Origin: Iodidimonas nitroreducens
GTDB taxonomy: Bacteria; Pseudomonadota; Alphaproteobacteria; Sphingomonadales; Rhodothalassiaceae
Assembly: GCA_000710935.1 (NCBI GenBank)
Contig: BAYV01000021.1
Coordinates: forward strand, 1-47,121
Length of the DNA: 47,121 nucleotides
Direction of reading: 5' to 3'
Both the position numbers and the translations under genes were made by a program. Each line of letters opens with the position of its first letter. The stretch's first letter is position 1. Of this stretch, positions 1-47,121 are shown piece by piece. The notes under the pieces were generated by a model. That model ran no database searches, had not been told where the DNA came from, and saw nothing but the letters and a program-made list of their open reading frames with translations.

Positions 1-1
1 C

Positions 2-154
2 CCCGCCGAAGCGGCGGTGAAGCTTATCCGGCAGGCAGGCGGTACGGTTGTGGCGGCGTGTTTCGTTATCGATCTGCCTGATCTGGGCGGGGCGCAAAAA
101 ATCCGCGATATGGGGATCGAGGTGATCAGCCTGTGTCATTTCGATGGGGATTGA
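2..154 (+). CDS. apt: Adenine phosphoribosyltransferase, C-terminal end (partial)
   Basis: This is the last 50 codons of a gene that begins before the window; it ends at TGA 152-154. The reading frame gives a C-terminus with the segment FVIDLPDLGG followed by an Ile/Val-rich strand and a final FDGD, which is the conserved tail of adenine phosphoribosyltransferase. The enzyme joins adenine and PRPP to make AMP in purine salvage. The PRPP-binding loop lies outside the window, so activity cannot be judged. The next gene is convergent, with its end about 30 bp away. The fragment is short but the match is characteristic. Confidence 0.82.
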   Translation, partial: PAEAAVKLIRQAGGTVVAACFVIDLPDLGGAQKIRDMGIEVISLCHFDGD

Positions 155-186
155 AGGCGGCGCCAGATCAATCCAGATCGCCCAGC

Positions 187-939
187 TTAGCTTAGATTGA
201 CGGGAGACAGCGCCCCCGTGCGGGGTTTGGCAAAATAATAGCCTTGAAACAGGGTCACGCCCAGATCTTTCAATAACTGGAATTCCTGCTGGCTTTCAAC
301 ACCTTCGGCGATCACCATGATATCAAGGCTGAGGGCGGTGCGAACAATGCCGGTGACAATGGCCTGACGGGCGATATTTTTATCGATATCGCGCACCAGA
401 TGCATATCGATCTTGATCAGATCGGGCTGGAAATCGGCCAAAAGGCTGAGCCCGGCAAAGCCCGCCCCAAAATCATCGATGGCGGTGATCAGCCCCCATT
501 TTTTATATTCGGCAATGATGCTTTTAACATGCTCGATATCATCGATCTTTTCCCCCTCGGTCAGTTCGAACATGATATTTTTAAGGGGAAAGCCGGTTTT
601 TTTGGCAGCCTGCAGAGTGGCGCGCAAACAGGCTTCGGGCTCATAAACCGCATTGGGCATGAAATTGATCGATAAAATAGGGCGTTGATCAACAGGGAAA
701 AGCTTTGCAGCCATTTGAATGGCGCGAATCCGGCATTCCTGATCGAAGCGATAGCGATTTTCATGATTGACCTGCGCCAGAATGGCCCCGGCCCCTTCGC
801 CATTGGTTCCCCGCACCAAAGCTTCATGGCCCCAGATCCTGCCCTTTTGGCTATCGATGATGGGCTGAAAAGCCATGGTGAAGGAAAATGGCAGGGTCTG
901 CCCATCCCGGCAGGCCCCACATTGTGTTTGCCGTATCAT
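187..939 (-). CDS. EAL-domain cyclic-di-GMP phosphodiesterase
   Basis: A 250-residue protein made almost entirely of one EAL domain, predicted to hydrolyse cyclic di-GMP to pGpG in the cytoplasm. The catalytic set is visible: E39 of the EAL motif, N92, E125 and E128, the D155-D156 pair in IDDFGAGF, K176, E212 in AEGVES and Q232 in QGYYFAKP. It should therefore be active. There is no GGDEF domain, membrane segment or long sensor domain. The only addition is a short N-terminus with a Cys7-x-x-Cys10 pair that might bind a metal or be redox-sensitive (inference). The start is ATG with a GGATGGG-like site upstream. It follows the gcv operon on the same strand after about 150 bp and probably has its own promoter. 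Confidence 0.9.
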   Translation of the reverse strand: MIRQTQCGACRDGQTLPFSFTMAFQPIIDSQKGRIWGHEALVRGTNGEGAGAILAQVNHENRYRFDQECRIRAIQMAAKLFPVDQRPILSINFMPNAVYEPEACLRATLQAAKKTGFPLKNIMFELTEGEKIDDIEHVKSIIAEYKKWGLITAIDDFGAGFAGLSLLADFQPDLIKIDMHLVRDIDKNIARQAIVTGIVRTALSLDIMVIAEGVESQQEFQLLKDLGVTLFQGYYFAKPRTGALSPVNLS

Positions 940-988
940 CGATTTGTCCCATCCAGATTTTTTAAATCCTAGAGGGGGAAGCTTTAAG

Positions 989-1011
989 GACCCCTTAATG
1001 GATCAGGGGTC
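989..1011. terminator. GC-rich hairpin between gcvPB and the EAL gene
   Basis: The inverted repeat GACCCCT...AGGGGTC has 7-bp arms and a 9-nt loop. It lies between the end of the gcv operon and the EAL gene, both leftward. On the minus strand it is followed by CTTAAAG rather than a strong T-tract, so termination of the gcv transcript is only possible. Confidence 0.3.
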
Positions 1012-1086
1012 GGGGCCATAAAAAACACAAATATAATGTCTTTTATGCGCTTTTTACGACAGCTCGATCTTTTGTCTTCGCCCTGA

Positions 1087-2661
1087 TCATTCCGCCGCTT
1101 GTGAGGGGGTGGGGGCCGTCCATTTCAACAAGGGCTGGCGGGCTGCAAGGGTTTCATCCAGCCGTCTTAAAGGCGCAAAATGGGGGGCTGCGGTAAAGCG
1201 TTCTGTCTTCCCTGTTTCGGCCGCTTCTTTGGCCGCTGCTGCCAATCCGCGCATTGAGGCGATGAATTCATCCAGAGTGGCTTTCGATTCGCTTTCGGTT
1301 GGCTCGATCAGCATGGCCCCATGCACCACCAGGGGAAAATACATGGTCATCGGATGATAGCCTTCATCGATCATGGCCTTGGCGAAATCAAGGGTGCTGA
1401 TGCCGGTATCCTTCAGGAAGCGATCATCAAACAGCGCTTCATGCATACAGGGCCCGGTAAAGGATGCGGTTATATGGGTGCTTAATTCCGCCAGCAGATA
1501 ATTGGCATTGAGCACGGCATCTTCGGCCAATTGGCGCAGGCCATCATGGCCGTGGCTGAGCATATAGGCCAAAGCCCGCACATACATGCCCATCTGCCCG
1601 TGAAAGGCCACGAGGCGGCCAAAGCTTTGATCATCCGCGCCCTGATGATGTTCATGTAAGGCAAGGCCATCGTCGGTTTCAACCACATAGGGCAAAGGCG
1701 CATAAGGGGCCAAAGCCTCAGAAAAAACCACCGGCCCCGAACCCGGCCCGCCGCCGCCATGGGGCGTGGAAAAGGTTTTGTGCAGATTGATGTGCATGGC
1801 ATCGATGCCCAGATCACCGGGCCGCACCCGGCCCACGATGGCATTGAAATTCGCCCCATCGCAGTAGAAAAAGCCGCCGGCTTCATGCACGGCCTCGGCG
1901 ATTTTGATGATATCGCGTTCAAACAGGCCACAGGTATTGGGGTTGGTCAGCATGATCCCGGCCACATCCGGCCCCAGCGCTTTTTTAAGGGCCTCCAGAT
2001 CCACCCGGCCATCTGGCCCTGCGGGAATGGCTTTTACCTGATAGCCACAGAAAACCGCCGTGGCCGGATTGGTGCCATGGGCACTTTCGGGCACCAGAAT
2101 GATCTTGCGGGCATCGCCCCGGGCTTCAAGGGCGGCGCGGATGGCCATGATGCCGCATAATTCCCCATGGGCACCGGCCTTGGGATTAAGGGCAACCGCC
2201 GGCATTCCGGTCAGGGTCATCAGCCAATGGCTCAGATCGCGCATCACCGCCAAAGCGCCCTGCACCGTGCTTTGGGGTTGCAGGGGGTGAATATCCGCCA
2301 ATCCGGGCAGCCGCGCCACTTTTTCATTCAGCCTTGGATTATGCTTCATGGTGCACGAGCCAAGGGGGAAAAAGCCGCTGTCGATGCCGTAATTCTTCTG
2401 GCTCAGCCGGGTGAAATGCCGCACGGTTTGCGGCTCTGATAAGCCGGGCAGGCCAATCGACCCATTGCGTTCAAGGCCACCAAGGGCGGTTTGGAAATCG
2501 CCCGCATCCTCGATATCCACCCCACTATGGCGGGCATCGCCGATTTCAAAAATCAGCGGTTCTTCATGCCGCAGGCCGCGATGGCCGCTGAAGCTTTCAA
2601 AAGGGGCCGGGAGGGTGCCCTCGCCGCTATGGCTGGGGCGTCCTGTGCGGTTCATGGGCAT
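1087..2661 (-). CDS. gcvPB: Glycine dehydrogenase (decarboxylating) subunit 2, P-protein beta half
   Basis: This is the PLP-binding half of the split P-protein of the glycine cleavage system, about 524 residues. P-protein decarboxylates glycine and passes the aminomethyl group to the lipoyl arm of GcvH. The PLP lysine is about residue 295 in HINLHKTFSTPHGGGGPGSG, the hallmark of the family, and the motif CDGANFNAIVG lies upstream of it. The chosen ATG at 2661 has an AGGAG eight bases upstream and leaves 2 nt after the gcvPA stop, implying translational coupling. An in-frame TTG at 2667 is less likely. It is the last gene of gcvT-gcvH-gcvPA-gcvPB. Two-subunit P-proteins are usual in some alphaproteobacteria and Gram-positives, while many other proteobacteria have one long GcvP. 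Confidence 0.96.
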   Translation of the reverse strand: MPMNRTGRPSHSGEGTLPAPFESFSGHRGLRHEEPLIFEIGDARHSGVDIEDAGDFQTALGGLERNGSIGLPGLSEPQTVRHFTRLSQKNYGIDSGFFPLGSCTMKHNPRLNEKVARLPGLADIHPLQPQSTVQGALAVMRDLSHWLMTLTGMPAVALNPKAGAHGELCGIMAIRAALEARGDARKIILVPESAHGTNPATAVFCGYQVKAIPAGPDGRVDLEALKKALGPDVAGIMLTNPNTCGLFERDIIKIAEAVHEAGGFFYCDGANFNAIVGRVRPGDLGIDAMHINLHKTFSTPHGGGGPGSGPVVFSEALAPYAPLPYVVETDDGLALHEHHQGADDQSFGRLVAFHGQMGMYVRALAYMLSHGHDGLRQLAEDAVLNANYLLAELSTHITASFTGPCMHEALFDDRFLKDTGISTLDFAKAMIDEGYHPMTMYFPLVVHGAMLIEPTESESKATLDEFIASMRGLAAAAKEAAETGKTERFTAAPHFAPLRRLDETLAARQPLLKWTAPTPSQAAE

Positions 2662-2663
2662 GA

Positions 2664-4046
2664 TCAACGCTCCTTGATGCCGGGGGTGGCCAGATAATCA
2701 CGAAGCGCCCCGGCGAGCAGGGCGATATCGGCTTCGCTTACGGTTTCGGTGATGGCCAGAATGAGGATATTGGCAAGCTCCGGCCTTTGGGGATAAAGGC
2801 GCGAGGCGGGCACACCGGCAAGAATTTTTTGCCCCGCCAAAGCTTCGACCAGCGCATCGGCGCGGCCGGGCAGGCGCACGCAAAGCTCATTGAAATAGCT
2901 TTGGTTCAGAACCTCGACCCCATCAATCCCGGCGAGCGCCGCCCTCAATTGGGTGGCTTTTTTGTGATTGATCATGGCCAATTGCCGCAATCCCTTTTCG
3001 CCCAGCAAGGTCATATGAACGGTAAAGGCCAGGGCGCAGAGGCCGGAATTGGTGCAGATGTTGGATGTCGCCTTTTCCCGGCGGATATGCTGCTCGCGGG
3101 TAGAGAGTGTGAGCACGAAGCCGCGCTTGCCATCGGCATCCCGGGTTTGCCCGGCCAGCCGCCCGGGCATCTGGCGCACATATTTTTCCCGGGTGGCAAA
3201 AAGCCCCAGATACGGGCCCCCAAAATTCAGCCCGTTGCCGATCGATTGGCCTTCCGCTACCACGATATCGGCCCCCATTTCACCGGGGGATTTCACCGCC
3301 CCCAATGAAACCACTTCGGTGACGACAGCGACCAGAAGCGCGCCTTTGGCATGGGCGGCTTCGGCCAAAGGGCCCAGATCATGCAGATGGCCAAACAGAT
3401 CGGGGGTTTGCACCACCACGCAGGCGGTCTCCTCATCGATGCTATCGATCAGATTTTGCAGATCGCGGGCCGGATCATCGGCCAAAGGCTGCAAGCGGAT
3501 CACCTGTTCATCGCCATATTGGGTGATGGTTTCCACCACATCGCCATAATGGGCATGAAGCCCGCCCGCCAGAATGGCCTTTTTGCGGCCCCGGGTGATG
3601 CGCCGGGCCATCAGGATGGCTTCGCCACAGGCAGTGGAGCCATCATAAAGCGAGGCATTGGCCACATCGCAGCCCAAAAGATTGGCAATCTGGGTTTGAA
3701 ATTCAAACAGATATTGCAAAGTACCCTGAGCGATTTCGGGCTGATAGGGGGTATAGGCGGTGAGAAATTCACCCCGCTGAATGATATAATCAACGCTTGC
3801 CGGAATATGATGACGATAGGCCCCACAGCCAACGAAAAAAGCATGCTCGGCAGCCGGAATATTGCGCCGGGCATAATCGCGAAACAGGCGGTCCACCTCT
3901 AATTCGCTTTTATGGCTCGGCAGATCAAGGGGGCTGCTGAGCCGGGCGGCCTTGGGAACATCGGCAAACAGATCATCGATCGAAGCCACGCCGATGGCCT
4001 TGAGCATCGCCTGGCGGTCTCGATCATTATGCGGAAGATAACGCAT
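2664..4046 (-). CDS. gcvPA: Glycine dehydrogenase (decarboxylating) subunit 1, P-protein alpha half
   Basis: A 460-residue protein that forms the P-protein of the glycine cleavage system together with GcvPB. The N-terminus [15 protein letters not shown] is typical of GcvPA. The reading frame is open further upstream, but the ATG at 4046 is preceded by AAAGGA at good spacing, so that start is chosen. Family features include [14 protein letters not shown] and [12 protein letters not shown] near the middle. It lacks the lysine that carries PLP; in the split enzyme that residue is on GcvPB. The gene lies 58 nt after gcvH and its stop is 2 nt from the gcvPB start, so the two subunits should be made together. 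Confidence 0.96.
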
Positions 4047-4104
4047 GGGGCGGGGGTCCTTTGATGCAGCGCGGATTAGGCTTGGGCCTTGGGATCGGTT
4101 GAGA

Positions 4105-4482
4105 TCAGCCAAGCTCGGCGAGATAGGCCTCATAGGCTTCATCATCGAGCAGTTCATCAAGTTCGGTCAGGTCATTGAGGGTGATCTCGAAAAACCAGCC
4201 ATCATCCATCGGCTGGCTGTTTGCCAGAGCAGGATCATCCACCAAAGCCTGATTGAGCGCGCTCACCTCACCTGAAACCGGGGCATAAAGCTCGCTGGCG
4301 GCTTTCACCGATTCGACCACGGCGGCTTCATCACCTTTCATCAAGGTGGCCCCCATTTCGGGCAATTCCACAAACACCACATCCCCCAATTGCGCCTGGG
4401 CATAATCGGTGATGCCAATCACCCCCTTGCCATCTTCGACGCGGATCCATTCATGGTCTTTGGAAAAACGGATCATGCTCAT
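4105..4482 (-). CDS. gcvH: Glycine cleavage system H protein (lipoyl carrier)
   Basis: A 125-residue lipoyl-bearing carrier that shuttles the aminomethyl intermediate between P-, T- and L-proteins. The lipoylated lysine is K60 in the motif ESVKAAS. The N-terminus [12 protein letters not shown] matches the family. The start at 4482 has AAGGAT about nine bases upstream. The length is normal. It sits between gcvT and gcvPA with about 56-58 nt on each side, each gap holding its own ribosome-binding site. No gene for the L-protein (dihydrolipoamide dehydrogenase) is in the window; that enzyme is usually shared with 2-oxoacid dehydrogenases. Confidence 0.97.
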
Positions 4483-4538
4483 GATCAAAAATCCTTTGCA
4501 AAATGCGGGTTTTGGCCCGGCTGATGGAAAAAGAGCGT

Positions 4539-5711
4539 TCAGCCCTGTTTTGGTTTTGATGATTTTCGCACATAATTCTGGGTCACGAAGGGCAGGGCCT
4601 TGACATGGGCCTTGCGCAGCTTGCCCCGCACCATCAGCGCGATGTCTGTGCCCGGAGTGGCGGCCTTCGCATCGATCAGGCCCATGGCCACCGGCGCATT
4701 CACCGTCGGGCCAAAACCGCCCGATGTGATGATGCCAAGTTTTTGAGTGCCATCCGGGCTGTAAATCGCGGTTCCATCGCGGGCAATGGTGCGATCATCG
4801 GGGCTGATGCCCACCCGCTTTCGGGCGGGACCTTCGGCAATCTGGCCTAAAATACGCCCGGCCCCGGGGAAATCGGCGCGGTCGCGGCGGGCTTTGGGGA
4901 TGGCCCATAAAAGATCGGCCTCGACCGGGGTGATCTCAGGGCTGAGATCCTGACCATAAAGGCATAAACCGGCCTCAAGGCGCAGGCTGTCGCGGGCTCC
5001 AAGGCCGATGGGGGCAACCCGCTCATCGGCCAGAAGACGACGGGCGAAGCTTTCGGCATGGGCTGCGGGGAGCGAGATTTCAAAGCCATCCTCGCCGGTA
5101 TAGCCCGAACGGCTGATGATCAGATCAAGGCCATCAAGGCTGGTCCACAAGGCTTCCATGAACAAAAGATCACGACAGGCGGGGATGATCGCTGCCAGCA
5201 CATCTGAGGCGTCTGGCCCCTGCAAAGCCAGCAGGGCGCGATCATCGCACAGCGAAAGCCGGGCCCGGCCTGCCAATCTGGAGCGGATATGGGCGAAATC
5301 CCCTAAACGGGGCCCGGCATTGACGACGATGAACAGGCCGTTTTCGCGATCAGCCCGGCGGGTGATCATCAGATCATCAAGGATGCCGCCCGTATCATCG
5401 AGCAGCAGGCTGTAGCGCATCTGGCCGGGTTTCAATGTGGCAATGGCCCCGGGCACCAGCTCTTCAAAAAGGCGGGCGATATCGTCTTCGGGATTGATGG
5501 GGTCGAGCATGGCCTGACCCATATGCGAAACATCGAACAATCCGGCTTTCTGGCGGCAGTGCAGATGTTCGCCCTTGATCCCCATGGGAAATTGCACCGG
5601 CATTTCATAGCCGGCAAAGGCAACCATCTGCCCGCCCATTTCGCGATGCAGGGCATTGAGGGGTGTTTCGAGGAGCTTGGGGGCTGTCGTTGTCCCGCAA
5701 TCGGTCATCAT
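4539..5711 (-). CDS. gcvT: Glycine cleavage system T protein (aminomethyltransferase)
   Basis: About 390 residues. GcvT moves the methylene group from aminomethyl-GcvH to tetrahydrofolate, releasing ammonia and giving 5,10-methylene-THF. Recognisable segments are FAGYEMPVQFPMGI, AGLFDVSHMGQ, SRSGYTGEDGFEISLP and GLGARDSLRLEAGLCLYG, all normal for the family. Two ATG codons at 5711 and 5708 follow a GGAG; the second has the better spacing. An upstream GTG at 5729 has no ribosome-binding site. It is the first gene of the gcv operon, and its leader carries the glycine riboswitch ending about 65 nt upstream. Confidence 0.96.
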   Translation of the reverse strand: MMTDCGTTTAPKLLETPLNALHREMGGQMVAFAGYEMPVQFPMGIKGEHLHCRQKAGLFDVSHMGQAMLDPINPEDDIARLFEELVPGAIATLKPGQMRYSLLLDDTGGILDDLMITRRADRENGLFIVVNAGPRLGDFAHIRSRLAGRARLSLCDDRALLALQGPDASDVLAAIIPACRDLLFMEALWTSLDGLDLIISRSGYTGEDGFEISLPAAHAESFARRLLADERVAPIGLGARDSLRLEAGLCLYGQDLSPEITPVEADLLWAIPKARRDRADFPGAGRILGQIAEGPARKRVGISPDDRTIARDGTAIYSPDGTQKLGIITSGGFGPTVNAPVAMGLIDAKAATPGTDIALMVRGKLRKAHVKALPFVTQNYVRKSSKPKQG

Positions 5712-5774
5712 CAGGCTCCGCTTTGGCACCTTGAAGGCGCATGAAGGCTTCAGCCGCTCGGTGCGGCATCACAA

Positions 5775-5990
5775 AGCCCCCTCTGTCACGGAACCTGAGA
5801 GATTTCGCCAGACGCTTTTGGCCCGATGGCCGCAGCGCCTGCCTTATCCCCGTCGGTGAGGTGGACCCTGCCCACCTGCTTTCCAGAGTCGTCTGCCGCT
5901 AACGGTCCTTTAGCCTGAGAGTTTCCGGGGCGGTTGCTCCTTCGGCGGCTTTTCATACGGTTTCAACCGCATCAAAAGCTCTCTCCCGCA
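5775..5990 (-). promoter_or_regulatory. Tandem glycine riboswitch upstream of gcvT
   Basis: Read on the minus strand, the leader has two glycine aptamers in series. Aptamer 1 begins with GAGAG near 5985 and contains GCCGCCGAAGGAGCAA and ACTCTCAGGC. Aptamer 2 contains CACCGACGGGGATAAG, ATCTCTCAGG and the closing GACAGAGGGG near 5777. These are the conserved cores of the Rfam glycine riboswitch class. Between 5775 and the gcvT start lies a nested hairpin (GCCGC/GCGGC inside GGCTT/AAGCC) with no T-tract. This suggests control of translation rather than termination (inference). Glycine binding would be expected to turn the cleavage operon on. Confidence 0.93.
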
Positions 5991-6044
5991 AGCGGTCAGC
6001 GGCCTTTTAAAGCCGCCCGACATAATCAGTGCAGTCGCTTCTCC

Positions 6045-6072
6045 TCTACAGGCCGATCTCCATCCCTGTCAA
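6045..6072 (-). promoter_or_regulatory. Probable sigma-70 promoter of the gcv operon
   Basis: On the minus strand TTGACA (6072-6067) is followed after 16 nt by TGTAGA (6050-6045). This places a start near 6038, about 50 nt before the first riboswitch aptamer. The -35 box lies just beyond the stop codon of the lipoprotein gene on the same strand. Confidence 0.55.
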
Positions 6073-6086
6073 CGCGGCAAAAGCGA

Positions 6087-6620
6087 TCAGCGCAGCAAAT
6101 TATAGCGCACATCTTCGGGATCGAGCTGAAAGCCGATCAGGATTTCATAATTATAGCGCCGTGCCCGCTCGATATCGGGCAGTTCCTGACGCAATCGCTC
6201 GGTCACCACGACGCGCTGCTGATCGGCGCTTTCAAAGCTGAGGCGCGTTTCATAAATATCCTTGGCAACGATGATCGAATTATCGCGCACCACAGCCACA
6301 AACCATTGCAAGGAAATCTCGCCCGTTGCCGGCAAGGCCGGACCGCGCACGGCGGCCAGATCAAAATGCACATCGCTGATGACATCATCATCCTGGTCGC
6401 ATTTGAGTTGAAGATTGGTGATGCTGGCTTCATAGGCGATATCGGCGGCGTTTTTCTCGTCTCCCATGAAGCGCACAAACGACCCCGTGCCCCCCACGAC
6501 AGCCAAAGCCGGACAACGCTGGATCGTGACCTCCAACGGATTTTGATTGGCTCCGCAGGCTGCCAAAGCCATCAGCGCGCCGGTAAGGATGAAGCGCAAG
6601 AACAAAGACATATGAGACAT
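6087..6620 (-). CDS. Hypothetical lipoprotein
   Basis: A 177-residue protein with a lipoprotein signal peptide: a hydrophobic run ending in LMALAAC-G, so Cys22 would be the lipidated residue. The mature part has alternating hydrophobic segments and no recognisable catalytic motif; Cys residues are otherwise sparse. I recognise it only as resembling uncharacterised alphaproteobacterial lipoproteins, and no function can be assigned. The ATG at 6620 has AAGAG six bases upstream; a second ATG three codons later is possible. It is transcribed in the same direction as gcv but the gcv promoter lies after its stop, so it is probably a separate unit. Confidence 0.75.
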   Translation of the reverse strand: MSHMSLFLRFILTGALMALAACGANQNPLEVTIQRCPALAVVGGTGSFVRFMGDEKNAADIAYEASITNLQLKCDQDDDVISDVHFDLAAVRGPALPATGEISLQWFVAVVRDNSIIVAKDIYETRLSFESADQQRVVVTERLRQELPDIERARRYNYEILIGFQLDPEDVRYNLLR

Positions 6621-6983
6621 GCGATCTCTTCAGGTTTGGGTGTGGATCGACAAGGGTTTAAAAGCTTTCCATCAATAGGGGCTTCCCAAGCTTGAGGCAA
6701 TGCCCGCTCTTATGGACCGATCAAATCTTATGATTCCATCAAATTTTGTACTGATAAAAGCCTGTGCAGGAGCAGATGACATCACATTTCCCTGATAGAG
6801 GGTCATGACGCAGATTTTTTTGAACTGTAGGCGCGCATCGTCTCTTGCGTTATAGTGCTATGGCGTTCAAATGAAAGCCTATGTGTCATTCCAAATGGAT
6901 TTTGATGCTGATCAAGTGTTGCTGGCCTTTATGTCGCATCTTTGTCAGAATCAGGATCGCCGAACGATGAGGACAATGATCTG
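6621..6983. other. Intergenic region between the divergent lipoprotein gene and ispH
   Basis: This 363-nt stretch separates divergent genes and must hold both promoters. A TATAGT at 6851-6856 could be a -10 box for ispH, but no convincing -35 lies 16-18 nt upstream. A short inverted repeat ATAGTGCTAT covers 6852-6861. No ORF, tRNA or strong terminator was seen. An in-frame TTG at 6942 would extend ispH but lacks support. Confidence 0.4.
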
Positions 6984-7934
6984 ATGAGCAAACCCACCTT
7001 GCAGATACTTCTGGCGGCCCCCCGCGGATTTTGTGCCGGGGTGGATCGGGCCATCAAGATCGTTGAACTGGCTTTGGAACGCTTTGGCGCGCCGGTTTAT
7101 GTTCGCCATGAAATCGTTCATAATCGTCATGTGGTTGAGGATCTGGAAAGCAAAGGCGCTGTTTTCGTTGAGGAATTGAGCGAAGTTCCCGATGATGTGC
7201 CGGTGGTGTTTTCCGCTCATGGGGTGCCCAAAAGTATCCCGGCGGAAGCCGACCGTCGCAAGCTGCTTTATGTGGATGCCACATGCCCCCTTGTTTCCAA
7301 GGTCCATCGCGAGGTGGAGCATCATGATCGCACCGGCCATCATATTCTGATGATCGGTCATGCCGGGCATCCCGAGGTGATTGGCACCATGGGGCAGGTG
7401 GCTCCGGGATCGATTACCCTGATCGAATCGGAAGAAGATGCCGAAAATGTGGAGGTGCAGGACCCCGATAATCTGGCCTTCGTGACCCAAACCACTTTAT
7501 CGGTGGATGATACGGCGGGGATCGTTGAGGCGCTGATCCGGCGTTTCCCCAATATCGTTGGGCCGCGCAAGGAAGATATCTGCTATGCCACCACAAATCG
7601 TCAGGAATCGGTGAAGGCCATGGCCGCGCGCTGTGATCGCCTGCTGGTGATCGGAGCCCCCAATTCATCCAATTCCCGCCGTTTGGTCGAGGTGGCACAG
7701 AAAGAAGGCGTGTCCTCGCGGCTGTTGCAAAAGGCGGACGATCTGGATTGGGATTGGCTTTCGGGGGCTGCGGTGATTGGCGTGACCGCCGGGGCTTCGG
7801 CCCCTGAAATTCTGGTCCAGGAACTGATTTCCGCCTTGTCGGATCGCTATGATGTGACCCTGGAAGAGGTGGAAACCGCGCGGGAGAATGTCACCTTCAA
7901 AATCCCTGCCATATTGCGTGAAAGTGCCGCTTGA
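6984..7934 (+). CDS. ispH: 4-hydroxy-3-methylbut-2-enyl diphosphate reductase
   Basis: A 316-residue iron-sulfur enzyme that performs the last step of the MEP isoprenoid pathway, turning HMBPP into IPP and DMAPP. The three cluster-binding cysteines are present: C17 in APRGFCAGV, one in DATCPLV near residue 100, and one in [10 protein letters not shown] near residue 200. The substrate-contact segments [15 protein letters not shown] and GAPNSSNS are also intact. The ATG at 6984 is chosen because GAGGAC precedes it and the protein then begins just before the first conserved strand. rnhA follows after 78 nt on the same strand. The homoserine kinase gene often found between these two in related genomes is absent here. 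Confidence 0.97.
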
Positions 7935-8012
7935 TCAGATCAGGGCGGATCATCGCTGTTCATTGCTCAGTTCATCAAGCGATAGCCTGACGGGCGTGAT
8001 GGGAAAAAGTGC

Positions 8013-8480
8013 GTGACCACAAAACGCCGGGTTGAGATTTATACCGATGGGGCCTGTTCGGGTAATCCCGGCCCCGGCGGCTGGGGGGTTTTGATGCGCT
8101 GGAACGGCCATCAGAAAACCCTGATCGGCGGGGCCCCTGATACCACCAATAACCGCATGGAACTCACCGCAGCGATCGAGGCTTTAAACGCCCTCAAACG
8201 CCCCTGCCATGTGGATCTTTATACCGATAGCACCTATGTGCGATCCGGCATCACCCAATGGATTGCCGGTTGGAAAGCCCGTGGCTGGCGCACGGCGGCG
8301 AAAAAGCCGGTGGCCAATGTTGATCTGTGGCAGGCGCTGGATGCGGCGATTGCCGGCCATGAGATCACATGGCATTGGGTGAAGGGCCATTCCGGCCATG
8401 ATGGCAATGAAGCGGCTGATCGCCTGGCCAATGAAGGCATGGCGCCCTATAAATCGGCAAAAGGAGAGGCGAATGGCTGA
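8013..8480 (+). CDS. rnhA: Ribonuclease HI
   Basis: A 155-residue RNase HI, which cuts the RNA strand of RNA-DNA hybrids during replication and R-loop removal. The active-site acids are D12 ([17 protein letters not shown]), E50 ([10 protein letters not shown]), D72 (LYTDSTYV) and D136 (GNEAADRLA), with the flexible-loop histidine in KGHSGH. The length is normal. The start is GTG at 8013; the nearby ATG at 7999 is out of frame. The end overlaps the next gene by 8 nt, so rnhA and the two thioesterase genes probably form one operon. Confidence 0.97.
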
Positions 8481-8934
8481 AGCTGGACCATCGCCTGAGA
8501 TCGACAAGACGGCCCTGATCGATCAGATGATCAAGATGGTGCCGCAGATGGCGGCTTTGGGGATCCATTTGATCGCCGCCGATGGGGGGCGGGCCCGGAT
8601 GCAGCTTCCCTGGTCGGATGATCTGGTGGCTTATGCCGATACCGGGGTGATGGCGGGGGGTGCGATTTTCACCTTGCTCGATTCGGTTTTGGGGATGGCG
8701 GTTTTCTCGGCGCTGGATCGCTTATTGCCGGTGGCCACCTTGGATTTACGGATCGATTATCTGAAACCGGCCACCCCGGGCCTGGCGGTTTTGGCTTCAT
8801 CCCATTGCACCCGGCTGACCCGGCAGGTGGCCTTTGTGCGCGGCGTGGCTTTTCATGAAGATGAAAGCGATGCCATTGCTCATGCCACCGCCAGCTTCAT
8901 CATCGATCGTGGCCATCAAAAAGGGGGGCGGTGA
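8473..8934 (+). CDS. PaaI-family hotdog thioesterase, first of a pair
   Basis: A 153-residue single hotdog-fold protein resembling PaaI/YigI acyl-CoA thioesterases. The start at 8473 follows an excellent AGGAGAGG, and the gene overlaps the rnhA end. In the helix region the usual HGG is replaced by AGG ([12 protein letters not shown]), while the following LLDSVLGMA helix is conserved. The histidine change may alter or remove activity. The next gene encodes a second hotdog protein that keeps HGG and starts inside this stop codon. A heteromeric enzyme is therefore possible (inference). The substrate is unknown. Confidence 0.8.
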
Positions 8935-9416
8935 TGGGATTTGATATCATCAGGGCCCTGATGCACGATCCCCATGCCGTGGTGGCGCTGGATGCCATTC
9001 CCTATGCCCGGTTTTTGGGCCTCAGCCTTGAGCGATCAGGTGATGATGTGCGCCTGCATCTGGCCTTTTCTGCCAAGCATATCGGGGCGCCGGGGCGCTA
9101 TCATGGCGGGGTTTTGGGCGCGGCTTTGGAATTTGCGGCGATGGCGGAATTGATGTGGCAATCCCGGGGCAGCGGCGCTGAACTGACAAGCCTGCCCAAG
9201 CCGGTGACGCTGACCGTTGATTTTCTGCGCCCTGCAGGGCCGCAGGATCTTTATGCGGCGGCCAGCATCATCAAGCAGGGATCGCGGATCGCTTCGGTGC
9301 GATCACTGGCCTGGCAAGAGGACCGGGAAAAGCCGGTGGCCGAAGCGCAGATGCATTTTCTGCTGCCCCAGTCACCGGCTGCCCCGGAAAATCTACAAGA
9401 AAGCCTGCAGGGCTGA
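8934..9416 (+). CDS. PaaI-family hotdog thioesterase, second of a pair
   Basis: A 160-residue hotdog-fold protein of the PaaI type. It carries the family motif RYHGGVLGAALEFAAM, where the HGG turn and the helix acid form the catalytic site, and a C-terminal strand set (VTVDFLRPA-like, then AEAQMHFLLP). The ATG at 8934 overlaps the previous stop (TGATG), which implies translational coupling; a GTG at 8931 is the alternative. The substrate is unknown but would be an acyl-CoA or acyl-ACP. Confidence 0.82.
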   Translation: MGFDIIRALMHDPHAVVALDAIPYARFLGLSLERSGDDVRLHLAFSAKHIGAPGRYHGGVLGAALEFAAMAELMWQSRGSGAELTSLPKPVTLTVDFLRPAGPQDLYAAASIIKQGSRIASVRSLAWQEDREKPVAEAQMHFLLPQSPAAPENLQESLQG

Positions 9417-9429
9417 AGGCTTTTCCCTT
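9400..9429 (+). terminator. Possible terminator after the thioesterase pair
   Basis: AAGCCT (9401-9406) pairs with AGGCTT (9417-9422), and the hairpin is followed by TTCCCTTTAT. It overlaps the stop codon of the second thioesterase and lies between convergent genes. The T-tract is imperfect. Confidence 0.4.
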
Positions 9430-10808
9430 TATCCCTCGCCGAAAAGCAGGCCGCGAAAGGCAAATCCCAAAAAGATCAGCGCCAAAGCCAGCGGGCACAC
9501 ATAGCGCAGCATAAACAGCCAGATTTTGAACCCCCCATCACTCATGCTGTCAAGCTCATCGCGGATGCTGATCTTGCGCATCCGCCAGCCCACAAACAGG
9601 GCGATCAAAAGCCCACCCATGGGCATGATGATATTATTGGTGAGGAAATCCAGATTATCGAGGATGGTGCCGCGCCAGAAGGTCAGATCAGACCATAAAT
9701 TAAGGGATAAAACCGAACCGATCCCCAATATAAAAATGGCAATCCCGGTGCCGACAGCGGAAATTTTACGATGGATGCCGCGATGTTCCTCAAGCCAGGC
9801 CACAAAGGGTTCGAGGAGGGAAATGGCCGAGGTCAGGGCGGCGATGCCCAAAAGCAGGAAAAAGGCCCCGCCCACAAAGATGCCGCCGGGCATCTGGGCA
9901 AATGCAACCGGCAAAGTGATGAACACAAGCCCCGCCCCCGCGCCGGGTTCCAGCCCATATTGAAAAACGATGGGGAAAATGGCCAACCCCGCTAAAAGCG
10001 CCACCGCCGTATCGGCCCCGGCGATGATGAAGGCGGATTTGGGCAAAGACACATCCTTGGGCACATAAGCGCCATAGGCCATGATCGCCCCCAAAGCGAG
10101 GGAGAGAGAGAAGAAAGCCTGACCCAAGGCCTGGATCACTGTTTCAAAGGTGACTTTGGAAAAATCGGGCTGAAACAAAAAGCGGATGGCAGAGGCAGCA
10201 TCTCCCACGCTGAGGGCATAGATCACCAAAAGCAGCAACAGACCAAACAAGGCGGGCATCAGCCATGTGACGGCTTTTTCAAGCCCCCCATGAATGCCCC
10301 GGGCCACAACCGTGATGGTGATCGCCATGAACAGGGCATGCCACAACAGAACGAGCCAGAAATTTCCCGTTACGGCACCGAAATAATCCCCGGATGTATA
10401 TTGATTGAGAATGGTCAATGAGCCGGTGAAGCTGGCCACCATATAAGAGAGCGTGAGCCCGGCAATGACCGAATAAAAGCTTAAAACCAGAAGGGCACCA
10501 ACCACCCCGCTCCATCCGGCGACCGCCCAAAGCGGGGAGCGGCCTTCGTCCCGGGCGACCTTTTTCACCGCATTGGGGGGCGAGAGATGACCGCGTCGGC
10601 CCAATGTCAATTCAGCGATCATCACCGGCACCCCGATGCCAAACACAAAGGCCAGATAGATCAGAACGAACGCCCCCCCGCCGCCCTGACCCGCCTCATA
10701 AGGAAATTTCCAGATATTCCCAAGGCCCACGGCGCTGCCGACCGCAGCAAAAATAAAGGCGAGGCGCGACGACCAGTTTTCATGCGCGAGTGGTTCGGAT
10801 CGTGCCAT
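9429..10808 (-). CDS. Sodium-dependent transporter, neurotransmitter:sodium symporter family
   Basis: A 459-residue inner-membrane protein of the NSS (SNF/LeuT) family, which imports amino acids or similar solutes with sodium. The first membrane helix carries the signature GSAVGLGNIWKFPY, including the unwound sodium and substrate site, followed by GGGAFVLIYL. Eleven or so further hydrophobic helices can be traced. The start has AAGGAC seven bases upstream. The substrate cannot be read from sequence. It stands between the convergent thioesterase genes and upp, with 90 nt to upp. Confidence 0.92.
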   Translation of the reverse strand: MARSEPLAHENWSSRLAFIFAAVGSAVGLGNIWKFPYEAGQGGGGAFVLIYLAFVFGIGVPVMIAELTLGRRGHLSPPNAVKKVARDEGRSPLWAVAGWSGVVGALLVLSFYSVIAGLTLSYMVASFTGSLTILNQYTSGDYFGAVTGNFWLVLLWHALFMAITITVVARGIHGGLEKAVTWLMPALFGLLLLLVIYALSVGDAASAIRFLFQPDFSKVTFETVIQALGQAFFSLSLALGAIMAYGAYVPKDVSLPKSAFIIAGADTAVALLAGLAIFPIVFQYGLEPGAGAGLVFITLPVAFAQMPGGIFVGGAFFLLLGIAALTSAISLLEPFVAWLEEHRGIHRKISAVGTGIAIFILGIGSVLSLNLWSDLTFWRGTILDNLDFLTNNIIMPMGGLLIALFVGWRMRKISIRDELDSMSDGGFKIWLFMLRYVCPLALALIFLGFAFRGLLFGEG

Positions 10809-10898
10809 AATCTTGTCCTTCCCCTGATATGCGGCCCGATGAGGCCTTTCTATTTTATGCCGAATGGATATGTCATCCTGATCGCTTTGGCAAAAGCC

Positions 10899-11543
10899 TT
10901 ATTTTGTGCCGAACAATCGATCCCCCACATCACCCAAACCGGGGGTGATATAGCCATGTTCATTCAGGCCATCATCAAGGGCAGCGGAAAAAATCGGGAC
11001 ATCGGGATGGGCGGCCCGCAGGGTTTCAACACCCTTTGGGGCGGCAACCAAACACAGAAAGCGGATTTTATCGGCCCCCGCTTCCTTCACAAGGGAGACC
11101 GCCGCCGCTGCCGAATTGCCTGTGGCCAGCATGGGATCGACGATCAGAACATGGCGTTCGTCAAGGCTATGGGGCATTTTAAAATAATATTGCACAGGCT
11201 TCAGGGTCTCATGATCCCGATAAAGCCCCACATGCCCCACCCGGGCTGAAGGCACCAGATCGAGCAGGCCCTGCAACAGGCCATCGCCTGCCCGCATGAT
11301 CGAAACAAAGCAGGGCTTTTTACCGGAAAGCTGTTTTTGCACCGATTTTTCCAGCGGTGTTTCGATCTCGATATCCTGAAGGGGCAGATCGCGGGTGACT
11401 TCATAGGCCAAAAGCAGGCTGATTTCGCGTAAAAGCTGCCGAAATTGCGCGGAAGGGGTGTCTTTTTGGCGCATCAGGGTGAGTTTGTGCCGGATCAGCG
11501 GATGATCAACGATAGTGAGATCATGTCCTGTAGCCTTGGTCAT
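10899..11543 (-). CDS. upp: Uracil phosphoribosyltransferase
   Basis: A 214-residue enzyme that joins uracil to PRPP to give UMP in pyrimidine salvage. The PRPP loop is [13 protein letters not shown], and the C-terminal uracil-binding segment is [18 protein letters not shown]. Upstream of these are [11 protein letters not shown] and [10 protein letters not shown], as in the family. The ATG at 11543 is chosen because AAGGAGA lies just upstream; the frame stays open further, but the extra residues are not family-like. Confidence 0.96.
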
Positions 11544-11723
11544 TTTTATTCTCCTTTGTCCCATCGTTTCTTAGCACTCTGCTTGCAGGTTTTGGAAGCA
11601 ACATGATGGGGATGACTAGGGCCGATCACTTGCGATTGACTTGTCAGGCGTGAAAAAATTGCATAGATTAGTTTTTCTAATGAACTGTAACAGATTTTCT
11701 ATCTATAAAAATGGTGTGTCGCT
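11544..11723. other. Divergent intergenic region between upp and the DUF6356 gene
   Basis: This 180-nt region must contain promoters in both directions. TTGACT near 11636 on the plus strand is a possible -35 box for the DUF6356 gene, but the -10 box is unclear. A single TTAGCACTC-like half near 11571 was considered as a CIRCE site and rejected. Confidence 0.3.
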
Positions 11724-12002
11724 ATGATCCAAAAATGGTTTCTGGACCATCCGCAATCGGTGGGTGAGGGGTATTTCGCGCATATGGGAACGGCCATGCG
11801 CTTTTCCGGCCTCTTGTTTCTGGGGGCGGTGGTCTGTTTTTTTCATGCGCTTTTGCCCGCCATGTTCACCAAAACCGGCAGCACGATCATCAGCCGCCTT
11901 CATGAAAAAATGGTGCGCAATCGTCGCCGGGTGCCGGGTGCTGCATCTTCGGCAGGATCGCGATCCTATAAAGGCGAAGATAGCTTTGATTATGTGATTT
12001 AA
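11724..12002 (+). CDS. DUF6356 family protein
   Basis: A 92-residue protein with the family pattern FLDHPQSVGEGYFAHMGTAM at the N-terminus, then one hydrophobic helix (about residues 27-47), then TGSTIISRLHEKMVRNRRR. This is the layout of the uncharacterised DUF6356 family. One membrane segment with an amphipathic N-terminus suggests an inner-membrane location. The tail is Ser/Arg-rich. Its stop overlaps the stop of the convergent metallopeptidase gene by 4 nt. The function is unknown. Confidence 0.8.
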   Translation: MIQKWFLDHPQSVGEGYFAHMGTAMRFSGLLFLGAVVCFFHALLPAMFTKTGSTIISRLHEKMVRNRRRVPGAASSAGSRSYKGEDSFDYVI

Positions 12003-13165
12003 AGCCCTTTTCCGGGGGTGGCGCTTTGCGCGCCCATCCGGCCAAAAGCTGTGGAATCGAACCGATCCGCATCATTCAGACCATTGAGCAGATCATGGAT
12101 GAAGCCCAGCTTTTCGATCACCTTTTGCGACAGGACGAAGGGATAGAGATCGGGCTGCCCCATAGAGCGATTGAGGCTGTTGACCGCATGGGTCAAGGGT
12201 AGCCATGTTCCGATGATGGCTTGGAAATCGGGTTCGCCATAGGGGTCGAAATCCGCTGATGTCATGGTTTTGGCAATTGTTGATGTGCGCGGGGAGACCC
12301 GCATGCCAAAATGATGTGCGGTTTCCAAAGTATCGACCATATGCATATAATGCGCCCAGCATTCCGCCCAATCTTCCCAGGGATGGGCCGCCGCATAGGC
12401 GCTGACATAGCTTTCTTCCCAATCAGGTTTTGTATATTGATTATAATGGGCTTCGAGCGCCTTTTGATAATTGGCCCGCTCATCCCCAAAAAGCCCGCGA
12501 AACGGATCGATTCGCTGGCCATCCCGGATCAGCCGTTCCCAATAATAATGGCCGATTTCATGGCGGAAATGCCCTAAAAGCGTGCGATAGGGCTCGGAAA
12601 ACTGCCGCCTGCGTTCTTCGCGCACCACATCATCGGCTTCGGCGATATTGATGGTGATCACCCCTCTGGCATGGCCGGTCAGGATCACCGAAGAATGTTC
12701 GGTGACATAATCCGCGATATTGGGATCGGCCAGAAAATCGAAGGCCAGCCCGTATGCGGGATGATCAAATTTGCTGATGATGGGGAGGCGCAGGCGCAAA
12801 AGCCCATAAATCAGCCGATGCTTGGCGGCTTCCACTTTTTCCCATAGCAAAACCGATGCCGGATCGCCCAGATCGGGCACCGTGCGATTGAACCGGCAGG
12901 CGGTGCAATAATCATCGGATTTTTCCGCCGGGATCAACCAGTTGCAGGCATCATAGATGGTATTGGCACAAAGCTTGAAATGATCATCAGGGTCTCTCAC
13001 AGATCGCCAAAGCTGCGCCCATCCCTGTTTTTCGCCGCTGATGGGTTCGATTGCGGTCAGCCGCATCTGATCATCACGAAAACCGATGCGAGACCCGCAG
13101 CGTTCGCAATGCACATTTTCAAAATAGATCAGATTTTTGCATTTATCGCATTCAAATAGCCGCAT
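11999..13165 (-). CDS. Zinc-ribbon putative zinc metallopeptidase
   Basis: A 388-residue protein. The N-terminus is a zinc ribbon (C6, C9, C20, C23), with another cysteine group at about C66, C74, C87 and C90. The middle carries the gluzincin-type motif HEIGHYYWE (H202, E203, H206), so the protein should be a zinc peptidase. This matches the family annotated as putative zinc-binding metallopeptidase (zinc-ribbon_6 plus Peptidase_Mx in Pfam terms, from memory). The ATG at 13165 puts the first ribbon cysteine at residue 6; an upstream frame extension looks unreal. It is the last gene of a cluster with the alpha-E protein and the circularly permuted ATP-grasp. That context suggests it processes a peptide product of the ligase (inference). 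Confidence 0.87.
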   Translation of the reverse strand: MRLFECDKCKNLIYFENVHCERCGSRIGFRDDQMRLTAIEPISGEKQGWAQLWRSVRDPDDHFKLCANTIYDACNWLIPAEKSDDYCTACRFNRTVPDLGDPASVLLWEKVEAAKHRLIYGLLRLRLPIISKFDHPAYGLAFDFLADPNIADYVTEHSSVILTGHARGVITINIAEADDVVREERRRQFSEPYRTLLGHFRHEIGHYYWERLIRDGQRIDPFRGLFGDERANYQKALEAHYNQYTKPDWEESYVSAYAAAHPWEDWAECWAHYMHMVDTLETAHHFGMRVSPRTSTIAKTMTSADFDPYGEPDFQAIIGTWLPLTHAVNSLNRSMGQPDLYPFVLSQKVIEKLGFIHDLLNGLNDADRFDSTAFGRMGAQSATPGKGL

Positions 13166-13261
13166 GGCCTGATTTCCAAAACTCAACACGCTGGCGGATG
13201 GCTGTAAAGCGCATGTCTCCGCCAACAGGGAACACAGACTAACCGGAATGGCCCCGATGCT

Positions 13262-14209
13262 CTAGGGGGCAAAAAATTCTTCTTCCAAAAGCGACGTGAT
13301 ATCGATCAGATGCTTTTGCAGATCATCAAGATAATCATGCATCCCCGATGCGATCACATCCTTGATCGCGCTTTGGCGCACATGGGATTGAAAGGCTTTC
13401 ATGGCATCAAGGGCGGTGCGTTTCTGATCGCTGCCAAAGCTTTCATGCAGATCTTTTAAAGCAAGGCAGGCCTCAGAGATCGAGGCCGAAACCGAGCGCG
13501 GAAAGCGTTCATCAAACAGCAGAAATCCGGCGGCACTTTCGGCGCTGAAGCCTTTGCTATGAACCCGGCGATAGGCATGAAAGCCCGCAGCCGAACGCAA
13601 AAGCGCATTCCATTGCGACATATCGGATGCCGAACCCATATCGGCATCCCCCATCTGCAAAGCTTCATATTTGGCATCGAGAAGGCGGGAGGTTTGATCG
13701 GCCCGCTCTAGGTTCATACCGATTTTGGAAAAATACCAGCTATCGTCTTTATACAGGGTTTCGGCGGTAATACCGCTGAAGGTCTGGCAGGCTTCCTTGA
13801 TGCGGGCACACACCAGATTGAGCCGTTCCTCGCTGATATCCCGCCGTTTCATCCCCCGCATGGAATTATAGAATGTATTGAGATGGAACCACATTTCGGT
13901 GGAAATCTGAGGGCGCAGGGCCCGCGCATTTTGCCGGGCCATTTTCAGATTGGCATAGATCGATGTGGGATTGTCGCCATCGAGAATATAAAAATAGAGA
14001 ACATTTTCCGCCGTGGGCTTTAAATCCTGCGCCAGAAAACGCTCGTCATCGGCGTAGATTTTCAAAACGGACAGCCAATTATGGGTGCCATCTTTTTGAT
14101 GCCCAAAGCTTTCCTGAACATCCAAAATCCGCGCAATATTGTTCATGCGCTCGACCTGACGAGACATCCAGAAAATTTCTTCAGCGTGTCTGGCGAGAAG
14201 TTTATGCAA
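13262..14209 (-). CDS. Alpha-E domain protein (DUF403)
   Basis: A 315-residue, mostly alpha-helical protein beginning LLARHAEEIFWMSRQVERM, the typical opening of the alpha-E superfamily. Further pattern residues include NLERADQTSRLLDAKYE near residue 175. The family is almost always encoded beside circularly permuted ATP-grasp proteins and is thought to work with them in an uncharacterised peptide-ligase system. Here its start overlaps the ATP-grasp stop by 8 nt. No enzymatic motif can be named. Confidence 0.9.
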   Translation of the reverse strand: MHKLLARHAEEIFWMSRQVERMNNIARILDVQESFGHQKDGTHNWLSVLKIYADDERFLAQDLKPTAENVLYFYILDGDNPTSIYANLKMARQNARALRPQISTEMWFHLNTFYNSMRGMKRRDISEERLNLVCARIKEACQTFSGITAETLYKDDSWYFSKIGMNLERADQTSRLLDAKYEALQMGDADMGSASDMSQWNALLRSAAGFHAYRRVHSKGFSAESAAGFLLFDERFPRSVSASISEACLALKDLHESFGSDQKRTALDAMKAFQSHVRQSAIKDVIASGMHDYLDDLQKHLIDITSLLEEEFFAP

Positions 14210-15680
14210 GAACCCATGTATCCTTTGAACCGCCGCCCTGGCTTGAATTGACGATGAGCGAGCCTTTTTTCAGCGCCACCCGTGTCAGCCCACCCGGCAA
14301 AACCCAGGTGGATCGCCCGCTGACCACAAAGGGCCGCAAATCGACATGGCGCGGCTCCACACCCCGGCTGCACAAGGTAGGGGCCACCGAAAGGGAGATC
14401 ATGGGCTGGCTGATGAAATTATCCGGTGCCGCCTTTAATTTCCGCCTGAGATCGGCCAGCACCTTTTTGCTTGAACGCGGGCCGATGACCACCCCATAGC
14501 CGCCCGATTCGCCTACGGGCTTCACCACCAGATTTTCCAGATTCTGAAGGGTATAGGCAAGGCCCTCGGGCTCGCGGCAGATATGGGTTTCCACATTGGG
14601 CAGGATGGCATCCTCCCCCAGATAATAGCGGATGATGCGCGGCATATAGGCATAGATGGCCTTGTCATCGGCAATGCCGGTGCCAATCGCATTGGTGAGG
14701 GTGACATTGCCGGCCCGATAGGCACGCATCAGGCCGGGCACCCCCAAAAGGCTTTTGGGGTTGAAGGCTTCTGGGTCGATGAACTGATCATCGATCCGCC
14801 GATAGATAATATCCACCGGTTCAAGGCCGAGGATGGTTTTCATGTAAACGCGATCATTATCCACCAGCAGATCGCGGCCTTCCACCAAGGGAACGCCCAT
14901 TTCCCGGGCCAGAAACACATGCTCGAAATAGGCGGAATTAAAGGTGCCGGGCGAGAGCAGCACCACCTGCGGATTTTCAAGGCTTGGGTTCATCGCCAAT
15001 TGCCGCAGGCTTTCCACCAGCCTTTGGCCATAATCGGATACCGTTCTGATGCTGGTGGCGCGCGCCAGATCGGGAAAGGTGCGTAAGGTGAGATGGCGGT
15101 TTTCCACCACATAGGAAACCCCCGAAGGCGTGCGGGCATTATCTTCTAAAACCAGAAATTCGCCATCCGCGCCGCGCACCAGATCCACCCCACAAATGCT
15201 GGCATAGCTTTTATGGGGCAGGGTAAGCCCCTCCATCTGCGGGCTGTAATTCTTGTTGGTCAAAACCAGATCTTTGGGCACCACCTTGTCTTTGAGAATT
15301 TTGGCATCATGATAGATATCATCCAAAAACAGATTGATCGCGGTTACCCTTTGGATCGATCCTCGTTCGATATGGGCCCATTGCTTTTGGGTGATCACCC
15401 GGGGCAGGGCATCGAAGGGCAGCACCCGATCGATCTGATCGCGCTGGGAATATACGGTGAAGGTGATGCCCAGATTATAAAGTTCGCGGGTCACGGCGGC
15501 GGTGCGCTTGCGCAGATCGCCCACAGTCAGGGCATTGATTTTTTCGATGACCGGGGCCAAAGCGCGCAATTGCTCCTGATTTTTGCCGCCTTCAAGGCCG
15601 CCGAGCAATTCGCAATAATATCCGCCCGGATCATAGTCTTTCAAAAGTCCACTCAGTAAAGTGGAATTCATAAATAGCAT
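14202..15680 (-). CDS. Circularly permuted ATP-grasp type 2 protein
   Basis: About 492 residues. The order of motifs matches the circularly permuted ATP-grasp (DUF404/DUF407) family: an N-terminal YDPGGYYCELLG, a segment VLEDNARTPSGVSYVVENR, then LVVKPVGESGGYGVVIGP, and a C-terminal LPGGLTRVALKKGSLIVNSSQGGGSKD. ATP-grasp enzymes join a carboxylate to an amine via an acyl phosphate, but the substrate of this family is unknown. The start may be ATG 15680 or ATG 15671; neither has a strong ribosome-binding site. It opens a leftward cluster with the alpha-E and metallopeptidase genes. Confidence 0.92.
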   Translation of the reverse strand: MLFMNSTLLSGLLKDYDPGGYYCELLGGLEGGKNQEQLRALAPVIEKINALTVGDLRKRTAAVTRELYNLGITFTVYSQRDQIDRVLPFDALPRVITQKQWAHIERGSIQRVTAINLFLDDIYHDAKILKDKVVPKDLVLTNKNYSPQMEGLTLPHKSYASICGVDLVRGADGEFLVLEDNARTPSGVSYVVENRHLTLRTFPDLARATSIRTVSDYGQRLVESLRQLAMNPSLENPQVVLLSPGTFNSAYFEHVFLAREMGVPLVEGRDLLVDNDRVYMKTILGLEPVDIIYRRIDDQFIDPEAFNPKSLLGVPGLMRAYRAGNVTLTNAIGTGIADDKAIYAYMPRIIRYYLGEDAILPNVETHICREPEGLAYTLQNLENLVVKPVGESGGYGVVIGPRSSKKVLADLRRKLKAAPDNFISQPMISLSVAPTLCSRGVEPRHVDLRPFVVSGRSTWVLPGGLTRVALKKGSLIVNSSQGGGSKDTWVLA

Positions 15681-15836
15681 CCAAATGAAAAGGTTATTTT
15701 TTGCATAGTGTCATATAATTGCCTTTTTAAACCAGAAATGCACCCATTTTATTGCCATTTTAGCAGGAAGCTGTTTGATTTGTGATCTGGGGTCCTGACC
15801 CTAAGGCCTTCATCTTGGAAAAAAGACAGGATTTTT

Positions 15837-17090
15837 ATGTCTGCCAATGAATTGGCCATTGTTGCGGCCGCTGTATTGCTGTTCGGGCTTTTTGGTAAAC
15901 GCCTTGGGGGCGGCTTGCTCACCATTCCCCTTGTTTTCAGTCTTTTCGGTTTTGCGCTGGGGGATGCTGGTCTTGATCTTGTGACCTTTGAGGCGATGGA
16001 CGGCACGATTTTGATGATCGCTGAATTGACCCTCACCCTCATCTTGTTCAGCGATGCAGCGCGGTTGGATGTCAAAACGCTGCTGAAGGAACGTCAGTTG
16101 GCGATAAGGATGCTGCTGATCGGGATGCCGGTGGCCCTTGTTCTGGGGGCCGGGCTGGCATATTGGCTGTTTCCCGGGATCGGTCTTTTGCCGGCGTTTC
16201 TTCTGGCGGCCATGCTGGTGCCCACCGATGCCGCCCTTGGCCAGCCCATTTTAAACCATCCCGATATCCCCCTCAAAACCCGTCAGGTGATGATTGCTGA
16301 AAGCGGATTGAATGATGGTCTGGCGCTGCCTGCGGTGGTGATGCTGGCGATTTTCGCCTCGGTGGCTCATGCCGGTGGGGCGGGGAGCGCGGAGGGGAGT
16401 GCATCAATGCACGGGGTGGATGGGTCAGCCCTGTCGATGGCCGTCTTTGCCGGCAAGCAGATCATTTTGGGGCCGCTTTTTGGGGGGCTTGTGGCCCTTA
16501 TCGGGGGGCGGTGGCTTGATCGGGCCATCAGCGGCAAAAAGATCGATGATAAAATCGAAGGGATCATTTTGCTGGCTTTGGCGATCTTATCTTATGCGCT
16601 GGCCGAATCCTTGGGCGGCAATGGCTTTTTGGCGGCGTTTGCGGCCGGGATCACCCTTGGCTGCACGGTGCGCCATCGCTGTGGCTCTTTGATCGATTTC
16701 ATGGAGGAAGAAGGCCAGATCCTGACCATGTTTGCTTTTTTGCTGTTTGGCGCGATGCTTTTGCCCGAAGGGCTGGCGGTGGCGGGTCCGGCAACGGTTC
16801 TTTATGCGCTGGGCAGTCTTTTCGTGGTGCGGATTTTGGCCATCCTTGTGGCCCTGATCGGCAGCAAGGCCCCATGGAAGGAACGGCTTTTGATGGGATG
16901 GTTCGGGCCGCGCGGGCTGGCATCCCTGCTTTTTGCGCTGATGATTCTTGAGATTTATCCGATCCCCCAAGCCCAGGAGATTCGCGCCTGTGTCATGCTG
17001 ACTGTGGGCTTTTCGGTGATTTTGCATGGGCTGAGCGCCATGCCTTTGGCAAAGCTTTATGGGCGTTCGATCAAATCGAAACCCCGCTGA
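15837..17090 (+). CDS. Cation:proton antiporter (CPA family)
   Basis: A 417-residue inner-membrane protein with about twelve hydrophobic helices. It resembles sodium/proton antiporters of the CPA1 group. The acidic helix segments MLVPTDAALGQPIL and IAESGLNDGLALPAVV correspond to the TDA and ND ion-binding motifs, and GWFGPRGLASLLFAL lies near the C-terminus. AGGA precedes the ATG. No cytoplasmic RCK/TrkA domain follows, so this is a bare transporter. Its stop codon lies inside the first unit of a short tandem repeat. Confidence 0.9.
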   Translation: MSANELAIVAAAVLLFGLFGKRLGGGLLTIPLVFSLFGFALGDAGLDLVTFEAMDGTILMIAELTLTLILFSDAARLDVKTLLKERQLAIRMLLIGMPVALVLGAGLAYWLFPGIGLLPAFLLAAMLVPTDAALGQPILNHPDIPLKTRQVMIAESGLNDGLALPAVVMLAIFASVAHAGGAGSAEGSASMHGVDGSALSMAVFAGKQIILGPLFGGLVALIGGRWLDRAISGKKIDDKIEGIILLALAILSYALAESLGGNGFLAAFAAGITLGCTVRHRCGSLIDFMEEEGQILTMFAFLLFGAMLLPEGLAVAGPATVLYALGSLFVVRILAILVALIGSKAPWKERLLMGWFGPRGLASLLFALMILEIYPIPQAQEIRACVMLTVGFSVILHGLSAMPLAKLYGRSIKSKPR

Positions 17091-17128
17091 ACAGGCGCCT
17101 CGCTGAACAGGCGCCTCGCTGAACAGGC
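17085..17128. repeat. 16-bp tandem repeat, 2.75 copies
   Basis: The unit CGCTGAACAGGCGCCT occurs at 17085-17100 and 17101-17116, with 12 bases of a third copy at 17117-17128. The first copy holds the antiporter stop codon. The self-complementary GGCGCC of copies 1 and 2 can form a hairpin. The repeat ends 1 nt before the encoded CCA of the tRNA gene. Confidence 0.9.
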
Positions 17129-17129
17129 A

Positions 17130-17204
17130 TGGTGGGCGCGGCAGGATTTGAACCTGCGACCCCTGCGGTGTGAACACAGTGCTCTACCCCTGAGCTACGC
17201 GCCC
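17130..17204 (-). tRNA. tRNA-Val (anticodon CAC)
   Basis: On the minus strand a complete 75-nt tRNA can be folded: acceptor GGGCGCG/CGCGCCC, D arm GCTC/GAGC, anticodon stem CTGTG/CGCAG with loop TTCACAC, and T arm GCAGG-TTCAAAT-CCTGC. The discriminator is A and CCA is encoded. The anticodon is CAC, reading GUG valine codons. Confidence 0.96.
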
Positions 17205-17224
17205 TCGCCTGCGAGAGGGGCCTT

Positions 17225-17251
17225 ATAATACCGCTTTAAAGTCCTGCGCAA
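17225..17251 (-). promoter_or_regulatory. Possible tRNA-Val promoter
   Basis: On the minus strand TATTAT (17230-17225) lies about 20 nt before the tRNA 5' end, with TTGCGC 15 nt further upstream. The spacing is slightly short. Confidence 0.4.
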
Positions 17252-17336
17252 GATTTTTCCTGCGCAAAGGGGGCGCAAATGTTCAAAGCCTGAAATCAAT
17301 CCTTGATCGCGGCGCGGTTTGTGGCACTTTTTCCCC

Positions 17337-17549
17337 ATGGATATGACCATGACACTCATTTTGATGGGGGCCGCCCTTGGTCTTTTGGGCTTGGCAACTT
17401 TGGGCGGGCGGCGGGCCTATGTGCCGGGGAAGCCCCCTTTGATCCCTTATGGGGCCCTGCAATTTTTGGCGATTCTGCTGATTTTGCTGTTTGCCGGTCA
17501 TCTGATCACCCTCATCACCGGCCAGCCCTTTCGCGGGCGGCTAGGATAA
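17337..17549 (+). CDS. Small two-helix membrane protein
   Basis: A 70-residue protein with two hydrophobic helices (about residues 4-19 and 40-58) joined by a basic loop RRAYVPGKPPLIPYG, and ending HLITLITGQPFRGRLG. I recall this layout from small uncharacterised alphaproteobacterial membrane proteins. The start is ATG 17337; longer frames upstream and in another frame are judged spurious because they lack a ribosome-binding site. It is a monocistronic unit downstream of the divergent tRNA gene. Confidence 0.6.
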   Translation: MDMTMTLILMGAALGLLGLATLGGRRAYVPGKPPLIPYGALQFLAILLILLFAGHLITLITGQPFRGRLG

Positions 17550-17577
17550 ATCCCAATTTTTTGAACGGCTTGGCCAT

Positions 17578-17597
17578 CCTGCATAAAAAAATGCAGG
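17578..17597. other. Short hairpin after the small membrane protein gene
   Basis: CCTGCAT and ATGCAGG form a perfect 7-bp stem around an A6 loop. No T-tract follows on either strand, so it is not a standard terminator, though it could end or protect the mRNA. Confidence 0.4.
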
Positions 17598-17620
17598 GGG
17601 ACGAAAAATAACACTTGCTT

Positions 17621-17651
17621 TTGGATTTAGTGTACTACATAACTAATACAC
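17621..17651 (+). promoter_or_regulatory. Promoter with embedded palindromic operator
   Basis: TTGGAT (17621-17626) and TAATAC (17644-17649) are 17 nt apart and make a good sigma-70 promoter. The palindrome GTGTACTA-N6-TAATACAC (17630-17651, one mismatch) fills the spacer and covers the -10 box. A bound repressor there would block transcription. The shape resembles operators of GntR-family regulators, but that identity is inference and no regulator gene is adjacent. Confidence 0.55.
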
Positions 17652-17715
17652 CGAAACAACAACACACAAACAAACACTATCAAGCCATTTGGCGACAGCA
17701 CAAAGGAACAAAGCC

Positions 17716-17814
17716 ATGTCATTCACCGCAAACACGATCCGCAACACCACCTCAGCCGCCCGTATCAGCATCCGTCGCAATCGCCGCCGCCAGCGTTATC
17801 AGCGGGCGGCCTGA
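17716..17814 (+). CDS. 32-residue arginine-rich small ORF
   Basis: The ATG at 17716 is preceded by AAAGGAAC at good spacing and the frame runs 32 codons to TGA 17812. The peptide has nine arginines, mostly in the C-terminal half, and no acidic residue or lysine. The 5' leader between promoter and start is an unstructured CA-rich stretch. I do not recognise a family. It could be a small nucleic-acid-binding protein or a regulatory leader peptide. No gene follows on this strand; the next gene is convergent. The promoter, operator and ribosome-binding site together make it likely to be expressed. Confidence 0.5.
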   Translation: MSFTANTIRNTTSAARISIRRNRRRQRYQRAA

Positions 17815-17848
17815 GGGGCGACCTTAGGCCCCCAAGCTTTGCAAGGAA

Positions 17849-18874
17849 TCAGAAATTGGCCGCAGGTGTGATTGAATTTTTGGCTGCGTTTCGGGGGGGG
17901 GCACTTTTCCAAGCATCTTCGGGCTGAAGCGAAGCCAGAAACATCCGCACATCGAGCACCGTTCTTTGGGGATCTTCCTCCATCGGGATATGCCCCAGAT
18001 GATCATAAACCACCAGAGTAGCATTGGGCATGGCCCGCTCCAGGGCCCGCCCCACAGATAGGGGGATCATCCTATCTTCTCGCCCCCATTGAATAAGGGT
18101 GGGCGCCGTGATCCTTGAGGGATCGACCCGTTCATTGATATGGCTGAAATAATCGAGCAGCGCCTTGCGCGATCCATCCATCAACAGCAGGTGCCATGAC
18201 CGATCGACCATGGCATTGGTGACCAGATCATCATTGGCCATCGCCGTTTCCAGCCCTTGTTTGATTATTGATCGGGGCGTGATCGTTTCCATGATCCAGG
18301 AGATGCCGGGCAATCTCGCCAGCTTGAAGCCAAGGGGAAGGGTAGGTTCAGGGCTGTTTTCGGGGACGAAACCGGCGCTATCCACCAGCACCAATCCGGC
18401 GATTTTCTGAGGGTGCGCAAGGGCATAGGCCATGCTGATCTTGCCACCCATGGAATTGCCGCCGATCACCAGACGCTCGATTCCCAATTGGCTGATCAGG
18501 CTATGAACGGCGCGCACCATGCCTTCGGTGCTATAATCATTTTCAGCGGTTTTCCCGGTCAGCCCATGGGCCGGCAGATCCATGCTGATGACACGATAGC
18601 TATGGGAAAGCGCCTCAACCCAAGGCTCCCAAGTATGAAGAGATGATCCCGTGCCATGAAGCAAGAGCAAAGCCGGGGCGAGGGATGGCCCCTGATCCCG
18701 ATAATGAAGGCTGGTGCCGCTGGGTAAGCTGAGGAATTTTGATGGCTTGGGGGCATAATAATTGGCCAGCAGATCCCGATCCAGATCAGGCGTTCCAAAT
18801 GTGAGCACGGCAATGGCGATCAACGCAGCCATTGCCCCGATCGTCCACAGAAATGCCTTAAAAATAAACCACAT
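17849..18874 (-). CDS. Alpha/beta hydrolase, membrane-anchored
   Basis: A 341-residue alpha/beta hydrolase. A hydrophobic N-terminal helix (about residues 2-26) suggests a membrane anchor or uncleaved signal. The core contains the oxyanion segment LLLHGTGSS, the nucleophile elbow GGNSMGGK and a late GHIPMEEDP that supplies the histidine. The length and cap suggest the esterase/haloperoxidase-like group; the substrate is unknown. The ATG at 18874 is preferred to an upstream TTG at 18916. It sits 106 nt after hemH on the same strand. Confidence 0.85.
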   Translation of the reverse strand: MWFIFKAFLWTIGAMAALIAIAVLTFGTPDLDRDLLANYYAPKPSKFLSLPSGTSLHYRDQGPSLAPALLLLHGTGSSLHTWEPWVEALSHSYRVISMDLPAHGLTGKTAENDYSTEGMVRAVHSLISQLGIERLVIGGNSMGGKISMAYALAHPQKIAGLVLVDSAGFVPENSPEPTLPLGFKLARLPGISWIMETITPRSIIKQGLETAMANDDLVTNAMVDRSWHLLLMDGSRKALLDYFSHINERVDPSRITAPTLIQWGREDRMIPLSVGRALERAMPNATLVVYDHLGHIPMEEDPQRTVLDVRMFLASLQPEDAWKSAPPRNAAKNSITPAANF

Positions 18875-18980
18875 GACGATTTTGCTGCCCAGAGAATTTG
18901 ACCCAAGGCTCAACAATCAGAAGGGTGCCATGGGAGCCTCAATGAAAAATCCTTCAATTATTTGTATAAAATAGAATCAT

Positions 18981-20054
18981 TTAAAGCCAGCCCTTTAATT
19001 CCTTATCCAGTAATTTGGCCAGCAAGGCGATATGATCGGGATGATCATTGAGGCAATCAATCCGCGCAAAAGCCTCGCCTCCAGCATCTAAAAACAGCTT
19101 TTTCCCCTCGAGTCCGATTTCTTCCAAAGTTTCAACGCAATCCGATGCAAAGCCCGGTGAAATCACCATCACTTTCTTTTTTCCCATGCCGGGCAGGGCT
19201 TCAAGGGTCTGATCGGTATAGGGTTGCAACCATTCTTTGGGCCCGAATCGGGATTGAAAGGTGACCATGAAGCGGTTTTCATCATAACCCAAAGCCTCGC
19301 GCAGCAGGCGTCCGGTTTTCTGGCAATGGCAATGATAGGGATCGCCCGCTTCGAAATAGCTTTTCGGAATACCGTGAAACGAGGCGAGAAGCATGTCCGG
19401 CTCCCATCCGGTTTCGGCAATTTTGCGCTCCACTGATGCGACAAGGGCTTTGATATAATCGCCATCATCATGATAAGGGGCCATGGTGCGCACCGCAGGC
19501 TGCCAACGCAAAGTCATCAGATGGCGAAAAAGCTGATCATAAACGCTGGCGGTGGTGGATGCGGAATATTGGGGATAAAGGGCCATCACGGCGATGCGAT
19601 CACAGCCCTTTTGTTTAAGGGCATCGATCTTCTTGGCAATGGATGGCTGGCCATAACGCATGGCCCAATCAACCACGATACGATCATCATGGCTCAGCGC
19701 CCGGCCCAGCCCTTCGCCCTGCGCGCGCGTGAGGGTGCGCAAGGGGCTTTCGTCGCGGGCTTCATTCCAGATGGCAGCATAGGCCTTGCCCGATTTTTGC
19801 GGACGAAAAGGCAGGATGAACAGATTGAGAATGACCTTCCAGGCCAAAGGGTTCAATTCGATGACCCTGCGGTCGGATAAAAATTCCTTCAGATAGCGCC
19901 GCATGGATTGATAATCCGTGCCATCGGGGGTGCCCAGATTGACGATCAAAACCCCGATGCGGCCATGCGCGATGGCCGGATGGTCGGTCGGCATAGGGGC
20001 CGTGCTATCGGCTTGTGCGCTTTTGGATCGGGCTGTTTGGTCATGGTCTGTCAT
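18981..20054 (-). CDS. hemH: Ferrochelatase
   Basis: A 357-residue enzyme that inserts ferrous iron into protoporphyrin IX to make protoheme. Family marks are GVLIVNLGTPD near the N-terminus, the catalytic histidine in SFHGIPKSYF, and SPGFASDCVETLEEI near the end. The ATG at 20054 has AAAGGC upstream; the first 30 residues are polar and variable. The 2OG-Fe(II) oxygenase gene ends only 37 nt upstream on the same strand, so the two iron-linked genes may be co-transcribed. Confidence 0.96.
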   Translation of the reverse strand: MTDHDQTARSKSAQADSTAPMPTDHPAIAHGRIGVLIVNLGTPDGTDYQSMRRYLKEFLSDRRVIELNPLAWKVILNLFILPFRPQKSGKAYAAIWNEARDESPLRTLTRAQGEGLGRALSHDDRIVVDWAMRYGQPSIAKKIDALKQKGCDRIAVMALYPQYSASTTASVYDQLFRHLMTLRWQPAVRTMAPYHDDGDYIKALVASVERKIAETGWEPDMLLASFHGIPKSYFEAGDPYHCHCQKTGRLLREALGYDENRFMVTFQSRFGPKEWLQPYTDQTLEALPGMGKKKVMVISPGFASDCVETLEEIGLEGKKLFLDAGGEAFARIDCLNDHPDHIALLAKLLDKELKGWL

Positions 20055-20091
20055 CGTTAAGCCTTTTATGCGCGCCCCATGGCCCGGTTGA

Positions 20092-20703
20092 TCAGCGAAA
20101 AGCCGGGCCATGCAGCCAAGCCACCAAAGCGGTGCGCCGCCCTTTTGTGACCGGGCTAATGCGATGCAAAACAAAGCTGGGAAACACGATGGCCGTGCCT
20201 TCCGTTCGCGGTGCTGTTATTACACTGCCTTCGCCATTGAGTTCAAGGCAGCCGCCTTCATAATCATCGGGCGGGGTGATCTGCACGGAGATCGAGAGCT
20301 TGCGGCTCAGGGTGCCCGGTGCCCGCCCGCGATCGGCATGCCAATCATAGGTGCTGCGTTCATGGCCATCATAGCGGATGAGCTGCGCCCCTTCATTGAA
20401 GCCTTCGACCTGAAAGCCAAAAGCGCTGCCATTGATATCCGACAGGATCCGGGCCATTCGTTCAAAGATCCAGGATGTTTCGGGCTGATCATCGAGCCAT
20501 AAAATCTCGCAGGCGCGAATGCTCTCCACAGTTTTCCCCCCGCTCAGCCGGCCCGCCTTGGGGGTGCCGTCCTCCATCAGGCCACGAAGGGCCGCACATT
20601 CGGCCGTGGTGAAGGCATCGGGCCGGGCGATGAAAAACGCGCCCGATCCTGAAAAGGGCGGCTCGCCTATGAGAGCGCTGTGCGCAGGGACAGGAGACAT
20701 CAT
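20092..20703 (-). CDS. 2OG-Fe(II) oxygenase (prolyl 4-hydroxylase/PKHD-like)
   Basis: A 203-residue cupin-fold dioxygenase. The iron ligands are H122 and D124 (DWHADRG) and H180 (VLHRISPV), and R190 in TKGRRTALVAW should hold 2-oxoglutarate. Such enzymes couple 2-oxoglutarate decarboxylation to hydroxylation of a protein or small molecule; the target is unknown. It resembles PiuC-like hydroxylases, often iron-linked, and lies directly upstream of hemH. Two adjacent ATG codons are available; the first is used. Confidence 0.88.
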   Translation of the reverse strand: MMSPVPAHSALIGEPPFSGSGAFFIARPDAFTTAECAALRGLMEDGTPKAGRLSGGKTVESIRACEILWLDDQPETSWIFERMARILSDINGSAFGFQVEGFNEGAQLIRYDGHERSTYDWHADRGRAPGTLSRKLSISVQITPPDDYEGGCLELNGEGSVITAPRTEGTAIVFPSFVLHRISPVTKGRRTALVAWLHGPAFR

Positions 20704-20910
20704 GATGCTTTCAAAAGCCGCACAGCAAAAGGCGGGACAAAAAAGCAGATAGCGGCTTTTAAGTAAAAATCAAATCAATGATGATCAAAAAGAATCGCCA
20801 GCGGGGCTTTGTCAGGCAGGGCCATGAAGTTGTGCATGAATTGCATGGCTCAAGCCCATGATATGCAAAAATACCGTCTACAAAATCCGTGGAAAAAGCC
20901 CAGATTCAAA

Positions 20911-20937
20911 GGGTCCGAAGATGGTCTTCGGGCACCC
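20911..20937 (+). other. Leader hairpin upstream of the 29-residue ORF
   Basis: CCGAAGA-TGG-TCTTCGG is a perfect 7-bp stem extended by GGGT/ACCC with a 2-nt bulge. It lies 18 nt before the small ORF start and just upstream of its ribosome-binding site. It could regulate translation or stabilise the message. Confidence 0.45.
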
Positions 20938-20955
20938 TGTCCAAAGGACAATGCC

Positions 20956-21045
20956 ATGACGATGAAAACCGGCAAACCCGCACAGTCGCAAAGCAAACCG
21001 GGCGCCCCCAAGCCCGCCTCGGCAAAGCCGGGTGGTAAGAAATAA
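20956..21045 (+). CDS. 29-residue Lys/Pro/Ala-rich small ORF
   Basis: The ATG at 20956 is preceded by AAAGGAC with good spacing, and the frame ends at TAA 21043. The peptide is mostly Lys, Pro, Ala, Ser and Gly and ends in GGKK, like a basic disordered tail. A strong intrinsic terminator follows within 50 nt and a hairpin sits in the leader, so the unit looks like a complete short transcript. I do not recognise a family. An open frame reaching back to 20809 is judged less likely because it runs through the leader hairpin. Confidence 0.45.
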   Translation: MTMKTGKPAQSQSKPGAPKPASAKPGGKK

Positions 21046-21068
21046 GGGGATAGTCCCTCCTTATGAAG

Positions 21069-21094
21069 AGCCGCCGGGAAACTGGCGGCTTTTT
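21069..21094 (+). terminator. Intrinsic terminator after the 29-residue ORF
   Basis: AGCCGCC (21069-21075) pairs with GGCGGCT (21084-21090) and is followed by TTTTC. It is a compact GC-rich rho-independent terminator between convergent units. Confidence 0.75.
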
Positions 21095-21151
21095 CATGTC
21101 TGGCGCACGCCCAAATCCTTCATTCCCAGGCCCAATTTTCAGGCCGACTTT

Positions 21152-21694
21152 TCAGGCGGCGTGCGGCACTTCGGCCCAGTTTTCCTCGCTATGGCGGCTT
21201 GCCCTATCGAGAAAGCAGCGAAGGCTGAAATCGAAATTCAGGGCTTTCAGATCGGCGGGGGTGGCCTTCAAACCGATCTGCATGATGCATTTCCGGTCGA
21301 TGGGAATGGCTGGGGCCTGATCCTTCAGAATTTCCACGATAAAAAGCCGGATCAACCGCTCCTGGGCTTCCCCGATTGTCTGTCTAGCTGTTTCCCAGCG
21401 GCTCAGGGTCGCGACTTCAATATTGATTTCGTGCGCGAAATCCTTGGCCGTAATCCCCAGCACCCGGCGCAAGAAGCGCAGATCTTCGCCACATAATTTT
21501 TCTGCCCGATGGCAACGGCGCAGGGCGATGCTGGCCATCAGGCTATCGAAGGCCGGGATTTCAGTGGAGACAATCTCCCCACTCTCCTCATCAATTTCGG
21601 CGATGACCGCATTTTGCAGCGTGATGCGATAGGGAATGCCGCTATCATCAAGATCATGCTGATCCAGAATGGTTTCCTTAACTGTGGCGTTCAT
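21152..21694 (-). CDS. MqsA-like antitoxin with XRE-type helix-turn-helix
   Basis: A 180-residue protein. The middle (residues 75-125) reads LRFLRRVLGITAKDFAHEI...ATLSRWETARQTIG, a helix-turn-helix like that of MqsA antitoxins. The N-terminal part aligns in layout with the MqsA domain (SGIPYRITLQNAVI, then IPAFDSL) but the CxxC zinc knuckles are missing, replaced by a Glu-rich segment. The ATG at 21694 has GGAG seven bases upstream. It starts 33 nt after the DUF4258 gene, the usual toxin-first order. It probably binds and neutralises the partner and represses the locus. Confidence 0.75.
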   Translation of the reverse strand: MNATVKETILDQHDLDDSGIPYRITLQNAVIAEIDEESGEIVSTEIPAFDSLMASIALRRCHRAEKLCGEDLRFLRRVLGITAKDFAHEINIEVATLSRWETARQTIGEAQERLIRLFIVEILKDQAPAIPIDRKCIMQIGLKATPADLKALNFDFSLRCFLDRASRHSEENWAEVPHAA

Positions 21695-21727
21695 CATGTC
21701 TCTCCACATTCTTTTTAACGCGCGCGA

Positions 21728-21925
21728 TCAGCCTTTCCAGGCCGTAATCAGCGTCACGCGGATATAGTCACTCATGGGGCTGATGATGATAGCGATCTTG
21801 TGTTCATCATCCGTAGTGCCGCACATTCTATAGCGTTCGCCCTTGTCATCGGCCTCGTGCTTGATCACATGCCCCGTACGCAAAATTGATCTTATATCAA
21901 ATTCCGAGATGGATCGTTCTTTCAT
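21728..21925 (-). CDS. DUF4258-family toxin-like protein, start uncertain
   Basis: A 65-residue ORF from ATG 21925 that matches the DUF4258 family (RelE-like fold expected). It has MKERSISEFDIRSIL at the N-terminus and YRMCGTTDDEHKIAIIIS later. The family's opening motif, with His-Ala then Arg-Met, lies in frame upstream of this ATG (KISAHARQR), with no ATG, GTG or TTG before an in-frame stop. The only candidate start there is CTG at 21955. A palindromic repeat ends 20 nt further upstream. The native start may have been lost, so the toxin could be truncated or weakly made. Confidence 0.65.
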   Translation of the reverse strand: MKERSISEFDIRSILRTGHVIKHEADDKGERYRMCGTTDDEHKIAIIISPMSDYIRVTLITAWKG

Positions 21926-21974
21926 GCGCTGGCGTGCATGGGCGGAGATCTTCAGGCGAAAGTCTTTGTGGCCA

Positions 21975-22079
21975 GAGCGATTTCGAGCGGAGTGTGATCA
22001 CGACGCGGCCAGGAAATCGCGGTCAAACATATATTTAGAGCATATGGTCCGATCCACTTTAATCGGACCATATGCTCTA
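21975..22079. repeat. Palindromic intergenic repeat element
   Basis: The element has two hairpins. The right one is a perfect 18-bp inverted repeat (22036-22053 with 22062-22079, 8-nt loop) whose ends are TAGAGCATATGG and CCATATGCTCTA. The left one pairs GCGATTTC (21977-21984) with GAAATCGC (22013-22020). The layout and AGAGCAT ends resemble dispersed palindromic repeats of alphaproteobacterial intergenic regions (from memory). It is non-coding. Confidence 0.7.
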
Positions 22080-22173
22080 GAAAATTCGTTTATTTTCTGG
22101 CTTATATCCGCGAAATTCGAGATATCCTCATCAGGCAAAGACCAACTCCTGACCATAGGGCGATGCAAAAGAC

Positions 22174-22210
22174 GTACTCAGTACATAATACGAAATTGAT
22201 ATTATGTCAA
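22174..22210 (-). promoter_or_regulatory. Promoter and inverted repeats upstream of the toxin-antitoxin locus
   Basis: On the minus strand TTGACA (22210-22205) and TATGTA (22187-22182) are 17 nt apart. Two inverted repeats overlap the promoter: ACATAATA-N9-TATTATGT (22183-22207) and GTACTCAGTAC (22174-22184). They are candidate autoregulatory operators. The palindromic repeat element lies between this promoter and the toxin gene. Confidence 0.5.
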
Positions 22211-22232
22211 TTTTGAAAAGGAAGCGATTGCC

Positions 22233-23024
22233 TCAAAGATCGGTTTCGAGGAAATGCTCGATGCGGCGGGCGATCAGCGGGGTTGCGGTTTCGCCGATCA
22301 GCCAATGGCCCAGCTTGGGAAATTCCGCATAGCGGGCGCGGCCTTCAAATTTGCGCACCGCAGATCGCGCCCATTCTTTTGGTGTGATGCGATCTTCGGC
22401 CCCCACGGCCACCAGAACGGGCATGCGAATGCGATCGCGATTGACAGAAGCCGCCTGTTCTCCATCGAAAAACCACAAGGCCAGTTCGAAAAGCGCGCGG
22501 CCCGATTCCCACACATAATCTTCATAAACCCTGCGGGCTTCGGCTTCGGGCACAGGGCCGTTGAACACGCTCCACCGGGCGGTTTCCCAATCGGGCTTAT
22601 GGGGCTTGTTCCAAAAGCCGGGGCGCAGGGTGGTTTTATAAAAGCTTTTGAGCGGCCCCATCAAAAAGGGGTTCATCCCCGCAGAAGGTGCCGGCGCCAG
22701 ACAGATCAGCCGCGAGCCAAGACCCCGTGCGGCGATTTTTTGCGCCAAAAGCCCCCCCATGGAATGGCCGATGAGGATGGCATCATGATCGAAGGCTTTG
22801 ATCTCGGCTTCCAGGGCATCGGCATAATCATTGAGCGAGGCGCTGCCCAATCGGCTGGGGGGCGGGCTGGCCGCCGGCACATCATGAAAGGGCAAGGTGG
22901 GGGTCAGCACCCGATGACCCAAAGCTTCAAAATGGGCGCGCAAATGGGCCCAGCAATTGCCACGGCTCCACATGCCATGGATCATCACCATGGGCGTTTT
23001 CTGGCTGGGCGTTTTTTGGGTCAT
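22233..23024 (-). CDS. Alpha/beta hydrolase
   Basis: A 263-residue soluble hydrolase. It has MVMIHGMWSRGNCW as the oxyanion-loop region, the nucleophile elbow IGHSMGGLLAQ, the acid region in VAVGAEDRITP and the histidine in KLGHWLIGE. No signal peptide or membrane helix is present. The ATG at 23024 follows GGGGGA; an ATG at 23093 lacks a ribosome-binding site. The substrate is unknown; esterase or lipase-like activity is likely. The aspartoacylase-like gene ends 102 nt upstream on the same strand. Confidence 0.87.
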   Translation of the reverse strand: MTQKTPSQKTPMVMIHGMWSRGNCWAHLRAHFEALGHRVLTPTLPFHDVPAASPPPSRLGSASLNDYADALEAEIKAFDHDAILIGHSMGGLLAQKIAARGLGSRLICLAPAPSAGMNPFLMGPLKSFYKTTLRPGFWNKPHKPDWETARWSVFNGPVPEAEARRVYEDYVWESGRALFELALWFFDGEQAASVNRDRIRMPVLVAVGAEDRITPKEWARSAVRKFEGRARYAEFPKLGHWLIGETATPLIARRIEHFLETDL

Positions 23025-23126
23025 TGCGGTTTTCCCCCGTTTGATCAGGACGCAGCGGAGTCGATCAGATTCTGCCATTCTTTCGACCAGCATAAACCGT
23101 GACGTGGGGGGTTTCCAGTTGCAGAT

Positions 23127-24200
23127 TCAGATCTCGACGATATCGGGATAATCGCCCTGACCCAAACCTTCGATATGGGTGGAATGAAAGCTTTCAATGG
23201 CGCTTTCCACCTTCATCGAATCATTGAAACGGGCGATGTGAAAGAGCGCATCCCCCTCATTTACCACCGGCAGATTGGTGCGGCCGATGACGATCCCGGT
23301 CACCGGGGATAAAATGCGGGTATGATTTTGCCCCACGGCATCGGAGACCCAGCCCAGCGTTTCGCCCTTGGTGATCCGCGCGCCCTGCCGGACCTCGACC
23401 CGCAAAAGCCCATTGGATGATGAACGCACCCATTGCGAGTCACTGGCTTTGATCACCTGATGATCAAGCACCGGCTTGCCCCGGATCATCCCCAGAAAGC
23501 GCATCACATTCAGCACGCCGCGCACGCCTGCGCGCACCGGCAAAGGCTCGAAACGCAGGGCCTCGCCCGCCTCATAAAGCAGGGTTTTGATTTGTTTGTC
23601 TGCCGCATATTGGCGCAGCGATCCATCGCGCATATTGGCATTGATGATCACCGGCGTGCCAAAGGCGCGGGCAAGTTGTTCGGTATCGGGATCATCGAGA
23701 TTGGCGCGGATATGGGGATGATTGGTGCGGTGATTGGCTCCGGTATGCAAATCGATGCCATGGGTGGAGCGATCAACGATTTCGCTGGCAAAAACATGGG
23801 CAAGCCGGGCCGCCAGAGAGCCATGCTGCGAGCCGGGGAAAGAGCGATTGAGATCGCGCCGGTCGGGCAGATAGCGCGTGTGCGTGGTAAAGCCATAGAC
23901 ATTGACGATGGGCACCGCGATCAGCGTGCCCCGCAGGCGGCCAAGGGCAGCATGGGCCATCACCTGCCGGATGATTTCGATGCCATTGATTTCATCCCCA
24001 TGCACCGCCGCCGATAAAAACAGGGTGGGGCCAGGATGCCGGGAATGCAGCACATGCACCGGCATGGAAATCGGCATATAGCTTGATTGGCTGGGCAAAG
24101 GCACATTGATATGGATGCGCTCACCGGGGTCCACTTCATGGCCTGCGATGAAAAAAGGCGGGCGCCTGATACTGGCCTTATCGATTTTTGATCCTGTCAT
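23127..24200 (-). CDS. Succinylglutamate desuccinylase/aspartoacylase-like zinc hydrolase
   Basis: A 357-residue M14-type carboxypeptidase-fold enzyme. The zinc motif AAVHGDEINGIE (HxxE) and the later histidine in GIDLHTGANH are intact, as is the DLNRSFPG segment. A C-terminal beta-rich part (SPVTGIVIGRTNLPVVNEGD) resembles a lipoyl-like barrel seen in RimK-associated members of the AstE/AspA family. AAAGGC precedes the start. The gene begins 39 nt after rimK, so its substrate is probably the product of the RimK ligase, such as a glutamate tail or N-acyl amino acid (inference). Confidence 0.9.
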   Translation of the reverse strand: MTGSKIDKASIRRPPFFIAGHEVDPGERIHINVPLPSQSSYMPISMPVHVLHSRHPGPTLFLSAAVHGDEINGIEIIRQVMAHAALGRLRGTLIAVPIVNVYGFTTHTRYLPDRRDLNRSFPGSQHGSLAARLAHVFASEIVDRSTHGIDLHTGANHRTNHPHIRANLDDPDTEQLARAFGTPVIINANMRDGSLRQYAADKQIKTLLYEAGEALRFEPLPVRAGVRGVLNVMRFLGMIRGKPVLDHQVIKASDSQWVRSSSNGLLRVEVRQGARITKGETLGWVSDAVGQNHTRILSPVTGIVIGRTNLPVVNEGDALFHIARFNDSMKVESAIESFHSTHIEGLGQGDYPDIVEI

Positions 24201-24239
24201 GCCTTTTTTTCATGCCTTTTATTCTGTTGTTGTGGCCGT

Positions 24240-25145
24240 TCAGCCATGGCCTTTGGTGCGGGTTCGGTGGGGGCGGGCATTCTTTTCCAGAAATTCGATG
24301 ATCTTGCCAGCGATATCAAGGCCGGTGGCGGTCTCGATCCCTTCCAGCCCCGGCGAGGAATTGACCTCCATCACCAAAGGGCCGCGATGGGATCGCAGCA
24401 TATCCACCCCGCATACATTGAGCCCCATGACCTTCGCCGCCTTCACTGCTGTGGCCCGCTCGGCAGGGGTGATCTTCACCTTATGGGCCGAGCCGCCGCG
24501 ATGCAGATTGGAGCGAAAATCGCCTTCCGGGCCTTTGCGGCGCATGGCCGCCACCACCTTTTCCCCCACAACAAGGCAGCGGATATCCTCATTCCCCGCT
24601 TCGGCGATGAATTCCTGTACCAATATATGGGCTTCAAGGCCCGCAAAGGCATTGATCATGCTTTTAACGGCGGGCATGGTATCGCCCAGAACCACCCCCA
24701 CACCCTGAGTGCCTTCAACCAGCTTGATGACCAGAGGCGGGCCGCCCATCATATCGATCAGATCTTCGGTTTGCCTTGTGCCATTGGCAACGCCGGTGAC
24801 CGGTAATTTCACACCGCGCCTTGATAAAAGCTGCATCGACCGCAATTTGTCGCGGGAACGGGAAATCGCCACGGATTCATTGAGGGGATAAACCCCCATC
24901 ACCTCGAACTGCCGTAAAACGGCGGTGCCGAAAAAGGTGATCGATGCCCCGATGCGCGGGATCACCACATCATAATGGGGCATTTCGGCCCCTTTATAGC
25001 GCATTTCCGGGCGCACTTCGCCCATCTTCAGATAGACCTTCATGGTATCCACCCAATCGATCTCATGGCCGCGTAAAACAGCCGCCTCCATCAGGCGCTT
25101 ATGGGAATAAAGATCGGGATTCCGGGCGAGAAGCGCGATACGCAT
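24240..25145 (-). CDS. rimK: RimK-family ATP-grasp alpha-L-glutamate ligase
   Basis: A 301-residue ATP-grasp ligase of the RimK family, which adds glutamates to the C-terminus of ribosomal protein S6 in E. coli. The protein opens [22 protein letters not shown]. It carries [27 protein letters not shown] as the ATP-binding core, and the metal-binding end [17 protein letters not shown]. The ATG at 25145 has GGAG seven bases upstream. Its neighbour is the aspartoacylase-like hydrolase; the RimB retropepsin-like partner known from some genomes is not in the window. Target specificity is not readable. Confidence 0.9.
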
Positions 25146-25339
25146 AAGAAACTCCACAAAGGGATTAAGAACAAGATGCAGACGAAGACGACAAGGGGCT
25201 TAGGGCCTTTGGCCTTTGGGCCATTCACGCAGTGATTGATCGCTGATCGAGCCGATGATAGCAAAAAGAATGCACTAAAGCGCCCTTTGTCAGAAACAAA
25301 CCTTCATGGCAATGCGGAAAAAAGCCAATGGCCATCTTC

Positions 25340-28300
25340 TCAATAAGACCATGACCAGCGCAGGGAGACTGAATTGTCTTTGCTGCTGCTCATTTCACTG
25401 CGAACCCCCAGATTCCGGGTCAGCGCCCATTCGATGGTTCCGGTGGTGATGCCGGTGCCGGTTTCGGTGCTGATTTCCAGATAAATATCATCGGTGAGAT
25501 ATTTGCCCCCGGTGAGCCGGGTGCCCGCCGTATCTTCGCCCCCCATATCGATATTGAGACGATCCAGACCAAGGGTGGACCGCGCCGCCCCGATGACATC
25601 GAGCCCGCCCCCGCCCGAAAGACTGGCGAGTGCCGAGGCCAGTTGCATGGCTTCCAATGGGGTGAGATCTGAGACCTGCTCGCCAAAAAGCAGGCGGGCA
25701 AGAATTTCATCTTCGGGCAGGGAGGGGGTGGATTGCAGGCTGATCACGGGCGCGGATAAAGGCCCGGAAAGCTGCAAAACAATGGCGAGGCCATCGATCT
25801 GATCCCGCGCGGTGATATCCAGCAGGGGATCGGGATTGGCATTGCCTGTCAATAAAATCTGGCCATTGTCTAAAATCAGCCGCCGACCGGCAAAATCGAA
25901 CGCGCCCTTCACAAGGCGGGCGCTGCCGGTGATCAAGGGTGTGTCGGCGCTGCCATCAATATCCAGATCAAGGGCCCATTCGGAATCAAGCCCCCGCCCC
26001 CGGATGAAAATGCGCCGGGGCGCTGCGATCTTCAGATCAAGGGCAAGGGGCCGCTCATCAGGGGGTGCGAGACCCTGATCGCCAGTATCATCATCGCCCC
26101 CATCCATCCGAGCCACCCGGCTGTCGATTTCTGTCACCTCGATGCTGGTCACATCATCGGGCAGGGATTTGGCAATATCGATATCGGCGCGTGTGGGCTC
26201 GATGCGGCCTGAAAGGCGATGGATCGCGGGGCTTTTTTCAAATTTCAACTGCGCTGAGGTGATCGCCCGTGCTTCCACCCGGCGCACCACTGTGACCCCA
26301 TCAAGGGAAAGGTCGAGATCGGCCAGCAGCTCGCCTTCAGGCGATAATCCGGCTGAGCCCGCGCCGCTGATCCGGCCGCCATTGCCATCCTGGGCCGCAA
26401 GGCTTTCAATGGTCAGCTTCAAACCATCGAGGCGCGCATCCAAAGCAAGATCGGTGGCGAGAAAACCGCTGGGCAAATGCTCATAACGGCCATTTTTCAG
26501 GCTGATCATGCCTTTGGGTTCGGGGCTTTCGATGGTCCCCGCAATTTTGATGGTGGCATCCAGATCGCCCGAAGCTTCCTGTTGCGGCAGATCAAGGATC
26601 ATGAACAGCGGGGCCAGCGCCCCTTGCCAGATCATCTCGCCTTCAAGGGGGGCATCATCGGGCAGATCAAAGGCTGGTTGGACGAGATTAAGGCGCAAGG
26701 GCAGGGTCAGACGGGCGCGGGCCTTGAGGGAGGGTGGGGTATCAGGAGGGGTGGTATCGGCGGTATCGCGGGCGGAGCCTTCGGCCATCATCATTAAAAG
26801 ATCATCCTTGAGATCGGCTTTGATGCTGATCTGAAGGGGCGGTACCTGGGTGAAGCCGCCGATCGCCGGGGCGAGATCATGCACGAAAAGGCGCATCGTG
26901 CCCCGGCTTTGATCCTTTTCCTGCAAAAGCGACAATTGGCCATCAAGGGTGCCGGTGGGCAGGATCTGTGGGGACATCACATTCAGGATCGACAAGGGCA
27001 TATCCGTCAGATCGAGCCTGAGATCGACCTCATCCCCGCCTTTTGTTAGGGCGCCGCTGATCGCCCCTTCGGAAAATTCGATGCGAAAGGGATCAAGGGT
27101 CAGATGATCTTTTGTCATTTGCATCGATAGCGGCTTTTCAGTGTTCAGCTTTTCCCCAAACAGCAAACCGGCAAGGGTAAGGCTGGCCTTTTGACTTTGC
27201 GCATCTTGCGACCAGATAAGCGATCCCCCCAGATCGAGAGGGCCGCGCCAATGGCCATCGGCCTTGCCATCGAGCTGCAAGCGGCTGCGGTCGCCCGTGG
27301 CGCTGATCTGAAGGCGGTTCAATTGGGTGAAGCCCAATAAAAAATCGCTTAATAAAAGCGTGCCATCGATGCGCGGCAGGCCATCGGTGAGAAACGCCTC
27401 GGCTTTGAGATCAAGGCGCTGCAAGCTGAGCCGCTTTGATTGGATGGGCAGAACCAATGATTGCCCAGCTGCCTCAACACTAAGGGCCTGCTTTTCATTA
27501 TGGGCGAAAAGCGCGGCCTTAAGGCTCAGATCGCCTTCAAGACCATAGCGCTGGCTTTCGGGTAAATCCGATAAATCCCCCGATTGGCCGTTGAATTCGC
27601 CCCGCAGCAAAGCATCCGTGCCATAGATCAGGCTGCCTTCGATTTTTGCCGCCCCCAATGCGACAAAGGCCAGCGGCAGGCTGATCGCGCCATCGGCTTT
27701 CCTGTGCCCCCGGGCTTCGATGCGCAAGGGGCCAAGGCTGCTTTCGGCGCTGAGCCTGATCTCGCCCATTGGCCCGGTTTCATTTGCCGCATCAGGATCA
27801 GACAGGCTGGCCAGCCCATCCAATTCCAGATCGTGCATAACCAGCCCCCCCAGATCAAGCTGATCGAGGTGGCTGTGCAGGGCCAATTGGGGCGCAGAAA
27901 ACGGCCCGCCCAGCGTTCCATCCAATAAAAGCCAGCCTTCCATCTCTGCGGTGCCGGGCATGTCCGGGACATCAAGCCAGCCAAAGCGCGCAAGATCGGG
28001 CAGGCGGATCTGATAATCCAGATCAAGCCGTTCATCGGCCAGATCGGCTGCGCCCTTGATATCGAGCCTGATCCCCGCCGCATCGAGCCGGGCGTTTTTG
28101 ATGGTGATCTGCTGATCCGGCTCCAGATCGATCTGCGCCGCGATGCTTGGGTCCGCCCCTAAAAGCGCGGTAAGGGTGGCATCTGTGGATGCGAGATCAA
28201 GCCCCCGACCATCGAGGGTGAGGCCGATGGGGGCATCGGCATTGGGGCGTTTGACCTTTAAGCGGCTTTCCAACCCGCCTTGGAAAGGCAAAGGAAGGGG

Positions 28301-29917
28301 GAGGCTGGCCAGATCGGCGATTTCGGCCAATCCTTCAAGATCAAGGGTCGCAAGATCGGTGCTTGCGGTGCCTGAAGCCGAGAGCCGCGCGCCTCCAGTG
28401 CTGAGCGATGAAGTGCTGAGCGATGCGGTGCCAAGGGTGATCTGGCGGCTTTTTTCATTGGCCACAGCATCGAGATTGAAATCCACCAACAGCGGCTGAT
28501 CCTGGGTTTGTGCCAGATTTGTGATGATCAGATCATGGATTTGACCGCTGAGCTTCAGGCTCAGTTCAGAGCCTTCGATCCCCAGATGATAGCGGCCATC
28601 AAGCTTTTGGGCCAAAATCTGAGGATCACGGGTCGGCGCATCAGGGCTTGTGCCCTCATTCGACGCGGGCGCATCGAGGTTGAAACCCCCATCGAGCACA
28701 AGGCCCTGTGTTGTTGGCTGCACCTGGCCATTAATGGCCATGCCGGAAAAAGCCAGTGGCCATCCATCGGGCAAAAGGGCGGCACTTTGGGGCGCATCGA
28801 GGCGATAGGCGAGGGCTGAGAGCATCGGGCCGTTTTTGGCCAAAGCCGTTTCCAAAGCCACGGTGCCTGCGGCCAGATCAAGCAAAAGCTCAAGGGGAAT
28901 GTAATCGGCCTGATCCTGCCCGGCGGTCATCACAAAAGCCACAGATGCCCCCAAAAGCGCAGCATAAGGGGGATCGATCAGCCCCGCAGGATTGGCATGG
29001 CCCTTGATCACAAAGGCTGTTTCATGGCCGGTGATACGGGCTGCGAGGTTTTCCGTCGCCCCTATTCTGGCCGAAAGCGTACCCTGCCATGCGTTCAATC
29101 GGCCCGCCCCTTCCAGATGGATATTCAGGGCTTCATTGGGGGGCATGGCCAAAAGGGCGGTGATCAGGCCATTTTGGGGGCCATGCAGATCAAGGCGCAG
29201 ATCAAGCTTTTGCGGGCTTTGCTCATAATCCAGATCAAGGCTGAGGCGATCCGGTTCCCAATCAGTTTCCGGGACCGGGCCGGGGGCGTTTTGTTCGATC
29301 GCCAAACTGGCCATGGCCTTTTGATCGGCCAGGCGGATGTGATCGAGCCGGGCCGACATAATGACACCGCTATCGCTCGTGTGTTGAGCGATACTGGGAT
29401 CAAGGGTTATATTTTTGATCGTGATCCGGCCGATTTCGATGCCGAGCGGCAGGTCGGGAAGCCGGGGCATGGCCAGATCGGGCAAGCGCAGATCCTGCAG
29501 GCTGAAGGCTTGATCTTCGGGTTTTTCGGGGCCGAAAACCGGCAGCCGATCCAACCGGGCATGGGCAATTTCAAGGGATGGGATCGAGAGATTTTTGCTC
29601 AGTATATCCAGAGGCTGCCATGCAATGGTCAGCCCATCCAGCACCAGATAAACCCCGCGATCATCGCGGAGCTGCAGGCGATCCATTTCAAATTGTGAGA
29701 AAAGATCGCCTGAAAGCCTGCCTAATTCCACATATTTCGTGCCCACTGCATCATTGATGCGCGCCAGAATCCAGCTTTTGCCCCCATCGCTATTGAGCCA
29801 GAAAAGACCACCGATGGTCGTCAGCAACAGCAGCAGGATGAGCGCTCCGCATCCCATGAACAGGGCGCGCAAGGGGCGCTTATGGCGAGGTTTTGCGGGC
29901 GCATTGCGGGTGGTCAA
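25340..29917 (-). CDS. tamB: Translocation and assembly module protein TamB
   Basis: A 1525-residue protein. Residues 17-41 form an N-terminal inner-membrane anchor, followed by a very long, beta-rich, Asp/Leu-rich periplasmic region with repeated amphipathic strands. The C-terminal 350 residues are the TamB (DUF490) domain, with PLALDLKIAAPRRIFIRGRG, LARLLFGEQVSDLTPLEAMQ and the final aromatic SLRWSWSY. TamB works with TamA in outer-membrane protein assembly and possibly phospholipid transport across the envelope. The start codon is TTG, overlapping the tamA stop as TTGA; the next ATG would cut the membrane anchor, so TTG is preferred. Confidence 0.93.
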   Translation of the reverse strand: MTTRNAPAKPRHKRPLRALFMGCGALILLLLLTTIGGLFWLNSDGGKSWILARINDAVGTKYVELGRLSGDLFSQFEMDRLQLRDDRGVYLVLDGLTIAWQPLDILSKNLSIPSLEIAHARLDRLPVFGPEKPEDQAFSLQDLRLPDLAMPRLPDLPLGIEIGRITIKNITLDPSIAQHTSDSGVIMSARLDHIRLADQKAMASLAIEQNAPGPVPETDWEPDRLSLDLDYEQSPQKLDLRLDLHGPQNGLITALLAMPPNEALNIHLEGAGRLNAWQGTLSARIGATENLAARITGHETAFVIKGHANPAGLIDPPYAALLGASVAFVMTAGQDQADYIPLELLLDLAAGTVALETALAKNGPMLSALAYRLDAPQSAALLPDGWPLAFSGMAINGQVQPTTQGLVLDGGFNLDAPASNEGTSPDAPTRDPQILAQKLDGRYHLGIEGSELSLKLSGQIHDLIITNLAQTQDQPLLVDFNLDAVANEKSRQITLGTASLSTSSLSTGGARLSASGTASTDLATLDLEGLAEIADLASLPLPLPFQGGLESRLKVKRPNADAPIGLTLDGRGLDLASTDATLTALLGADPSIAAQIDLEPDQQITIKNARLDAAGIRLDIKGAADLADERLDLDYQIRLPDLARFGWLDVPDMPGTAEMEGWLLLDGTLGGPFSAPQLALHSHLDQLDLGGLVMHDLELDGLASLSDPDAANETGPMGEIRLSAESSLGPLRIEARGHRKADGAISLPLAFVALGAAKIEGSLIYGTDALLRGEFNGQSGDLSDLPESQRYGLEGDLSLKAALFAHNEKQALSVEAAGQSLVLPIQSKRLSLQRLDLKAEAFLTDGLPRIDGTLLLSDFLLGFTQLNRLQISATGDRSRLQLDGKADGHWRGPLDLGGSLIWSQDAQSQKASLTLAGLLFGEKLNTEKPLSMQMTKDHLTLDPFRIEFSEGAISGALTKGGDEVDLRLDLTDMPLSILNVMSPQILPTGTLDGQLSLLQEKDQSRGTMRLFVHDLAPAIGGFTQVPPLQISIKADLKDDLLMMMAEGSARDTADTTPPDTPPSLKARARLTLPLRLNLVQPAFDLPDDAPLEGEMIWQGALAPLFMILDLPQQEASGDLDATIKIAGTIESPEPKGMISLKNGRYEHLPSGFLATDLALDARLDGLKLTIESLAAQDGNGGRISGAGSAGLSPEGELLADLDLSLDGVTVVRRVEARAITSAQLKFEKSPAIHRLSGRIEPTRADIDIAKSLPDDVTSIEVTEIDSRVARMDGGDDDTGDQGLAPPDERPLALDLKIAAPRRIFIRGRGLDSEWALDLDIDGSADTPLITGSARLVKGAFDFAGRRLILDNGQILLTGNANPDPLLDITARDQIDGLAIVLQLSGPLSAPVISLQSTPSLPEDEILARLLFGEQVSDLTPLEAMQLASALASLSGGGGLDVIGAARSTLGLDRLNIDMGGEDTAGTRLTGGKYLTDDIYLEISTETGTGITTGTIEWALTRNLGVRSEMSSSKDNSVSLRWSWSY

Positions 29918-31779
29918 AAGCTTTGCCCCAGGCTGATGTAAAGTTGAATCCGGTTATCGCCGGGGCGGCGATTGATCGGGGTGGCAAGATCGATCCGCAC
30001 CGGCGCAAAAGAGGTATGATAGCGAAAGCCGATCCCCGCCCCCCAGCGCAAATCTTCAAATTGCGGCGTGGTGCTGGTGGTGACCTCTCCCACATCCACA
30101 AAGGGCACGATGCCGATGTTTTTGCTGATCTTCACCCGCGCTTCCACCGAGGCTTCAAATTTCGATCGTCCGCCCAAGGGGTCTCCTTCGACATTGAGGG
30201 GGCCAACATCTTGAAAGCCGAAGCCGCGCACTGATCCCCCACCGCCCGCGAAAAAGCGGCGATTGGCGGGCAGGCGGTCTGTTTCTGCCCCGACAATCGA
30301 TCCCAAAGCCAACCGCCCGGCCAGAATATAGTTTTTTTGCTGATCAAGGGCGAGATAGCTGCTGACATCGAACTCCATTTTATAAAAACTGAACAGGCCA
30401 TCCTGTTCGGCCAGATGGGGGGCGATGGCCAGACGGGCATGAACGCCTTGGGTTGCATCCAGGATCGAATCTCTTTGATCAAAGCTTGCCGTGAGGGGGA
30501 GGGAGGTGAGAAGAAAGGTGCGACGGCTGTCGATTTCTTCCACATCGGTAAAGCCGATCTCGGTCCCCACACCCAATCGCCAATAGCGGCCAATGGCCCG
30601 ATCCAGCCCGAGGCGGGCATTGAGTTCAAGGCTGTCAAAAGCATCGGTATCTTCGCGAATGGCCCCCAATCGGGCCGTTAGATATTGATCATGGCGCAGA
30701 AAATGCGGCTTTTGGAAATCGGCGATCAGGGATTGTTCAATTTCGGCGATCCGGGCGTTCAGTGTCAGGCGTTCCTGAGACCCAAAAAGATTGCGATGTT
30801 CCCATGATAGATCACCGCCAAAGCCTTCGGTGGTGGTAAAGCCGGCACCAATGGCAAGGGTGCGGTGGTTGGTTTCCACCAGATTGATTTCCAAAGGCGG
30901 GCTGATCGGCCCTTCTTGTTGGCGTAAATCCTTCGCAGGGTCCTTGAAATTGATCCGAACACTGCCAAAAAGGCGGCTTGAGACCAGCGCTTGTCGAAAG
31001 CGATTGATGCTGGCCTGATCATAGGGTTCGCCCGGCTTCCAGGGCACCAAACGATCCAGATATTCTTCATCAACGCTTGTCAAACCCTCATAAAGAACGG
31101 AACCGTAATGAACTTCTGGCCCCGATTCAAAGCGATAGGTAATGGCTGCGCTGGTGCTGGCATGATCGATGACCACCCGCCTTGTGGCTTTTTGGGCAAG
31201 GGGATGGCCGTTCATCGGCAGGGCCTTGGCGATATGATCTTCCCCATTGACGATGGCCGCCGCCCGGGCCGGATCGCCCGGCTTTAAGCTCATTTCGGCA
31301 AAAAGCTTTTGTTTCAGGCTTTCATCGGGGGTGGCCCCAATGAAATTGAGGCTGATATCGGATATTTTATAAAGGGGGCCGGGAAAGATGATGATGGCGA
31401 TTTTTACGGGCGATTGGCTGCTATCGATCTGATCGGCGAGAGTGGCATTATAATAGCCCCAGGATCGAAGCGCCTTTTGAAAGCTTTTCATATCCCGCTC
31501 GATGCGGGTGCGCAGGGCCCCATAGGATCGCGGTGGCGCGCCCTTCTCCCGGTTCAGAACGGACAGCCCGGTCAGCTGATTTTTGAGGCCAGTCTCTACA
31601 CCCTCAATTGATAATTGATAGCTGATAGCCGGGCTTTCCTTCAGAGCTTCTTGTGCCCAAAGCGGCCCGGCAAAAGCCAAAATGGCCATGAGGGCGGCCA
31701 AAGCCATCAGCTGTGCCCGCAGAAGGGATTGGCCAAAGATCGATGCGATCAACTGCTTGCAGATCAGGAAGGGGATCAC
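29914..31779 (-). CDS. tamA: Autotransporter assembly factor TamA (Omp85 family)
   Basis: A 621-residue outer-membrane protein. It begins with a signal peptide ending PLWA-QEA, then POTRA-type domains (about residues 45-290), then a 16-stranded Omp85 barrel with the RGFGFQDVGP segment and a C-terminal ISLGQSF. TamA forms the outer-membrane part of the TAM complex. A longer frame extends upstream, but the GTG at 31779 overlaps the mnmC stop as GTGA and puts the signal peptide at the right place. Its stop overlaps the tamB start. The three genes form a tightly coupled operon. Confidence 0.93.
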   Translation of the reverse strand: MIPFLICKQLIASIFGQSLLRAQLMALAALMAILAFAGPLWAQEALKESPAISYQLSIEGVETGLKNQLTGLSVLNREKGAPPRSYGALRTRIERDMKSFQKALRSWGYYNATLADQIDSSQSPVKIAIIIFPGPLYKISDISLNFIGATPDESLKQKLFAEMSLKPGDPARAAAIVNGEDHIAKALPMNGHPLAQKATRRVVIDHASTSAAITYRFESGPEVHYGSVLYEGLTSVDEEYLDRLVPWKPGEPYDQASINRFRQALVSSRLFGSVRINFKDPAKDLRQQEGPISPPLEINLVETNHRTLAIGAGFTTTEGFGGDLSWEHRNLFGSQERLTLNARIAEIEQSLIADFQKPHFLRHDQYLTARLGAIREDTDAFDSLELNARLGLDRAIGRYWRLGVGTEIGFTDVEEIDSRRTFLLTSLPLTASFDQRDSILDATQGVHARLAIAPHLAEQDGLFSFYKMEFDVSSYLALDQQKNYILAGRLALGSIVGAETDRLPANRRFFAGGGGSVRGFGFQDVGPLNVEGDPLGGRSKFEASVEARVKISKNIGIVPFVDVGEVTTSTTPQFEDLRWGAGIGFRYHTSFAPVRIDLATPINRRPGDNRIQLYISLGQSF

Positions 31780-33704
31780 GCATCTCCGCGGATGATGGAG
31801 CGAATCAAGAAACGCGCCGGATGATAATGCTGTCTTTGGTCGATTTCGAGGGGGGATGGCGCACCCGCAATTTGTGCGGCGATCCCAAATGCTGCCAAAG
31901 GCGCGGTTTGAAAGCCTCGCGCCCCCAGCCCCGTGAACAGATAAAGCCCCTGATGATACGCGCACAAGGGCAGATCCCGGCGGTTTTTATCAATTCGTGC
32001 CCCCGCATAGGCATCTTTGAACCATTCCCCATCAAAAAGCGGCCCGGCAAGCGGGGCATGATCGGGTGTGATCACCCGTTGACCGGTCCAGATTTCACAC
32101 GGCGCCTCAGCCCCCGCATCAAGGCCGAGGGCTTTTCTGGCGTCATCGGAAAAGGCCGAGGGATGACCGCACAGCCGCCGCTCGCCTGCGGCAGTTTTTA
32201 CGCTGCGGCTGAGATATCCTTCATGATAAAGGCTCTTTTTGGGCAAAGGATGGGGGGGCAAAAGGCTGATCTGGCCGTTTTGCCTGCTGATGGGCAGCGC
32301 GGCGGCCAAGGATGGGGGCAAAAGCGCCGCTGAACCCGGTCCGGCGGCGATGACCACTGTGGCCGCTTCGCACAGGGCTTTGCCACCCTGATCACAAATC
32401 TGCCAGCCCGCTTGGCCTGTTCCTGATGGCCCCGATAAAGGCCGCAGATGATCTGCATGGGCTGAGATCAGCCGATCCGCTTTTGCCCCCCGATCATAGA
32501 GAACAGCAGGATTGATGCAGCCTGCCTTTGGCCAGTAAAGGGCATCTTGATCGCATGGAAAGCCGCTGATCGTGCTGGCCTCATCGGCGCTCATCAATCT
32601 CAGATATTCATCGGGCCAGTTCAATATCCGGGTCACATCCCGGGCCGGTTTGCCGCCTTTTTTGCCATTTGGCAATTGAAGCACACCGCGCGGATGCTCC
32701 CAAACACCGAGGCGATCATAAGAGCGCCAGGCAAAAAGCATGGAGGCAAGAGACAATCGCGCCCATGCCGATGATCCCAGATCGAGCCGAGGGGCCAGCA
32801 GGGCCACGGGCAAAGGCGGGGCATGGGCTGCGGGCGGTGCAGCGATCTGGATTGTGGCCAGCCCATGATCGTGGCAGGCCGCCAGCATCATATGGGCGGC
32901 AATGCCATTGCCGATCACCGCCACAGGGCCTTTTGATGGCGGCGGCAGGCGATACCATGGGGATGATTGGTCCGGGCCGCTTTCAGCCTTTTCAAAGCGC
33001 CCTTGAAGCCGTTCGCGCTTGCCATTGAAGCCGGGTTGCTTTTCCATGCTGAACCCAACGGCCTCAAGGCCCCGCTTCACATGGCCGGCGGACGTAAAGG
33101 TGGCAAGGCGGGTATCGGGGTGGCTCAGGCGGGCGATCTGCTGATAAAGTTCGGGGCTCCACATGGCGGGATTTCGGGCCGGGGCAAAGCCATCCAGAAA
33201 CCAGGCATCGATCCGCGCTTCAAGGCGCGATAGCATCAAAGCCGCATCCCCCAAACATAAGCTGAGATGCACCCGGCCATTATCAAAGATCAGGCGATGA
33301 AAGCCCCCTGTGGCTGGCGGCCATTGGACGAGCAAAAGATCCGCCAAAGGCTTCAGATCGGTGAAGGGGCTGAGGGCGCGGGTGAGATCGGCTTTTTTAA
33401 GAGGAAAAGCTTCCACCGAGACGAAATGCAGGCGGGCGCTGGCCCGGGCTTTTGCCCATTCCTGCCAGGTTTTGAGGAAATTGAGCCCGGTTCCAAAGCC
33501 GGTTTCGCCGATGCTGATAAAATCGCCCTGATGCCATAATTCATCGAGCCGGCAAGGGGCGATAAACACGGCTTGGGATTCCGCCGGGCCGTGAGTCGTA
33601 TCATAATATTTATCTTCATAATGGATCGAGAGCGGCGCATCCCCCTCCCATTTCAAGGGTGGGTGCAAAGGGTGGGGCGGGATATTTTGATCGTTTCTGG
33701 TCAT
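31776..33704 (-). CDS. mnmC: Bifunctional tRNA 5-methylaminomethyl-2-thiouridine modification enzyme
   Basis: A 642-residue two-domain enzyme. The N-terminal half is a SAM methyltransferase with GETGFGTGLNFL and DAWFLDGFAPARNPAMW. The C-terminal half is an FAD-dependent oxidoreductase starting GPVAVIGNGIAAHMM. MnmC turns cmnm5(s2)U at wobble position 34 into nm5U and then mnm5U in tRNAs for Lys, Glu and others. The ATG at 33704 is favoured by GGAAAG upstream; a longer frame to 33836 is not family-like. It opens the mnmC-tamA-tamB operon, an unexpected pairing of tRNA modification and envelope assembly. Confidence 0.95.
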   Translation of the reverse strand: MTRNDQNIPPHPLHPPLKWEGDAPLSIHYEDKYYDTTHGPAESQAVFIAPCRLDELWHQGDFISIGETGFGTGLNFLKTWQEWAKARASARLHFVSVEAFPLKKADLTRALSPFTDLKPLADLLLVQWPPATGGFHRLIFDNGRVHLSLCLGDAALMLSRLEARIDAWFLDGFAPARNPAMWSPELYQQIARLSHPDTRLATFTSAGHVKRGLEAVGFSMEKQPGFNGKRERLQGRFEKAESGPDQSSPWYRLPPPSKGPVAVIGNGIAAHMMLAACHDHGLATIQIAAPPAAHAPPLPVALLAPRLDLGSSAWARLSLASMLFAWRSYDRLGVWEHPRGVLQLPNGKKGGKPARDVTRILNWPDEYLRLMSADEASTISGFPCDQDALYWPKAGCINPAVLYDRGAKADRLISAHADHLRPLSGPSGTGQAGWQICDQGGKALCEAATVVIAAGPGSAALLPPSLAAALPISRQNGQISLLPPHPLPKKSLYHEGYLSRSVKTAAGERRLCGHPSAFSDDARKALGLDAGAEAPCEIWTGQRVITPDHAPLAGPLFDGEWFKDAYAGARIDKNRRDLPLCAYHQGLYLFTGLGARGFQTAPLAAFGIAAQIAGAPSPLEIDQRQHYHPARFLIRSIIRGDA

Positions 33705-33947
33705 CTTCAAGCTTTCCACATCTAGCCTTAGCCATAAACCTCTAGCCCGCAGATTGACAGGGATTCTCGCCGCATCTGAGGGTTGAAAAAGGGGGTGATC
33801 ATAAGATCGAAGCTGGCGGGCGACGCGCATTTTCATCGTCCTTTGATGGCGTTAGAATATTTGTTCTCATTGGCCGTGATTTGCAATTTCCCGCTGAATA
33901 AGGGACACTTATCATCGTTTATTTAGACGGTGCCTTGGGAGGTGCTG

Positions 33948-34418
33948 ATGCTGCTGGATTTTAGTGGGTCTGATGCGATCAGCGATGTCAAAGCGGATGA
34001 TCTTCCCGAGGGTTCTGTCCGCACCTTATTATCCTTATGGGAAAGCCGCCGGGCGGGTAGATTGATGCCCGAACGCAAGGATTTCAATCCCTCTGAAATG
34101 GTTGGTCTGCTGCCCGATCTGTGCCTGATGGATATCGAGGCAGGAAGCGGGCGCTTTCGTGTGCGCCTGTTTGGCACAAGGCTGGCCGCGATGTCGGGGC
34201 TTGATCTGACCGGGCATTATATCGATGAAGTGAAGGGCGGGCGCGGGGTGATCGAACGCTGTAATGTCCTGATCCGGTGCAAGGCCCCCATCTATCGGCG
34301 GAATATTCCTCTTAAATGGTCGCCGCGCAAATATCGCAGCTATGATGTGCTGGCCTTACCCTTGTCATCAAACGGGGTGGATGTGACGATGATCCTGTTC
34401 TTGCTGGAATTCACCTAA
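33948..34418 (+). CDS. PAS_5-type sensory domain protein
   Basis: A 156-residue stand-alone PAS-like protein. The pattern LLSLWESRRAGRLMPERKDF, then LLPDLCLMDIE and FRVRLFGTRLAAMSGLDLTG, is that of the alphaproteobacterial PAS_5 domain (Pfam). It has no output domain, so it is probably a sensor subunit or interaction module. The ATG at 33948 is preceded by GGGAGG. It is convergent with the histidine kinase and their stop codons overlap by 4 nt. The ligand is unknown. Confidence 0.82.
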   Translation: MLLDFSGSDAISDVKADDLPEGSVRTLLSLWESRRAGRLMPERKDFNPSEMVGLLPDLCLMDIEAGSGRFRVRLFGTRLAAMSGLDLTGHYIDEVKGGRGVIERCNVLIRCKAPIYRRNIPLKWSPRKYRSYDVLALPLSSNGVDVTMILFLLEFT

Positions 34419-36019
34419 TTTTCGATCCTATCCATGGTTTCCGGGCCATCGGCATCGGGCAGGTCAACCCTGACGATGGTGCCCTTGCCCGGTGCACTTT
34501 CGATCCTGAGCCTGCCCTGATGGGCCGCCACGAAGGCGGCCACAAGGGGGAGGCCAAGGCCGGTGCCCTGATGGCGGCGGGTCATCGCCCCATCAACCTG
34601 CCCAAAGGGGGTAAGGGCCTGGGCGATATCCTCTTTGCTCATGCCGATCCCGGTATCGGTGATGCTGACATGGCAGCCGCCATCGCTTTTGGCTTTGATT
34701 TCAAGATGGATCGATCCACCCTTACTGGTGAATTTGATGGCGTTGGACAGCAGATTGAGCAGGATCTGTTTGAACAGGCGGCGATCCAAAGTCATCGAGA
34801 AATTATCCGGTGTAATCAGGATGTGGATGCTGACATCCGCCTGATCCGCCCGTTCCTGCACCAGCCGCAGGCATTGGCTCACAACATTGGGGATATCCAC
34901 CTTGGATGGGTATATCTCCAGCCGTCCCGCCTCGACCTTCGACAGATCGAGGATATCATTGATGATCTCAAGGAGGTGGGTGCCCGATCGATGCACATCG
35001 GCAGCATATTCACTATAGCGGCGATCCCCTAATGGCCCCAGCACTTCATCCTTGATGATTTCCGAAAAGCCCAGAATGGCATTGAGGGGGGTGCGCAATT
35101 CATGGCTCATATTGGCAAGAAATTCGGATTTCGTGCGATTGGCCAGTTCGGCGGCATCCCGGCTTTTGCGCAATTCCGTTTCATATTTTTTTTCATCGGT
35201 GATATCGCGGCCAATCAGTAAAACCAGCTTTTCTCCATCGACAATCATCAGTTCTGCGGAAAATTTCACGGGAAAGGTCGAGCCATCCCGGCGTCTCACA
35301 TTGGCTTCCATATGCCGGATGCAGCCATCGCTTTTGAGGATGGAGGCGATTTTGATCGGGATCGTGGGATCTTCCCAGATTTCCAGATCAAAGATGCTTT
35401 GCCCCATGATGGCCCGTCGGCTGAGGCCGATGGCATTGGCCAGATTATCATTCACATCCACAAAAACACCTGTGCGCATGAAAGAGAGCGACATCATATC
35501 GGGCGTTGCATGAAACACCCGCTTGAACAGCTCATCGGATCGTTCCTGGGCGCGCTCTGTTCGTTTTAATTGGGTGATGTCGGTCAAAGAGGCCAAAATC
35601 GCCGGTCCATCGGGCCAATCCACCAAAGTCGCCCGGCAATTCACCCAAAATTCTGCGGCATCAGGCCGGGACAGGCGAAAACGATCATATTCATCAACCG
35701 CTTCGCCCCGCATCCGGCGCTTCACATTATCGGCAACCCGTTCCCGATCATGGCGGTGAATCCATTCCAAAATCGGCTTTTGCAGCAAGGGCAGATCCTC
35801 GCGCACCCCCAGCATATCTTTCATCGCCTGATTGATATATAGGGGCACAGCCCCACGATGCACCACAAAGCCCTGGGTGGCCATTTCCATCATCTGCGAG
35901 ACGGATGATGCCGGCAGCACATCGATTCTAGGCGCTGAACGCTCTGTGTCCTTGCTGGCTAAGCTAATGACATCGCGTGCATTTTTATCGTCAATGCGCT
36001 GGTCCTGTTCGTCCATCAT
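34415..36019 (-). CDS. PAS-domain sensor histidine kinase (soluble, PleC-like)
   Basis: A 534-residue cytoplasmic kinase. Two PAS domains (about residues 40-150 and 165-275) are followed by the dimerisation domain with phosphoacceptor H306 in MSHELRTPLNAILGFSEIIKD. The ATPase domain has N-box LLSNAIKFTSKGG, G1 DTGIGMS and G2 GTGLGL. There are no membrane helices and no receiver domain. The partner response regulator is not adjacent. The H-box context resembles the PleC/DivJ group of alphaproteobacterial cell-cycle kinases, but a specific role is not readable. A good promoter with an overlapping palindrome precedes it. Confidence 0.93.
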   Translation of the reverse strand: MMDEQDQRIDDKNARDVISLASKDTERSAPRIDVLPASSVSQMMEMATQGFVVHRGAVPLYINQAMKDMLGVREDLPLLQKPILEWIHRHDRERVADNVKRRMRGEAVDEYDRFRLSRPDAAEFWVNCRATLVDWPDGPAILASLTDITQLKRTERAQERSDELFKRVFHATPDMMSLSFMRTGVFVDVNDNLANAIGLSRRAIMGQSIFDLEIWEDPTIPIKIASILKSDGCIRHMEANVRRRDGSTFPVKFSAELMIVDGEKLVLLIGRDITDEKKYETELRKSRDAAELANRTKSEFLANMSHELRTPLNAILGFSEIIKDEVLGPLGDRRYSEYAADVHRSGTHLLEIINDILDLSKVEAGRLEIYPSKVDIPNVVSQCLRLVQERADQADVSIHILITPDNFSMTLDRRLFKQILLNLLSNAIKFTSKGGSIHLEIKAKSDGGCHVSITDTGIGMSKEDIAQALTPFGQVDGAMTRRHQGTGLGLPLVAAFVAAHQGRLRIESAPGKGTIVRVDLPDADGPETMDRIEN

Positions 36020-36080
36020 GCGCTTTCTTGTTCATCTCGGCACTGATCGGTCAGGCGGATTGCGGCTTAAATGCCATAAA

Positions 36081-36119
36081 TATACAGTATTTTTTATGAT
36101 CCGTATCAACTCTTGATAC
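36081..36119 (-). promoter_or_regulatory. Histidine kinase promoter with overlapping palindrome
   Basis: On the minus strand TTGATA (36109-36104) and TGTATA (36086-36081) are 17 nt apart, a good sigma-70 promoter 62 nt before the kinase start. The perfect palindrome GTATCAA-CTC-TTGATAC (36103-36119) covers the -35 box and could be an operator. The remaining 36120-36274 stretch shows no ORF. Confidence 0.55.
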
Positions 36120-36274
36120 AAGAATAAAAATAACGGGTAACTATCTCAGGTTTAGCCGCCTGCCCCCCCAAGGCCGATTAAGCTTTGCGCAAGGAAGCGC
36201 TGCTAGAATTTTGTGGCCTGCGATGAAACATGATGAAAAAATGAGTCTGTCCTTACAGCTAAGCTTGCCCTATT

Positions 36275-36287
36275 ATTGCACTGCAAT
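36275..36287 (+). promoter_or_regulatory. Candidate PhaR-type operator upstream of phaZ
   Basis: The perfect palindrome ATTGCA-C-TGCAAT lies 56 nt before phaZ. It has the TTGC-N3-GCAA core, close to the CTGC-N3-GCAG type sites described for the PHA regulator PhaR in alphaproteobacteria (from memory). The placement ahead of a PHA gene supports the reading. Confidence 0.5.
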
Positions 36288-36343
36288 AGATTCTGCCCCT
36301 AAGATTGAGGGTCGATTAACGCTTTTACAGATTGGTTTGCGGA

Positions 36344-37570
36344 ATGCTTTATTCATTATACGAACTTCAGCACACGGCCGTGGCTCCCGCGCGTTATCTG
36401 GCGGATCAAGGGCAAATCCTTTTTCGTAACCCATTAAATCCCATGAGCTTTACCCCCATGGGCCGGATGACATCGGCGGCTCTTGATCTGTTTGAACACA
36501 GCACAAGGCGCTATGGAAAGCCGCGTTTCGATCTGGATTGGACCCATATCGATGGCCGCGATGTGCGGGTGACCGAAGAGATCATGTATCGCAAGGGCTT
36601 TGGGCAAATTAAGCGTTTCGTGCGGGATATCAGGCGGCCAAATGATCCAAAGGTTTTGCTGGTGGCACCCATGTCAGGGCATTTTGCAACCCTTTTGCGC
36701 GGCACGGTCGAGGCACTTTTGCCCGATCATGATGTGTATATCACCGATTGGCGCGATGCCCGCGATATCCCTTTGTTCGAGGGGCGTTTTGATCTGTGTG
36801 ATTACATCGATTATGTGATCGGCTGGCTCGAAGATATCGGCCCCAAATGCCATGTGATTGCGGTGTGTCAGCCTGCGGTGCCGGTTTATGCCGCCGTGGC
36901 CCGGATGGAGGCTGAAAAAAACCGTGCTGCCCCGGCTTCGATCACCTTGATGGGGGGGCCGATTGATACCCGTGCCAATCCCACTGCGGTGAATGAATTG
37001 GCAACCACCCGGCCTTTGAGCTGGTTTGAACGCAATGTCATCACCCATGTGCCGCCACCCAATGCGGGCATGTGGCGCAAGGTTTATCCCGGATTTTTGC
37101 AATTGGCCGGGTTCATGAGCATGAATTTGGGCGATCATATGATGAAGCATCATGAATTCTTCAATCATCTGGTGGAAGGCGATGGCGAAAGCGCGGATGC
37201 GACCCGGTTTTTCTATGAGGAATATCGCTCGGTCATGGATATGACAGCAGAATTTTATCTGCAAACCATCGAAACCGTTTTCCAGACCCATGCCCTGCCG
37301 AAAGGCGAGATGATGCATCATGAGCACCGGGTCGATCCCAAGGCGATCACCCGCACCGCCATCCTGTGTGTGGAGGGCGAGCGCGATGATATTTCCGGCA
37401 TCGGCCAAACCAGATCGGCGCTCGATCTGGCCAGTAATCTCGATCCGGCCAAAAAGCGCTATTTCATGGCCCCCAAAGTTGGCCATTATGGCATTTTCAA
37501 TGGCCGCCGTTGGCGCGAGGTCATCGCGCCTGAAGTCAAGGCCTTCATTCGCCAGCATGATGGGAATTAG
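36344..37570 (+). CDS. phaZ: Intracellular polyhydroxyalkanoate depolymerase
   Basis: A 408-residue intracellular PHA depolymerase, which releases 3-hydroxyacyl units from carbon-storage granules. The opening MLYSLYELQHTAVAPARYLA is typical. The nucleophile elbow carries cysteine rather than serine (IAVCQPAVPVYA, C175), as in PhaZ of Cupriavidus and related proteins, and the catalytic histidine is in PKVGHYGIFNG. No signal peptide is present. The ATG at 36344 fits the family N-terminus. PHA synthase and phasin genes are not in the window. Confidence 0.95.
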   Translation: MLYSLYELQHTAVAPARYLADQGQILFRNPLNPMSFTPMGRMTSAALDLFEHSTRRYGKPRFDLDWTHIDGRDVRVTEEIMYRKGFGQIKRFVRDIRRPNDPKVLLVAPMSGHFATLLRGTVEALLPDHDVYITDWRDARDIPLFEGRFDLCDYIDYVIGWLEDIGPKCHVIAVCQPAVPVYAAVARMEAEKNRAAPASITLMGGPIDTRANPTAVNELATTRPLSWFERNVITHVPPPNAGMWRKVYPGFLQLAGFMSMNLGDHMMKHHEFFNHLVEGDGESADATRFFYEEYRSVMDMTAEFYLQTIETVFQTHALPKGEMMHHEHRVDPKAITRTAILCVEGERDDISGIGQTRSALDLASNLDPAKKRYFMAPKVGHYGIFNGRRWREVIAPEVKAFIRQHDGN

Positions 37571-37697
37571 GGTCCGGCCCACCCGGACGGTAAGGGCCTG
37601 ACTATTTGCTGCATTCGACCATCCCTTGATCTTGGCTTCATCTCGCCGCATTCTCGTGCTGTGATCTGATTTCTGATGCGCATAAGGGAGGCGATGA

Positions 37698-38549
37698 GTG
37701 CGGGCTTTTCTGATGATTTTGGGCGCCATTCTGATGGTGGCCGCCCCCTATGCCAAGGCTTCTGATCCGTTTGCGTCCTTGCCTGATCTGCTGAATGGTC
37801 ATTTGGCGCAAGGGGGCATGGTGATCGGCAAAACCACCCCCGGATCGGCGGTTTTCCTCAATGATCAGCTTGTAAGGGTGGCGGCTGATGGGCGCTTTGT
37901 CATCGGCTTTGGGCGCGATGCCCCGCTTTCGCACATCTTGCGGATAAAAAGCCCGGATGGCCGGGTGGCGCAGCATGATCTGACACTGGAAGATCGCGAT
38001 TTCAAGGTGGAACGGGTGGATGGCCTGCCGCCTGATACTGTAACCCCGCCCCCGGAATATTATGAGCGTCGCCGCCATGAAACCGGGCAGGTGCGCACGG
38101 CCCGGGCGGAAATGAGCGATCTGATGGCTTGGAGTGACGGCTTCATTCTGCCCGCCAAGGGAAGGATTTCAGGTGTTTATGGGTCGCAAAGAATCCTGAA
38201 CGGCGAGCCGCGCTCGCCCCATTATGGTTTGGATGTGGCGGCGGCACCGGGCACTGCGGTGGTGGCCCCGGCAGCCGGGATCGTGCGACTGGCCGCGCCC
38301 GATTTTTTGCTGGAAGGCGGTATTTTGATCATCGATCACGGTTTTGGGGTCAGTTCAACCCTGATGCATCTCAAATCTGTTGATGTGGCGGTGGGCGATC
38401 ATGTGGAACAGGGCGAGCCGGTCGCTACTTTAGGAGCCACCGGGCGGGCCAGCGGGCCGCATGTGGATTGGCGGATCAATTGGCTGGATACCCGCATTGA
38501 TCCCCAATTGGTGCTTCAGATGCCCCAACAAGAGGGCGCGGCCCCATGA
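37698..38549 (+). CDS. M23-family peptidoglycan endopeptidase-like protein
   Basis: A 283-residue exported protein with a signal peptide (cleavage near AKA-SDP, residue 21). A helical linker (residues 120-145) precedes the LytM domain. The first zinc motif H175-Y-G-L-D179 and H224 are present. The final motif, usually HxH, is H255-V-D257, so one zinc ligand is Asp. Such HxD variants occur in related proteobacterial M23 proteins (from memory), so it may still be active or act as an amidase activator. The start is GTG after GGGAGG. Its stop overlaps the next gene (ATGA). Confidence 0.88.
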   Translation: MRAFLMILGAILMVAAPYAKASDPFASLPDLLNGHLAQGGMVIGKTTPGSAVFLNDQLVRVAADGRFVIGFGRDAPLSHILRIKSPDGRVAQHDLTLEDRDFKVERVDGLPPDTVTPPPEYYERRRHETGQVRTARAEMSDLMAWSDGFILPAKGRISGVYGSQRILNGEPRSPHYGLDVAAAPGTAVVAPAAGIVRLAAPDFLLEGGILIIDHGFGVSSTLMHLKSVDVAVGDHVEQGEPVATLGATGRASGPHVDWRINWLDTRIDPQLVLQMPQQEGAAP

Positions 38550-39229
38550 GGGGTGCGGGGCTGAAGCTGCTCGCCTGTTTTGGGCTGATTGGTCTTTTGG
38601 CCCCCATGGCCAAAGCGCAGGATGTGAAAATGTCCATGGATGCGGCGGTGATGAGCGATCTGGTGGATCGCGGGCTTTCCTTATCCGATGAAGATCCATC
38701 GGCCAGCTTCGGGATTTTTGCCGATCTTGGCAGGCATCTTTATAGCGGGCTTACGGTGGCCAGCATTGATGATTTCATGGGCAATGATGCGCGCATCAGT
38801 GGGATCGTCGGGCTGAGCCTGCCGCTTGATGCTTATCAGCTTGATCTTTCGGTGCTGGCGGATGGATTTGTGGGCGGCGATGGCTTTGTCACCCCTGAGA
38901 TACGCGCGCGCCTTTCCCGCGATCTGGGGCTTTTTGTGGCGGCGGCGGGCGTTTCCTATGCCCCTGATGGCCGCTGGAGCTTACGCAATCAGGATGTTTT
39001 ATACAGCTATCTGGAAACCGAAGTGCCGATCCCCCGTTTGTCCTGGCTTACGGCAGTGGCGCATGTGGGGTATGAGCTATTTGATGGGGCGGCCAATAAA
39101 ACCGATTGGGGGATGGGCTTGGCGGCGGGCTATCAGGCTTTTGAATTCAGCCTGAATTATGAAGACAGCGATCGCAATGATCCGCGCGGCGATGCCCGGT
39201 TGGTGGCGGCCTTGCGCGTTTTCTTTTAG
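38546..39229 (+). CDS. TorF-family putative outer-membrane porin
   Basis: A 227-residue outer-membrane beta-barrel protein. It has a signal peptide (cleavage near KAQ-DVK), then VMSDLVDRGLSLSDEDPSAS, the typical start of the TorF/Gcw_chp family, followed by alternating strands and a C-terminal LRVFF ending in Phe. It overlaps the M23 gene by 4 nt, so the two envelope proteins are co-translated. The substrate or partner is unknown. Confidence 0.85.
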   Translation: MRGAGLKLLACFGLIGLLAPMAKAQDVKMSMDAAVMSDLVDRGLSLSDEDPSASFGIFADLGRHLYSGLTVASIDDFMGNDARISGIVGLSLPLDAYQLDLSVLADGFVGGDGFVTPEIRARLSRDLGLFVAAAGVSYAPDGRWSLRNQDVLYSYLETEVPIPRLSWLTAVAHVGYELFDGAANKTDWGMGLAAGYQAFEFSLNYEDSDRNDPRGDARLVAALRVFF

Positions 39230-39242
39230 AATATGCGGCTCA

Positions 39243-40073
39243 TCAATGGCCTTTGGTAAGGCCCGCAGCCTTGATCCCGGCTAAGGCCGGATCGATGCGT
39301 TGGCGGATGGCATCCAGCAAATGGGGGGTGGTGGCAATGATCGCAGATTGCCGGGCGCTGGGCTGATTATAATTGAGGGGCGCCCCTGTTTCATCGAGGC
39401 AAATGCCCCCGGCTTCGTGCAAAATCAGATCCGCCGCCGCCAGATCCCAATCGCATTTGGGGCGCAGGCTGATCATGGCTTCGGCCCGCCCTGCGCCAAT
39501 GGATGACAGCCGTAAAGCCAAAGCGGGCAAGGAGAGATAGCGCATCTGCGGCCATTGAAGGGGCCAGTGCCGAGCATCGTGCATCAGCTCTTTTTCGGCA
39601 AATATCTTGCAGCCCTCAAGGCTTTTGCGCTTGCTCACCTTCAGGCTTTTGCCATTCAGGCTGGCCCCGCAGCCTGTTTGGGCGAGATACATTTCATCAG
39701 AAGCAGGGCGATAAACGGCCCCCAGAACCGGTCGGCCATTTTGGACCAAAGCCACTGAAACTGCAAAGGATGGATCACCCCGCAAAAACGCGCGGGTGCC
39801 ATCGATGGGATCAACGACCCATGTCGCGGCTTTCGAGAGGCGTTCGGGATCATCCCTGCTTTCTTCCGATAGCCAGCCGGTTTCATGATCTATCTGCAGG
39901 CGTTCATGGAGCAGATCATTGACCGCGAGATCGGCTTCGCTCACCGGATCATTGGGATTTTTCTCCCAAGCTCTGACCGGAGTTCCGAAATAGCCAAGGG
40001 CCAGGGCTCCGGCGTCTCTGACGATCTGCTCCAATTCATCGAGTGTGTGGCTGAGAGGGGCGGGCTGGTTCAT
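39243..40073 (-). CDS. cysQ: 3'(2'),5'-bisphosphate nucleotidase / inositol monophosphatase family
   Basis: A 276-residue lithium-sensitive phosphatase-fold protein. Metal ligands are visible in WLSEESRDD, VVDPIDGTRAFLRG and CDWDLAAADLI, all intact. The best match is the CysQ group, which turns 3'-phosphoadenosine 5'-phosphate into AMP in sulfur assimilation. Inositol monophosphatase activity cannot be excluded. The start overlaps the pmbA stop by 4 nt (ATGA), so it is translated together with pmbA. Confidence 0.88.
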   Translation of the reverse strand: MNQPAPLSHTLDELEQIVRDAGALALGYFGTPVRAWEKNPNDPVSEADLAVNDLLHERLQIDHETGWLSEESRDDPERLSKAATWVVDPIDGTRAFLRGDPSFAVSVALVQNGRPVLGAVYRPASDEMYLAQTGCGASLNGKSLKVSKRKSLEGCKIFAEKELMHDARHWPLQWPQMRYLSLPALALRLSSIGAGRAEAMISLRPKCDWDLAAADLILHEAGGICLDETGAPLNYNQPSARQSAIIATTPHLLDAIRQRIDPALAGIKAAGLTKGH

Positions 40074-41440
40074 GTTCCGGCGACAGTCATCCTGTCGATC
40101 AAAAGGGTTGGGGCATTGGTGGAAAAGCGAAAGACCAGATCATTGGCCGGGGTGAGCGTGGCAAACATCTCCTTCAGATTGCCGGCAATGGTCATTTCGC
40201 TGACCGCATGGCTGATCTGGCCGTCTTCGATCAAAAAGCCAGCCGCCCCCCGGCTATAATCGCCGGTCACCGGGTTCACCCCCATGCCGATCAGTTCGGT
40301 CACATAAAAACCCCGGCTCACGGAGCCGATGAGATCGGCGGGCGTGGATGTCCCCGGCTCCATATATAAATTGCTTGTGGAGGGGCCGGGGGCCGATGAA
40401 ATCCCCCGCGTGGCGCTGGCGGTGGAGGCAAGATCAAGTTTGCGGGCGGTGGCGCAATCAAGCACCCAGCTTTGCAGGATGCCATCCTCGATCAGGGTGA
40501 GCGGTCTGGTTTCCAATCCTTCGCCATCAAAGGGCCGGGAGCCAAGGCCCCGTACCCGCCGGGGATCATCGAGGATGCGGATTCCCGGCGCAAACACCGA
40601 CTCGTGCATTTTTTTGAGCAAAAAGCTGGTGCCCCGGGCAATGGCTGCGCCATTCACCGCTTGGGCAAAATGGCCGAGCAGACTGTTTGAAACCCGGGGA
40701 TCGAAAATGACCGGCAGGCTGCCGGTGGGCAGGCGGCGCGCCCCCAGCCGGCGCACTGTGCGGTTGCCCGCTTCGCGCCCCACGCTTTCCGCCGTGGCCA
40801 GATCGGCAAAATGCCGGGCCGTGCTGAAATCATAATCGCGTTCCATGGCGGTGCCTTCGCCCGCCAGAACCGAGGCCGAAACGGAAAAGCTGGTGCCATC
40901 ATAGCCACCCAGAAAACCGCTGCTGGTGGCAAGATCAACCCGCATGCTGGATGCCCCGGCCCCCGCGCCCCCGCTATTGGTAACGCCGGGCACCGCGCGG
41001 GCGGCGTCTTCGGCTTCTTGCGCCAAAGCGGTGAGCGCCGCTTCGTCGATCTCATTGTGATCGTGAAGCTCAAGACCCTCGGCCGTTCTGACCCGGGCCA
41101 GCAAAGCCGGGTCCGCCAAGCCGATCCATGGGTCTTCGGGGGCCACCCGGGCCATGGCGATGGCGCGCTCCACCAAAGCCGCGCGGCCATCGGGATTGGG
41201 ATCAGAGGTGGAGACCGTGGCGCTGCGCTGGCCGATCATCACCCGCAGACCAAAAGCCGTGCTTTCGGATCGCTCGGCATCTTCCAGAATGCCCAGGCGA
41301 TAGCTGATCCCGATGCTGCGATCCGCTATGGCCAGGGCATCGGCGCTGTCGGCTCCGGCTTTTTTCGCGCGCTCGATCAGATCGGCAAGGATATCGGCGG
41401 CGCTGTCGCTTTGGGCTGGTCTGGTGTCGGATAGGGGCAT
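40070..41440 (-). CDS. pmbA: TldD/PmbA family metallopeptidase subunit
   Basis: A 456-residue PmbA (TldE) protein. PmbA and TldD form a protease that matures small peptides such as microcins and degrades unfolded protein. Features include SYRLGILEDAERSESTAFGLRV near residue 45, RRLPTGSLPVIFDPRVSNSLLGHF, and SNLYMEPGTSTPADLI. In the TldD-PmbA pair the metal-binding residues are on TldD, which is not in the window. The ATG at 41440 has GAGG upstream. An open frame continues to 41722, but it runs through a terminator-like hairpin and is not family-like. Confidence 0.92.
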   Translation of the reverse strand: MPLSDTRPAQSDSAADILADLIERAKKAGADSADALAIADRSIGISYRLGILEDAERSESTAFGLRVMIGQRSATVSTSDPNPDGRAALVERAIAMARVAPEDPWIGLADPALLARVRTAEGLELHDHNEIDEAALTALAQEAEDAARAVPGVTNSGGAGAGASSMRVDLATSSGFLGGYDGTSFSVSASVLAGEGTAMERDYDFSTARHFADLATAESVGREAGNRTVRRLGARRLPTGSLPVIFDPRVSNSLLGHFAQAVNGAAIARGTSFLLKKMHESVFAPGIRILDDPRRVRGLGSRPFDGEGLETRPLTLIEDGILQSWVLDCATARKLDLASTASATRGISSAPGPSTSNLYMEPGTSTPADLIGSVSRGFYVTELIGMGVNPVTGDYSRGAAGFLIEDGQISHAVSEMTIAGNLKEMFATLTPANDLVFRFSTNAPTLLIDRMTVAGT

Positions 41441-41554
41441 AGGGCCTCGCTGATTGTGCGTGAACATGCCTAGATATATGAGCCCATGGCCATCACAAGA
41501 CAAGACATGACTGGCCCCGGAGATGGGATCGCGATCATCCCAAAGGCGCGCATC

Positions 41555-41590
41555 AAAAGAAAGGCCCCCGCAGAGGGTGCTGCGGAGGCC
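41555..41590 (-). terminator. Intrinsic terminator ending the candidate small RNA
   Basis: On the minus strand GGCCTCCGCAG pairs with CTGCGGGGGCC (11 bp with one G-U pair, 6-nt loop), followed by TTTCTTTT. It is one of the strongest terminators in the window and lies 115 nt before the pmbA start. Confidence 0.8.
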
Positions 41591-41687
41591 TGACAGAAGA
41601 TCATGAAGCCCAAGGCAAGTGGGTCGGAACAGGGGGAACGTCGTGCGCTTCATGATCACAAGGCGCGAGTAAAAACCCGACCTTGCA
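41555..41687 (-). ncRNA. Candidate structured small RNA or attenuator leader of pmbA
   Basis: A transcript of about 130 nt is implied by the promoter at 41694-41722 and the terminator at 41555. Two long pairings are possible. GATCATGAAGC (41657-41647) pairs perfectly with GCTTCATGATC (41609-41599). GCAAGGTCGG (41686-41677) pairs with CCGACC plus TTGC (41627-41615, 3-nt bulge). The pairings interleave, so they form either a pseudoknot or two alternative folds. A C-rich stretch (CCCCC) sits in a loop. An open frame runs through it without a stop into pmbA but has no clear ribosome-binding site. I do not recognise the family. Confidence 0.5.
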
Positions 41688-41693
41688 CCAAAC

Positions 41694-41722
41694 ACTATAG
41701 TCAAAAAGTCATAATTTGTCAT
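41694..41722 (-). promoter_or_regulatory. Strong promoter of the candidate small RNA
   Basis: On the minus strand ATGACA (41722-41717) and TATAGT (41699-41694) are separated by exactly 17 nt. The predicted start is near 41687. Confidence 0.6.
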
Positions 41723-41941
41723 CCCAAACTATGATGATACGCTATCACTTCGTTGTGAAATATCATGTAATATTCGCGTAAAAATAAAAATGTCAGCCAG
41801 GTCGCCACTCGGGGGCTGTGCAAAGCCGGTTTTCTGTGGTTCTTTTTAAGATCAGGTTCGATTGTACCTATGATCGGACTTGGAAAGAAAAAAACATGGC
41901 CGACGAACAAGGCCGCATCGTGGGAATCTGGAGAGGGATAT

Positions 41942-43540
41942 ATGGCTGACAACAGCATCGGTTCCGCAGCCTCGGGAGGCAGGGGCGAATTATTCGGGCA
42001 TCCAAAAGGGTTATATGTTCTGTTCATGGCAGAGATGTGGGAGCGCTTTTCCTATTATGGGATGCGGGCGCTGCTGATTTTCTACCTGACCCAGCATTGG
42101 CTTTTTTCCGATGGCTCGGCCTCTTTGATTTATGGCACCTATACCTCGCTGGTTTATATCACGCCGGTGCTGGGCGGCTATCTGGCGGATAAATATCTGG
42201 GCCAGCGCAAAGCGGTTTTATTTGGCGCCATCATGCTCACCTGCGGCCATGGCCTGATGGCTTTTGAAGGTACGGGCGGGCAGGATGATCCCGCCCTCAA
42301 TATTTTCTGGCTGGCGCTTTCTTTCATCATCGTTGGTTCGGGCTTTTTGAAAGCCAATATTTCGGTGATCGTCGGTCAACTTTATTCCCTCACCGATGCG
42401 CGCCGCGATGGGGCCTATACGATCTTTTATATGGGGATCAATGTGGGGGCGGCCATCGGCACCATCGTTGCCGGATATCTGGGCCAAACCTATGGCTGGA
42501 AATATGGCTTTGGCGCTGCGGGCATCGGGATGCTGCTCGGTCTTCTGGTTTTTGTGTGGAAAACGTCTTTGCTGCTGGGCCGGGGTGAATCCCCCGATCC
42601 GGCGCGGCTGAAGCGCAAGATCGCCGGTTTGCTCAATCTGGAATGGACGCTTTATCTGCTGTCTTTGCTTTCGGTTGGCGGCATCTGGATGCTGGTTCAG
42701 ATGCAAGGGGCGGTGGGCAGCCTGCTTTTGGGCTCTGGCATCATTTTGCTGGGCTATGTGATTTATGAGGCGATGACCAAGCTCAGCCCCCATGAGCGCG
42801 ACCGGATTTTCGCTGTGGTCTTTCTGATCGCCTTGCAGCCGCTTTTCTGGGGTCTGTTCGAGCAGGCGGGGTCGTCGCTCAATCTGTTCACGGATCGTTA
42901 TGTGGATCGCATGGGCGTTCCGGCATCGGTGTTTCAATCGCTGAACCCGATTTATATCGTGTTGCTGGGGCCGGTTTTTGCGGGGCTATGGGTATTTTTG
43001 GCCAAGCGCGGGCTGGAACCGTCCACCCCGGCCAAATTCGGCCTTGGGATCGTGCAATTGGGGCTGGGGTTTCTGGTGCTGGTTGTGGGGGCCCATCTGG
43101 TGGGCGTCAATGCGGCGACCCCGGTCGTGTTTATTTTTCTGATTTATCTGCTGCACACCACGGGTGAGCTGTGCTTATCGCCGGTGGGGCTTTCGGCCAT
43201 GAACCGGCTGGCGCCCAAGCATATGGCCAGCCTGATCATGGGGGCGTGGTTTTTTGCCACCGCCGGGGGCAATTTCGTTGCCGGGTTGATCGCCAGCGCC
43301 ACGGGTAGTGGTGGCCATGCCGGGGGAACGGATATGGCCAAGGGATATGTTTTGGAAATCTACACCACCATCGGCTTTGTGGCTTTGGGTGTGGGGGTTC
43401 TGGTCATGATGATTGCGCCGCTGGTGAAACGGCTGATGCATCTCGATACCCTGAAAGACGATCAGGAACTGGCGGGCTATGAAGAGGTGGGCGAGGCGCA
43501 GACCGTGGGTATCCATCCAGAGCGGGAAACAAGATCATAA
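41942..43540 (+). CDS. POT/PTR-family proton-dependent peptide transporter
   Basis: A 532-residue major-facilitator protein of the proton-coupled oligopeptide transporter family. The ExxER motif is in EMWERFSYYGMRALL at the first helix. Further helices carry GGYLADKYLGQRKAV and INVGAAIGTIVAGYLG, and near the C-terminus HTTGELCLSPVGLSAMNRLAP. Twelve or more membrane segments are visible. The ATG at 41942 has GGAGAGG upstream. It imports di- or tripeptides. Two amidohydrolase genes follow on the same strand within 35 nt, suggesting uptake and breakdown of one substrate. Confidence 0.95.
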   Translation: MADNSIGSAASGGRGELFGHPKGLYVLFMAEMWERFSYYGMRALLIFYLTQHWLFSDGSASLIYGTYTSLVYITPVLGGYLADKYLGQRKAVLFGAIMLTCGHGLMAFEGTGGQDDPALNIFWLALSFIIVGSGFLKANISVIVGQLYSLTDARRDGAYTIFYMGINVGAAIGTIVAGYLGQTYGWKYGFGAAGIGMLLGLLVFVWKTSLLLGRGESPDPARLKRKIAGLLNLEWTLYLLSLLSVGGIWMLVQMQGAVGSLLLGSGIILLGYVIYEAMTKLSPHERDRIFAVVFLIALQPLFWGLFEQAGSSLNLFTDRYVDRMGVPASVFQSLNPIYIVLLGPVFAGLWVFLAKRGLEPSTPAKFGLGIVQLGLGFLVLVVGAHLVGVNAATPVVFIFLIYLLHTTGELCLSPVGLSAMNRLAPKHMASLIMGAWFFATAGGNFVAGLIASATGSGGHAGGTDMAKGYVLEIYTTIGFVALGVGVLVMMIAPLVKRLMHLDTLKDDQELAGYEEVGEAQTVGIHPERETRS

Positions 43541-43574
43541 AATCGGGGCTTCAATCGTCTTTTGAGGAGGCAAC

Positions 43575-45047
43575 ATGCTAAAAGATATAACGCTGAAAGA
43601 TAAAAGGGCGGGACTGGCAATCGCGACAGCCTTGACGCTCACCCTATCGGGTTGCGCGACCGCCCTTGGTAATGGGGGCGTGTCTGGCTCAACCGCAACG
43701 ACGGAAGCATCGTCAGGCAAGGGATCAGATGCGGCGCGCTCTGCCGCTGATCCCTATCCCTCGACCTATCGCCCGCTGGCAAGCCGACCCACGCTCATTC
43801 GCAATGCCGTGGTGCTGGATGGTGCGGGCAATCGCATCAATGATGGATCGGTGCTGCTACAAGACGGCAAAATCAGTGCCATTGGCAAGGATATCAAGGC
43901 CCCGGCGGATGCGGTGATCATCGATGCCGCAGGCAAATGGGTCACACCGGGGATTATCGATGTGCACAGCCATTTGGGGGTTTATCCATCCCCCGGGGTG
44001 CGGGCCCATTCCGATGGCAATGAAGCCACCGCCCCGGTCACCGCCAATGTGTGGGCCGAACATTCGGTCTGGCCGCAGGATCCCGGTTTCGTGCGGGCCT
44101 TGGCCGGTGGGATTACCGCTTTGCAGGCCTTGCCCGGTTCGGCCAATTTGTTTGGCGGGCGGGGGGTGACCTTGAAAAACGTACCGGCGCGCACGGTTCA
44201 GGGAATGAAATTTCCCGATGCGCTTTATGGTTTGAAAATGGCCTGCGGGGAAAATCCCAAGCGGGTTTATGGTAGCAAGGGGCGTTCGCCTGCAACCCGG
44301 ATGGGCAATTTTGCGGGCTATCGCGAAAGCTGGATCAAAGCCACCGATTATAAGGTGAAATGGGATGAGTATGAGGCCAAGGTCGCGCGCGGAGACAAGG
44401 CCAAAGCACCCACACGCGATCTTGAGATGGACACCCTGAAAGGCGTTCTGGACGGCGATATCATCGTTCATATGCATTGCTATCGCGCTGATGAAATGGC
44501 TCAGGTGATCGATATGTCGAAGGAATTCGGCTATCAGGTGGGCACCTTCCATCATGCGGTCGAAGCTTATAAAGTGGCCGATCTGCTGGCTGAAAATGGC
44601 ACCTGTGCGGCCATGTGGGCGGATTGGTGGGGCTTTAAGATGGAAGCCTATGATGGCATCCGCGAAAATATCCCCTTCGTGCATCAGGCCGGGGCCTGCG
44701 CCATCGTTCATTCCGATTCCGAAGTGGGTATCCAAAGGCTTAATCAGGAAGCCGCCAAAGCCATGGCCGATGCCAATAAGGCAGGGCTGAAGATCAGCAA
44801 GGAAATCGCCTGGACATGGCTGAGCCTTAATCCGGCGCGATCCTTAGGGATCGATAATCAGACCGGCAGCCTTGAACCCGGCAAGAATGCCGATGTGGTT
44901 TTATGGACGGATGATCCCTTCTCCAGCTATGCGAAAGCGGAAAAGGTTTATGTGGATGGGGCTTTGGTCTGGGATTTGAATGATCGCACCGTGCAGCCGG
45001 TGATGGATTTTGAATTGGGTCAACCCGGTGCGGGAGATGCGAAATGA
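43575..45047 (+). CDS. Amidohydrolase-family lipoprotein (catalytic partner)
   Basis: A 490-residue protein. The signal peptide ends in the lipobox LSGC, so it should be membrane-anchored and face the periplasm. The amidohydrolase core is complete: HxH in DVHSHLGVYP, further ligands in IIVHMHCYRADEM and GTFHHAVEA, and the aspartate in AIVHSDSEVG. It resembles imidazolonepropionase-like hydrolases. The substrate is unknown, but cyclic imides or blocked dipeptides fit the POT transporter beside it (inference). GAGGAGG precedes the start. The next gene overlaps the stop by 4 nt. Confidence 0.9.
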   Translation: MLKDITLKDKRAGLAIATALTLTLSGCATALGNGGVSGSTATTEASSGKGSDAARSAADPYPSTYRPLASRPTLIRNAVVLDGAGNRINDGSVLLQDGKISAIGKDIKAPADAVIIDAAGKWVTPGIIDVHSHLGVYPSPGVRAHSDGNEATAPVTANVWAEHSVWPQDPGFVRALAGGITALQALPGSANLFGGRGVTLKNVPARTVQGMKFPDALYGLKMACGENPKRVYGSKGRSPATRMGNFAGYRESWIKATDYKVKWDEYEAKVARGDKAKAPTRDLEMDTLKGVLDGDIIVHMHCYRADEMAQVIDMSKEFGYQVGTFHHAVEAYKVADLLAENGTCAAMWADWWGFKMEAYDGIRENIPFVHQAGACAIVHSDSEVGIQRLNQEAAKAMADANKAGLKISKEIAWTWLSLNPARSLGIDNQTGSLEPGKNADVVLWTDDPFSSYAKAEKVYVDGALVWDLNDRTVQPVMDFELGQPGAGDAK

Positions 45048-46333
45048 AAGCTTTGGCAACATCTTTGGCAACATCCCTGATGGCCGGTCTGTCGCTTTTT
45101 GCCGGGCAGGCCGATGCCCAATCCATTGCCATTACCGGTGGCACCATCCACAGCATGGGCCCGGCGGGCCTGATCGAGGATGGCACCCTTTTAATGAAGG
45201 ATGGGGTAATCGAGGCGGTGGGCGATAGTGCTTTGGCCGTGCCCGATGGCTATCGGGTGATCAAGGCCGAGGGCCGCCCGGTGACCCCGGGCATTTTTGC
45301 CGCCTTCACCCAGATCGGTCTGGTCGAGGTGGGCGCGGTTGAAGATACCCGCGATGGCAGTGTGCGCGGCGATGTGCCCTTTCATGCGGCTTTTGATGTG
45401 AGCTATGCCATCAATCCTGCTTCCAGCCTTGTTCCCGTCACCCGGATCGAGGGGATCACCCGCGCCGCTGTTACGGCTTCGGGCGGGGATCATGTGCTGG
45501 CAGGCCAGGGCGCGCTCATCCATCTGGGTGAAGGCATGGATCTGGTGACCCGGCCCCGTGCTTTCATGACCGCCTATCTGGGGGCCGATGGGGGCGATGA
45601 AGCCGGAAATTCCCGCGCGGGGGCAGTGATCTGGCTGGTCAATGCCCTGAAAGATGCCAATCGCTATGCCAAGGCCCCCAATCCGTCTGAATGGGCGGGG
45701 GTGGTCAGCGCCCTTGATGCTGAAGCCCTGGCCCCGGTGGTGCGCGGCGATCAAAAGCTTTTGATCCATGCCAGCCGGGCCAGTGATCTTTTGCAGGTGA
45801 TCCGCCTGAAAAAGGAAATGCCGAAGCTTGATCTGGCGATTGTTGGCGCGGCTGAAGGCTGGATGCTGGCCGATGAACTGGCGGCGGCAAAAATCCCGGT
45901 GATCATGCAGCCCTTCGATAATCTGCCGTCGGATTTCTCGCATCTGGCCGCGACCCAGAAAAATGCCGCCCGGCTGTCGCAAGCGGGCGTGCTGGTGGCC
46001 ATCGGCGATACGGGGGCGGATTCCCATAATGCCCGGCTTGTTTTGCAATATGCCGGGAATGCGGTGGCGAATGGCATGGATTGGGCTTATGCGCTGGCCT
46101 CCATTACCATCAATCCGGCGCGGCTTTATGGGGTGGAAAAGGAGCTTGGATCGCTGGAACCGGGCAAGCGCGCCGATGTGGTTATCTGGGATGGCGATCC
46201 TTTGGAAGTGATGTCGAGCCCCGATGCGGTTTTCATCGATGGCGATGAAATCGAATTGGTCTCCCGGCAAACGCGCCTGCGGGATCGCTATATGAATTTG
46301 GGCGGCGATCAGCCCTTTGCCTATCGCGATTGA
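45044..46333 (+). CDS. Amidohydrolase-family protein lacking the HxH metal site
   Basis: A 429-residue exported protein with a signal peptide cleaved near ADA-QSI. It follows the amidohydrolase pattern (ITGGTIHSM..., GVIEAVGD, SLEPGKRADVVIWDGDP) but the position of HxH reads GIFAAFTQIG, and the downstream histidines are missing as well. Only the final VAIGDTGADSHNARL keeps the aspartate region. It is probably inactive alone and may form a heteromer with the preceding, complete enzyme. The genes overlap as ATGA. Confidence 0.88.
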   Translation: MKALATSLATSLMAGLSLFAGQADAQSIAITGGTIHSMGPAGLIEDGTLLMKDGVIEAVGDSALAVPDGYRVIKAEGRPVTPGIFAAFTQIGLVEVGAVEDTRDGSVRGDVPFHAAFDVSYAINPASSLVPVTRIEGITRAAVTASGGDHVLAGQGALIHLGEGMDLVTRPRAFMTAYLGADGGDEAGNSRAGAVIWLVNALKDANRYAKAPNPSEWAGVVSALDAEALAPVVRGDQKLLIHASRASDLLQVIRLKKEMPKLDLAIVGAAEGWMLADELAAAKIPVIMQPFDNLPSDFSHLAATQKNAARLSQAGVLVAIGDTGADSHNARLVLQYAGNAVANGMDWAYALASITINPARLYGVEKELGSLEPGKRADVVIWDGDPLEVMSSPDAVFIDGDEIELVSRQTRLRDRYMNLGGDQPFAYRD

Positions 46334-46352
46334 GGCTTAAGCGAATTTTAAA

Positions 46353-46386
46353 GGAGCCAAAGACTGTGTTTTTGGCTTCTTTTTTC
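46353..46386 (+). terminator. Intrinsic terminator after the amidohydrolase genes
   Basis: AGCCAAA (46355-46361) pairs with TTTGGCT (46371-46377), followed by TCTTTTTTC. It closes the POT-amidohydrolase operon. Confidence 0.75.
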
Positions 46387-46477
46387 GCCCTCTGTTTTTT
46401 GGCCTCAGGAAAGCTTCGGCTTTTAGATGCGCCATTTTCGCTGGACGGACTATCAGGATCGTATTATTTTGATAGCT

Positions 46478-46708
46478 ATGAATAAGATCGCATTCAAATC
46501 TGACCATGGTGATTGGGCCGCACGCGGTAAATCGCGAGCCTTTTATTCCGGCTTGCGTTCCGGGCTGGCGGCATTTACCAGTTTTTATGAACCGCGCCCA
46601 CGCCGAGCCACTGCTGATGAAGCTGATGCCTTGGCTGATGATTTCGATCGGATTGGCAAGGATGGCCAACGCAGCCTGCGGCATGTTCGGAAGAAATATC
46701 GTTTGTGA
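46478..46708 (+). CDS. Hypothetical basic protein
   Basis: A 76-residue protein, rich in Arg and Lys, with a middle GLRSGLAAFTSFYEPRPRRATADEADALADD segment in part and a C-terminus ending HVRKKYRL. I do not recognise a family. The ATG at 46478 is the most plausible start; an ATG at 46427 in the same frame is an alternative, since a TATTAT box lies very close to 46478. It overlaps the DUF2335 gene by 4 nt (GTGA), so the two are coupled. Confidence 0.55.
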   Translation: MNKIAFKSDHGDWAARGKSRAFYSGLRSGLAAFTSFYEPRPRRATADEADALADDFDRIGKDGQRSLRHVRKKYRL

Positions 46709-47109
46709 GTGATCAGCAATCTTCAGGTGACAATTCCGAAGAAAAAGGCGTGAAATCCGTTCCTTCGGAGGTGAATGCAGACAATGACGAAAGCGCCGAT
46801 GGCGGCTATGTCATGCTTGCACGACGCTATAAGGGCCCAATCCCCCCGCCAGATATTTTGGAAGCCTATAATGATCTGGTGCCGGGCGCTGCGGCAGAAA
46901 TCATCGCGAATTGGGGCAAGGAATCCGATCATCGCCGCGATATGGAGCGCCTTGGCCTGAAGGGTGAACTGGCAGCCGAAAAGCGCGGACAATATCTGGG
47001 GGCGTTCGTTGCTCTTTTTATTTTTGCTATGGCTTTTGCCGCAGGCTGGTTCGGGATGATTGAAATAGGGCTAGGGTCAGGATCCATGAAGCACGCCTTC
47101 GAGGTTTGA
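46705..47109 (+). CDS. DUF2335 family membrane protein
   Basis: A 134-residue protein. After a polar N-terminus it has RRYKGPIPPPDILEAYNDLV and PGAAAEIIANWGKESDHRR, the DUF2335 pattern, then a hydrophobic segment (about residues 98-123), shorter than the two helices usual for the family. The start is GTG in the overlap with the previous stop. The function of the family is unknown; members are often found on mobile or accessory loci. The gene ends 12 nt before the window end, so the C-terminus is complete. Confidence 0.75.
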   Translation: MSDQQSSGDNSEEKGVKSVPSEVNADNDESADGGYVMLARRYKGPIPPPDILEAYNDLVPGAAAEIIANWGKESDHRRDMERLGLKGELAAEKRGQYLGAFVALFIFAMAFAAGWFGMIEIGLGSGSMKHAFEV

Positions 47110-47121
47110 AGCAGAACGGCT

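Follow-up and report, generated by a model that had tools for sequence, protein, structure and literature searches.

The DNA analysed here (the window) is a 47,121-nt stretch of Iodidimonas nitroreducens (GenBank assembly GCA_000710935.1, contig BAYV01000021.1). Between a pmbA/tldE-like gene and a divergent oligopeptide:H+ symporter (POT) gene, its minus strand carries a promoter, a leader, a long hairpin, and an intrinsic terminator, which delimit a predicted small RNA (Table 1). The first-pass annotation of this locus had described the promoter, an 11-bp perfect inverted repeat, and a strong terminator placed 115 nt before the pmbA start, and each of these descriptions stood. The promoter was recovered by a consensus scan, the terminator hairpin (41591-41562) has 12 pairs (9 GC) followed by TTTCTTTT, and the U tract ends ~115 nt before the pmbA start. 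The inverted repeat (41599-41609 / 41647-41657) was reached by 0 of 1,000 mononucleotide shuffles of the same 98 nt, and when the window was cut into 960 half-overlapping pieces of 98 nt, just one contained such a repeat. The promoter, the repeat, and the terminator are real and exceed chance.

Table 1. Features at the small RNA locus, in window coordinates
Feature	Position	Strand	Basis or remark
Oligopeptide:H+ symporter (POT) gene, divergent	41942..43540	+	TIGR00924, 351 bits, above cut-off
Inverted repeat TCAC-N6-GTGA (TCACAACGAAGTGA), candidate activator site	41745..41758	-	Similar place in 6/6 loci
Promoter ATGACA-17-TATAGT	41694..41722 (41722-41694)	-	Consensus scan; sigma-70-like
Predicted small RNA, ~134 nt	41553..41687	-	From sequence anatomy; start placed ~7 nt past the -10
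5' leader, non-conserved, with a predicted hairpin of its own	41659..41686	-	Fold; relatives' DNA matches begin only inside the main hairpin
Main stem, 5' arm GATCATGAAGC	41647..41657	-	Covarying stem
Invariant 36-nt block CACGACGTTCCCCCTGTTCCGACCCACTTGCCTTGG	41610..41645	-	Identical in 6/6 loci
Main stem, 3' arm GCTTCATGATC	41599..41609	-	Covarying stem
Intrinsic terminator of the small RNA	41555..41591	-	Hairpin 41591-41562 plus U tract
pmbA/tldE-like gene, downstream	40070..41440	-	PmbA model, E 3.3e-88, below curated cut-off

A 138-nt RNA from this locus folds at -58 kcal/mol (z = -4.5; as low in 0 of 200 shuffles). Its predicted architecture consists of a 5' hairpin, the main hairpin (41657-41647 with 41609-41599), and the terminator. 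The invariant block comprises the 31-nt loop, two closing C-G/A-U pairs, and flanks.

Seven genomes were compared, i.e., that of the window and six others (two of them in the same genus), whose family we take to be Iodidimonadaceae. The hairpin was found at the same place in six of the seven: the window's own genome, G001, G002 (Iodidimonas muriae JCM 17843), G004, G005, and G006. The remaining relative, G003, is without the RNA. The loci of the five relatives were found by BLAST (E about 5e-12 or better), and a covariance model (R1) built from the alignment of the six loci (A3) recovered its own training loci at E values of about 1e-19 to 1e-20, as expected. Searching the family genomes with this model gave one strong copy per genome carrying the RNA, together with a chance-level match in G003 (20.6 bits) and a second match in G001 (22.6 bits). 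A search of relatives for a retained helix and terminator, suggested in the first-pass annotation, showed that both are kept: in addition to the main stem, all five relatives have, after the main hairpin, a GC-rich, terminator-like hairpin whose tail is U-rich (by fold and by eye); with the window's own, such a hairpin is present in all six loci.

No credible copies were found beyond Iodidimonadaceae in 296 genomes of the order, 385 genomes of the class, and one exact 20-mer scan, the order and class searches having been run with Infernal's stricter filters, at the cost of weak matches. The scan for the exact loop 20-mer in a one-genome-per-species collection (84,980 species) returned four records (G005, G002, G001, and G006); G004 is absent from its list, as the window's own genome possibly is. 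There were no exact matches to an 18-mer in viral contigs. Outside the family, the covariance model yielded nine weak matches in the order and one in the class, all of which were rejected as homologues and judged to be chance or coding. By eye, five of these (L015, L017, L018, L019, and L023) lie antisense in one kind of protein gene, presumably VWA/CoxE-like, and L020-L022 and L024 look like chance matches. At L016:1480-1570, the model was matched through the stem of a long intergenic palindrome, a hairpin that has outer inverted repeats and looks REP-like by eye.

The two parts of the main hairpin are conserved in different ways. Across the six loci, 72 of 78 stem cells are paired (92.3%; 0 of 500 shuffles as high), and the six unpaired cells fall in the outermost pair in two sequences and in two inner pairs in both g3 genomes (G004 and G006). 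The covariation proposed as a check in the first-pass annotation was found in these homologues: the stem has a score of 0.667, compared with 0.350 in shuffles (0 of 500 as high) and at most 0.279 in slid registers, and 14 stem cells are changed on both sides, compared with 5.4 in shuffles (0 of 500 as high). Two of the five measures were weak, namely the number of pairs with changes on both sides (8 of 13, versus 4.7; 19 of 500 shuffles as high) and the number of further pair types (13 versus 12.7; 269 of 500 as high), the latter being weak or uninformative. The loop block is identical at 36 of 36 positions in all six loci, despite an identity to the window of only 0.46 (G002), 0.44 (G005), 0.31 (G001), and 0.43 (G006) at the four-fold sites of the adjacent transporter gene, a comparison that covers four of the five relatives and leaves out G004. 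Since the stem covaries and 36 nt are invariant next to such divergence, what is conserved, at the level of sequence, is the shape of the stem and the letters of the loop. A reading frame stays open across the block; because the block never varies, no frame shows a synonymous change, which disfavours a coding reason for its conservation, and a small protein was rejected on this reading.

We interpret the locus as a free-standing, trans-acting small RNA gene of Iodidimonadaceae that would pair via its C-rich loop with G-rich mRNA sites, and we give this interpretation a probability of about two in three. As would be expected of a trans-acting small RNA, the gene has, as judged from sequence, its own promoter and intrinsic terminator and no tie to one downstream gene. 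A free small RNA with a C-rich loop was one of the options raised in the first-pass annotation, and the recurrence of the hairpin, the promoter dyad, and the terminator in six genomes argues for it. In the mechanism that we propose, a putative activator would bind TCAC-N6-GTGA in a class I or LysR-like position and switch on the sigma-70-type promoter. An RNA of about 117 to 138 nt would then be made, ending at its own terminator, with a long stem, free in sequence, holding up a mostly unpaired C/U-rich loop of 31 nt. Through UUCCCCCUG, and perhaps also GACCCACUUGCC, this loop would pair with several mRNAs at G-rich stretches, commonly in or close to ribosome-binding sites, and would alter the translation or stability of these mRNAs. 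The pairing mechanism is taken from analogy with PmaR and GsrN, not from any target found here, and a literature search found no transcriptome papers on the genus. As judged by comparison of its loci, this appears to be a well-supported and apparently undescribed RNA gene family, ordinary in kind and with an invariant loop of unusual length. It thus offers a clean candidate RNA family in little-studied bacteria, defined by a covarying stem around an unchanging loop. The length of that loop poses a testable question, i.e., why 36 letters in a row should be constrained when most small RNAs manage with short seeds.

A contiguous invariant block of this length exceeds the need of one short seed, which counts against pairing and keeps a protein or multi-target platform in consideration. 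An alternative that we regard as unlikely, but worth weighing, is a protein-binding or sponge RNA, in which a protein or another RNA would recognize the whole 31-nt loop and the RNA would act by titration. Both the identity at 36 of 36 positions, longer than a usual seed, and the target searches, which gave no conserved mRNA, speak for this alternative. Genome-wide, loop complements of 15 nt with at most two mismatches gave 71 rows, compared with 131 for the reversed control. Those of 16 nt gave 18 rows, compared with 20, and no conserved target (G004, G005, and G006 were above their own controls by 1, 2, and 4, respectively); the exact matches to the loop complement were the RNA genes themselves. 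The transporter mRNA was rejected as a target, its 5' region being no better a partner than shuffles in the six loci (35 to 182 out of 200 mononucleotide shuffles reached as low a value). The pattern CAGGGGGA-N3-9-ATG gave 54 rows (14 in the window's genome and 9, 5, 4, 9, 4, and 9 in G001 to G006), many of whose ATGs do not open long frames, and the comparison pattern CAGGAGGA gave 6, 11, 1, 13, 15, 9, and 13 in the same order. The difference in CAGGGGGA sites between G003, without the RNA, and the rest (p = 0.07) is confounded by base composition, by two sites listed twice, and by the many ATGs that open no long frame. Among frames of at least 40 codons, the only recurring pair in the 54 rows is murB-like (recognized by eye), in the window's genome and G002; the murB sites of the other relatives compared, G003 not among them, are G-rich but different by eye.

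Single-sequence folds bear on the same choice. The minimum-energy fold agrees with the consensus in the window's RNA, G002, and G001, where the unpaired probability of UCCCCCU is 0.93, 0.91, and 0.93, respectively. In G005, G006, and G004, other folds are preferred. Of the possible consensus pairs, the minimum-energy fold contains 7 of 12, 7 of 11, and 0 of 11, respectively, and imposing the consensus stem raises the energy by 4.0, 3.2, and 3.5 kcal/mol; in the same order, loop positions are unpaired with a mean probability of 0.61, 0.56, and 0.47, and UCCCCCU with one of 0.68, 0.63, and 0.55. Because of these divergent folds, we weighed the pairing interpretation slightly lower and the protein-binding alternative slightly higher. 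Against the latter, no known protein-binding motif was recognized by eye, and the layout of the C/U-rich loop, largely unpaired in three of the six RNAs, suits pairing.

The promoter region suggests a regulatory setting for the RNA. In the window, the TCAC-N6-GTGA dyad is centred near -64, ~30 bp before the start of the -35. For the relatives, the -35/-10 pairs were identified by visual inspection of the aligned loci, that of G002 being uncertain, and TGTGA occurs exactly 16 bp after the dyad in five of the six loci, the window's being the exception. In G003 and 31 further relatives that lack the RNA, the 700 bp preceding the transporter gene yielded no such dyad (L042 was not judgeable); since the dyad is absent there, it probably belongs to the RNA and not to the transporter, and it is a probable, still putative, activator site. 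A search of the seven genomes for the tandem pattern with at most one mismatch gave 24 rows, compared with 3 for the reversed control, and none in G003. Ten rows were without mismatch, and five of these are promoters of the small RNA. The others are (i) L192 (G006) and L193 (G004), near position 1501, upstream of similar secreted subtilisin-like protease genes carrying Peptidase_S8 and Inhibitor_I9; (ii) L194 near 1069 (G005), where two TCAC-N6-GTGA dyads lie in tandem close to where a cytochrome c-domain gene starts, upstream of it if a downstream start is used; (iii) L198 (G006), inside a 259-codon frame; and (iv) a site in the window's genome flanked by an ftsW/rodA-type gene and a DUF2147 gene. 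There are hints that the tandem dyad marks a regulon of protein and peptide use, the protease sites coming from two genomes of one genus (G004 and G006). A more far-reaching and rather doubtful extension would make the RNA the hub of a family-specific, protein-feeding regulon, in which the tandem-dyad factor would drive both the RNA and the secreted subtilisin, the RNA would be retained next to the peptide-transporter gene, and its unusually long, invariant 31-nt loop would serve as a multi-target or protein-sequestering platform shaping the peptide response.

A cis-acting leader of pmbA, either a metabolite-sensing riboswitch or an attenuator, as entertained in the first-pass annotation, is very improbable. 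The terminator precedes pmbA closely on the same strand, and pmbA is also downstream in G002. However, four of the six loci, that of G005 among them, have no pmbA match within ~1.5 kb, on which ground the leader was rejected, and the constant neighbour, the transporter gene, is divergent to the RNA in all six loci and sits on the other strand (the homologue is more distant in G001 and G004). Downstream of the RNA, tRNA-Gln is encoded on the opposite strand in G004 and G006, and in G001 there is a convergent LysR gene whose best matches are OxyR models, at scores below their cut-offs. This oxyR-like gene (L075:48-1628) faces a peroxiredoxin-like gene. In G003, by sequence reading, an ispH-like gene faces the transporter gene.

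A riboswitch or attenuator would also call for a conserved alternative fold besides a fixed place before its gene, and no Rfam riboswitch was found at the locus. The alternative fold had been described as a 10-bp pairing interleaved with the main stem, obliging the RNA to form a pseudoknot or to switch. By sequence reading, two 5-bp blocks are present (GCAAG/CUUGC and GUCGG/CCGAC), but not a continuous 10-bp helix, as a 3-nt bulge splits them and an ungapped search for repeats gave no interleaved arm of at least 8. Leader-to-loop pairing was not clearly above that of shuffled leaders over the six loci: of 300 shuffles each, 41 (the window's), 235 (G002), 111 (G005), 46 (G001), 118 (G006), and 288 (G004) paired as well. 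With this pairing not conserved and the window's leader predicted to form its own hairpin, the pseudoknot and the two-state switch were rejected, and pmbA is probably not controlled in cis by the small RNA. The case shows that a comparison of relatives can tell a free small RNA from a leader belonging to the gene that follows. At 41800-41860 of the window and at the same place in relatives, near the transporter start, there is a second block that is partly conserved, CCACAG ... TTTGCCCAGCCC (minus strand); it is partly visible in G003 too and is perhaps the transporter's own promoter or leader.

It is hardly likely that the locus is a DNA-level element (a recombination, attachment, or repeat site) or a chance hairpin. 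A core that never varies, set between inverted arms that do, can resemble a mobile-element site, and tRNA-Gln is nearby in two genomes, but there is one strong copy per genome in a single neighbourhood, with the promoter dyad and the terminator-like hairpin on the same strand in six of six loci. Scarcely credible is an antisense regulator of one protein gene, by which the loop would be the reverse complement of GGNKWIGTGGTS codons in a conserved protein of other order members: five of the nine weak order matches fall antisense in such a gene, with 27 of 36 letters matching in G148 and 24 in G007, but the gene's own conservation makes these matches close to one event, and the idea failed in the four family genomes that could be compared, where the codons read TAGRSP or TAGTSP and 17 (G002), 18 (the window's), 18 (G001), and 22 (G003) of 36 letters match (G004 and G006 gave no motif and G005 no gene).

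The RNA had not been matched to a known family in the first-pass annotation, and as far as Rfam 15 goes this holds. No family scored above its gathering cut-off at the RNA in Infernal searches of the whole window, of 41400-41870 at a lax threshold, and of the five relatives' loci; the best sub-threshold score was 21.6 bits, compared with a cut-off of 50, over the terminator. Elsewhere in the window, at 5773-5998 (minus strand), tandem glycine riboswitch aptamers score 68.2 and 34.1 bits, above the gathering score. A literature search by sequence, genus, and design, mostly of open-access papers, found no description of the small RNA.

Several alphaproteobacterial small RNAs are nevertheless similar in design. 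AbcR / mmgR (suhB, RF00519) and other small RNAs with C-rich motifs combine anti-Shine-Dalgarno-like unpaired stretches with an intrinsic terminator, a general design in common with the window RNA, but the mmgR model scores only 14.4 bits here, compared with a gathering score of 41. EcfG-type promoters carry the motif GGAAC / GTT; by eye, no GGAAC lies upstream of the RNA on the same strand, its promoter being ATGACA-17-TATAGT. This bears on GsrN of Caulobacter, the family considered first. In the parts of its description used here, the exposed C-rich loop of GsrN pairs with G-rich mRNA leaders, an EcfG-type promoter served to search for its homologues, which, except in C. crescentus itself, are usually found near general-stress genes, and its BLASTn homologues were limited to Caulobacteraceae (PMC5869019). 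The window RNA likewise appears to be a free small RNA, with a C-rich loop that is predicted to be exposed, the 5' loop of GsrN being that RNA's most conserved part, but neither an EcfG-type promoter nor general-stress genes were seen at the window RNA, and membership failed on promoter and context. For neither GsrN nor PmaR do we claim homology; both appear similar in design and were compared by description.

PmaR of Agrobacterium tumefaciens is, according to the sections of its report consulted, a trans-encoded small RNA with a long stem and a single-stranded loop containing several C-rich stretches; it is restricted to close relatives, lies between two hypothetical reading frames, and has murB among its targets (PMC6234868). 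The window RNA shares with it, by this description, an alphaproteobacterial origin, a long stem with a C-rich single-stranded loop, and confinement to close relatives, and murB is one weak recurring candidate target here. The two RNAs differ in that the key CCCA of PmaR (positions 58-61 by that paper's numbering) is followed by G62 (PMC6234868), whereas CCCA is followed by C in the window RNA, and in that the latter constantly adjoins a transporter gene. The spoon shape of PmaR, a long stem with a C-rich loop, is matched by the consensus structure of the six loci, while the single folds of three relatives differ from it.
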